Assembly (NCBI GenBank): GCA_902786725.1 | Contig: CADADP010000017.1 | Span: 1 to 43,007 of the forward strand | Source: an uncultured Bacteroidales bacterium | Lineage (GTDB): Bacteria > Bacteroidota > Bacteroidia > Bacteroidales > Muribaculaceae | Length of the DNA: 43,007 nucleotides | Reading direction: 5' to 3' | Shown here: positions 1-43,007 of the stretch, one piece after another | Numbering within the stretch: position 1 is the stretch's first letter | Layout of the letters: every line of letters begins with the position of its first letter | Notes under the pieces: generated by a model | Database searches by the model: none | Told to the model about the DNA's origin: nothing | The model's input: the letters and a program-made list of their open reading frames with translations, nothing else | Program-made: the position numbers and the translations under genes

Positions 1-557
1 AATCAATTGGTTGTTTATGTGCTCACGAAAGTGTAACTTTGCAGACATATTTTTATTTATTAAATTGATTGTCACAAAGTTACTAAAACTTTCTGACATG
101 ACAAAGCCTCCGCTTGGGAAAGTAGAGGCTTTGCTATATGTTTTACAACATGTTACAACAAAAGGGTGCGCCATAATTATGACCCACCCTCTTCGCGCGT
201 CAGATAGTTACGGTAATGGGCCGGTATTTAGGCGGGAAATGTTGCGAATGGACAAGGTGGCTGTATTTGAACACAAATTGCCATAAATCACACGCAAATC
301 ATCGATAATTGATGGAAATAGGTCCAATAAGGCTGATAGGCTTATTGTGGCCAATAGGCTTGGTTTGGCTGTGTGGGTGTGGTTAAGTGTGGTGGCTGTG
401 CGCAAAAAAGCATCTTCCGCCCCGATGTGGGATGGAAGATGCTTAAGATTTTGTCTTGGCTGATAAGCTGCCGGTTTCAGAACATGCGGGCCGATAGATG
501 CCGGTTTCTTATGCCCGGCTGAATGTTGCCTACTGTCTGCTACCGGCGTCGTGCCTC
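1..557. other. Gene-free region left of secG
   Basis: I see no convincing gene here. There is a possible rightward promoter (TTG at 11-13, TAACTTTG at 34-41), a 9-bp hairpin at 102-133 with arms CAAAGCCTC and GAGGCTTTG, a second hairpin at 161-193, and the secG-side terminator at 404-444. An open frame of 91 codons starting at 11 overlaps the promoter and the hairpins and has no recognisable features, so it is not called. The stretch may encode a small untranslated RNA starting near 47, but nothing confirms that. Confidence 0.5.
404..444 (-). terminator. Rho-independent terminator of the secG operon
   Basis: The arms at 408-418 (AAGCATCTTCC) and 434-444 are exactly complementary over 11 bp. 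Read on the minus strand, the hairpin is followed by a run of six T. This is the strongest intrinsic terminator in the window. It lies downstream of secG, the last gene of the leftward operon. Confidence 0.85.
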
Positions 558-896
558 TTATTTTGCGGGCTGCGCGGGCTGTGCGGGAGCCGCGGGTTGC
601 GCGGGAGTCTCGAACGGAGTGGCCTGCTGCTCGGCTACGGGCAGTTGCTTAATCTGCGGTGCTGTGTTGATGAGTCGCGGAGCGATGAAGCACGAAAGGA
701 TGCTCATCACGCATATCGCTATTGCCAGCGTCCATGTGGCGCGCTCCACAAAAGTGGTGGTCTGGCGCACACCGCTCACTGCGTTGTATCCGCTCATGCC
801 GGACACGAGACCGCCGCCTTTCGACTTCTGGATGAGGATTATGCCCACGAGAAGCACCGAAGCTATCAGAATCAGAATTGATAAAATAACGTACAT
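558..896 (-). CDS. secG: Preprotein translocase subunit SecG
   Basis: This is the small accessory subunit of the SecYEG channel in the inner membrane, which helps SecA-driven export. The 112-residue product has two hydrophobic segments, at about residues 2-22 and 52-73. Between them lies the conserved SecG cytoplasmic loop IQKSKGGGLVSG followed by a short polar stretch. The C-terminus is rich in proline and alanine (repeats of the AQPA type), which is a common extension in Bacteroidota SecG. The gene is the last of a leftward operon, four bases after the TPR-like gene, and is followed by a strong terminator. The family assignment is secure from the loop motif, the two-helix topology and the length. 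Confidence 0.95.
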   Translation of the reverse strand: MYVILSILILIASVLLVGIILIQKSKGGGLVSGMSGYNAVSGVRQTTTFVERATWTLAIAICVMSILSCFIAPRLINTAPQIKQLPVAEQQATPFETPAQPAAPAQPAQPAK

Positions 897-900
897 GTGT

Positions 901-1677
901 CTATTGTTTTTTGTTTAAATATTGTTCGTTAACTATAATTTTCTTCAAAAATCTAATTTGGTCTGCAAAGTAAATACTTTTTTCTGGAAATTTCAAATTT
1001 ATGTTTTTAATAATTTCCAGTGCGCTCGAATATTTGCCCTGTGAAATGTAGAATTTAGCCAAACTTTCGCTCAGCATGGAGTCGTCTTTGTCGTCGGGGG
1101 AGCCGATGTCGGCCGCGGCAATCTGTGCCTTTTCTTCTTCGTCGATTACCGGTGTCATGGCCTGTACCGACGCCTCGCGCTCGCGTTCTTGCGAACTCTC
1201 GATAAATTGGTTGATAAGGCGGTCTTGCTCGCTTTGAGGCTGGGCCGGCTCGGTGCCACTGTCGCGCTCTTGGGCCGCCAGCACGTCGGCATAGTCGGGC
1301 ATGGGGTTGAAGATGGTGGCGCTCAGGGCGTCGATTTCTTTCTGGCTGGTGTTTCCGTATGAGGCAAGGAAACGGTCGATTGTGGTGTCGGTGTCGGGGG
1401 TCTCGGGCTCGGGCTCGTCGGGGTAAAAGTGTGCGAAATGCTTTGCGAAGCCATCGATTTGCAGGGCAAGTTCACGGCGGTCGGGTACCATGAGCGCCAC
1501 GCGCTCCACCAGGTCGTCGTTGCCATCAACGCCATTCTGCCTGAGGTAGAGCAGCGCCGGCAGCACGCAGTAGGGGTATTCACTGCTCCAGCGGTCCACT
1601 TCTTCGCGTGTTATGCGAGTTTGCGGGTCGTCGATTATCTCGAGCAGGCGGTGGGTTATGTTTTGTTCCTGTTTCAT
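901..1677 (-). CDS. TPR-like protein of unknown function in the lptE-secG operon
   Basis: The protein has 258 residues, no signal peptide and no membrane segment. Residues about 1-85 are helical with a WSSEYPYC-type segment. The middle (about 90-200) is acidic and rich in E, D, Q and P, so probably disordered. Residues about 204-250 look like a TPR-like helical pair (LAKFYISQGKYSSALEIIKN followed by FPEKSIYFADQIRF). A protein of this kind is commonly found between lptE and secG in Bacteroidales, but its function is not known to me. It starts 19 bases after lptE and ends four bases before secG, so it is translated from the same transcript. A scaffold role at the membrane is only a guess. Confidence 0.75.
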   Translation of the reverse strand: MKQEQNITHRLLEIIDDPQTRITREEVDRWSSEYPYCVLPALLYLRQNGVDGNDDLVERVALMVPDRRELALQIDGFAKHFAHFYPDEPEPETPDTDTTIDRFLASYGNTSQKEIDALSATIFNPMPDYADVLAAQERDSGTEPAQPQSEQDRLINQFIESSQEREREASVQAMTPVIDEEEKAQIAAADIGSPDDKDDSMLSESLAKFYISQGKYSSALEIIKNINLKFPEKSIYFADQIRFLKKIIVNEQYLNKKQ

Positions 1678-1696
1678 TGTCGGGGGGAGTGGGTGG

Positions 1697-2212
1697 TTAC
1701 CAGTTGCCCAGAGTGGCGTTGAATATGAGGTCGGTGAGGTCGTTGCAAATTTGGTTGCACAAGTCGTCTTGCACGTCGGTGAGCATCTGGTCGCTGTTGA
1801 AGTCGCGGTAGGCCGAGAATGTCTGTTCGCTGGTGAGTGCCGGGTTCTTGGCGTCGATGTAGTGTATTTTCACCTGAATAGTGAGTCTGGTCTGGCTGGC
1901 GTAGGCATCTTCGCGAACGGCTTGCGGGCTGAGCGAGTAGCCCGATATTTCACCTTCCATTCTCAAGTCGCTGTTGGGCGAGTCCACCACTTGCAGGCGT
2001 GTCTGCTGGCTCACCATGTCCTTGAGCTTGTTCTCAAAGAGCTGTTGCAGTGGAGGATAGACCAGCGCGGCGCGTATGGGGAAGTCGCTGAACGATATGG
2101 TGCGATACTTGCTGTAGTCGATGGCGGCACCGTTGAGCGTGTATTTGGGAATGCACGAGTTGCAAATCGTCATCATCGCCGCTATTGTAATGATTATTAT
2201 TGAGCGTTTCAT
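1697..2212 (-). CDS. lptE: LPS-assembly lipoprotein LptE
   Basis: LptE is the outer-membrane lipoprotein that plugs the LptD barrel and helps insert lipopolysaccharide into the outer leaflet. The 171-residue product begins with a lipoprotein signal (charged start, hydrophobic core, then Cys at residue 20 in CNSCIP). The mature part shows the Bacteroidota LptE pattern: IDYSKYRTISFSDFP near the start, a segment of about residues 55-75 ending in DMVSQQTRLQ, and LRMEGEISGYSLSP near residues 83-96. It starts 12 bases after the sigma-54 activator gene and is followed by the TPR-like gene and secG. The identification rests on these motifs, the size and a gene order well known in Bacteroidales. Confidence 0.9.
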   Translation of the reverse strand: MKRSIIIITIAAMMTICNSCIPKYTLNGAAIDYSKYRTISFSDFPIRAALVYPPLQQLFENKLKDMVSQQTRLQVVDSPNSDLRMEGEISGYSLSPQAVREDAYASQTRLTIQVKIHYIDAKNPALTSEQTFSAYRDFNSDQMLTDVQDDLCNQICNDLTDLIFNATLGNW

Positions 2213-2224
2213 GGGGCAGGGAGG

Positions 2225-3535
2225 TTATAGTCCGTATTCTTTGATTTTGCGATATAGGGTTCGCTCCGAGATGTTGAGCTCCTTGGCTGTTCGGTTGCGC
2301 ACTCCGCCATTGCGCTCCAGCGCGCGCACAATGGTTTCGCGCTCGGTGGCCTTGAGCGTTTTCACGTGCGGGTATCCCTCATCCACCGGCGTGGCTTGCA
2401 CCATCGATGCGTCGTGGCGCTCGTCACTGCTTACTATGGTTGACGTGCCTGGAGTGAACGAGCCCGTGTGCTGTTCGCCGAATTCGTCTGAGTCGAGTAT
2501 GTCCTCGGAGGGCATAGGCATGATTGGTGATGACTTTCGCTTAATGTCCATCACGCTGGTGCTGATGTGGGCGCGTTGCTGCGGGTGTGGTATGTTGCCG
2601 CTGCTCATCGTTTCCAGGTTTTCTTTCATGTTCTTTATCTCCTGCTGCAACTGGAAAATGAGTTTAAACAGCAGTTCGCGTTCGCGCGTGTAATCGAATT
2701 TCACGTCTTCGCGAAGCGCGGGCTTCAGGTTTTCGGTGTTTATTGGCAGATACTGGCGCACCACATTGTCGCTGATGGTGTTGCCGGCCTCGAACAGCGC
2801 TATCTGCTCCACCACGTTCTTCAACTGGCGCACGTTTCCGGGCCAGCGGAAACCGGTGATGGCGGCGCGAGCACTCTCGTCGTAGGTGACCGCGGCGGTG
2901 CGCCATTTCTCGGCGAAGTCGTTAGTGAACTTGCGTGTTAGTAGCCACACGTCGTCGCCGCGCTCGCGCAGTGGCGGCACATTGATTTGCACGGTGGAGA
3001 GGCGGTAGTAGAGGTCTTCGCGGAATTTGCCCTTCTTCACTTCTTCCACCATATCCTTGTTGGTGGCGGCCACGATGCGGATGTTGGTCTTCTGGACCGT
3101 GGATGAACCCACCTTGAGGTATTCGCCCACTTCCAGCACGCGTAGCAGACGGGCCTGTGTGGTAAGCGGCAACTCGGCCACCTCGTCCAGGAATATTGTC
3201 CCGCCGTTGGCTTCCTCAAAGTAGCCTTTGTGGGCCGAGATGGCACCTGTGAAGGCTCCCTTCTCGTGCCCGAAGAGCTCGCTGTCGATTGTGCCCTCGG
3301 GGATGGCTCCGCAGTTCACGGCAATGTACTTGCTGTGTTTGCGCAGGCTGTTGTCGTGGATAATCTTGGGAAACGATTCCTTTCCCGTTCCGCTCTCGCC
3401 TATCACGAGCACCGACAGGTCGATTGGAGCCACCTGCAGCGCGCGCTCGATGGCGCTGGTGAGCACCGGCGAGTTGCCTATGATGCTGAAGCGTTGCTTC
3501 ACTTGTAGTATCTTGTTCTGTGTTACGTTATCCAT
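2225..3535 (-). CDS. Sigma-54-dependent transcriptional activator without a receiver domain
   Basis: The 436-residue protein is an AAA+ activator of RpoN polymerase. Walker A (GESGTGKE) is at residues 46-53, the sigma-54 contact loop GAFTGA at 93-98 and Walker B (FLDE) at 115-118. The sensor region includes the RWPGNVRQL motif near residue 240. A Fis-type helix-turn-helix occupies the last ~40 residues and ends in SERTLYRKIKEYGL. Only about 15 residues precede the AAA+ domain, so there is no response-receiver or GAF sensor. Activity must be set by expression, by a partner, or by the ~110-residue linker (about 280-395). All catalytic and sigma-54 motifs are present, so it should be active. It heads the lptE-secG group and lies 56 bases after the acyltransferase gene. 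Its targets are not visible here. Confidence 0.92.
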   Translation of the reverse strand: MDNVTQNKILQVKQRFSIIGNSPVLTSAIERALQVAPIDLSVLVIGESGTGKESFPKIIHDNSLRKHSKYIAVNCGAIPEGTIDSELFGHEKGAFTGAISAHKGYFEEANGGTIFLDEVAELPLTTQARLLRVLEVGEYLKVGSSTVQKTNIRIVAATNKDMVEEVKKGKFREDLYYRLSTVQINVPPLRERGDDVWLLTRKFTNDFAEKWRTAAVTYDESARAAITGFRWPGNVRQLKNVVEQIALFEAGNTISDNVVRQYLPINTENLKPALREDVKFDYTRERELLFKLIFQLQQEIKNMKENLETMSSGNIPHPQQRAHISTSVMDIKRKSSPIMPMPSEDILDSDEFGEQHTGSFTPGTSTIVSSDERHDASMVQATPVDEGYPHVKTLKATERETIVRALERNGGVRNRTAKELNISERTLYRKIKEYGL

Positions 3536-3591
3536 TAGTTGAGAACGATTAATTCTGTGGGTATGTCTTTGTTGGCCGGTGGGTGTGGCGA

Positions 3592-4503
3592 TTACTTCTT
3601 GGTGCCGCGCAAGGCGTAGGTCTGCTGCTTGAGGAACGCGCCCAGTTCGTCGGGGGTGGTGTGGGTGGCAATCTCATCGGGCATTATGGGTTGGCCCACC
3701 GAGATGCGCATTTTGGAGCCGCGACGGCGGCCAAACACCTCTCGTGGCAGGCGCAGGGTGCGAAGTCGCCAGTCGATGAGTCCCAGAATGTTGAACAGCA
3801 GAGTGTTTCGGTCGTGGAAATATATCGGAATCACCGGCACACGCGCCTTCTGGATGATGCGCATCACGCTCGGCTGCCACGCACGGTCTTCGATGCGCAG
3901 GTTCCAGCGGAACTTCGACACCGCTCCGGCAGGGAAAAATCCCAGCGCGTTGCCCTCTTTCACGTGGCGCAAAGCCTGGGCTATGCCTCTCACGCTCACG
4001 GCGCGCTTCTTGGGGTCGTTGCTTGCCAGCGCGTCCACGGCGATGAAGTTTTGCCGCATGCCACTGATGTAGTTCAGTATCATGTTCACCATCACCTTGA
4101 AGTCGGGCCTATATTTGCCCACGAGCGCGATAAGCGCTATGCCGTCGAGAGCGCCCATCGGGTGGTTCGACACGGTGATGAAGGCGCCTTGTTTGGCTAT
4201 TTGTTCCAGCACCTGCTCGTTATCCACGTCGAGCGTCAGTTCCAGTTCCTTCAGCAGTCTGGCCGGGCAAGCCGGCCCTTTCTCTTTATATGCGAGGCTG
4301 TGAAGAGCGTTTATCTTGTGCAGGCCTAAAAATCTCATCAAGGCCTTGGTGAGGCGCTCCTTTCCCTTGAAAAACGGTGCCATGCGGCAGATGTCGTCGT
4401 AGTTGAGCACATCGGGGCGCGGCTCGTCGGTGTTGATGTCGGTGTGCAGTGGCTTATCGCTTGCTTGCTCTGCTTGGGCGGTGATGTTCTTTTCTTCTTC
4501 CAT
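3592..4503 (-). CDS. Lysophospholipid / glycerol-phosphate acyltransferase family protein
   Basis: The 303-residue protein belongs to the PlsC-like acyltransferases, which move an acyl chain onto a lysolipid or related acceptor at the inner membrane. The catalytic motif is SNHPMGALDG at about residues 131-140. It has five residues between His and Asp, a spacing I associate with the Bacteroidota/hemolysin-like branch rather than classic NHX4D PlsC. A second motif, FFPAGAVSKF, follows at about residues 214-223 and corresponds to the FPEG substrate-binding block. There is no obvious signal peptide. The acidic N-terminus (about residues 1-35) is likely flexible. The gene has its own Bacteroidota promoter with an overlapping palindrome and could also drive the operon downstream. 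The exact acceptor (lysophosphatidic acid, ornithine lipid precursor or other) cannot be read from the sequence. Confidence 0.8.
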   Translation of the reverse strand: MEEEKNITAQAEQASDKPLHTDINTDEPRPDVLNYDDICRMAPFFKGKERLTKALMRFLGLHKINALHSLAYKEKGPACPARLLKELELTLDVDNEQVLEQIAKQGAFITVSNHPMGALDGIALIALVGKYRPDFKVMVNMILNYISGMRQNFIAVDALASNDPKKRAVSVRGIAQALRHVKEGNALGFFPAGAVSKFRWNLRIEDRAWQPSVMRIIQKARVPVIPIYFHDRNTLLFNILGLIDWRLRTLRLPREVFGRRRGSKMRISVGQPIMPDEIATHTTPDELGAFLKQQTYALRGTKK

Positions 4504-4511
4504 TGTGCTTG

Positions 4512-4529
4512 TGTCAGTTTAGACTGACA
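4512..4529. promoter_or_regulatory. Palindrome at the acyltransferase transcription start (operator candidate)
   Basis: TGTCAGT and ACTGACA form a perfect 7+7 palindrome around a 4-base centre. It overlaps the last two bases of the -7 box and covers the predicted start of transcription. Position and symmetry suit a repressor operator. No T run follows on either strand, so it is not a terminator. Confidence 0.45.
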
Positions 4530-4558
4530 AAATTACATATTTGACTTGATTTTCACAA
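4528..4558 (-). promoter_or_regulatory. Promoter of the acyltransferase-secG operon
   Basis: On the minus strand, TTG at 4558-4556 is followed after exactly 20 bases by TAATTTTG at 4535-4528. This fits the Bacteroidota -33/-7 consensus. The start of transcription would be near 4521, about 18 bases before the ATG. Confidence 0.7.
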
Positions 4559-4628
4559 CCAAAACATGCGATTTATCATGCGCTTAAATAGGATTATGTG
4601 AAAAATATTGTAAAATTTACCATAAATA

Positions 4629-4660
4629 TTTGCAAAATGCCAATTCTTGTATTATCTTTG
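4629..4660 (+). promoter_or_regulatory. Bacteroidota promoter of the candidate RNA
   Basis: TTTG at 4629-4632 and TATCTTTG at 4653-4660 are 20 bases apart, a full match to the consensus. The predicted start of transcription (about 4665-4668) coincides with the first base of the inverted repeat of the candidate RNA. Confidence 0.75.
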
Positions 4661-4665
4661 CACTG

Positions 4666-4865
4666 TCTTTTTAACCCAAATCGGTCATTAAAATTTATGT
4701 CGGAACAAAAAATATATCGAGCAGATTGTTTGTGGCGGTGGCGAAGGCATAGTGGGCAATGTCAATACGCCGCCGTGGGCAAGATGCCGATAGAAGTTTG
4801 TTATGGCGTAAATAGCATTAATTCTACACTTTTTGCGGTCTAATGACCGATTTGGGTTTAAAAGA
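4666..4865 (+). ncRNA. Candidate structured RNA of about 200 bases closed by a 25-base inverted repeat
   Basis: Bases 4666-4690 and 4841-4865 are complementary over 25 positions with one mismatch. The inner 18 (AACCCAAATCGGTCATTA, 4673-4690) are perfect. A consensus promoter ends just upstream, so a transcript would begin with the 5' arm. Inside, GGCGGTG (4734-4740) pairs with CGCCGCC (4768-4774). The overall form is a long closing stem, an AU-rich open region and an inner GC-rich stem, which recalls 6S RNA; it is also the size of the Bacteroidales-1 RNA motif. There is no open frame and no clear terminator after 4865, so it may instead be the 5' leader of the gene at 4925. I could not match conserved core sequences of any family by eye. 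Confidence 0.5.
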
Positions 4866-4924
4866 GGATAGAGACAAGTGCCTAAAACCGATGTCAATTT
4901 TTAATTAATCATTAATCAGTTTTT

Positions 4925-5347
4925 ATGACCATGAGAAACACAGAAAACAAAAGTCGCCAGGAGCGCGACAAGGAATTTATGGAGATTTACCGGAGTGTAT
5001 TCAAGGAGTATCTTGCGGCCAACGTCCCCGACGCGCGCCTGCGCGCCATCAACTTCGCGTTGCAGAACGGCCGTCCACGCTATCACGTTGGCCTGGACCG
5101 CGCCATGCGCGTGGTGCCACTTCTGCTCAAGGGGTGTCAGTCGCCACTCAAGGCTCAATCGATGCAAGACCGCATGTGGCGCGAGATAGCCGCTAAGGTG
5201 GGGACGTTGCGCGCGGGCGATGAACTGGGGATTAAGCAGGCCATTGAGTTTGTGCTCACTCATTGCCGCGCCTCGCGCTTCTTTATCTCGGTGGGCTATG
5301 CCCGCCAGTTGGTGTCGCCTCGCCGCAGAAAACGATTGGTGGGCTGA
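4925..5347 (+). CDS. Small basic protein with a duplicated R-[YF]-x-[VI] motif, prophage-like
   Basis: The 140-residue product is basic and has no signal or membrane segment. It contains the same pattern twice: RPRYHVGLDRAMRVV near residues 49-63 and ASRFFISVGYARQLV near residues 115-129. Each consists of an Arg, two aromatic or His positions, a hydrophobic pair and an A-x-x-V/L helix. From memory this two-block layout resembles small uncharacterised proteins encoded in Bacteroidales prophage regions, but I cannot name a family. The C-terminus (SPRRRKRLVG) is strongly positive, which suits nucleic-acid binding. It is followed 48 bases later by another small prophage-like gene. A frame on the opposite strand overlaps it fully but lacks any coherent pattern. 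Confidence 0.6.
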   Translation: MTMRNTENKSRQERDKEFMEIYRSVFKEYLAANVPDARLRAINFALQNGRPRYHVGLDRAMRVVPLLLKGCQSPLKAQSMQDRMWREIAAKVGTLRAGDELGIKQAIEFVLTHCRASRFFISVGYARQLVSPRRRKRLVG

Positions 5348-5395
5348 CGCCAAGAAAAGAGATGTAAACGTTTCACGAATTAATAACCGAATATT

Positions 5396-5863
5396 ATGGA
5401 AAACACATCATTCAACTCGCTGTCCGCCACTGTGTTGGTGGACATTGGCAGGGTGCTTGCCGACATTCATGCCACAAGCGCCTATCTGTTTGCCGCAAGC
5501 GCCATAGGGTTTCGCCTCTCGTCGGACCAGAACCGTCTCATTACCGTGAAATTGCGTGAGGGTTTCGACGACCTTCTGCGGCGCATCTCAGGGTATGTGG
5601 CCTCGGCTGAATTCGGTGCCGAAACAGCAGCCATAACCTTGCGCGTGCCGCAACACTTGGGTTGTTCGCACGCTCTGGAGCAGACGGGCGATAGCGGCCG
5701 GGCCACCGCCTTGATAGCCGCAGCTGTGGAGAACACGCTCACGCAGTATGCGCTCATGTGCTTCTACGACCATGAGCCCCGGGCTACCGCCGCGGCCGGT
5801 ACCTATCGCACCGCGTGGCTACAGGCACGTGCACGCACTATGGTGCTGCTTTCGCGCCTCTGA
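5396..5863 (+). CDS. Hypothetical protein, possible prophage-type structural or adaptor protein
   Basis: The 155-residue protein is predicted mostly helical, with no signal peptide. It has a middle segment REGFDDLLRRISGYV, a short strand-like block (AITLRVP, near residues 80-86), then two long helices ending in TAWLQARARTMVLLSRL. The order of a helix, a short sheet block near an LxVP-type motif and two C-terminal helices matches a recurrent class of small proteins that I associate with Bacteroidales prophage-like loci. This is recollection of a pattern, not a database match. It forms a pair with the gene at 4925 and is followed by a hairpin terminator. A gene further on (7834-9300, minus) encodes a phage portal, which supports a phage origin for the group. 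Confidence 0.5.
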   Translation: MENTSFNSLSATVLVDIGRVLADIHATSAYLFAASAIGFRLSSDQNRLITVKLREGFDDLLRRISGYVASAEFGAETAAITLRVPQHLGCSHALEQTGDSGRATALIAAAVENTLTQYALMCFYDHEPRATAAAGTYRTAWLQARARTMVLLSRL

Positions 5864-5890
5864 CGGCGCGCGGCCCTTTACTGTGACTTG

Positions 5891-5930
5891 ACAGGCGCGA
5901 GCGGTACATTCAGATGCCGTTCGCGCCTGT
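5891..5930 (+). terminator. Hairpin terminator after the two small genes
   Basis: ACAGGCGCGAGCGG (5891-5904) pairs with 5917-5930 over 14 bp, with one G-U wobble and a 12-base loop. The tail is AT-rich (gatatatatttt) rather than a clean T run, so efficiency is uncertain. Confidence 0.6.
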
Positions 5931-5978
5931 GATATATATTTTAAGGTGGCAATTATCGCTTTCATGTAAAAAAATCAT

Positions 5979-5986
5979 TATCTTTG
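5979..5986 (+). promoter_or_regulatory. -7 box directly before the zinc-ribbon gene
   Basis: TATCTTTG lies only four bases before the ATG at 5991. The start of transcription should fall at or within a few bases of the start codon, so the message may be leaderless. The -33 element is weak here. Confidence 0.5.
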
Positions 5987-5990
5987 CACT

Positions 5991-6551
5991 ATGAAAGTTG
6001 TGTGCCCATATTGCGCCAAAGAACTTAACGTTTCGGAAACCGAGCTTGCCGAGCATGGCAACAGCATGGTGTGTCCGCAGTGCCTGATGCAGTTCCAGGT
6101 GAGCGGAAACGAGCAGGCGCTGGCCCGCCTACGCGAGAGTCGCTGCCAAGCCTCTCCCGCTCCACACCATAGCCCCGCGGTCGGCAATTACGTCTATTGC
6201 CCGCACTGCGGAAAACAACTGCCCGGCGACGGACTTAATTACTGCCCTTACTGCGGCAATATGCTCCGCGAGGCTGCCTACCGCGCCGCCGCCAATGCCG
6301 TGGCGCCGCCGCCTCTGCCTCAAGAGGCTTACGATGAGCAAGCCGCGCCCGATGAAATGAGGCTCAACGAGTTCGACTTTATCCACGCGTATCCCTACGC
6401 GCGCTCACATACATCGACGCGTCATGTGGAAAGTCGTCGTGAGCGTCGCCTGCGTCGCTTGGCCTATGTGCTCATCGCTCTGCTGCTGATGGCTATCGTG
6501 GCCCTTTTCGTGTTCATGGCCAAGAGCGAGGCGCCATTCGGGGCCGCCTGA
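5991..6551 (+). CDS. Zinc-ribbon protein with a C-terminal membrane anchor
   Basis: The 186-residue product has two predicted zinc sites. The first is CPYC at residues 5-8 with CPQC at 28-31. The second is CPHCGKQ at about 66-72 with CPYCGN at about 81-86. A proline-rich linker follows, then an acidic segment, then a basic patch (SRRERRLRRL), and a single hydrophobic helix at about residues 157-178. The basic patch predicts that the ribbons face the cytoplasm. Proteins of this build are common in Bacteroidales and have no fixed function; they may bind nucleic acid or protein partners at the membrane. The CPYC motif so near the start supports ATG 5991 as the true start, even though it is nearly on top of the promoter. 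Confidence 0.8.
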   Translation: MKVVCPYCAKELNVSETELAEHGNSMVCPQCLMQFQVSGNEQALARLRESRCQASPAPHHSPAVGNYVYCPHCGKQLPGDGLNYCPYCGNMLREAAYRAAANAVAPPPLPQEAYDEQAAPDEMRLNEFDFIHAYPYARSHTSTRHVESRRERRLRRLAYVLIALLLMAIVALFVFMAKSEAPFGAA

Positions 6552-6635
6552 ATCATGACATCAATAACATTAACCCGATATAAACTTAAACCCCTAATCA
6601 ATAGTAAAAACCACTAATCTTCAGTTTGTTCAACT

Positions 6636-7715
6636 ATGGATAACAACAGATATTGCGTAATAATGTGCGGCGGGGTAGGCAGTCGCTTTTGGCCCTATAG
6701 CCGCACGTCGATGCCCAAGCAGTTTGTGGATTTCTTGGGAACAGGTCGTAGTCTGCTTCAGATGACGGTGGACAGGCTTAACGGAATTGTTCCTCACCAG
6801 AATATTATTATTCTCACCAGTGTGGCCTACAAGGATATTGTGGCCCGGCAACTGCCGCAACTGGCGCCGGAGCAGATTTTGCTGGAACCGGCCCGACGCA
6901 ACACCGCTCCATGCAACGCGTGGGCGGCATGGCACATTCATGCCATCAACCCCAACGCCAAAATAATGGTGGCCGCCAGCGACCACCTTATCGTGCGCAC
7001 CGACGAATTTCGCAACCGGGTGCTCGACGCTTTTTCGTTCATCGATAGCAATCACGCCCTGCTCACCATGGGCATCAAGCCCGACCGCCCCGAAACCGGA
7101 TACGGATACATCCAGACGGGCGAGAAGATTCGCGACTCTTTCTCGGTGGTGAAAACATTCACCGAGAAGCCCGATGCTCAGTTGGCGCAGGTGTTCCTCG
7201 CCAGCGGTGAGTTCTGCTGGAACTCGGGTATGTTCTTCTGGAGCGCGGCTTCTATCATCAGCGCCATGCGCCTTTACGCGCCGGAGATTGCCGAGATTAT
7301 GGACAACGGCGCTCACCTGATGGGTACACCTGCCGAGCAGGAGTATATCGACGCCAACTATGCCGCTTGCCCCAACATATCCATCGACTACGCCGTGATG
7401 GAAAAGGCCGACAACGTGTGTGTGCAGACCGTGGACATCGGTTGGAGCGACCTCGGGACATGGGGCTCACTCTACGAGCTACTGCCTAAGGACGACCACA
7501 AGAACGTGAGGCGCAACTGTCAACTGATGGCTCTCGACAGCCACGGCAACATTGTGGCCACTAAGGGCGAGAAACTGGTGGTGCTCAGCAACCTCGACGA
7601 CTACATCGTGGCCGATACCGACGACGCGCTTCTCATAATGCCGCGTAACGAAGAGCAACGCCTGCGCAATGTGGTGAACGAAATCCGCACCAATATCTCC
7701 GACAAATACCTCTAA
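6636..7715 (+). CDS. manC: Mannose-1-phosphate guanylyltransferase
   Basis: The enzyme makes GDP-mannose from GTP and mannose-1-phosphate, feeding GDP-mannose and GDP-fucose to capsule, LPS or protein glycosylation. The 359-residue length fits the short form, which lacks the C-terminal isomerase domain. The nucleotide-binding signature GGVGSRFWPYSR is at residues 12-23, followed by MPKQF. The phosphomannose-binding motif FTEKPD comes near residue 175 and EFCWNSGMFFW near 190-200. DIGWSDLGTWGSLYE, the conserved metal-site region, is near 268-282. No frame disruption is seen. It stands alone, with the zinc-ribbon gene upstream and a convergent portal gene downstream. I see no clear promoter in the 84 bases before it. 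Confidence 0.95.
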   Translation: MDNNRYCVIMCGGVGSRFWPYSRTSMPKQFVDFLGTGRSLLQMTVDRLNGIVPHQNIIILTSVAYKDIVARQLPQLAPEQILLEPARRNTAPCNAWAAWHIHAINPNAKIMVAASDHLIVRTDEFRNRVLDAFSFIDSNHALLTMGIKPDRPETGYGYIQTGEKIRDSFSVVKTFTEKPDAQLAQVFLASGEFCWNSGMFFWSAASIISAMRLYAPEIAEIMDNGAHLMGTPAEQEYIDANYAACPNISIDYAVMEKADNVCVQTVDIGWSDLGTWGSLYELLPKDDHKNVRRNCQLMALDSHGNIVATKGEKLVVLSNLDDYIVADTDDALLIMPRNEEQRLRNVVNEIRTNISDKYL

Positions 7716-7761
7716 ACGGGGCTCGACTCCACGGGCTGTCGCCCGGCCATAAGGCCCCCGT
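7716..7761 (+). terminator. Branched hairpin after manC
   Basis: ACGGGG just after the stop codon pairs with CCCCGT ending at 7761. Inside are two small hairpins (GGGC/GCCC and GGCC/GGCC). There is no T run, so it may act as a weak terminator or a 3' stabiliser. Confidence 0.4.
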
Positions 7762-7773
7762 TACAGATATAAC

Positions 7774-7815
7774 CGTCCACAAGACACACTCTCTCTCAAC
7801 TGTGTCTCGTGGACG
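7774..7815 (-). terminator. Hairpin terminator of the portal gene
   Basis: The arms 7774-7788 and 7801-7815 pair over 15 positions. The single imperfect position is a G-U wobble in the minus-strand RNA but an A-C mismatch in the plus-strand RNA, so the structure favours the leftward transcript. It lies 18 bases beyond the portal stop codon. Confidence 0.55.
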
Positions 7816-7833
7816 ATTCGGGTTTAAATCGGT

Positions 7834-9300
7834 TTACGCCCCGGGTTTCAGACCGGAGGCCTTGCGGTCGCGGTCGCGACGAAAAGCGGCAAACGTTTCA
7901 TACACGTCGGCCAAGGCAGCGGCGGCGTTTTCCACCTCACTCCGGTATAGTGCCGCCGAGTTGCCGGTGCCTATGCCACGCCCCATAAGCGCCCCGTTCA
8001 CGCCACTTACGTCCTCCAGCATCTTCAGTTGCAGCTGTATCATCTCAAAGGCCCCGATGTCGGTGTTGTTGAGTGATATCTGGCTGGGCTTCTCGGCACC
8101 GGGCAAGGTGGCATAGGGCAGAATGCCGCGACACTGGCTCCACACACGTCGCACGTCGTCCCACGTGAACCCGTCGGGTACCGCATTCTCCGGGAATAGC
8201 AGCACACCCTTGGCCGAGGCCGAGAGGATGTGATCCACCAGCGTAATCAGCCGGTTCACGTACTTCTGCTGGTCTATCACGTCTTCCACCAGCGAGTGTA
8301 CCTCGCCATCGGTGAGCGGATAGAACTTCATCACAAACGGATGCTCCTTGTGGCCGAACGGCGACTCATACTCGGTGAGCAAGTCACCCATAGGCGAAAA
8401 CCACCGGCAGTGCCAAGTGGTGACTATGTCCCAGTAGGTTTCCACATTGGCGTTAGCGCCGCGGTGTCGTGCTACGTTGCCGCTCACCGGTTCCACCCGT
8501 CGTTGCCCCGATGATTTGTTCACGCTCACCATCACCTCGTGGCTCTCGAGTGTCCACACCTCTATGGCGCGGCATTTAGTCCCGTGGGCGTGCCAAAAGT
8601 CGGTGCTGCTCTCACCGTCGGCGCCAAGACGCATGGCGCAGTCCATAGTGCGGTGCTCGGCATCCACCGTGTAGAGACTGCGTATCCACTCGGCGCGTCG
8701 TCGGTTGTTGCCGGCCGTACGGCGTAGCAGCTCGGCTATGCTCAGGTCGTGCAACTGGCCCACAATCTCGCAGTCTCTTGCCAGTGGGTCGCTGAGCGGG
8801 TTCACGAAAAATCTGTTCAGATTCACGTTCTCCACCACTGTCCGCTCCGGGCCGGTGACATCGGTAACCACATCCACTCGCTGCACGCAACTGCCCGAAA
8901 TCAGGAACTCCTCCAGGCAGCGGCTGTCTAATTCGTCGATGGCTCTTCTCTCGTCGCGACTTGCCGCTTCTTGGCTCTGCTCCGCCGATTTTCCGCCCTG
9001 CTCGGTGCGGAAGCGCCCCACAACGGTTTTCACCAACTGGCGTATCAGATTGTTGGTGATGGGCGCGTCGCCACCCTCGCTATATCGCTCCCACTCAGTC
9101 ACCCGCTTGCCATTGGCGTCGATGGTGACATCACCCCACTGGTCGCCGTAGGTGAATCGTTTGTTACGCGTCCTGGCCGCGCGCAGTGCCGCGCCTGCCG
9201 CCCAGACGCGGTGAGCGGCTCTGAGCACCGCGTCGTTCAGCTCATCGCGGCTCACCTGGCCCGCAATCGCCGTGGTCTTGAAAAGTCTTCTGTTTTTCAT
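7834..9300 (-). CDS. Solitary phage portal protein (P22-like fold inferred)
   Basis: Portal proteins form the dodecameric ring through which tailed phages package DNA. The 488-residue product shows features I associate with Bacteroidales prophage portals: RFTYGDQWGD near residues 48-57, then a G-[GD]-x-P-x-x-NNLIRQLVKTVVGRFR block near 78-97, a central RFFVNPLSDPLARDCEIVG segment near 164-182, and a KFYPLTDGEVHSLVEDVIDQQK segment around 330. The typical SGVNGALMGRG block is near residue 435. The frame is intact and ends in a short basic tail. There is no terminase, capsid, protease or tail gene near it. The gene has its own host-style promoter and terminator. Its retention suggests either a decaying prophage relic or a gene put to host use; I cannot tell which. 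Confidence 0.8.
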   Translation of the reverse strand: MKNRRLFKTTAIAGQVSRDELNDAVLRAAHRVWAAGAALRAARTRNKRFTYGDQWGDVTIDANGKRVTEWERYSEGGDAPITNNLIRQLVKTVVGRFRTEQGGKSAEQSQEAASRDERRAIDELDSRCLEEFLISGSCVQRVDVVTDVTGPERTVVENVNLNRFFVNPLSDPLARDCEIVGQLHDLSIAELLRRTAGNNRRRAEWIRSLYTVDAEHRTMDCAMRLGADGESSTDFWHAHGTKCRAIEVWTLESHEVMVSVNKSSGQRRVEPVSGNVARHRGANANVETYWDIVTTWHCRWFSPMGDLLTEYESPFGHKEHPFVMKFYPLTDGEVHSLVEDVIDQQKYVNRLITLVDHILSASAKGVLLFPENAVPDGFTWDDVRRVWSQCRGILPYATLPGAEKPSQISLNNTDIGAFEMIQLQLKMLEDVSGVNGALMGRGIGTGNSAALYRSEVENAAAALADVYETFAAFRRDRDRKASGLKPGA

Positions 9301-9372
9301 GGTTTTAAATCGTTATTTCAGTGTTAATAATTCATTTCGCCCTCACGTGGGCCTCTCATCCTCATCGCACCG

Positions 9373-9403
9373 CAAAGTTACACCACCGCGCGACGCTTGT
9401 CAA
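9373..9403 (-). promoter_or_regulatory. Promoter of the portal gene
   Basis: On the minus strand TTG at 9403-9401 and TAACTTTG at 9380-9373 are separated by 20 bases, the consensus spacing. Transcription would start near 9366, giving a leader of about 65 bases that includes a small hairpin (GCCC/GGGC). Confidence 0.65.
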
Positions 9404-9480
9404 TGTCATTTTCTGCATTTGCGCCGCGCCGCGTCACTGCTTGTCTCGGAACACGGTTAAACAAATTTTGACTTAAATAA

Positions 9481-9512
9481 TTTTCTCACGTGGAGAAAAG
9501 TGTGTATATTTG
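9481..9512 (+). promoter_or_regulatory. secDF promoter with an overlapping inverted repeat
   Basis: TATATTTG at 9505-9512 is the -7 box. TTTTC at 9481-9485, 19 bases upstream, serves as the -33 box. TTTTCTC (9481-9487) and GAGAAAA (9493-9499) form an inverted repeat with a 5-base centre that covers the -33 box and part of the spacer. A regulator could bind there, but this is inference. The leader to the ATG is about 57 bases. Confidence 0.6.
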
Positions 9513-9574
9513 CACGCTTAAAGCGTAAAGTAGCGAATTAAAACATAAAAATCATATAAATTAATTAACTACAA

Positions 9575-12517
9575 ATGCAAACAAAAGGTTTTATTAGAGT
9601 AATCACCGTTTTGCTGATTCTTGTTTGCGCTTTCTATCTGTCGTTCTCCTTCGTGTCTAACCACTACGAGAACAAGGCGGAGCAGAAAGCACTGGCTGCC
9701 GCAGGCATCTCTTCGCCCGACACCAGCAACCCGGCTTACAAGACGGCCTACAACGCTTTTATCGACTCTATCGCTAACGAAAAAGTGTATTTGGGATACT
9801 ACACTTTCCAGGACGTGCGTGAGAAAGAACTTGGCCTCGGCCTTGACCTTAAGGGTGGTATGAACGTGACACTGCAAATCTCTGTCCCCGACATTCTCCG
9901 CGCCCTGTCGAACGACAATCCCGACAAGAAATTCAATCAGGCTATCGACAACGTGGCCGCGAACCTCAACGCGCAAGACGACTTCGTGACCTCGTTCTGC
10001 CAAGAATACAAGAAACTGGCACCCGAAGGAAGCCTCTACCAAATCTTCCGCAATGTGGAGAAAGTGAAGGCTAAGCCCGGTGCAAGCAACGAGGAAGTGG
10101 AACAAATCCTCAAGCAAGAAGTCGATGAAATGGTGGATAACTCCTACAAGGTGCTCCGCACACGTATCGACCGCTTCGGCGTGGTTTCACCCAACATCCA
10201 GAAGCTGCAGAGCACAGGACGTATCCTGCTCGAGCTCCCGGGCGTAAAGGAGCCTGAGCGCGTGCGCAAACTGCTCCAGGGAACTGCCAACCTTGAGTTC
10301 TATCAGACCTACACACTGAGCGAGATTAGTCGCGACTTGGAGAACCTGAGCGTAGCCGCAAATGCCCCTGCCACCGAGCAGAAGGCCGATGCCGACACTG
10401 CGGCAGTGGCTCCGGCCGACACCGCTAAAGCGGCTCAGCCTAAGGCTGAGGCTAAACCGGGCGCACGCAACCTGATGCAACTGCTCACTTCAGCCGGCGC
10501 ACTCAATCCGGCCAGCCCCGTTGTGGGTATCGTCAACGTTAACGACACTGCTGCTGTCAACGCCATCATCAATTCGCAGACAGCTCGCCAGTACCTGCCC
10601 ACCGACCTCAAACTCGCGTGGACAGTTAAGTCGATCGACCAAGCCAACAGCTTCTATCAGCTCGTGGCACTGCGCACAGTGCAGAACAAACCCGTGCTCA
10701 CCGGCGACGTTGTGACCGACGCTTCGAGCGAATACGATAACCTCCAGGGACAAGTGGTCTCCATGACCATGAACGATGAGGGCGCGCGCGCATGGTCGCG
10801 CATCACGGGCCAGAACATTGGCCGCTCAGTAGCAATCGTACTCGATGACCAAGTCTATTCTTATCCTAACGTGAATAGTCAAATCGATGGCGGACGCTCG
10901 CAGATTACCGGCAACTTCACCGTTGAGGAGGCCAACGACCTTTCTAACGTGCTCGAGTCGGGTAAGATGGTGGCACGCGTCAACATCGCCAGCGAAAGCG
11001 TGATCGGCCCCTCACTGGGTAAGGAATCTATCCAGAAGGGTCTCATCTCATTCGCCATTGCTCTGGTGCTGCTGGTAATCTTCATGGTTTGCGTTTATGG
11101 CATGAAAGCCGGCAACATCGCCAACCTGGGTCTGGTGCTCAACCTGTTCTTTACCTTCGGTATTCTTGCCTCATTCCAGAGCGTGCTCACTCTGCCGGGT
11201 ATCGCCGGTATCGTGCTGGCACTGGGTATGGCGGTGGATGCCAATGTGCTTATTTTTGAGCGCTGCAAGGAGGAACTCCGTGCCGGTAAGGGCCTCAAGG
11301 CCGCCGTTCACGACGGTTACGCCAACGCCTTCTCGGCTATCTTCGACTCTAACCTCACGTCTATCATCACCGGCATTATCCTCGCCGTTCTGGGCTCTGG
11401 CCCAATCCGCGGATTTGCCGTCACGCTGATAATCGGTATCTGCTGCTCGTTCTTCACAGCCGTGTTCGCAACTCGCCTGGTTATGGAGTGGTGCCTCAAC
11501 AAGGGCTGGTTCAACGGCATGACATTCACCACTAAGCTCACTCATCACCTCATGGAGAACGTGAAGTTCGACTTCATGGGCAAGCGCAAAGTCACCCTCA
11601 TCACTGTGTGCTGCATCATCGCAGTGATTGTGGCTCTGTTCTTCATACCGGGCCGTGGACTGAGCCGTGGTATCGACTTCTCAGGTGGACGTAACTACAT
11701 CGTGCAGTTCGACCACCCGGTGCAGACCGCTCAGCTCGAGGCTCAGCTGGCTCCGCTCATGGATGGCGCCAACGTTTCGGTTATCACTATCGACAACGAC
11801 ACCAAGGTGCGTATCTCCACCAACTATATGATTGAGAACACCGACCCCAACGTGGACGTGGACAAGATTATAATGGAGAAGATGTACCAGGGACTCAAGA
11901 GCGAGCTCGGCGGCATGACATACGACGACTTCAGCGTAACTAACGAGAAGGTGGGTGTGCAATCCACAGAGCAAGTGGGCCCGAGCATCGCAAGCGATAT
12001 GACTCGCGAGGCCATCTGGGCTGTGTTCTTCTCGCTGCTGGCTATGGCTCTCTACATCCTGCTCCGTTTCCGCAACGTTGCATTCTCACTCGGTGCTTTG
12101 GCTGCTGTGGCATTCACGTCGTTCTTCGTGATTGGCTTCTACACGCTCCACGGTATCTTCCCGTTCTCAATGGAAATTGACCAGACGTTTATCGCCGCAA
12201 TCCTGACCGTTATCGGTTATCAGGTCAACGATACCGTGGTGGTGTTCGACCGCGTGCGTGAATTCCGCAAACTCTATCCCAAGCAGGAACTCTACGGAAC
12301 GTTCAACAACGCTCTCTCAAGCACTCTGTCGCGTACGTTGATGACCTCGCTCACCACATTGCTGGTGCTGCTCGTGATATTCTTCCTCGGTGGAGAATCA
12401 ATCCGCAGCTTCATCTTCGCAATGATTCTTGGTGTGATTATCGGTACGTTCGCTTCGCTGTTCATCGCTTCGCCTGTGGCCTACGCGGTGACAAAGAAGA
12501 AAGCCGTTAAGAAATAA
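9575..12517 (+). CDS. secDF: Fused protein-export membrane protein SecDF
   Basis: SecDF uses the proton gradient to pull exported proteins through the Sec channel. The 980-residue product joins SecD (about residues 1-635) and SecF (about 660-980), a fusion usual in Bacteroidota. It begins with a membrane helix (about 7-27). The SecD signature LGLDLKGGMNVTL is near residues 87-99. A large periplasmic region follows, including an Ala/Pro/Lys-rich low-complexity insert at about 265-300. Five helices start with the block near 490. AVDANVLIFERCKEELRAG near 553-571 is the conserved SecD TM4 motif. The SecF half begins after MGKRKV near 670. It has the matching motif VNDTVVVFDRVREF near 884-897. The C-terminus is lysine-rich (TKKKAVKK). 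A terminator-like hairpin follows, and no other gene is in the unit. Confidence 0.97.
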   Translation: MQTKGFIRVITVLLILVCAFYLSFSFVSNHYENKAEQKALAAAGISSPDTSNPAYKTAYNAFIDSIANEKVYLGYYTFQDVREKELGLGLDLKGGMNVTLQISVPDILRALSNDNPDKKFNQAIDNVAANLNAQDDFVTSFCQEYKKLAPEGSLYQIFRNVEKVKAKPGASNEEVEQILKQEVDEMVDNSYKVLRTRIDRFGVVSPNIQKLQSTGRILLELPGVKEPERVRKLLQGTANLEFYQTYTLSEISRDLENLSVAANAPATEQKADADTAAVAPADTAKAAQPKAEAKPGARNLMQLLTSAGALNPASPVVGIVNVNDTAAVNAIINSQTARQYLPTDLKLAWTVKSIDQANSFYQLVALRTVQNKPVLTGDVVTDASSEYDNLQGQVVSMTMNDEGARAWSRITGQNIGRSVAIVLDDQVYSYPNVNSQIDGGRSQITGNFTVEEANDLSNVLESGKMVARVNIASESVIGPSLGKESIQKGLISFAIALVLLVIFMVCVYGMKAGNIANLGLVLNLFFTFGILASFQSVLTLPGIAGIVLALGMAVDANVLIFERCKEELRAGKGLKAAVHDGYANAFSAIFDSNLTSIITGIILAVLGSGPIRGFAVTLIIGICCSFFTAVFATRLVMEWCLNKGWFNGMTFTTKLTHHLMENVKFDFMGKRKVTLITVCCIIAVIVALFFIPGRGLSRGIDFSGGRNYIVQFDHPVQTAQLEAQLAPLMDGANVSVITIDNDTKVRISTNYMIENTDPNVDVDKIIMEKMYQGLKSELGGMTYDDFSVTNEKVGVQSTEQVGPSIASDMTREAIWAVFFSLLAMALYILLRFRNVAFSLGALAAVAFTSFFVIGFYTLHGIFPFSMEIDQTFIAAILTVIGYQVNDTVVVFDRVREFRKLYPKQELYGTFNNALSSTLSRTLMTSLTTLLVLLVIFFLGGESIRSFIFAMILGVIIGTFASLFIASPVAYAVTKKKAVKK

Positions 12518-12544
12518 AGTTTCCATAATTGAATATTTATTTCG

Positions 12545-12574
12545 GGGCCGTGCGATGTGTTAGTCGCACGGCCC
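12545..12574 (+). terminator. Hairpin terminator after secDF
   Basis: GGGCCGTGCGA (12545-12555) and its exact complement at 12564-12574 form an 11-bp stem with an 8-base loop, 28 bases after the secDF stop. The T content after it is low. Confidence 0.65.
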
Positions 12575-12866
12575 TGTTCATAAGAGTCACGCTATGCTCT
12601 TGCCCCGCGTTGCGCCTGCCGGAGCCCTCTGTGGTTATCTAAACCGTGCTGTTACGCCCCGGTGGCCTAACCTGATGGCAGATACAGGTCTTCTGCTTAC
12701 AGATGTTAAAACAATTGGCCATGTCCTCCAACTTCTCGAAATTAACATTTCAAAGTGTTAAAAAATGTTACTTAGTTCCAACGTATAACAACGAGGCTAA
12801 AATTTTTGTTCAATCCCGCGATTACACGTAATTTTGTGCCAAATTATAAATTTAATGATACTGAAA
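12575..12866. other. Intergenic region before the outer-membrane protein gene
   Basis: No gene is visible. Bases 12742-12761 hold an imperfect inverted repeat, TTAACATT and AGTGTTAA around 4 bases with one mismatch, which could be an upstream operator for the FadL-like gene. The promoter follows at 12805-12836. Confidence 0.4.
12805..12836 (+). promoter_or_regulatory. Promoter of the FadL-like outer-membrane protein gene
   Basis: TTTG (12805-12808), a 20-base spacer and TAATTTTG (12829-12836) match the consensus fully. The transcript would start near 12842. This rules out the upstream TTG codon at 12834 as a start and supports ATG 12867 or ATG 12855. Confidence 0.8.
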
Positions 12867-14513
12867 ATGAATAAATCAAAATTTGCGGCATCGTTGCTGG
12901 CATTGGTAGCCTGCCTGCCAGCTATTGCCGGTGGTATTATCACCAACACTAATCAGAACATTAATTTCCTGCGTAATCCCGCACGCGATGCGGCAATCGG
13001 CATCGACGGCGTGTATTCAAATCCCGCCGGTGTGGCTTTTCTGCCTCAGGGATTCCATCTGTCGCTCAACTGGCAGTATGCCAAGCAGACTCGTGATGTG
13101 GTGGCCGATAACCCCCTGTTCGCGCTTGGCGCCAAAAACGGGGGACTCACCGAGAAAAAGTTTGGCGGTGTGGCCAACGCACCTTTCATCCCGTCGGTTC
13201 AAGCTGCTTATAACCGCGGACCCTGGAGCTTCCAGATGAATTTCTCCATTCCCGGCGGTGGCGGAAAATGTGAATACGGACAGGGTGTAGGTTCGTTCGA
13301 GTCGGTCGTGGGCGCAATCGCCGCTCGCTTGGGTGGCGTGTCGTCGCAACTCAACTCACAGCTGGCTCCGCTGGGCGTTTCGGTACCTGCTGTCACAGGA
13401 TATGACATGGATGCCTATCTCAAGGGCAAGCAATATTATTTCGGACTTCAACTCGGAGCCGCCTACAAAATCACCGAAAACCTCTCGGTCTATGGTGGTG
13501 TGCGCATGCTCTTCGGCTCAGCTGCCTATGAGGCGCGACTCAACAATATCCGACTCATGAACGGGGCCGATGGCGTCACTTTGCCGGCATATTTTGAAAG
13601 CCTGATAGGAGGCGTGTCGTCGGCCCGCTCCACTATCGCGGCTACCACTGCCACTATCAACAGCGGCATCGACCAGTATGTGGCCGGATATATGGGCGCC
13701 GGATACACACGTGAGCAAGCTATGCTTATGCCCGAAGTGCAGGGACTCATCGCTAAGCGCGACCAGTTGCAGCAGGCCGACGGTCAACTCGAGGCGGCAT
13801 CGCAAGAACTTATGCGTAGTGGCGAAACACTCGCTCCTTATGCCAACGGCGTGAACCTCAAATCAGACCAGAAAGGTTTCGGTATCGCTCCGATTTTGGG
13901 TATCGACTACAAGGTGGGCAACTTCAACTTCGCCGCCAAGTACGAGTTTAAGACGCGCATGAGGCTCAAGAACGATTCCGACCTGCCGCGACCCACCGCT
14001 GTGGCGGCTCTCAATAAGTATGTCAACGGCACCAGCGTGCCCGAAGACGCACCAGCCCAGCTCGCTCTGGGTGCCCAGTGGGCAGTGTCGCCCACAGTGC
14101 GTATCAACGCCGGATATCACCATTTCTTCGACACCAGCGCGCACTGGTACGAGCATAGCGAGCGTCTGCTGTCGGGAGGCACCAACGAGTACCTGGCCGG
14201 TGTGGAATGGGATATAATTAAGCAACTCCAGGTTAGCGGCGGCATCCAGATAACACGCTATCCGCTCACCGACGAGTTTATGAACGACATGTCGTTTGTG
14301 GTTAACTCTTGGACGTTCGGATTGGGATTGGGCTACAAGGTGACTCCTAAAATCAAAATTAATGCCGCTTATTTCCAGACCAACTATGCCCACTATAAGA
14401 TGGACACCCCGCAGCAGGAAATGGCCGGATTGGGCATAACCATTCCTGCCGGACACAACGATTTCCACCGCACCAACAAGGTGTTCGGCCTCGGAGTGGA
14501 CTTCTCGTTCTAA
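12867..14513 (+). CDS. FadL/OmpP1-family outer-membrane protein
   Basis: The 548-residue product has a signal peptide (MNKSKFAASLLALVACLPAIAG). The mature start GGIITNTNQNINFLRNPARDA is followed by GVYSNPAGVAFLPQGFHLSLN. This N-terminal hatch-like segment, the NPA motif and the aromatic-ended strands are typical of the FadL/TodX long-chain fatty acid and hydrocarbon channels as annotated in Bacteroidota. A helical region (about residues 260-325, rich in Q, A and E) sits in an extracellular loop. The last strand ends in FGLGVDFSF, with the terminal Phe expected of a barrel assembled by BAM. ATG 12867 is preferred because it directly begins the signal peptide; ATG 12855 is possible. The transported substrate cannot be inferred. 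Confidence 0.88.
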   Translation: MNKSKFAASLLALVACLPAIAGGIITNTNQNINFLRNPARDAAIGIDGVYSNPAGVAFLPQGFHLSLNWQYAKQTRDVVADNPLFALGAKNGGLTEKKFGGVANAPFIPSVQAAYNRGPWSFQMNFSIPGGGGKCEYGQGVGSFESVVGAIAARLGGVSSQLNSQLAPLGVSVPAVTGYDMDAYLKGKQYYFGLQLGAAYKITENLSVYGGVRMLFGSAAYEARLNNIRLMNGADGVTLPAYFESLIGGVSSARSTIAATTATINSGIDQYVAGYMGAGYTREQAMLMPEVQGLIAKRDQLQQADGQLEAASQELMRSGETLAPYANGVNLKSDQKGFGIAPILGIDYKVGNFNFAAKYEFKTRMRLKNDSDLPRPTAVAALNKYVNGTSVPEDAPAQLALGAQWAVSPTVRINAGYHHFFDTSAHWYEHSERLLSGGTNEYLAGVEWDIIKQLQVSGGIQITRYPLTDEFMNDMSFVVNSWTFGLGLGYKVTPKIKINAAYFQTNYAHYKMDTPQQEMAGLGITIPAGHNDFHRTNKVFGLGVDFSF

Positions 14514-14532
14514 GCCGGCAACGGGGCGGTTG

Positions 14533-14563
14533 TTGCACATGAAATAAAAATTCCGTACCTTTG
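14533..14563 (+). promoter_or_regulatory. tRNA-Arg promoter
   Basis: TTG at 14533-14535, 20 bases, then TACCTTTG at 14556-14563. The start of transcription would lie about 13 bases before the mature tRNA. Confidence 0.7.
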
Positions 14564-14582
14564 TGCCGGAATTGCGATTTCT

Positions 14583-14654
14583 GCCTCTATAGTTCAACGG
14601 ATAGAACGTGGGTTTCCTAAACCTAAAATCTGAGTTCGATTCTCAGTGGAGGTA
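14583..14654 (+). tRNA. tRNA-Arg (anticodon CCT)
   Basis: The 72-base cloverleaf folds without gaps. The acceptor stem is GCCTCTA against TGGAGGT (G-U at the first and sixth pairs). The D stem is GTTC/GAAC. The anticodon stem is TGGGT/ACCTA with loop TTCCTAA, so the anticodon is CCT, which reads AGG. The T arm is CTGAG-TTCGATT-CTCAG. The terminal CCA is not encoded. It has its own promoter, and a 19-bp perfect hairpin begins two bases after it. Confidence 0.95.
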
Positions 14655-14655
14655 C

Positions 14656-14697
14656 ACACTATTGGAGCCGTCGCGCAAGCGACGGCTCCAATAGTGT
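14656..14697. terminator. 19-bp perfect hairpin between tRNA-Arg and recO
   Basis: Bases 14656-14674 are the exact complement of 14679-14697, with a GCAA tetraloop. It directly abuts the tRNA. No T run follows on either strand. It could act as a bidirectional terminator for the convergent tRNA and recO transcripts, or mark the 3' end for processing. Confidence 0.6.
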
Positions 14698-14730
14698 CTT
14701 GTGGCGTCGCCTATGTCTCACGTGCCGGCA

Positions 14731-15456
14731 TCAGTAGAGCAGTTGCTTCAGCACCGCGGGCGAGCGCAAAGTGCCCAGTGTGGAATTGTGAAGGCGATAA
14801 TAGGTGAGAATGGTATCGAGCATCTCGTTGCGCTGATCGCGGTTGAATCGGAACAGGTGCATGTTGCCGAAATTAATGCGCGACAGCGTGTGAAGCACGC
14901 TGGCTCGGTCGGGTGGTAGCGCCTGCCGCCCCTGAGGCACGCTGCGGGTGAACACGCCCTCGCGCATGTCGAACCAGCACCCATCGCTATACGTGCCCAT
15001 GTCCGGCTCAATCCCTATAAACACCCCCAGGTGATACAGGAAACAAATGTGAAAGTTGGCCACGCCTCGCCGGGCCTCCTCAAGCAACTTCACGGAATTC
15101 TCTATGTAGCCAAACATGGCCTGGTTACGCTCTTGCTCCTGTATGCAGTGGGTGAGTAGCTCGCTCACAAACATGGCTATGGCACTTTTCACCGGGTCGG
15201 AGTAGATGTTCACCAGCTGGTGAGTGCGTCGCAGGTCATGGAATGTGCTTAGGTCCTTATTGGGAATGATATTGGCCTCCATCTCCACCAGCGACAACGG
15301 CATGAGCATGGAGTTGCGCATACGTGCCGAGCGGGTGGCAGAGTCGGGCACTATAAAGCCCATCAGTCCGCGCGTGTCGGTGTAGATGTGCACTATCTTG
15401 TGGCGTTCGTTCCACTTGAGCGAGTTCAGTACTATGCCGTGTAGTTTCTCTTTCAT
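14731..15456 (-). CDS. recO: DNA repair protein RecO
   Basis: RecO works with RecR to load RecA on SSB-coated single strands in gap repair. From ATG at 15456 the product has 241 residues, the usual size in Bacteroidales. The frame is open upstream to 15525, but the residues before MKEKLHGIVLNSLKW do not resemble the family start. The N-terminal OB fold shows the pattern GIVLNSLKWNERHKIVHIYT followed by GLMGFIV. The C-terminal helical domain has the segment HICFLYHLGVFIGIEP near residues 158-173, an expected RecO position. No zinc-binding cysteine cluster is present, which is usual for this phylum. It converges with tRNA-Arg. Confidence 0.93.
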   Translation of the reverse strand: MKEKLHGIVLNSLKWNERHKIVHIYTDTRGLMGFIVPDSATRSARMRNSMLMPLSLVEMEANIIPNKDLSTFHDLRRTHQLVNIYSDPVKSAIAMFVSELLTHCIQEQERNQAMFGYIENSVKLLEEARRGVANFHICFLYHLGVFIGIEPDMGTYSDGCWFDMREGVFTRSVPQGRQALPPDRASVLHTLSRINFGNMHLFRFNRDQRNEMLDTILTYYRLHNSTLGTLRSPAVLKQLLY

Positions 15457-15588
15457 CAGGGCGCTAAGTGTGCTTGTCGCTGAGATAAGTAAGTGCGAAT
15501 TTACCCATTTTTTACGTATATTCACCCATGTTTTTGTTAAAAAATCACTTAAAAACTACTGTTATTGATTGATTTGAAGCCACAGAAT

Positions 15589-15619
15589 TTTGCCATTTGA
15601 AAAATCATTGCTATATTTG
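15589..15619 (+). promoter_or_regulatory. Promoter of the tRNA-Glu / rpsT unit
   Basis: TTTG (15589-15592) and TATATTTG (15612-15619) are separated by 19 bases. Transcription would begin about 25 bases before the first tRNA-Glu. No second promoter of this type is visible before rpsT or before the second tRNA. Confidence 0.75.
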
Positions 15620-15648
15620 CACTCGCTTTTCGCGAGAGCTATTGCTTT

Positions 15649-15720
15649 GGCCCATTCGTCTATCGGCTAGGACGCAAGATTTTCATTCTTGAAAGAGCAG
15701 TTCGATTCTGCTATGGGCTA
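15649..15720 (+). tRNA. tRNA-Glu (anticodon TTC), copy 1
   Basis: The 72-base cloverleaf has acceptor GGCCCAT/ATGGGCT, D stem GTCT/GGAC, anticodon stem CAAGA/TCTTG with loop TTTTCAT (anticodon TTC), and T arm AGCAG-TTCGATT-CTGCT. CCA is not encoded. It is identical to the copy at 16137 and lies 29 bases before rpsT. Confidence 0.97.
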
Positions 15721-15749
15721 CTTTAAAATCAAAAATTATAATTAAAATT

Positions 15750-16007
15750 ATGGCAAACCATAAATCATCTAAGAAGAGAATTCGTCAGACGAAGACACGC
15801 AATCTTCGCAATCGTTATTATGCAAAAACTATGCGTAACGCTGTTCGCCGTCTGCGCACTATGACCGACAAGGCCGAGGCTGCCGAGGCTCTGAAGAAGG
15901 TTTCGGCTATGCTCGACAAGCTGGGTCGCAAGGGCACTATCAGCAAGAACAAGACTGCGAACCTCAAGTCTAAGCTTGCTCGTTACGTCAATAAGCTCGA
16001 GGCTTAA
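15750..16007 (+). CDS. rpsT: 30S ribosomal protein bS20
   Basis: bS20 binds 16S rRNA early in assembly of the small subunit. The 85-residue product is strongly basic and shows the family pattern throughout: [21 protein letters not shown] at the start, then TMRNAVRRL, a helix around [20 protein letters not shown] and a final [11 protein letters not shown]. The length is normal. The gene lies between two identical tRNA-Glu genes and appears to share one transcript with them. A G-less AT-rich leader, with no clear Shine-Dalgarno site, precedes the ATG, which is usual in the phylum. Confidence 0.97.
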
Positions 16008-16136
16008 TAGCATTTACTCCCGCGAAGGTGCGCTGTGAGCGCGTCTGGCACAGATAGTAGCCAATGCGCGTAGTAGCCAACGCCTGCGAAAGTGCTGAGA
16101 CATCCTGCGTGTGCCTCGCTGAGGCACGTCTGCAAT

Positions 16137-16208
16137 GGCCCATTCGTCTATCGGCTAGGACGCAAGATTTTCATTCTTGAAAGAGCAGTTCGATTCTGCT
16201 ATGGGCTA
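16137..16208 (+). tRNA. tRNA-Glu (anticodon TTC), copy 2
   Basis: All 72 bases are identical to the copy at 15649. There is no Bacteroidota promoter immediately upstream; instead a small hairpin, GTGCCTC-gct-GAGGCAC (16111-16127), and a 10-base direct repeat TAGTAGCCAA (16055 and 16071) lie in the gap after rpsT. It is probably cut from the rpsT transcript. Confidence 0.96.
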
Positions 16209-16218
16209 CCGATAATCG

Positions 16219-16252
16219 GTGAGTGGAACGCTTGTGCAAGTGTTCCACTCAC
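16219..16252 (+). terminator. 16-bp hairpin after the second tRNA-Glu
   Basis: GTGAGTGGAACGCTTG (16219-16234) pairs with 16237-16252 with one G-U pair and a 2-base gap, so the real loop must be larger. As after tRNA-Arg, it starts close to the tRNA 3' end and has no T run. Confidence 0.55.
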
Positions 16253-16296
16253 TGTCTTAATTCATTGCTACTAACAGCTTTCGGCACATTTCAAAA

Positions 16297-16334
16297 CCCC
16301 GCGGCACTATCGTGTGCTACGGGGCTTCGTTTTT
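16297..16334. terminator. Bidirectional terminator between tRNA-Glu and gyrB
   Basis: CCCCG (16297-16301) pairs with CGGGG (16320-16324), with an inner CAC/GTG stem. On the minus strand the stem is followed at once by TTTTGA, which suits gyrB. On the plus strand a T5 run follows six bases later. Confidence 0.6.
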
Positions 16335-16376
16335 GTGATGTCTGTAAAATTTGACCTTGTACTTAGTGTGTGTAGA

Positions 16377-18401
<2,025 letters not shown>

Positions 18402-18553
18402 TCATTTTTAAGCCATGTTTTTCCGGCAATTGTCGCCAATGTGTATATTGCCGGTGTTTTGGGTAAACATTGGCGTGAAATATGGGTCACCTGGAAAAAA
18501 CCTGTGTTTGAAAGAGAACTCCAAATGCATCAGCGAGAGACAAGTCGTTAGAC

Positions 18554-18585
18554 TTTGCAAAATCCTTGAATAATCAGTAATTTTG
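18554..18585 (+). promoter_or_regulatory. Promoter of the hexapeptide acetyltransferase gene
   Basis: TTTG (18554-18557), a 20-base spacer and TAATTTTG (18578-18585). The leader to the start codon is about 20 bases. Confidence 0.8.
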
Positions 18586-18611
18586 CTGTATAAAAACTCT
18601 AAAATAACTCA

Positions 18612-19145
18612 ATGATCATGGAAACTATCGTAGTTGACCCTCGCAAGACCACACCGCAAGAGATGGAGCGGGGAATGAGAGACGTGAAACTGATTTTCGG
18701 CATCAATCACACTATGCCCTACACCGACGAGTATAACAACCTTGTGCGTGAGTTGTTTGCCGGTAACATAGGGGAAGGCAGCATGGTGATGCCGCCGCTT
18801 AACTGCGTGTGCGCAAATATGGTGAAGATAGGGCGCAACGTGATAATAATGAACAACTGCCTGATGATGTCGCGCGGTGGCATCACTATCGACGACGATG
18901 TGATGATTGCGGCCAACGTGCAACTGATTTCTAATAATCACGACTTGCACGACCGCGCACTGTTGCTATGTAAGCCGGTCCACGTCTGCCGCAATGCTTG
19001 GATTGGGGCCGGAGCCACCATTCTGCCGGGTGTCACAGTAGGAGAGAACGCTGTGGTGGCCGCAGGCGCGGTGGTGACTAAAGATGTGGCGCCCAATACC
19101 ATTGTTGGCGGCAATCCGGCGCGTTTCATCCGCAATGTGGACTGA
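18612..19145 (+). CDS. Hexapeptide-repeat O-acetyltransferase (maltose/galactoside acetyltransferase type)
   Basis: The 177-residue product has the left-handed beta-helix built from hexapeptide repeats. Repeats run from about residue 68 (VKIGRNVIIMNNC) through ITIDDDVMIAANVQLI and end in AWIGAGATILPGVTVGENAVVAAGAVVTKDV. The catalytic His is in the SNNHDLHDR segment near residue 115. The final VGGNPARFIRNVD is typical. Its N-terminal helical part, with the TMPYTDEYNNLVRELF block, matches the maltose acetyltransferase subgroup, which forms trimers and uses acetyl-CoA. The acceptor sugar is unknown. An in-frame ATG two codons later (18618) is an equally possible start. It stands alone with its own promoter. 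Confidence 0.85.
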   Translation: MIMETIVVDPRKTTPQEMERGMRDVKLIFGINHTMPYTDEYNNLVRELFAGNIGEGSMVMPPLNCVCANMVKIGRNVIIMNNCLMMSRGGITIDDDVMIAANVQLISNNHDLHDRALLLCKPVHVCRNAWIGAGATILPGVTVGENAVVAAGAVVTKDVAPNTIVGGNPARFIRNVD

Positions 19146-19267
19146 TGCTGAGTATGACATTCAAAGATTAGAGCCAAAATAAGAACAAATAAATTCAAGA
19201 CCGGCAAGTATCAAGTGCAACTCAGCTGATTCCTTTAAGGTTCGGTTGCGTTTTGCGAGCCGGCGAT

Positions 19268-19298
19268 TTTGCGTCGTCGGCTAAAAAACGTATCTTTG
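19268..19298 (+). promoter_or_regulatory. Promoter of the RNA methyltransferase gene
   Basis: TTTG (19268-19271), 19 bases, then TATCTTTG (19291-19298). The predicted start of transcription near 19304 excludes the in-frame upstream codon at 19269 and supports ATG 19320. Confidence 0.8.
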
Positions 19299-19319
19299 TG
19301 TTCACAATCTTTGTGCGCA

Positions 19320-20684
19320 ATGAACCTGAAACCTGAATTTGAAAGTGATCTACTGAACCTTTTCGGCGCTGAGGCTTCGGCGATGCTCAGTGCCATCGCC
19401 AACACCGCTCCAGTCGTTTCGGTGCGGGTAAATTCACTTAAAGGCGCATCAGTGCCTCATGGTGCCGAACAAGTACCTTGGTGTCCGCAAGGGTTTTATC
19501 TGCCCGAAAGGCGGCCGTTTACATTCGACCCGGATTTTCATAGTGGGCGTTATTACGTTCAAGACGCGTCCTCAATGTTCATCGCCCACGTAATAAGGCA
19601 AGTAGTAGGCGCGCCTGTGCGCTATCTGGACCTGTGTGCCGCTCCGGGCGGAAAGACCATGGCTGCTCTGTCGGTGTTACCCGCAGGTTCATTTGTGGTG
19701 GCCAACGAAATAGTGGCTCAGCGCGCTCGCGTGCTGGCCGACAACGTGATGCGCTGGGGCGACTCGCGCTGTATGGTGACGAATAGCTCACCGCGCGATT
19801 TGGGGCGCCTCGCAGGTTTCTTCGACGTGGTTGCGGCCGATGTGCCGTGTAGCGGCGAGGGAATGTTCCGAAAAGACGCTGAGGCCGTGGCCCAGTGGTC
19901 GCCTGCGTTGGTGGCCGAGTGCGCGGCGCGTCAGCGTTCGATTGTGGCCGACGTGTGGCCGTCGCTACGTCCCGGTGGTATCTTCATCTACAGCACCTGC
20001 ACGTTCAATAGGGCCGAGAATGAGGATATTATAGAGCACATTGTGGCCGCGTATGGCGCTGAGCCACTGGTGATTTCTGTGGAAGAAGAATGGGGCGTTC
20101 ACGGGGCGGCGGTTGGCCACAATCCGTGCTACCGCTTCCTCCCGCACAAGGTTCGGGGCGAAGGTCTGTTTATGTGTGTTTTACGCAAGCCGGAACAAGC
20201 CACAGTGCGACCGCTATCTGTGAAAAAAATCAAGCCGGTGAGGCCGAGTTTTCCCGCCGAGGCGCGTAACTGGCTCACGTGCGACTATGCATTGAGTGAA
20301 GTGAACGGTGTGGTGCGCGCTGTGTCGCAGGCTCATGCGCAGGTTGTGGATTTCTTGTGTGATAATTTGCGTGTGTTGCAGGCAGGCATCGCGGTGGGCA
20401 CGCAGAAAGGCCGCAATCTCGTCCCTGCTCAGGCATTGGCTCTTGCCACAGATGTGGCTCGTGGCGCGTTTGCGGAGTGCGATGTGGATTATGGCACGGC
20501 TATCGCCTATCTGCGTGGCGAGGCAATAGGCTTGCAGGCGCCGCGTGGTTATGTGCTTGTCACTTACCGTGGCGCGCCTCTGGGCTTTGTGAACAATCTA
20601 GGCAATCGTGCCAATAATCTGTATCCCAAGCCACTACGTATCCTTAGCACAAACGCTCCCGCCACCGCGCCGGCAGTGCTGTGA
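19320..20684 (+). CDS. rRNA (cytosine-C5) methyltransferase of the NOL1/NOP2/Sun family
   Basis: The enzyme transfers a methyl group from S-adenosylmethionine to C5 of a cytosine, most likely in 16S rRNA (RsmF-like). From ATG 19320 it has 454 residues. The SAM site shows LDLCAAPGGKTMA near residues 103-115. The first conserved cysteine is in ADVPCSGEGMFRKD near 175-188 and the catalytic cysteine in YSTCTFNRAENED near 220-232. The C-terminal region (about 320-454) contains a PUA-like part ending in YPKPLRIL, typical of RsmF/YebU. Bacteroidales annotation often leaves the exact target open, and I cannot decide it here. A hairpin follows the stop codon. Confidence 0.88.
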   Translation: MNLKPEFESDLLNLFGAEASAMLSAIANTAPVVSVRVNSLKGASVPHGAEQVPWCPQGFYLPERRPFTFDPDFHSGRYYVQDASSMFIAHVIRQVVGAPVRYLDLCAAPGGKTMAALSVLPAGSFVVANEIVAQRARVLADNVMRWGDSRCMVTNSSPRDLGRLAGFFDVVAADVPCSGEGMFRKDAEAVAQWSPALVAECAARQRSIVADVWPSLRPGGIFIYSTCTFNRAENEDIIEHIVAAYGAEPLVISVEEEWGVHGAAVGHNPCYRFLPHKVRGEGLFMCVLRKPEQATVRPLSVKKIKPVRPSFPAEARNWLTCDYALSEVNGVVRAVSQAHAQVVDFLCDNLRVLQAGIAVGTQKGRNLVPAQALALATDVARGAFAECDVDYGTAIAYLRGEAIGLQAPRGYVLVTYRGAPLGFVNNLGNRANNLYPKPLRILSTNAPATAPAVL

Positions 20685-20709
20685 AAAATGCTTTTATGAT
20701 AAAAATTGA

Positions 20710-20741
20710 GAGGGATAACACGGTGATGCGTGCAATCCCTC
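20710..20741 (+). terminator. Hairpin after the RNA methyltransferase gene
   Basis: GAGGGAT (20710-20716) pairs with ATCCCTC (20735-20741) around an 18-base loop, followed by ccttgtttgtt. It may serve both the methyltransferase and the converging protease gene. Confidence 0.5.
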
Positions 20742-20770
20742 CCTTGTTTGTTAACCGTATGCTTTAAGCG

Positions 20771-23260
20771 TTATTCACCCATAACCTTGTTGGAAAGGAA
20801 CACCACGTCGGTTATGTCAACGCCACCGTCAACATTCACATCGGCCAGCGCCACGTTGAACCCCGGCGGTGTATCTCCCATAACGTGATTGGATATTGCC
20901 ACAATATCGGTGATATCCACAGCTCCGTCGCCCGTCACGTCACCCACTATGCCTGTTACGCCTGTGAGCAGGCATTCGTCGGTTAGGTTGGTGCCATCGT
21001 TGGTCATCACTTTGATTACGGCGGTACCTTCGGCCAAGATTGTCACCAGTCCGTTGCCATCCACTGTGGCCACAGTCTTGTCGCTCGAGCGCCATGTGAG
21101 CGACGGGTTGGTGGCGTCTTGTGGCTCGGCGGTGACGTTGAGTTTGAGCTTACCACCCACCACGGCCTCAGCCTCGTGCTTGTCGAGCGAGACGGAGGTC
21201 ATTATCACTTCGTCGGTGGGGAACGACTCGTAGTAGAGCGTGAAGTCGTCCAGATAGACGTAACTATTCCTGTTCCCGCTGGTCTGATTTATGCGGAAAC
21301 GTACCGGTTGCGACACGCTCACTTGCCACGTGAGGTCGCTCTCGGTTTGCTTGCCAACGGATATGTTGTCTGACCCGTCGGTCGTTTTTACGGTGGTCCA
21401 AGTGTTTCCGTTATCAACCGACATCGACAGTTTGAACTTTGCCGCAGTTCCGGTGGGGTTATTCACGTGACAAGTAACAAGGTAGATGCCTTTCAGATAC
21501 AAGTCGCTCGATGCCGAAATCATGCTCGGACTCATCATGGCCACCGCTTGCTCCCCATTGCACAGGCCGCTTGTTTCGGGAGCCAATACTTGCGCGTTGG
21601 TGAAGTCCCAGCGGTAGAGCGTGCCTTCCACGTCGGTCTCTTTGTTTGTCTCGCCTATCGGCATGGTCTCAAAGTCCTCAATGAGCGATTCCAGACTGCC
21701 GTCCTCGGCCACGGTGAACGAGATTACGCCGCCGCTTTCCGATATACCGTTGAAAATGTATTCGTTAGGCTGATTTCTGAAAGTGCGCAGGTTGGGAGTG
21801 GATGTGTTGGTTATCATTGTAACTTTTTTGGTGCCCGGGAACGGGTCGGTGCCACTTGCTCCCGACTTGGAATTGCCCGCACGCAGAAGTTGGTAGTAGT
21901 TGCGCGACGAGTTGGCGTTCACCTTGTTATTTTCCCACACCGAAGCGTTGGTGGAGTCAACGCGTGCAATCAGCATGCCGTGTCCCGGAATCATAGCGTC
22001 CCATTTCGACGTCTGGCGGTTCTCAATGTAGAAGAACTCGTTATCGGTGGGCGAGAGTAGTTTGTAACCCTTGCCGCTGCTGGCCAGTGACTCAAGCTTG
22101 TAGTCGCCGGCACTCTTGATTACCGTGGGCTCGGAGAAGCCCACCGACACGCGGTCGTAGAGCGAGTAGCCCACAGGCGTGCGGCTATAGTTGTTGTAGC
22201 TGCCACCGGCCATGATGTCCCATTCTTCGGGGTGGTGGCTCTGACCATTGGTTGCGTAATCGGTGTCGTAGAGGTCGGGCAGGCCCAGCACGTGACCGAA
22301 TTCGTGGCACATGGTGCCTATGCCGTCGAGGATGTTATACTCCGGTGGACCGTACATCTCCACCGAGCTGGCGTAGAGGCCAAAGTAAGTGCCGTTAACG
22401 TTGAAGTTCCAGAACGACGACATGTGAGGCCACAGCCAGTTCTCATTGTTGTTCTGGAAATTGGCGCCTCCACCGGCCACGATAAAGTAAACCATATCCA
22501 CCACACCATCGTGGTCGGTGTCGTAGTCGGCATAATTAATCAGCCCGTCGGTATAGGCTTTTCTCAAGGCAGCCCTAAAAATGGTGTAATATCCGCTGCC
22601 GCATTGGTCGGCTCTGTAGTCAACATCTACCGGGCCAACTACGGTGAAATTGGGGTCGAACTTGCCCAGCGAATTGTCGTAGAAATAGTCGCGCACACTG
22701 CCGGTGAACGAGCCGTAGCTGTTGGCGGTGCCGTTCTCGTTGCGGTAGCCTGTGTAGTTCTTCTCGTTTATCATGCGGTTGTAGAAACTGTTGGCGTCGC
22801 TGCGTGTGAACTTGGTGTCGCTGAAGTTGATAAGCACCACAAGTCCCTTGAAGTTGTTGTAGTCGAACTGACCGGTCTTAAGCTTGTGGCGCGCGTCGCG
22901 ACGTGCTTTGGCCATTGTGCGCAACTCGGTCGAGGGAGCATCGATGAGATATTTCCCGGTAGTGGCCAGCAGTGTGGTCTCTTCGCCCGTGCGGTTGGAC
23001 ACATCGTGTGCCACTACTGCCGATTCTGTTAGCTCTCCCTCAGCGTTGAGCTGAGCGTAGGTGTAGAAGCCTTTGTCGTTCTTCATCACGGTGTAACCGT
23101 CGGTAGTGGTGCTGAAGTGGTAGTATTCGTCACCATGCAAAATCAGGGTTACGGTGGAACCGTCGGGCTGCGTAATCGCCTTCGGGTCGGGGCATGCGGG
23201 CACTGCATGGGCACTGACCATAGTTAGGGCGCAGGCAGTGGCTAATAGTAGTTTCCTCAT
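20771..23260 (-). CDS. Secreted M6-family metalloprotease with Ig-like and dockerin-like domains
   Basis: The 829-residue protein is a secreted zinc protease of the immune inhibitor A (M6) type. A signal peptide (about 1-19, MRKLLLATACALTMVSAHA) is followed by a short pro-region (about 20-100) and the catalytic domain (about 130-510). The zinc motif HEFGHVLGLPD has its first His at residue 319, and a downstream EEWDIMAGGSYNN Met-turn follows near 350. Residues about 515-680 look like a jelly-roll ending in YLDDFTLYYE. About 690-765 form a BIG2-type Ig domain. The last ~60 residues carry two calcium-binding loops, DVTGDGAVDITD and DVNVDGGVDITD, as in type I dockerins. No cohesin is encoded in the window. 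It is a paralogue of the protein at 36354 in its first ~500 residues. Confidence 0.88.
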   Translation of the reverse strand: MRKLLLATACALTMVSAHAVPACPDPKAITQPDGSTVTLILHGDEYYHFSTTTDGYTVMKNDKGFYTYAQLNAEGELTESAVVAHDVSNRTGEETTLLATTGKYLIDAPSTELRTMAKARRDARHKLKTGQFDYNNFKGLVVLINFSDTKFTRSDANSFYNRMINEKNYTGYRNENGTANSYGSFTGSVRDYFYDNSLGKFDPNFTVVGPVDVDYRADQCGSGYYTIFRAALRKAYTDGLINYADYDTDHDGVVDMVYFIVAGGGANFQNNNENWLWPHMSSFWNFNVNGTYFGLYASSVEMYGPPEYNILDGIGTMCHEFGHVLGLPDLYDTDYATNGQSHHPEEWDIMAGGSYNNYSRTPVGYSLYDRVSVGFSEPTVIKSAGDYKLESLASSGKGYKLLSPTDNEFFYIENRQTSKWDAMIPGHGMLIARVDSTNASVWENNKVNANSSRNYYQLLRAGNSKSGASGTDPFPGTKKVTMITNTSTPNLRTFRNQPNEYIFNGISESGGVISFTVAEDGSLESLIEDFETMPIGETNKETDVEGTLYRWDFTNAQVLAPETSGLCNGEQAVAMMSPSMISASSDLYLKGIYLVTCHVNNPTGTAAKFKLSMSVDNGNTWTTVKTTDGSDNISVGKQTESDLTWQVSVSQPVRFRINQTSGNRNSYVYLDDFTLYYESFPTDEVIMTSVSLDKHEAEAVVGGKLKLNVTAEPQDATNPSLTWRSSDKTVATVDGNGLVTILAEGTAVIKVMTNDGTNLTDECLLTGVTGIVGDVTGDGAVDITDIVAISNHVMGDTPPGFNVALADVNVDGGVDITDVVFLSNKVMGE

Positions 23261-23488
23261 AATTTGTTTGTTTTTGCCGCTAAAAGGCGGCGGAATGTTT
23301 AAAATCTTTTTGTTTGGAGTGCAAATTTCTTAATAATATTTGATAATGCCATAAAAAAGTTCTTAAATAAGCATAAAAATGTGGCAATTAGCATCACGAG
23401 ACCGAGCAGTTATTAACAATTTAACCGACTTTTCAACAATTTAAGCATTTTCAACGGCTTTGAGGCGGCATTTTAGCGAGAATGGAAG

Positions 23489-23496
23489 TATTTTTG
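23489..23496 (+). promoter_or_regulatory. -7 box of the parA operon
   Basis: TATTTTTG fits the consensus, but no TTG or TTTG is found at the right distance upstream. The predicted start of transcription (about 23502) falls on the first base of the 9-bp inverted repeat in the leader. Confidence 0.5.
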
Positions 23497-23501
23497 CGTT
23501 C

Positions 23502-23536
23502 TGAATCAGAATTAAGCGCGAACCGCCTCTGATTCA
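23502..23536 (+). promoter_or_regulatory. 9-bp inverted repeat in the parA leader
   Basis: TGAATCAGA (23502-23510) and TCTGATTCA (23528-23536) are exact complements with a 17-base spacer. The repeat lies between the -7 box and the ATG at 23569. It may be an operator or an RNA hairpin at the 5' end of the message. Confidence 0.45.
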
Positions 23537-23568
23537 AAAGTATGTTTTAACGCTGAAAATTCAATATT

Positions 23569-24348
23569 ATGGGAAAAATAATCGCTATAGCAAACCAGAA
23601 GGGCGGTGTGGGTAAGACCACTACTGCCATCAACCTGTCGGCTTCGCTGGCCATGGCCAAGAAGAAGACTCTGCTCATCGATGCCGACCCGCAAGCCAAC
23701 GCCTCGTCGGGCCTCGGTATCGACCCAAAAAATGTAACATCGTCAATCTACGAATGTCTCGTGGATGACTACCCTGTGACCGGCTCGCGATTGCCAACGT
23801 GTGTTGAAGGGTTGGACATAGTGGCTTCGCGTATCGACCTGGTGGGCGCGGAACTGGAACTTATCAACAAGCCTAATCGCGAAAATGTGATGCGTCGCTC
23901 GCTCGATGCGGTGCGCGATGAGTATGAGTATATCATAATCGACTGCAGCCCGTCGCTGGGGCTCATCACAGTGAACGCGCTCACCGCGGCCGATTCGGTG
24001 ATTATACCCGTGCAGGCCGAGTACTTTGCGCTGGAAGGAATCAGTAAACTGCTCAACACCATTAGGATAATAAAAGGCAAACTGAACCCGTCGCTGCAAA
24101 TCGAAGGCTTCCTGCTCACCATGTACGACGCGCGTCTGCGTCTGGCCAACCAAATCTACGAAGAGCTAAAAAGCCACTTCGGAACAATGGTGTTCAACAC
24201 CGTGATTCCGCGCAACATCCGCCTTAGCGAGGCTCCGAGCCATGGACTGCCGGCGATCCTCTATGACCCAAACAGCCGTGGCGCCACAAGCCATGTGCAA
24301 CTGGCCAAGGAGCTGATTGCCCGTCGTGCTAAGGCTAAGAAACAATAA
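23569..24348 (+). CDS. parA: Chromosome partition ATPase ParA (Soj)
   Basis: ParA is the Walker-type ATPase that moves ParB-bound origins along the nucleoid. The 259-residue product has the deviant Walker A motif KGGVGKTTTAINL near residues 10-22 with the signature Lys before GGVGKT. Walker A' (LLIDADPQANASSGLG) is near 35-50. The Walker B region is IIIDCSPSLGLITVNAL near 120-136. There is no N-terminal DNA-binding domain, as expected for chromosomal ParA. It starts a rightward group with parB, a DUF5683 gene and a lytic transglycosylase, an order common in Bacteroidales. The gap to parB is 27 bases. Confidence 0.96.
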   Translation: MGKIIAIANQKGGVGKTTTAINLSASLAMAKKKTLLIDADPQANASSGLGIDPKNVTSSIYECLVDDYPVTGSRLPTCVEGLDIVASRIDLVGAELELINKPNRENVMRRSLDAVRDEYEYIIIDCSPSLGLITVNALTAADSVIIPVQAEYFALEGISKLLNTIRIIKGKLNPSLQIEGFLLTMYDARLRLANQIYEELKSHFGTMVFNTVIPRNIRLSEAPSHGLPAILYDPNSRGATSHVQLAKELIARRAKAKKQ

Positions 24349-24375
24349 GTCACACTTTTAACACCGCTTTAAACT

Positions 24376-25179
24376 ATGAAACGTAATGCCCTGGGCCGTG
24401 GACTCGACTCGCTGATTTCGATGGACGATATTCAGACCGGTGGTTCGTCGGCCATAACTGAAATAAGTATCGACAAAATTTCGCCAAATCCCGACCAACC
24501 GCGAACTTCGTTCCAGGAAGAGTCGCTCGAGGAACTGGCTATGTCAATCCGTGAGATAGGAATCATTCAGCCGCTTACACTGCGCTCGGTGGGCGACGAG
24601 CAGTACCAGATAATATCGGGCGAGAGGCGCTACCGTGCCGCCAAGATGGCCGGACTCGCGTCGGTGCCGGCCTACGTGCGCACCGCCTCCGACGCCGAGC
24701 TCACCGAGATGGCCCTCATCGAGAATATCCAGCGTGAGGACCTGAACGCGATAGAGATTGCGCTTACTTTCCGCAAACTTATAGACCAGTACAACCTCAC
24801 TCAGGAGCGACTTAGCGAACGCATCGGCAAGAAGCGCACCACCATAGCCAATTTCCTGCGGTTGCTCAAGTTGCCCGCCGAGGTGCAACTGGGCTTGCGC
24901 GACCGTGTGGTGGATATGGGGCACGCGAGGGCGCTGCTGTCGGTGGATTCGCCGTCGAAGCAGTTGAAACTCTACAACGAAATCATTAAGAACGGCTTGT
25001 CGGTGAGGCAGGTGGAGCAACTTGCCAAGCAATACAACGCTCAGACAGATACCGCCAAGACTGCCGAAACCGGCCCCACACCGGCTCGTCCCAGAAAAGA
25101 TTATTCGATTCTCACGGGCCACATTTCCAAGACATTTGGGGTGCCGGTGAAGTTCACTTGCAACGATGCCGGAAAATGA
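24376..25179 (+). CDS. parB: Chromosome partition protein ParB, cut short by an in-frame TGA
   Basis: ParB binds parS sites and spreads as a CTP-dependent clamp. The N-terminal domain has GERRYRA at residues 82-88 and the ALIENIQREDLN helix near 114-125. The HTH parS reader includes LSERIGKKRTTIANFLRLLKLP. The open frame ends after 267 residues at FTCNDAGK. The family normally continues with a GKI-x-[IF]-PF block and an ELERI helix that form the C-terminal dimer domain. Exactly that sequence follows in the same frame after TGA (25177-25179). The usual length of about 293 would be restored if the TGA were GGA. Other genes in the window end in TGA, so the codon is a normal stop here. Without the C-terminus dimerisation should be impaired. 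Confidence 0.92.
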   Translation: MKRNALGRGLDSLISMDDIQTGGSSAITEISIDKISPNPDQPRTSFQEESLEELAMSIREIGIIQPLTLRSVGDEQYQIISGERRYRAAKMAGLASVPAYVRTASDAELTEMALIENIQREDLNAIEIALTFRKLIDQYNLTQERLSERIGKKRTTIANFLRLLKLPAEVQLGLRDRVVDMGHARALLSVDSPSKQLKLYNEIIKNGLSVRQVEQLAKQYNAQTDTAKTAETGPTPARPRKDYSILTGHISKTFGVPVKFTCNDAGK

Positions 25180-25257
25180 AAAATCACATTTCCTTTCCAA
25201 AACGAGGATGAACTTGAGAGAATTATTAGTATCTTTGACGGTTTAAAAGAACGGTAA
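25180..25257 (+). pseudogene. In-frame remainder of the ParB C-terminal dimer domain
   Basis: After the TGA the same frame encodes 25 codons and ends at TAA (25255-25257). It begins KITFPFQNEDELERI and ends FDGLKER, a close match to the conserved ParB C-terminus. There is no frameshift, no insertion and no visible SECIS-type hairpin next to the TGA. It has no start codon of its own. Confidence 0.8.
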
Positions 25258-25271
25258 CTGCACCTTGAGTT

Positions 25272-26141
25272 GTGATAAGTGCCTCATTCTCATATAAAAA
25301 CGGTCTAAGGACGGCGATTTTGTCGCTGTGCCTGCTTTTGTCGTGCGCCTTTTGCTTGGCGCAAGAGCCCTCTGTGTCTCAGTCGGGACCCAATGAGAAT
25401 GAGGAGGTGATTCCGGCCAAAAAGACGGGTGAAGAGATACTGAAGGGCTTGCGGAGACATAAGCGCACTCAGGTCCAGCTGCCCGATAGTGCCAAGAACA
25501 CTACCGCCGCCGGTGGAGTTCGGGTGGTGAATATAGAGGGCGACACGCTCACATTCGCTTCGGTGGATTCAATCCGTGGCCTGAAAGGATTTGAAATTCT
25601 GGGGCCCGATTCAGTGGCTACGGCCCCCAATCTGGGCCGGGTGCGGGTGTTCAACCCTGACCCCATGCGCGCCATGTGGCTTTCGGCTCTGTTCCCCGGC
25701 GCGGGACAAATCTACAACCGCCGCTACTGGAAACTACCCATTATAGCAGGTGCCTTTGTGGGGCTCACCTACGGCGTGGCGTGGAACAATCGTATGCTCA
25801 ACGATTACACCAAGGCCTACCGCGATGTGATGGATGATGACCCCGCCACGCGTAGCTATATGGACTTGTTCGCGCCCACCGTTAAGGAGGAAACTCTGGA
25901 CAAGTCGTGGCTACAGAACATCCTCAGGAGTAAGCGCAACAGTTACCGTCGCTACCGCGATATATGCATCTTCAGCATGGTGGGTGTGTATCTGCTCAAC
26001 ATTCTGGATGCCTACGTGGACGCGTCGCTGGCACACTTCGACATATCCAACGACCTGTCGATGCGTGTTAAGCCCGCTGTGCTCGATTCTCGCGCAAGCC
26101 GATTGCCGGGATTGGGACTGAAATGTGCGGTGAACTTCTGA
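25272..26141 (+). CDS. DUF5683 family envelope protein
   Basis: The 289-residue protein begins at GTG 25272. It has a hydrophobic export signal (about residues 12-30) ending near LLLSCAFCLAQ, so it may be secreted or membrane-held. A variable segment follows (about 30-130). The conserved DUF5683 part starts with DPMRAMWLSALFPGAGQIYNRRYWKLP (written here in two parts: DPMRAMWLSALFPG and AGQIYNRRYWKLP) near residues 129-155. A hydrophobic segment (IIAGAFVGLTYGVAWNN) and a second near 235-255 ending in LLNILDAYVDASLAHFD suggest membrane contact. The function is unknown. It is regularly linked to parAB and an MltD-like gene in Bacteroidales, as here. Confidence 0.85.
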   Translation: MISASFSYKNGLRTAILSLCLLLSCAFCLAQEPSVSQSGPNENEEVIPAKKTGEEILKGLRRHKRTQVQLPDSAKNTTAAGGVRVVNIEGDTLTFASVDSIRGLKGFEILGPDSVATAPNLGRVRVFNPDPMRAMWLSALFPGAGQIYNRRYWKLPIIAGAFVGLTYGVAWNNRMLNDYTKAYRDVMDDDPATRSYMDLFAPTVKEETLDKSWLQNILRSKRNSYRRYRDICIFSMVGVYLLNILDAYVDASLAHFDISNDLSMRVKPAVLDSRASRLPGLGLKCAVNF

Positions 26142-26174
26142 TTAATTAACTGAATATTAAACAATTCATTAAAT

Positions 26175-28094
26175 ATGATGATTAAACGAATAACTGCAAT
26201 AGCACTGGTGTCGCTAACCGTAATCACAGCGGTGGCGGCGCCCAAAAAACAGTCGATTCTCTCACTCAAAGAGTCGATAACCGATAACGATATCGTGTAT
26301 CCCGAGAGTTTCGAGACCAACACCACCGAACTCATGCAGAACTGGTATCTGCAGAACTACACCGTGCTCGATGCCGACGTGGAAAAGCGCGATGCCGGCG
26401 TGGTTTCGGATGCCGAGTACGTGAAGCGTCTCAGCGCCATGCCCACCGCCATAGAGATGCCTTATAATCAGATAGTGCGCTCCTACATCGACCGCTACGT
26501 GACGCGCAACCGCACTCTGGTGGAAGAAATGCTGGGAATGAGCCTCTATTATATGCCCATTTTTGAGCAGGCGCTGGAGCAAGAGGGGCTTCCGCTGGAA
26601 CTCAAATACTTGCCCGTGATTGAGTCAGCGCTTAATCCCAATGCCGTGTCTCATGCCGGAGCGGCCGGATTGTGGCAGTTTATGGTATCTACAGGTAAGG
26701 GTATGGGGCTGGAAATCAATTCGCTGGTTGACGAGCGCCGCGACCCGTACCGCTCGTCGGTTGCGGCCGCCAAGTACCTTAAAAGCCTCTACGACATCTA
26801 TAGCGACTGGACGCTGGCTCTGGCAGCCTATAACTGCGGACCGGGCAACGTGAACAAGGCTCTGACCCGTGCCGGCAATTCGGAGAAAAAGAAGGACTTC
26901 TGGGATATCTACTACTATCTGCCGCGTGAGACGCGCGGATATGTGCCGGCATTTATCGCGGCCAACTATGTGATGACCTATTTCAAGCGTCACAACATCA
27001 GCGCGTCGCTGGCTAAGAAGCCTCTTATCACCGACACCGTGAGCGTGAATCGCTATGTGAATTTCAATCAGATCTCAAGCGTACTCAACATACCCATTGA
27101 GGAGATACGCGTGCTCAACCCGCAGTTCCGTCGCGACGTGATTCCGGGTAACAACCGAGCATACACGCTCACGTTGCCCTCGCAGCAGGTCTATAGCTAC
27201 ATCATGTGTGAGGACAGCATCGCCAAGTACAGGGCCGATCTTTATGCCCATCGCGAGGTGGTGGAACCTGTGTCGGAGTCGTCGGTTCAGGGCGATAACG
27301 GCTCTTATACGTGGGAAACCAAGCAGGTGACTCATTATCACAAGGTGCGCCGCGGCGAGCGGCTGGGCAGTATCGCCAAGCGCTACGGAATGTCGGTGGC
27401 CACGCTCAAGTCCATGAACCGCATTAGAGGTAATAGCGTTCGTCGTGGCCAGACGCTCCGCGTTGTCACCACCAAGCGGGTTAAGGTCTTCAAGCCGCAA
27501 GAACAGGTGGAGGCGGTGACCGACGAAAAGTTGCAGGCCAATGTGGCCGAAAGGCCGGAGGCAGGCGTGGATGCCCCGGATGTGGATGCGCCCGACGTGG
27601 ATTCGCCTGATGATACCGACACCGACGACGACAATCAGCAGTATGCCCAGGCCGCAGCGCAGAACGCCGCGAAGGCGAGGCAGAGCGCGGCAGCCGAATC
27701 ATTATCCGGTTATACTCCCTACAAGGGCTCATACAGCGTGGATAGCGACCCCGACCCCGAACCGCAACCCGAGGTGAAGTCGCAGGCGCGTGAGGCGCAC
27801 GAGCGCAACAATTACTACGCCAAGCAGACAGGCAAGCGACAGGGCAAGGAAAGAAACTACCGCAACTCACGCAGTAGTCGTGCCGCTGTGGCGCAGCCCA
27901 CCAAGCACACCGTGAAAGAGGGCGAGAACCTCACCAAGATTGCGAAGCGCAACGGGGTCACCGTGGAAGAGTTGAAGAAGGCCAACAACATCAAGGGCGA
28001 CCAAATCAACACCGGTTCCACCATCGTGATTCCGGCCAAGCAGTCGGCCGGCTCGCACAAGAAGTCGGGCCGCCGCCACCGTCGCCGCCGCTGA
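26175..28094 (+). CDS. MltD-like lytic transglycosylase with LysM domains
   Basis: The enzyme cleaves the glycan strands of peptidoglycan with formation of 1,6-anhydro-muramyl ends. The 639-residue product has a signal peptide (about 1-22). The SLT domain runs from about residue 125 to 270, with catalytic Glu150 in LPVIESALNP. It continues with AGAAGLWQFM and the AAYNCGPGNVNKAL motif. LysM 1 is at about 386-430 and LysM 2 at about 577-621, joined by a long acidic and Gln/Ala-rich linker with a direct repeat (VDAPD three times). The C-terminus is very basic (SGRRHRRRR). In many Bacteroidales the next gene is relA/spoT; here the neighbour is a convergent ssb, with a 17-bp hairpin between them. 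Confidence 0.92.
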   Translation: MMIKRITAIALVSLTVITAVAAPKKQSILSLKESITDNDIVYPESFETNTTELMQNWYLQNYTVLDADVEKRDAGVVSDAEYVKRLSAMPTAIEMPYNQIVRSYIDRYVTRNRTLVEEMLGMSLYYMPIFEQALEQEGLPLELKYLPVIESALNPNAVSHAGAAGLWQFMVSTGKGMGLEINSLVDERRDPYRSSVAAAKYLKSLYDIYSDWTLALAAYNCGPGNVNKALTRAGNSEKKKDFWDIYYYLPRETRGYVPAFIAANYVMTYFKRHNISASLAKKPLITDTVSVNRYVNFNQISSVLNIPIEEIRVLNPQFRRDVIPGNNRAYTLTLPSQQVYSYIMCEDSIAKYRADLYAHREVVEPVSESSVQGDNGSYTWETKQVTHYHKVRRGERLGSIAKRYGMSVATLKSMNRIRGNSVRRGQTLRVVTTKRVKVFKPQEQVEAVTDEKLQANVAERPEAGVDAPDVDAPDVDSPDDTDTDDDNQQYAQAAAQNAAKARQSAAAESLSGYTPYKGSYSVDSDPDPEPQPEVKSQAREAHERNNYYAKQTGKRQGKERNYRNSRSSRAAVAQPTKHTVKEGENLTKIAKRNGVTVEELKKANNIKGDQINTGSTIVIPAKQSAGSHKKSGRRHRRRR

Positions 28095-28130
28095 TACTGG
28101 CGAGGAACACTTAATGTTATGACAGATATG

Positions 28131-28175
28131 ACACAGACGAGCGCCGGTCAGTTCTTGGCCGGCGCTCGTCTGTGT
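28131..28175. terminator. 17-bp perfect hairpin between the transglycosylase and ssb
   Basis: ACACAGACGAGCGCCGG (28131-28147) is the exact complement of 28159-28175, with an 11-base loop. It lies between two converging genes and could stop transcription from both sides. No clear T run flanks it. Confidence 0.65.
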
Positions 28176-28205
28176 TGATACTTTGGAAATCTGCTGTTGG
28201 GATTG

Positions 28206-28562
28206 TTATTGCTGGACGGTGGGGGCGGGGTCGTTGTTTTGGGGGCGGCCCAGAAGCTCAAAGTTGTCAACGTAGATTTCGGTCACGTAGCGCTTGATTT
28301 GGTTCTTGTCTTCCCAAGCGCGGGTGCGGATTTTGCCTTCGATGTAGAGTTGGGTACCCTTGCGGATGTATTTCTCGGCAATCTCGGCATGTTTACCCCA
28401 CATCACAATGTTGTGCCACTCGGTGCGTTCGGCGGCCTGTGCGCCGCCTGTTCTCTCGTTGGTCGCGAGGGGAAATGTGGCCACTGTTTGGCCCTGGGCC
28501 GGATAGCGGATATCGGGGTCTTTACCCACGTTGCCCAGAAGGATTACTTTGTTTACCGACAT
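28206..28562 (-). CDS. ssb: Single-stranded DNA-binding protein lacking the usual acidic tip
   Basis: SSB covers single-stranded DNA during replication and repair. The 118-residue product contains one OB fold: [20 protein letters not shown] at the start, then [47 protein letters not shown] and [16 protein letters not shown]. These are classic SSB blocks. Family members in Bacteroidales normally extend to about 150 residues and finish in an acidic tip such as DDLPF, which recruits RecO, PriA and others. Here the protein stops after a short [10 protein letters not shown] tail. The 40 bases beyond the stop, read in the same frame, do not encode such a tip. It may be a second SSB paralogue or an unusual main copy. 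Confidence 0.92.
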
Positions 28563-28644
28563 AGTAGTTGCGTTTAATGGTTTTTAATGAAGTGTGTTTG
28601 GTTGTTGATTTGTCAATGAGTTGTTAATCAGCGCTTTCACCCGT

Positions 28645-29535
28645 TCATAGGTACTGCGGCATGAGCATCAGCCCCACGCGTTCGTGCAGGCCGAAGAGCA
28701 GATTCATGTTGTGCACTGCAGTGCCTATCAGACCCTTGATGCGGCTGTCTGTAGCCACGTTTACCCTCAGCGTGTTTCCGTCTTTTTCGAGCGATATGAG
28801 GCACTTGTTCGTGCCGGCGGCATCGCCTTGCGTGACGTCCCTGGTGAGGAACGTGAAATTGTGGTCGTCGTAGTACTCCTCGTAGATGTTAGTGAGCACG
28901 TCGAGCGATACGTTGCATTCGGTCTCTATGGTGGCGAGCAGGCCGGGACACCGCTCGGCACTGTCGTATTCTATCTGTATCGGTGCGCTAAAGCTTGCTT
29001 GCAGGCTCTGCAGAGCAGTGCCCACTTCAGAGGCAAGTCCGGGTGCGAGCTCGTTGAATAGCGAGCCGCGGAGCGTGATGCGCAGTCCGCTATTGAGAAG
29101 CAGATTCTTGGCCAGCGGCAGCAGGCCCGGCAGAATGCCCGTCGCGTGCGCGCTGGGGCACGCCACACGATATGTGTCGTGGACAAGCACTTTGCGGTTT
29201 AGCTCGGGCAGGCCATATATCCACAGCTCCGCCGTGTCGCCGGCGATGGGGCACAGGGCTATGATGCGCAACCGGTTCTCCTGATTGTCGCATGGCGGAA
29301 TGAGGCCGGCCATCTTGTTGTCGCACAGAAAAATGACATCGAGCTGCGCGTCGGTTGCGGCACAGAAAGTGCCGTCGGTATCGCCACATAGGGCTTTATA
29401 GACCGCATCGATTCTGCGCCCTTCCAGTTCGGGACAAATCACGGCTTTTACCTCAGCGTCGGGGTGATGAATCAGCAACCCGGTGAGTTGCCCTGTCAGC
29501 TCGTTGGCTTGACCTATTATTCCAACTTTTATCAT
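28645..29535 (-). CDS. argC: Degenerate N-acetyl-gamma-glutamyl-phosphate reductase (ArgC-like), catalytic Cys missing
   Basis: ArgC reduces acylglutamyl-phosphate in arginine synthesis. This 296-residue protein is plainly homologous: YGLPELNRKVLV near 107-118, LGLLPLAKNLL-like PGLLPLAKNLLL, GTNKCLISLEKDGN and AVHNMNLLFGL near the end. The active parts are eroded. The conserved NPGC-[FY]-AT block reads CPSAHAT (126-132), so the nucleophilic Cys is Ala129. The nucleotide loop GxxGYTG reads GQANELTG (8-15). The HxHxPE block is absent, replaced by ELAPGLASEV. The protein is about 25-50 residues shorter than usual. It lies six bases after argR. It may be a regulatory pseudoenzyme or a decaying gene. 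The frame is intact and the fold blocks are kept. Confidence 0.8.
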   Translation of the reverse strand: MIKVGIIGQANELTGQLTGLLIHHPDAEVKAVICPELEGRRIDAVYKALCGDTDGTFCAATDAQLDVIFLCDNKMAGLIPPCDNQENRLRIIALCPIAGDTAELWIYGLPELNRKVLVHDTYRVACPSAHATGILPGLLPLAKNLLLNSGLRITLRGSLFNELAPGLASEVGTALQSLQASFSAPIQIEYDSAERCPGLLATIETECNVSLDVLTNIYEEYYDDHNFTFLTRDVTQGDAAGTNKCLISLEKDGNTLRVNVATDSRIKGLIGTAVHNMNLLFGLHERVGLMLMPQYL

Positions 29536-29541
29536 ATTTCG

Positions 29542-30012
29542 TTACACTTGGTTATCAATTGGGATGAAACGCGACAGCAGTTTCAGAACTTCGTCTCGTG
29601 TGACCCCTTCGCGGATGATGGCGAAAACGGTGTCGGCTCCGGCGATGGTTCCTAAAATCTGGGCCGACTGGCTCATGTCGATGTCGTAGGCCAGTCCTGT
29701 GGCGTAGCCGTTGCGCGTCTTTATCACTGCTATGTTGCCCGAGAACGCCACCGACACAAAGCCTATCTGCTGATTGTGGTTCATCAGGAGCGAGTTCTGC
29801 AGGTTGTTGTTGTCGGGGATTATATACGTGTACTTGCCGTGGTCGGTAGCCACCTTGGTCACGCGCAGTGTCTTGATGTCGCGTGAGAGTGTGGCTTGTG
29901 TCACTTTAAATCCCTGCTCAGCAAGTTTTTCGCTGAGCTCCAACTGGTTTCCGATTGGGTTGTTCTTAATGATTTCTATTATGGCTCGTAGCCGTTCTTT
30001 CTTATTCTTCAT
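29542..30012 (-). CDS. argR: Arginine repressor ArgR
   Basis: ArgR is a hexameric repressor that uses arginine as co-repressor. The 156-residue length is normal. The N-terminal winged helix shows LRAIIEIIKNNPIGNQLELSEKL then VTQATLSRDIKTLRVTKV (residues about 35-52), the DNA-reading helix. The C-terminal oligomerisation domain contains NIAVIKTRNGYATGLAYDID, ILGTIAGADTVFAIIRE, with the GT-IAGADT arginine-binding motif intact. It has a consensus promoter and an ARG-box-like site just upstream, so autoregulation is likely. The only co-transcribed gene visible is the degenerate argC. Confidence 0.95.
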   Translation of the reverse strand: MKNKKERLRAIIEIIKNNPIGNQLELSEKLAEQGFKVTQATLSRDIKTLRVTKVATDHGKYTYIIPDNNNLQNSLLMNHNQQIGFVSVAFSGNIAVIKTRNGYATGLAYDIDMSQSAQILGTIAGADTVFAIIREGVTRDEVLKLLSRFIPIDNQV

Positions 30013-30032
30013 CTGTTTTAAACTCTATTATG

Positions 30033-30064
30033 CAAATATAAATAAATATGGCCGAAAAACCAAA
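30033..30064 (-). promoter_or_regulatory. argR promoter
   Basis: On the minus strand TTTG at 30064-30061, 20 bases, then TATATTTG at 30040-30033. It is a full consensus match. The leader is about 15 bases. Confidence 0.8.
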
Positions 30065-30070
30065 TTTTTA

Positions 30071-30084
30071 TGGATATTTATTCA
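30071..30084 (-). promoter_or_regulatory. ARG-box-like operator upstream of argR
   Basis: The minus strand reads TGAATAAATATCCA, which matches the ARG-box consensus TGAATwwwwATTCA at all but one position. It lies immediately upstream of the -33 element. The consensus is from gammaproteobacteria; use by this ArgR is inferred from position and adjacency. Confidence 0.55.
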
Positions 30085-30136
30085 TTTTTTCGGTGGTGCC
30101 ACGAGTGTGTGGCGGAGATTCTGTGGTGACGTGGAA

Positions 30137-30625
30137 CTATAGTTTCTCCAGAATCCACGGTTTGCTCAGGAGCTTCATTTTCACGTGCTTGTCGATGCTT
30201 TTGAGGTAGGATACCGCCGCCACTTTTTCGTCGAACGACTTCACCACCACCAGATAATTCTTGTCGCCGGCCACCTTTAGCACAAAACTGGGTAGTCGCT
30301 CCTCGTCGCGAAGCCTTGCTGCATAGGACTTGGCGTTGAAAACCTGTTTAAATTCGGCCACCACCACGCCGTAGCGCGAAGGCTTGAAATCCTTGTCCAT
30401 ATCCACCACGTTGGCGTGGCTGCGAATAAGGCGCACGCTGTCGCCCGCAATCACTGCATTGTAACTGGTCTTTTCGGCCTCAATCTTGGCGTATTCCTCG
30501 GCTCCGATGCTCTCTATCTTTTTTTCGCGGGCAATCTCGTAGGCTCGTCTGTAGTTTTCCTCGGTGGTGTGGCATGCCGTCAGTGTAACTGTTATTGCCA
30601 GTGCTATAAGTAATTTCTTGTTCAT
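30137..30625 (-). CDS. SPOR-domain lipoprotein
   Basis: The 162-residue protein starts with a lipoprotein signal and lipobox (LTAC, Cys at 18). A helical stretch rich in Glu and Lys follows (about 22-65). The C-terminal SPOR fold (about 82-155) shows YGVVVAEFKQVFNAKSYAARL, FVLKVAGDKNYLVVVKSF and a final DEKVAAVSYLKSI helix. SPOR domains bind peptidoglycan stripped of stem peptides, often at the division site, so a periplasmic cell-wall role is likely. It lies 63 bases after the phosphoesterase gene and may be its operon partner. The gene is unnamed in my knowledge. Confidence 0.8.
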   Translation of the reverse strand: MNKKLLIALAITVTLTACHTTEENYRRAYEIAREKKIESIGAEEYAKIEAEKTSYNAVIAGDSVRLIRSHANVVDMDKDFKPSRYGVVVAEFKQVFNAKSYAARLRDEERLPSFVLKVAGDKNYLVVVKSFDEKVAAVSYLKSIDKHVKMKLLSKPWILEKL

Positions 30626-30688
30626 AGTGCCATGCTGTTCTTTTTGTGTTGCTTAATTGTTTGCTTTGCTGAGCTGTGTAGATGCCGT

Positions 30689-31216
30689 TTATCCCAGTAC
30701 CTCACCGCCATCGGGGCCCTTGATGTCGGAAAGCTCGATTATGCGGCAGTTCTGCATGTTACCTTCGTTGATTTCCAGCGTTATGAGAGTACGCACTCGT
30801 TGCCAACCTTGTCGGCCAGCCGCCCCGGGATTAATCGTGAGCACTCCGCGCATGCGGTCGGGGATAACCTTGAGGATGTGGCTGTGTCCGCACACCATCA
30901 GTTGTGGCCGCGACACGTCGAGCCTGTCACGTATTCCGGGTGCATATCGCCCGGGATAGCCACCGATGTGAGTTAGTAGCACTTTCACGCCCTCCACCAC
31001 GAATATCTCGGTCTCCTTGAGTCGGTGTCGTAGCACGCCGCCATCGGCGTTACCATACACCGCGCGCACCACCGGAGCCACTTTGGCGAGCCGGTCCAGC
31101 ACCTTTTCGTTGCCTATGTCGCCGGCGTGCCATATCTCGTCGCAGTCGGCGAAATACTGGGCAAATCGTGGGTCCCAGTAGGAGTGAGTGTCGGATATGA
31201 GGCCTATTTTCTTCAT
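30689..31216 (-). CDS. YfcE-type metallophosphoesterase
   Basis: The 175-residue enzyme is a small dinuclear-metal phosphodiesterase. The metal motifs are in order: GLISDTHSY (D8, H10), WHAGDIGN near 30-37, VYGNADGG near 53-60, LLTHIGGYPGRY near 80-91 and VCGHSHI near 108-114. The length is typical of the YfcE/MJ0936 group. The natural substrate is unknown. It is separated from ribE upstream by a single base, so the two are translated from one message; no functional link is obvious. Confidence 0.9.
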   Translation of the reverse strand: MKKIGLISDTHSYWDPRFAQYFADCDEIWHAGDIGNEKVLDRLAKVAPVVRAVYGNADGGVLRHRLKETEIFVVEGVKVLLTHIGGYPGRYAPGIRDRLDVSRPQLMVCGHSHILKVIPDRMRGVLTINPGAAGRQGWQRVRTLITLEINEGNMQNCRIIELSDIKGPDGGEVLG

Positions 31217-31217
31217 C

Positions 31218-31826
31218 TTATCGGTTGAATTCCATCATCTTGGCCAGGTATTTGCCTATGATGTCGAACTCAATGTTCACCGCCGTTCCTTCCTTGATGG
31301 CGTGGAAATTGGTGTGCTCGTAGGTGTAGGGGATAATTGCCACCTCAAAGCTGTTGGTGCCTGAGTTGCACACGGTTAGGCTCACGCCGTTCACGGCCAC
31401 ACTACCTTTCTCCACTGTCACGTAGCCCTTGCGTGCCATGGCGGGGTCGAGCTCGTACTCGAACTTGAAGTTCCAACTCCCGTCGAGTTCGGTAACTCGC
31501 GTGCACACGGCGCGCTGATCCACGTGGCCCTGCACGATGTGCCCGTCGAGTCTTCCGTTCATCATCATGCTGCGTTCCAGATTCACCTCGTCGCCTTCGG
31601 CAAGGAAACCCAGGTTGGAGCGGTCCAGAGTCTCTTGGACCGCGGTCACGGTGTATGTGCCATCGCCGTGCAGTTTCACCACAGTGAGGCACACGCCGTT
31701 GTGCGACACGCTTTGGTCAATCTTTAGCTCGTCGCAGAAGTCACAAGCGATTCTGAAATTAATGTTGTCGCCTTCGCGTTCAATTCGCACCACGCGTCCG
31801 GTGCCTTCCACTATTCCTGAAAACAT
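31218..31826 (-). CDS. ribE: Riboflavin synthase (alpha chain)
   Basis: The enzyme joins two lumazine molecules to give riboflavin in the last step of vitamin B2 synthesis. The 202-residue product shows the two tandem lumazine-binding barrels. The first starts MFSGIVEGTGRV and contains SHNGVCLTV. The second contains GHVDQRAVCTRV, then VNGVSLTVCNSGTN and FEVAIIPYTYEHTN. All are diagnostic. A strong AAGGAGG ribosome-binding site lies eight bases before the ATG, which is unusual for this phylum. The leader is too short (about 35 bases) for an FMN riboswitch. The phosphoesterase gene follows after one base. Confidence 0.95.
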   Translation of the reverse strand: MFSGIVEGTGRVVRIEREGDNINFRIACDFCDELKIDQSVSHNGVCLTVVKLHGDGTYTVTAVQETLDRSNLGFLAEGDEVNLERSMMMNGRLDGHIVQGHVDQRAVCTRVTELDGSWNFKFEYELDPAMARKGYVTVEKGSVAVNGVSLTVCNSGTNSFEVAIIPYTYEHTNFHAIKEGTAVNIEFDIIGKYLAKMMEFNR

Positions 31827-31834
31827 TTGTCGTT

Positions 31835-31875
31835 CCTCCTTTATTTGTTGTTATTTCTTGTTGTGGGCAAAGTTA
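31835..31875 (-). promoter_or_regulatory. -7 box and strong Shine-Dalgarno site of ribE
   Basis: On the minus strand TAACTTTG (31875-31868) is the -7 box; I find no good -33 element. AAGGAGG (31841-31835) is a full Shine-Dalgarno sequence placed eight bases before the start codon. Most other genes in this window lack one. Confidence 0.6.
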
Positions 31876-31929
31876 TGAAATATTTCCGATTCCTGCCACC
31901 GTTTTACCGGCGCAAGTCTTGCATTAGGC

Positions 31930-33909
31930 TTAATACATCTGGTAGGTGGTGGTTAGAACCTGGAACTCGGTGCGGCGATTCACCTGGTCGGCCGCGGCTT
32001 GGTCTTCGGGGGAGAGTTTGGAGATGTATTCCTCGTTGAGGATGTCGCCCTCGGCAAACTGCGGATACAGTCGGGCGATGCGCTTGGTCACGGTTTTAGG
32101 CACCTTCTTGCCGTAGCCCTTCGGGTTGAGCCTGTCGCGGTCTATTCCGTGTTCCACCAGATAATCCACCACCGACTTGGCCCGGCGGTCGCTCAACTTG
32201 TCGTTATAGGCGTCGCTGCCGATGCGGTCGGTGTGAGAGGCCATTTCTATCGCCACGTTAGGATTATCCTTGAGCACCTGCACCATTTCGTCGAGGGCTT
32301 CCTTCGACTCAGGGCGCAGCGTGGCCTTGTCGAAGTCGTAGAAGATGTTTTCTATCACTTGAGGCTTGGTGATGGCTGCGAGGATGAAGTCCACGCTGTA
32401 CTCGGCATCGGCCTCCTCAATGTCGCTTGTGAACTGTTGCTTGCCGTTAAGGTAGCCGGTGGCGCCGGCCAGCATCACGTAGCTCACGCCGCGTTGCAGG
32501 TCGAAACGGAACGACCCGTCGGGCTTGGCCACGGCTTTCTGATTGCTGCCGTCGTTGCCCACAATGCGAATGATGGCATTGGGCACCGGTTCCTCATCCT
32601 TATCGAGCACGTACCCCGAAATCCATATCTGCAAATCGGGCTTGATAAAGCTGAATATGTGGTCGTATCCGCGTGCGTCTTTGCGGTTCGACGACAGATA
32701 TCCCGACTCTCCCTTGCCGAATGTGATGCCGAAGTCGTCGTCGGCACTATTCATGGGCGAGCCCATGTTTTCTATGTTCCACTTGCCGCTGGGCTGTAGC
32801 GTGGCCTTGAAGATGTCCAAGCCACCCATTCCGGCGTGGCCGTCACTGGAGAAGTATAGTATGCTGTCGGTGCGGCTGTAGGGGAAGCGCTCGTTACCGG
32901 GAGTGTTGATTTGGTTACCCAGATTCTCGAGTGTACCGCGCTTGTCCTTGATGTTGACGCGCCACAAGTCCAGTCCGCCTTCGCCTCCTGGCATATCGCT
33001 GGTGAAATAGAGGTATTTACCGTCGAAACTCACGGCAGGGTCGCCCAGTGACGAGAGGGTGTCGTTGATAATCTCGAATTTCACAGGCGCGCTCCACTTG
33101 GCCTCGCTTCGCTGCGAGGTGTTGATTTCCACCACTGTGGGGCCATTCTCCTTGCGCACGGCGCGCGCCAGATACATGGTGGAGCCATCGGGGGTGAACG
33201 ACGGCATCCCCTCCTCTTGGTCGGTGTTTAACTCACCTTCAACCGGTTCGGGATGAGTCCACTTGCCTTTGTCGTCTTTTTTTGAGAAAAAGATGTCGCT
33301 TTTTTTTGTGCCGGTTACCTCACTTTTCTTGTCGCCAAGCGCCTTTTCTGTGGATGATGTGAAATAGAGTTGGTCGGCGTTCACGTCAAGGAACTGCGGA
33401 CAGTAGTCGGCCCTGGGCGAATTGAACATCTTGGCCTGATGCACCTCATAGCGCGAGCCCTCCTGCTTGAGTTTGGGCGCTATGCGACATCCTCTAAGGC
33501 CCACGTTGGCCATAAAGTGGTCGGGCACTTTAGCGAGGAACTCCTCGTAGTGCTTGATAGCCTCCTTGTATTTGCCCTCGTGCTGCTCGGCCTGAGCCAG
33601 ATAGAGCAGTGCCATTGAGTCGGGGTACTCGTAGCGGATAGCGTTCTGGAATGCGGATGCCGCTCTCGATGCCTGATTCAGAGCCCGGTAGCATGTGCCC
33701 ATTTTAAAGGCCACTTCGCCTCGAATGGGGCGTTCCTCGCGCTTGGTGAGGTGGTTGTAGAGTTTGCGGTAGATATTGGCCGCGTCGTTATACTCGCCTC
33801 GCCACAGAGCGTCGTCGGCGTCGCGCATCTTAGGAGTCTTGCATCCGGAGGAGCCAAACGCAAGTCCGGTGAGTAGCAGCAGAATTAATATCTTGGATAT
33901 TATCTTCAT
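31930..33909 (-). CDS. PorE-like lipoprotein: TPR, beta-propeller, CRD and OmpA domains
   Basis: The 659-residue protein has a lipoprotein signal (lipobox SSGC, Cys about residue 23). Helical repeats of the TPR type fill about 30-150. A PD40/WD40 propeller fills about 165-430, with recurring blades such as YFTSDMPGGEGGLDLWRV and SILYFSSDGHAGMGGLDIF. A carboxypeptidase-regulatory-like domain (about 435-520) contains ISGYVLDKDEEPVPNAIIRI. The OmpA-like C-terminus (about 525-659) contains FYDFDKATLRPESK and ELSDRRAKSV-like KLSDRRAKSVVDYLVEHG with the Asp and Arg that bind peptidoglycan. This order equals that of PorE, a T9SS periplasmic lipoprotein. Other OmpA/PD40 paralogues exist in Bacteroidales, so T9SS function is likely but not certain. 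Confidence 0.8.
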   Translation of the reverse strand: MKIISKILILLLLTGLAFGSSGCKTPKMRDADDALWRGEYNDAANIYRKLYNHLTKREERPIRGEVAFKMGTCYRALNQASRAASAFQNAIRYEYPDSMALLYLAQAEQHEGKYKEAIKHYEEFLAKVPDHFMANVGLRGCRIAPKLKQEGSRYEVHQAKMFNSPRADYCPQFLDVNADQLYFTSSTEKALGDKKSEVTGTKKSDIFFSKKDDKGKWTHPEPVEGELNTDQEEGMPSFTPDGSTMYLARAVRKENGPTVVEINTSQRSEAKWSAPVKFEIINDTLSSLGDPAVSFDGKYLYFTSDMPGGEGGLDLWRVNIKDKRGTLENLGNQINTPGNERFPYSRTDSILYFSSDGHAGMGGLDIFKATLQPSGKWNIENMGSPMNSADDDFGITFGKGESGYLSSNRKDARGYDHIFSFIKPDLQIWISGYVLDKDEEPVPNAIIRIVGNDGSNQKAVAKPDGSFRFDLQRGVSYVMLAGATGYLNGKQQFTSDIEEADAEYSVDFILAAITKPQVIENIFYDFDKATLRPESKEALDEMVQVLKDNPNVAIEMASHTDRIGSDAYNDKLSDRRAKSVVDYLVEHGIDRDRLNPKGYGKKVPKTVTKRIARLYPQFAEGDILNEEYISKLSPEDQAAADQVNRRTEFQVLTTTYQMY

Positions 33910-34171
33910 TTGGAGTAGTGTTCACAATCTATTTAAAATTTAACGTATTAAAGGCGTTTTTATTGTGTGGCGTCGTTGGCGCGTGCGTTGTTACTTTGTG
34001 CTCTGAGCGTTTAGCCAAGGAAAATCGCATTTTGTGAGCCAGTACAACATAATTGCGCAGCCTGCGCCGGATTTTGATTGTAGTTTCGGGAAAATGTAGT
34101 AACTTTGTAACTCCGCGTGTGCCGATGCCGTGGCGGTGTGGGTGCGTAAACTGATTTTTAAGCATGAGGGA
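33910..34171. other. Divergent region between the PorE-like gene and the methyltransferase
   Basis: No gene is evident. The rightward promoter at 34078-34107 is listed separately. On the minus strand I see only a weak TAGATTG element near 33920-33930 for the PorE-like gene. Confidence 0.4.
34078..34107 (+). promoter_or_regulatory. Promoter of the methyltransferase / MBL operon
   Basis: TTG (34078-34080), 19 bases and TAACTTTG (34100-34107). Transcription would start near 34113, leaving a leader of about 60 bases to ATG 34172. Confidence 0.65.
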
Positions 34172-34879
34172 ATGATTGAAACCGCGCTATATCTGATTCC
34201 GGTGCCACTTAGCGAGGGGCCGCTGACACGGGTGCTTCCGGCAGAGAATGTGGCTGTTGTGAGCGAAATTAAGCATTTCGTGGTGGAGAACGTGCGCTCG
34301 GCTCGCCGCTTCCTCAAAAAGTGTGACCCGGGCATTGACATCGACACTCTCTCGTTCAGCGAGTTGAACCGCCACACCGATCCGGCCGAAATAGCCACGT
34401 TCTTGGCTCCGCTCGAGGCCGGCAACCCTATGGGCGTAATCAGTGAGGCGGGGTGTCCGGCCGTGGCCGACCCCGGGGCCGACGTGGTGGCGATAGCGCA
34501 GCGCCGAGGCTTCCGCGTGGTGCCGCTGGTGGGGCCGTCGAGCATACTGATGGGGCTGATGGCTTCGGGCTTCAATGGGCAGTCGTTTGCCTTCGAGGGG
34601 TATTTGCCCATCGATGCTCAGGACCGTGCCAAACGCCTGCGAGAGTTGCAACATCGCGTCATGCACGAGAATCAGACGCAGATTTTTATAGAAACGCCTT
34701 ACCGTAACGATGCCTTGCTTGCCGAGTTGTGCCGCATTTTGCCGCCCAAGATGCGCCTATGTGTGGCCACCGACATAACCGGACAGGGAGAGCGAATTGT
34801 TTCGCGAAGCATTGGGCAGTGGGCTAACGGGGGAATCAAGTTGGGCAAAGTACCCACCATATTCCTGCTTTACAAATAA
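34172..34879 (+). CDS. RsmI-like tetrapyrrole-methylase-fold SAM-dependent methyltransferase
   Basis: From ATG 34172 the product has 235 residues; it is preceded by a GAGG-type ribosome site. An in-frame GTG at 34130 would add 14 residues unlike the family. The fold is marked by LYLIPVPLSEGPLTRVLP at the start, then FVVENVRSARRFLKK, MGVISEAGCPAVADPGADVV near 85-104, and VVPLVGPSSILMGLMASGFNGQSFAFEGYLP (given here as VVPLVGPSSILMGLMASG and FNGQSFAFEGYLP). These equal the RsmI blocks, which 2'-O-methylate C1402 of 16S rRNA. This short Bacteroidales form is a separate branch, so the RNA target is unproven. The next gene starts six bases later. Confidence 0.85.
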   Translation: MIETALYLIPVPLSEGPLTRVLPAENVAVVSEIKHFVVENVRSARRFLKKCDPGIDIDTLSFSELNRHTDPAEIATFLAPLEAGNPMGVISEAGCPAVADPGADVVAIAQRRGFRVVPLVGPSSILMGLMASGFNGQSFAFEGYLPIDAQDRAKRLRELQHRVMHENQTQIFIETPYRNDALLAELCRILPPKMRLCVATDITGQGERIVSRSIGQWANGGIKLGKVPTIFLLYK

Positions 34880-34885
34880 CTGAAA

Positions 34886-35896
34886 ATGAGTAAAAAACGA
34901 TATAATAAGCAAGGAAAACTATTTGAGGAGCGTCAGCTGTCGATTCTCTTCGATGATGACACTGAAGCGGTGGACGAATCACCGTTTGCCGAGCCTAAGA
35001 GGGAGGAGAATTCTTCTGCCCCGGTAAGCGCGGAAATCGATGCTCCGGCATCCGAGAAGAGGGAGTACGTGAATTTTGTGAGTTTCGGCAGTGGTAGTAG
35101 CGGAAACTGCGCATATCTGGGAACGGAACATTCCGGAATCCTGATAGATGCCGGCGTGGATATGGATAAAGTGTTCAGCGACCTGCAGAAGAATGGGGTG
35201 AAGCCCGAAATGGTGAAAGGCATCATAATTACCCACGACCATGCCGACCACATCCGTTATGCTTATCGAATTGCCCGAAAATACAAGCATATACGAATCT
35301 ACTGCACCCCGCGTATGCTCAACGGCATGCTGCGCCATCACAACCTGTCGCGGCGCATTAAGGACTATCAGGAGAATTTTTTCAAAGAAATACCATTCCA
35401 CATAGCCGGAATGACTGTTACGGCATTCGAGACGTCGCACGACGGAAGCGATAATGCCGGCTTTATGATTGAGGTGGCCGGTTACAAGTTTGTGGTGGCT
35501 ACCGATATGGGGCGCATCACCGACCGGGCTGCTTACTACATTCCGCAGGCCGATTTCTTGATGATTGAGAGCAACTACGACTTGGATATGCTGGAACACG
35601 GCAAGTATCCCGAGTATCTCAAGAGTCGCGTCAAGGGCGAGAAAGGGCATCTCGACAATGTGGTGGCCGCTAAGTTTGTGAGCGAAAACTGCTTGGATAA
35701 CGCCAAGTACGTGTTTCTGTGCCACTTGAGCAACGAGAACAACACGCCCGAGAAAGCGCTTGCCGCCATGCGCGCCGCCATCGAGGGCAAGAATCTGACT
35801 GTGGGTGACGGCAGTTTTGCCTTGACTGAGCGCGACAAGGATGTTCAAGTTTATGCCCTGCCGAGATACGACACTTCGTCGTGGTTTACGCTGTGA
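34886..35896 (+). CDS. MBL-fold metallo-hydrolase (YycJ/WalJ-like) with an N-terminal extension
   Basis: The 336-residue protein has a metallo-beta-lactamase fold starting near residue 60 with VNFVSFGSGSSGNCAYLGTE. The metal motif THDHADH lies near residues 115-121. FETSHDGSDNAGFMIE near 177-192 supplies a further metal ligand, and VVATDMGRI near 200-208 the bridging Asp. HLSNENNTPEKAL near 279-291 gives the last His. The family is usually about 265 residues. Here an extra acidic, probably disordered head of about 60 residues precedes it. YycJ-like enzymes are linked to nuclease activity and cell-wall stress in Firmicutes; the role here is unknown. It follows the methyltransferase by six bases. 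Confidence 0.88.
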   Translation: MSKKRYNKQGKLFEERQLSILFDDDTEAVDESPFAEPKREENSSAPVSAEIDAPASEKREYVNFVSFGSGSSGNCAYLGTEHSGILIDAGVDMDKVFSDLQKNGVKPEMVKGIIITHDHADHIRYAYRIARKYKHIRIYCTPRMLNGMLRHHNLSRRIKDYQENFFKEIPFHIAGMTVTAFETSHDGSDNAGFMIEVAGYKFVVATDMGRITDRAAYYIPQADFLMIESNYDLDMLEHGKYPEYLKSRVKGEKGHLDNVVAAKFVSENCLDNAKYVFLCHLSNENNTPEKALAAMRAAIEGKNLTVGDGSFALTERDKDVQVYALPRYDTSSWFTL

Positions 35897-35965
35897 TTTA
35901 ATCGTTAAAAAACAGTTGTTTACATAAGTTCCAGAACCGTTTTATCACACTACAGCTCCATTATC

Positions 35966-35995
35966 TTGCCACTACCAAAATAATTCTTACTTTTG
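35966..35995 (+). promoter_or_regulatory. Promoter in the gap before the giant protease
   Basis: TTG (35966-35968), 19 bases and TACTTTTG (35988-35995). It would start a transcript near 36002, more than 350 bases before the protease ATG. Confidence 0.6.
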
Positions 35996-36001
35996 CAACT
36001 A

Positions 36002-36204
36002 CCAATATTTTAGGCGCATTCTTGACATAAAACCACACACACACATGTTTGATTATTCTGACTCTTTGATTGGCCTTAAATACACAGTTACATCAGGTGC
36101 CCACCGCGTGCCGGCCGATAACGGTGATTGTGAATAGTAAACTTTCGAACTGCAAATAAATGTGAAATCATGGCAGCCTGTGATTGCCATGTGCCGCATT
36201 TTTA
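36002..36204 (+). other. Possible short transcript with a 30-codon open frame and attenuator-like hairpin
   Basis: Downstream of the 35966 promoter an ATG at 36045 opens a 30-codon frame ending at TAG 36137 (product begins MFDYSDSLIGLKY). It is followed by a hairpin, CATGGCA (36169-36175) with TGCCATG (36185-36191), and a T5 run at 36199-36203. The unit could be a small RNA, a leader peptide with attenuator, or chance. I have no homologue in mind for the peptide. Confidence 0.3.
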
Positions 36205-36353
36205 GTAACTTAGCGCACTTTTATACTTAATCGGTCGTCGAGCAAACGGCATAGGGCTATGCTCAGCCGGTGGATGAAAGTTGCGAGGCAGCGATGCCCA
36301 TAATATAAATTTGGAAAAATATTTTAGTGTAATAACAACTTAAACAACTGTAA
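36205..36353 (+). other. Leader region of the giant protease gene
   Basis: TAACTTAG (36205-36212) is a near-consensus -7 element. The following ~140 bases hold small hairpins, for example GCATA-gggc-TATGC near 36248-36262. I do not recognise a riboswitch core. Confidence 0.3.
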
Positions 36354-39300
36354 ATGAGAAAACTAATTCCATTACTCATGCTGGCGTTGCTCACATGTAG
36401 CATTGCTATGGCAGTGCCGGCAAAACCGGGTTTGAAGAAAACGGTTACTCAGAGCGACGGCACAACCATTACCGTTGGTCTGGTGGGTGACGAGTGGCAC
36501 CATTCGCTGGTCACTTCCGACGGCAAACCCGTAGCCCGCGTGGCTAACGGCGACCTTGTGTATCGCACCGCCGATGGCGTGAGCACTGTGATTGCCCACG
36601 AGAAAGCGCAGCGCACAGCTGCCGAGAAAGCTTTCCTTGAGCAAAACCAGGATGCGATGACAGCTGATGCCATTATTGCCAAGTCGGGACGTGCGAAGAC
36701 GCGCGCCGCGTCGGGACGCAGAAAAGCGGCCGGAAATCCGCAGGTGCCCCAGACTGGTTCGCCTAAGATTCCCATTATCTTGGTGCAGTACAAGGATGTG
36801 AGTTTCGTCAACTCCAAGTCAACGTTCGAGACTCAGTACACGTCCACCACGTCGAAGAGTGCCTACAAGTACTTCAAGGACCAGAGCAACGGGCAATACA
36901 CCCCGCAGTTCGACGTCTATGGCCCCTACACGCTAAGTGGCAATCGTTCCACTTATGGTGGCAACGACAGCGACGGCAACGACGTGGGCGTCGCTAAGAT
37001 GGTGGGTGAAGCCATCGATGTGGCCGGTAGCGCCATTAACTGGGCCAACTACGACAACGACAGCGACGGTGAGGCCGATGTGTGTATCGTGGTGTATGCC
37101 GGCGGAGGCGAGGCACAGACGAGCGTCGATGAGCAAATCTGGCCATGCCAGTGGAATCTGGCATCGGGCAAATCCTATGGCGACGGAACCGGTGCACGCA
37201 CGCGCAACGGGAAGAAAATCGACAAGTTTGCCGTGTTCAACGAACTTAACGGAACCAGTGCCACAAAAATCGACGGTGTGGGAACATTCTGCCACGAATA
37301 CGGGCACTGCATGGGTTTGCCCGACTTCTACGAAACCACCTACGACAATGGTTACTATGGTATGGGTAACTGGGACATAATGTGTGGCGGTAGTTACAAC
37401 GATGATGGCTACACCCCCGTGGGTTACAACAGCTACGAGAAGAACTTTATGGGCTGGCTCACACCCACCACTCCGCAGGAGAACACCAACTACACACTGC
37501 CCGTGTTCAATAACGGCAACGACATGGCCGTGAAAGTGACGAGCCCGCTCAATAGCAACGAGTACTACTTGCTGGAGAATAGGGCCAAGCAAGGCTGGGA
37601 CGCTTACATAAAAGATGAGGGTATGATGGTGCTTCACGTAACCTACGTTGCAAGCCGATGGACCGCTAACACGCCTAATAACGAAGCGGTGCAGCTGTTC
37701 ACCATAATTCCGGCCGACAACAAGCTCTCGGAAAGCAACGAGACCAAAGACCTATTCGGCGAGACCAATCACGCCCTGACCGACGAGACCACGCCGGCCG
37801 CTACGCTGAATATGACCAGCAGCGGTAGCGTAACCGGCAGCGCGGGATATATGGGTAAACCACTCACCGAGATTTACCTCAATAGCGACAAAACGGTATC
37901 GTTCTGGTATATGAAGGGGACCACCACACCGCTGGGCACCCCCACGCTTAACGAGGCCACAGCGCCAGGAACCGACAGATTCACAGCCAGTTGGTCGGCC
38001 GTTGCCAACGCCGGCTCGTATGAGTTGCAAATCGACCCCACCGGCACCGGCACCGGCGGTGGCGGCACGGGCGGAGGTGGCACCACCGGTGGCTCGCAAT
38101 ACGTGAAAGTGACATCGGCCGGAGAGCTCACCAGTGGCGACTATCTGATAGTGTACGAAGGTGACAGCAAGGCATTTAATGGAGGTCTAACTACGCTCGA
38201 CGCAAAGAATAACTATATCAGCGTGACCATTGACAACGGAGCCATCGAGGCCAACTCCACAACCAATGCGGCGAAGTTTACCTATGATGCTGATGCTACA
38301 GCCAAAACGCTGAAGAGTGCAAGTGGCTATTACATTGGAAATGATGCAAATTCCAACGCTCTGAGCTCTAGTACTTCAACGAAATACACCAACACTATTA
38401 CTTTCGATGATAGTGGCAATGCCACAATTAAGGGTAAAGGAGGTGCTTATCTGCGCTATAACAGCACAAATAATGAGAATCGTTTCCGTTACTATAAGTC
38501 GTCGTCATATACGTCTCAGAAAGCCATTCAACTTTATAAGTTGAGCGATTCGGCCTCGGCTCCGCGTAAGGCGGCCGCCACCAGCCAGACCATCACGGGC
38601 ATCACGGCAACGAGCTACACTGTTACCGGCTTGAAGGACAACACCACTTACGCGTTCAAGGTGCGTGCCGTCCCCGCCACCACCGACAGTGAGCACTCAA
38701 CCGGCAACTGGAGCACTGTGAAGTCGGTGACCACCACATACGATGCAAGCCTGCACACACCGATGATACTCGCCGACGAAACCGCAGCGGTGTCGGCCTA
38801 TGTAGGCCAGCAAGGCACAGTGGATGTGACCGTGCTCTACGAAGACCTTACCGCAGACATTACGGCTAACATAACCGGAGCAAATTCCGCTATGTTCTCC
38901 TGCCCGGAGACAATCACTCGCGACAGTAGCGGTGAGGGCGAGGCAGCGCTCACAATCACGTATCAGCCCAATGCGGCAGGTACTCACACAGCCACGCTGA
39001 CCCTTACCAGTACAGGAGCCGACCCGGTGACCGTGACGCTGACCGGAACGGCCACTCTGGCCCCAATCGCCACTTCTACGCCGGTGATGCAGACGGCATC
39101 GGCTGTGACCGCGTCGGGTTTCACGGCCACGTGGACCGATAACACACCTGACGAGGCAGTGGAGAGTTACACCCTCTATGTGAACAAGCAACCCGAAATA
39201 AGCGGATACGTCTATACCAAGGTGACCGATGCCGGTACACTCGCGCAGGGCGACCAGGTGATATTCGTGGACGAGACCGCCCAGACGGCGGCCGGCGGGT

Positions 39301-42300
39301 TCGGGAGCAACAATTATATGTCGTCGGTGGCAGTGAATATCTCCAATGGCCAAATAGTTCCGGGCGACGATGTGAACGTGTTCACAATCAGCGCGAGCGG
39401 AGACGGATGGAAATTCCTGTCGAGTCTCAACGGCGAGTACTTGAAAACAGATGTGGCCAAGAAAATGACTACCGATGAGACCGGAACGGCGGCAACGGTG
39501 TCGATTGTCGGCGGTGATGCCACTATTGAATTCGCCCCTTATGGTCGCATTCTCTACAATGCCACCAGTCCGCGATTCCTGAATTATACCAGCAATACGT
39601 CCAAGTCCATGCGCCTGCCTCAGCTCTATCGCAGGACGGCGGTGAGCGGCAACGCGCCCGCTAAGGCGAGCGAAACCGGTGATGCCGACGACGATGGCCT
39701 CACCGTGACGGGCATTACGGCCAAGACCTATAACGTGACCGGACTGACAGCCGGAGCCACCTACGACTTCAAGGTTAAGGCCATTTACACCGCCCGCGCC
39801 TCGGCTGCCGAAAGCTCTTGGAGCAATTTGGAGAGCGTAACCCTGCTTGAGTCGGCTAATCCCAAATTGACGCTGAGCCAGACCGCGCTCGCGTTTACGG
39901 CCACCAACAACACCACCGACAGCAAGACATTCACCGTGATCGGTCAGAACCTGACCGGCGATGTGAGTGTGGAAGTGACCGGTGAAGGAGCCGCGATGTT
40001 CAGCGTGAGTCCGGCCACTATAGCGGCGGCCGATGCGAACGGCGCCACAGTGACCGTGACTTATACCCCAACTGCGGCCGGTAACCACACGGCCACCATC
40101 ACGGTGAGCAGCAGCGGTGCCGAGAGCAAGACCGTGGCGCTGACCGGAACGGCCACGCTGGCCAAAGGCACGCTCAATCTGAACGAGGCAAGCAACGTGG
40201 GTTCCACTCAGTTCACCGCTTCGTGGACCGACACCACCACTCCGGCATCGAACGTGTCGAGTTATACGCTCTACGTGAACAAGCAACCCGAGGTGACCGA
40301 GATATCCGATGAGCTGACGCGCTCTGTGACCGGAGTCGCTGAAGGAAAGGATTATGGTACATGGTCGAACAAGAGCGTGAATTCAAGCGCGGTGTATGCC
40401 GGAAATAGCGCCGGCTTGAATAATACCATCCAGTTGAGAAGCAATAACAGCAACTCCGGTATTGTAACCACCGCTTCGGGAGGTAAAATACGTAAAGTGA
40501 CGGTTGCTTGGGAAAGCAATACTGTGAATGGCCGAACTCTTAACGTGTATGGGAAAAACTCGGCTTATTCCGCGGCGACCGACCTTTATAGTTCTAAGAC
40601 TCAGGGCACTCTGCTTGGAACCATTGTTAATGGAACGAGCACGGAACTTGAGATATCAGGTGATTATGCTTTTGTGGGAGTCCGCTCGGATGGTGGAGCG
40701 ATGTACCTTAACAGCATCACCTTCACCTGGGAAGGTACTGCTGCCGGCGCACCTCGAAGGACACCTAATCCTCAGGGTGATGCCGATAATGAAGGCCTAA
40801 CAGTGACCGGAATCACTGAGAAGAGTTATACCGTGACCGGGCTGACAGCCGGAGCCACTTATGACTTCAAGGTCAAAGCTGTTTATGCCGACGACAGTCA
40901 GAGCGACTGGACCGAAACCAAGCATGTGACGCTGGAAGAGAGTAGCGACCCGCGCATAAGCGTCAGCGCAAGTTCACTTGAGTTCGCGCAGACCAATGTG
41001 GGCGGTACCGCTACGCAGACGCTGACCGTGACCGCGGCCAACTTGACGCAGAGCGTGAACGTGGGTGTGACCGGCGAGGGCTTCAGCGTGTCGCCGGCGA
41101 CCTTGACGGCTGCCGAGGCCAATGGCGCCACCATTACGGTGACCTATGAGCCCACCGCGGCCGGAAATCACAGTGGCACTGTGACACTGAGCAGCAGTGA
41201 AATTGCCGCCAACGTGGAGGTGTCGCTCACGGGCTCGGCTGTGTATCAGAAATCGGTACCGCAAATGCAACCGGCCGCTAACGTGGGCATGTCCTCGTTC
41301 AAGGCCTTGTGGACCGACGCTACCAACGCCGCCGCGGTAACCGACTACACACTCTATGTGAACAAAGTGCCTGATGAGCCCGATGTGCTGACTCCGATAC
41401 TGAGCGAAACGTTCGGCAAGGAATCGACTATTATAACAACGGATGGCACAAGAGATATAGGGAATAATAATGAACTTAACGATTATACCGATGTCGCCGG
41501 CTGGACCGGATATGCTGTGTATCACGGCACCGGATATAGCCTGAAGTTGGGCTCAGGCAATTATGCGGGTACCCTTACCACACCGCCGCTTGACCTGAGC
41601 AACTCAAATGGCAAGGTAACAGTTAAGTTCATTGGTAAGTATTATGGAAGCGATAAAAGTTCGGTGGTTCTTAGCTCGGGCGACAACAACTCGCTCACGC
41701 AGTCGCTTGCCAGCGACGCAAGGACCTACGTGCTGGTGCTGAACTGCACGGCGGCGGCCAATCAGACGATTACGTTTGAGGGAACCGCCAAGAGTAAACG
41801 ATTCTATCTCTACAACGTTCAGGTATATTTGGGCGATGTGAGTAGCGAGGTAAACGCCGCGCCGCGCCGCTTGCCGGCCGAGAGCGGTAGCGCCGACTCT
41901 ACCGACGGCCTCACTGTGACCGGAATCACCGATAAGGAATATTCCGTGATGGAACTGACTGCCGGTGCCACTTACACCTTCTATGTGAAGGCCAACTACG
42001 CCGACGGCACTACAAGCGAGCTGAGCAACACCGAAGAGGTGACTCTGAATGCCGGCGGAAACACGTTGGCCCAAGTGCTCGATAGCGAACTCGGCGACTA
42101 TTCGGTGACCGACAATCTGGCCATTGTGGCTTCGGTGCCCGAGTCGAGCCTGTATTACGCCACCAACGGAACCGACTGGATTCCTATCCACAGCACCAAG
42201 TCGCTCACAACTAATCAAGTGATAACCAACGTGGATGGCGAGTTCAACGGTAGCACCACGGCACCTGAATTTGAACTGGCCGGTGCCAAGACCAGCGAGG

Positions 42301-42809
42301 AGACTGTGGATTTCACCATCTCCACCCTCTACTTGGGCAACGACTTCAATAACATTCCGGTGGAATGGGATGAACTGCCAGTCGCAGGGCAAGTGGTGGA
42401 CCTTGTGGGCTACCTGTTCTTCGAAGGTGATGTGGCCACACTTCGCGGCTACAGCACTCAGCAGGGTCGCCGATTGGTGCTTAAGACCGACCACGTGAAC
42501 CTGACCAACACCACTAAGCAGTACCTGAAGGTGCGCGCTTGCATCGAGTTGAACGAGCCGTGGAGCGGAGCGCCGCGCCGCCGCATAGGAGCGGGCGATG
42601 AGAACGCTTACACAAACTTGCGCGCGCAGCTCATCAGTGTGCAGGATGTGCTCACAGGAGTGGACGACCTCACAGTGGCCCGCACGCCGGTGAAGGTGAC
42701 CTACTACAATGTGGCCGGAATGGCAAGCGATGAGCCGTTCAGTGGCGTGAACATAGTGGTGACCACCTATGCCGACGGCACCACCGAGACCGTGAAGCAG
42801 ATGAGATAA
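36354..42809 (+). CDS. Giant secreted M6 metalloprotease with nested fibronectin/Ig modules and T9SS-like tail
   Basis: The 2151-residue protein has a signal peptide (about 1-20), a pro-region (about 21-130) and an M6 catalytic domain (about 135-510). The zinc motif HEYGHCMGLPD has its first His at residue 314, and GNWDIMCGGSYND is the Met-turn block. A Gly/Thr-rich linker lies near 563-582. Four fibronectin-III-like units follow at about 523-795, 905-1163, 1271-1527 and 1631-1898, three of them separated by Ig-like domains ending in TLTGTATL or similar. Each FN3 is split by an inserted domain of 100-200 residues. Residues about 1900-2090 form another beta-rich domain. The end (VKVTYYNVAGM...GVNIVVTTYADG) resembles a type A T9SS sorting domain. 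The first 500 residues are paralogous to the protease at 20771. Substrates are unknown. Confidence 0.88.
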   Translation: MRKLIPLLMLALLTCSIAMAVPAKPGLKKTVTQSDGTTITVGLVGDEWHHSLVTSDGKPVARVANGDLVYRTADGVSTVIAHEKAQRTAAEKAFLEQNQDAMTADAIIAKSGRAKTRAASGRRKAAGNPQVPQTGSPKIPIILVQYKDVSFVNSKSTFETQYTSTTSKSAYKYFKDQSNGQYTPQFDVYGPYTLSGNRSTYGGNDSDGNDVGVAKMVGEAIDVAGSAINWANYDNDSDGEADVCIVVYAGGGEAQTSVDEQIWPCQWNLASGKSYGDGTGARTRNGKKIDKFAVFNELNGTSATKIDGVGTFCHEYGHCMGLPDFYETTYDNGYYGMGNWDIMCGGSYNDDGYTPVGYNSYEKNFMGWLTPTTPQENTNYTLPVFNNGNDMAVKVTSPLNSNEYYLLENRAKQGWDAYIKDEGMMVLHVTYVASRWTANTPNNEAVQLFTIIPADNKLSESNETKDLFGETNHALTDETTPAATLNMTSSGSVTGSAGYMGKPLTEIYLNSDKTVSFWYMKGTTTPLGTPTLNEATAPGTDRFTASWSAVANAGSYELQIDPTGTGTGGGGTGGGGTTGGSQYVKVTSAGELTSGDYLIVYEGDSKAFNGGLTTLDAKNNYISVTIDNGAIEANSTTNAAKFTYDADATAKTLKSASGYYIGNDANSNALSSSTSTKYTNTITFDDSGNATIKGKGGAYLRYNSTNNENRFRYYKSSSYTSQKAIQLYKLSDSASAPRKAAATSQTITGITATSYTVTGLKDNTTYAFKVRAVPATTDSEHSTGNWSTVKSVTTTYDASLHTPMILADETAAVSAYVGQQGTVDVTVLYEDLTADITANITGANSAMFSCPETITRDSSGEGEAALTITYQPNAAGTHTATLTLTSTGADPVTVTLTGTATLAPIATSTPVMQTASAVTASGFTATWTDNTPDEAVESYTLYVNKQPEISGYVYTKVTDAGTLAQGDQVIFVDETAQTAAGGFGSNNYMSSVAVNISNGQIVPGDDVNVFTISASGDGWKFLSSLNGEYLKTDVAKKMTTDETGTAATVSIVGGDATIEFAPYGRILYNATSPRFLNYTSNTSKSMRLPQLYRRTAVSGNAPAKASETGDADDDGLTVTGITAKTYNVTGLTAGATYDFKVKAIYTARASAAESSWSNLESVTLLESANPKLTLSQTALAFTATNNTTDSKTFTVIGQNLTGDVSVEVTGEGAAMFSVSPATIAAADANGATVTVTYTPTAAGNHTATITVSSSGAESKTVALTGTATLAKGTLNLNEASNVGSTQFTASWTDTTTPASNVSSYTLYVNKQPEVTEISDELTRSVTGVAEGKDYGTWSNKSVNSSAVYAGNSAGLNNTIQLRSNNSNSGIVTTASGGKIRKVTVAWESNTVNGRTLNVYGKNSAYSAATDLYSSKTQGTLLGTIVNGTSTELEISGDYAFVGVRSDGGAMYLNSITFTWEGTAAGAPRRTPNPQGDADNEGLTVTGITEKSYTVTGLTAGATYDFKVKAVYADDSQSDWTETKHVTLEESSDPRISVSASSLEFAQTNVGGTATQTLTVTAANLTQSVNVGVTGEGFSVSPATLTAAEANGATITVTYEPTAAGNHSGTVTLSSSEIAANVEVSLTGSAVYQKSVPQMQPAANVGMSSFKALWTDATNAAAVTDYTLYVNKVPDEPDVLTPILSETFGKESTIITTDGTRDIGNNNELNDYTDVAGWTGYAVYHGTGYSLKLGSGNYAGTLTTPPLDLSNSNGKVTVKFIGKYYGSDKSSVVLSSGDNNSLTQSLASDARTYVLVLNCTAAANQTITFEGTAKSKRFYLYNVQVYLGDVSSEVNAAPRRLPAESGSADSTDGLTVTGITDKEYSVMELTAGATYTFYVKANYADGTTSELSNTEEVTLNAGGNTLAQVLDSELGDYSVTDNLAIVASVPESSLYYATNGTDWIPIHSTKSLTTNQVITNVDGEFNGSTTAPEFELAGAKTSEETVDFTISTLYLGNDFNNIPVEWDELPVAGQVVDLVGYLFFEGDVATLRGYSTQQGRRLVLKTDHVNLTNTTKQYLKVRACIELNEPWSGAPRRRIGAGDENAYTNLRAQLISVQDVLTGVDDLTVARTPVKVTYYNVAGMASDEPFSGVNIVVTTYADGTTETVKQMR
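39165..41992 (+). repeat. Tandem coding repeats of the FN3/Ig modules
   Basis: Near-identical DNA blocks recur: the strand encoding YTLYVNKQPE at 39165-39197 and 40260-40291, with a diverged copy from 41343; and the block encoding LTVTGI...GLTAGATYDFKVKA at 39696-39782 and 40794-40880, with a diverged copy at 41907-41992. The sequences between the first and second block of each pair differ strongly from one another and are more AT-rich. Confidence 0.8.
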
Positions 42810-42860
42810 CGCCAATCAGGGCTTGTGAGCCATGCGGCTCATGAGTCGCTACGGAAATTC

Positions 42861-42901
42861 AAAGAGGGTGTGTCATAATTCAGTTATGGCTCACCCTCTT
42901 T
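42861..42901 (+). repeat. AGGGTG-CATAA hairpin, related to 161-193
   Basis: AAAGAGGGTG (42861-42870) pairs with CACCCTCTTT (42892-42901), with an inner CATAA/TTATG stem. The hairpin at 161-193 near the other end of the window shares the outer GGGTG/CACCC and inner CATAA/TTATG parts. It is probably a dispersed repeat or terminator family. Confidence 0.55.
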
Positions 42902-42910
42902 GCAAATTAA

Positions 42911-42949
42911 CCGCCTGAGAATGGGATATTTTTCAGGCGGCTGTTTTTT
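42911..42949 (+). terminator. Rho-independent terminator after the giant protease
   Basis: CCGCCTGA (42911-42918) pairs with TCAGGCGG (42933-42940) and is followed within three bases by a T6 run. It lies about 100 bases after the protease stop. Confidence 0.8.
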
Positions 42950-43007
42950 CTTTGTTTTGTCTGTACACTCGATTCTCATGAGGTAAAGACCGAGCTGTGA
43001 CGGCAAA

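Follow-up and report, generated by a model that had tools for sequence, protein, structure and literature searches.

Chromosomal ParB proteins and the C-terminal domain

The closest described counterparts of the locus reported here are the chromosomal ParB/Spo0J proteins of the ParABS system, whose CTP-binding motif is given as GERRxRA (PMC7333895). In Bacillus subtilis, the C-terminal domain (CTD) of ParB is reported to have the order α1-β1-β2-α2 and to dimerise through an intermolecular β-sheet together with domain-swapped C-terminal helices; a leucine-zipper double mutant of this protein formed no foci, and the same is reported, with the data not shown, for ParB truncated at E222 or E227 (PMC5731820). 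Similarly, the CTD of Caulobacter crescentus ParB is described as the primary dimerisation domain, and DNA as held between it and the DNA-binding domain (PMC8367383). The ParABS system is reported as essential in some species, and elsewhere strains devoid of it survive with more anucleate cells (PMC7333895).

The locus lies in a 43,007-nucleotide stretch of DNA from an uncultured Bacteroidales bacterium of the Muribaculaceae (contig CADADP010000017.1; hereafter, the window), in which parB follows parA in tandem (Table 1). With the chromosomal ParB/Spo0J proteins it has in common the ParB_N and HTH_ParB domains, the adjoining parA, the motif in the form GERRYRA, a parS-like site elsewhere in the genome, and a C-terminal dimerisation domain, which is here encoded across a stop. 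It differs from them in that one in-frame TGA cuts off the last 25 codons, and the predicted product would be without β2 and α2. Engineered ParB proteins without the CTD, namely C. crescentus ParB minus its last 50 amino acids (PMC8367383) and the B. subtilis truncations at E222 and E227 (PMC5731820), likewise combine the N-terminal and DNA-binding domains with the lack of a working CTD dimer; however, as described, these constructs were cut before the whole CTD, whereas the window parB is cut inside it and α1-β1 is retained.

Table 1. Coordinates of the parA-parB locus within the window
Feature	Position	Strand	Description
parA (Soj-type ATPase)	23569..24348	+	259 aa, intact, TAA end; AAA_31, E 1.3e-66
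parB open frame	24376..25179	+	267 aa, closed by TGA 25177-25179; Pfam PF02195 and PF17762
In-frame TGA	25177..25179	+	Glycine codon in 106/106 distinct relative genes aligned
Tail past the TGA	25180..25254	+	25 codons for the last part of the ParB dimerisation domain (remainder of β2, and α2, in the model)
TAA closing the tail	25255..25257	+	Near the end position of relatives

Elsewhere in the window, two tRNA-Glu (TTC) genes at 15643-15721 and 16131-16209 are near-identical 79-base copies situated 488 bases apart. A frame of 2151 amino acids at 36354-42809 gave matches to an M6-type peptidase domain, a fibronectin III domain, and several Ig/ASH-like domains, and a frame of 829 amino acids on the minus strand (20771-23260) carries an M6-type peptidase domain, Big_2, and a type I dockerin.

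The parB frame and its in-frame tail

In a preliminary description of this DNA, the parB frame was said to close at the TGA and to continue behind it for 25 in-frame codons as far as a TAA, and re-reading of the sequence confirms this arrangement; the tail, 25 sense codons in the same frame, reads KITFPFQNEDELERIISIFDGLKER. The 267-residue product matches ParB_N (PF02195, E 4.2e-36) and HTH_ParB (PF17762, E 3.9e-36), and the best relative match of the neighbouring parA is 83% identical and without an internal stop. When the TGA is read as tryptophan, the ParB dimerisation domain (ParB_C, PF23552) spans the stop at residues 244-286 with E 3.9e-5 and 23.4 bits, a score that falls just below the curated cut-off of 23.8 bits; in the 267-residue product, no PF23552 match was listed at E ≤ 1, most matches above about 0.1 being filtered by the tool. 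The same domain was found at E ≤ 0.01 in all 46 aligned members, which comprised the read-through window protein and 45 relatives drawn from the 78 usable of 80 loci. On these matches, the gene is best classed as parB by descent, and its product as found would lack the C-terminal dimerisation domain.

Codon usage gives the tail a weak score of -1.05, a value reached by 13 of 60 stretches that follow ordinary stops; the case for the tail is one of homology. Over the tail, no match was obtained in a PDB sequence search. Two other sources of a C-terminus were considered and rejected: parB has a single match in its own genome, which is 88.39% complete, leaving no second copy as a supplier, and a restart at the overlapping ATG at 25176-25178 would run for 11 codons in another frame and would miss the tail.

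A single-chain model of the read-through ParB was obtained with a mean pLDDT of 80.6 and a pTM of 0.56, the ten-residue blocks from residue 241 onward averaging 68-85. The modelled CTD consists of α1 (242-254), β1 (259-262), β2 (268-271), and α2 (277-292), and the stop is codon 268, at the start of β2; thus, β2 and α2 would be lost and α1-β1 kept. In homologues, the elements that would be lost form the CTD dimer interface, which agrees with the earlier claim that the event removes the part of ParB needed for dimerisation. By analogy, a 267-residue ParB should not dimerise through its CTD, nor should it form a stable sliding clamp or a partition focus; a loss of dimerisation, together with an effect on segregation, may be inferred from the same homologues.

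Comparison with relatives

The column of the TGA is occupied by glycine in 106 of 106 distinct relative coding sequences (GGA 57, GGC 19, GGG 18, GGT 12), which were obtained from 120 relative parB loci after merging duplicates, and relative loci that were read individually run past the TGA position to a normal end. The closest ParB relative is about 80% identical, and the best-matching named parB records are mostly metagenome assemblies of Muribaculaceae, Porphyromonadaceae, or Bacteroidales, several of which name the rumen or gut. As the preliminary description had proposed, a single codon is hit: only the TGA codon is affected, glycine stands there in all relatives aligned, and the tail is conserved.

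Surveys at three taxonomic levels extend this comparison. Within the genus, a ParB match was found in 58 of 61 genomes (G026, G027, and G035 being without one), and the other full-length ParB frames, 56 in number, are listed at 293-385 and the window frame at 268; one match (G039) spans only residues 175-267 of the query, and weaker extra ParB-like rows in six genomes were not counted. Within the family, 375 of 397 genomes gave a match, and among the 150 match rows listed, an internal stop appears only in that of the window genome. Within the order, a match was present in 140 of 149 genomes, in three of them (G416, G540, and G545) by fragments or weak matches only; three rows were flagged with a stop, those of the window genome, G485, and G501, and the latter two were rejected as internal because both rows align as far as residue 289 of 292 with no stop on the way, so that theirs are ordinary ends. 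No other ParB with a true internal stop was seen in the genus and order surveys or among the 150 family matches listed.

The tail itself is under the same constraint as the body of the protein. Against the 30 most similar relatives, pN/pS is 0.26 in the tail, 0.25 in the body (codons 1-242), and 0.41 in the 25 codons that precede the stop, with pS at 0.65-0.77; the tail comes 46th among 107 sequences in a leave-one-out profile, and of its 25 residues only the last is rarely seen in relatives. The tail is thus undecayed, as judged by these comparisons, despite large synonymous differences to other species. Since it is as constrained as the body, the stop would be very recent, or would not exist in the living population, or would be subject to some level of readthrough.

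Quality of the assembly

The window genome is a 2.38-Mb draft in 73 contigs with a completeness of 88.39% and, judging from its relatives, is probably a metagenome assembly. Twenty genes (7,652 codons; 13 genes in the window and seven in fetched stretches) were compared with relatives, matches under 45% identity being dropped; two of the 20 showed stops, ParB and an rsmF-like gene, and the only true internal stop is that in ParB. The two stops of the rsmF-like gene were rejected as internal since both lie upstream of its start. At 19197-19360, a longer frame of a relative aligns upstream of that start through the two stops, and this stretch looks non-coding in the window; the frame list, with a TTG at 19269, may set the start of the gene too early.

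A reference-free scan for split frames over 389,721 bases, with the window included, returned eight candidates, all of which were rejected as split genes on inspection: seven look like the start of a following gene that happens to share the frame, and one is antisense to a secDF-like gene. In simulation, the scan recovered 3,513 of 5,000 stops (70%), and 311 of 931 (33%) where fewer than 50 codons were left; it would miss the ParB tail at its score of -1.05, and the background nonsense rate of the assembly is therefore only loosely bounded by it. A general contamination of the assembly with stops is rejected, as the sampled part is not riddled with them, and the data are compatible with one error. 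A literature search for premature stops in metagenome-assembled genomes, made with a narrow joint-term query, found none.

Alternative explanations

One route to a 267-residue ParB would be a family in which the protein naturally ends at GK, a circumstance that the preliminary description had named as one that would overturn its reading. None of the relatives examined ends there, and the presence of ParB_C in every member scanned speaks further against it; a natural short form is refuted among the genomes compared, and its probability is practically nil. Alternatively, the organism could possess a suppressor tRNA, or could have recoded TGA to tryptophan, glycine, or selenocysteine; suppression had been raised earlier, with a check of the tRNA genes as its test. 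Nothing in favour of this option was found beyond the open tail itself, and in a genome only 88% complete a tRNA may have escaped notice. However, TGA ends 71 of 197 mechanical frames of at least 300 codons with a seen stop (TAA 102, TAG 24; antisense frames left in) in the 389,721 sampled bases of the genome, and its use as a normal stop, as had been claimed, is seen in the window at 5345-5347 and at 20682-20684, the end of the rsmF-like gene. Moreover, no stop-reading anticodon occurs among the 43 tRNA genes found, nine matches to tRNA-Sec are all below the cut-off and all on ordinary tRNA places, the tRNA-Trp is unaltered (identical in nine of 30 other same-genus genomes, 99% in two, and 96% in eight, the other 11 being without such a match), and RF2 is an open, stop-free frame of 399 amino acids. 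With these checks giving it no support, suppression or recoding appears extremely improbable.

Functional readthrough, in which an amino acid (most likely tryptophan) is put in at the TGA in a fraction of passes, would yield the short protein together with some full-length dimeric ParB, and the tail would stay useful. The intact tail is what such readthrough would predict, and TGA is reported as the leakiest stop of Escherichia coli, for which a maximum of 14% is quoted from earlier work and values of up to 80% are given at certain positions under stress (PMC11126739). On the other hand, a conserved tail is equally expected from a recent event, and the base after the parB TGA is A, whereas it is G at this place that is reported to lower the accuracy of termination in E. 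coli and T to raise it (PMC11126739). A stop conserved at the same place in relatives, as a programmed readthrough would have, was not found, the position being glycine throughout; the stop is private to one genome and is shared by no relative in the genus and order surveys, in the alignment, or among the family matches listed. Because the TGA is seen in the window genome alone, programmed readthrough is unlikely, and selection for readthrough at this site is without comparative support. Neither programmed readthrough nor recoding is supported by these sequence comparisons, and functional readthrough, which had been offered as an option, is rated as unlikely. A more elaborate form of the same idea, in which the TGA would be a real and maintained leaky stop private to the species that divides ParB between a short CTP switch of monomer-like character and a full-length dimer in minor amount, with the readthrough rate tuning the size of the partition complex, is highly improbable.

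A different possibility, overlapping with that of a real allele, is that the lineage is losing ParABS and that the truncation of ParB marks an early stage of this decay. The window genome holds one parS-like site at up to two mismatches, TGTTTCACGTGGAACA, which has one mismatch and lies between mnmG and apt on another contig (G000:C5 13842-13857); a second parS-like site inside uvrC, which accompanies the mnmG-apt site in 10 of 12 other genomes (fetched because paired; seven at one place in the gene and three at another), is missing from the window uvrC. Against decay, parA and the body of ParB are intact, and the remaining site has a single mismatch and lies at a place conserved in relatives. 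In addition, genomes in which the ParB frame is open can likewise have few or no parS-like sites, with one in each of G013, G038, and G056 and none in G009 and G031, and the scarcity of parS is thus not tied to the truncation of ParB; the single-contig genome G060, with an open ParB, has one site with one mismatch and two with two. Bare counts mean little here: at two mismatches, a backward control pattern occurs about as often as parS does (two against one in the window genome), so that the evidence of parS lies in its conserved place and not in its count. For 12 gut bacteria surveyed with the same consensus and two mismatches, one to ten sites per genome are reported (PMC10197239). Decay of ParABS is considered very unlikely. 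Ten same-genus relatives (L191-L200) carry two parS-like sites about 1.1-1.5 kb apart.

Origin and meaning of the stop

The explanation that is very probably correct is a sporadic, non-programmed single-base event that put a TGA into an ordinary chromosomal parB at a glycine codon which is invariant in the relatives aligned. The stop is most simply put down to a fresh one-base mutation or a consensus error, and not to any novel mechanism. In draft genomes, young nonsense alleles and consensus errors are a known kind of event; the window parB has in common with them a single private stop, an undecayed tail, and a gene showing no other fault, and it differs in that a conserved housekeeping gene is hit. 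Such an event could have arisen in two ways, either as a young nonsense allele in the sampled population, or in the draft assembly, through a consensus error or the uptake of a minor strain variant; strain-specific nonsense and sequence error were both among the options named in the preliminary description. As a matter of judgement and not of result, we consider the two origins to be nearly even, with the error or minor variant slightly favoured.

Taken at face value, the stop would leave a cell making a 267-residue ParB with the CTP-binding N-terminal domain and the parS-binding HTH domain and without β2 and α2; by homology with B. subtilis, such a protein would fail in CTD dimerisation and would form no stable sliding clamp or partition focus. 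Because ParABS is dispensable in some species, a living cell with a truncated-ParB allele is possible. Should the stop be an error, it would serve as a reminder that a lone private stop in a draft assembly has to be compared with the reads before biological conclusions are drawn from it. A real allele would offer a natural test of whether a Bacteroidales cell can live with a ParB that has no dimer interface.
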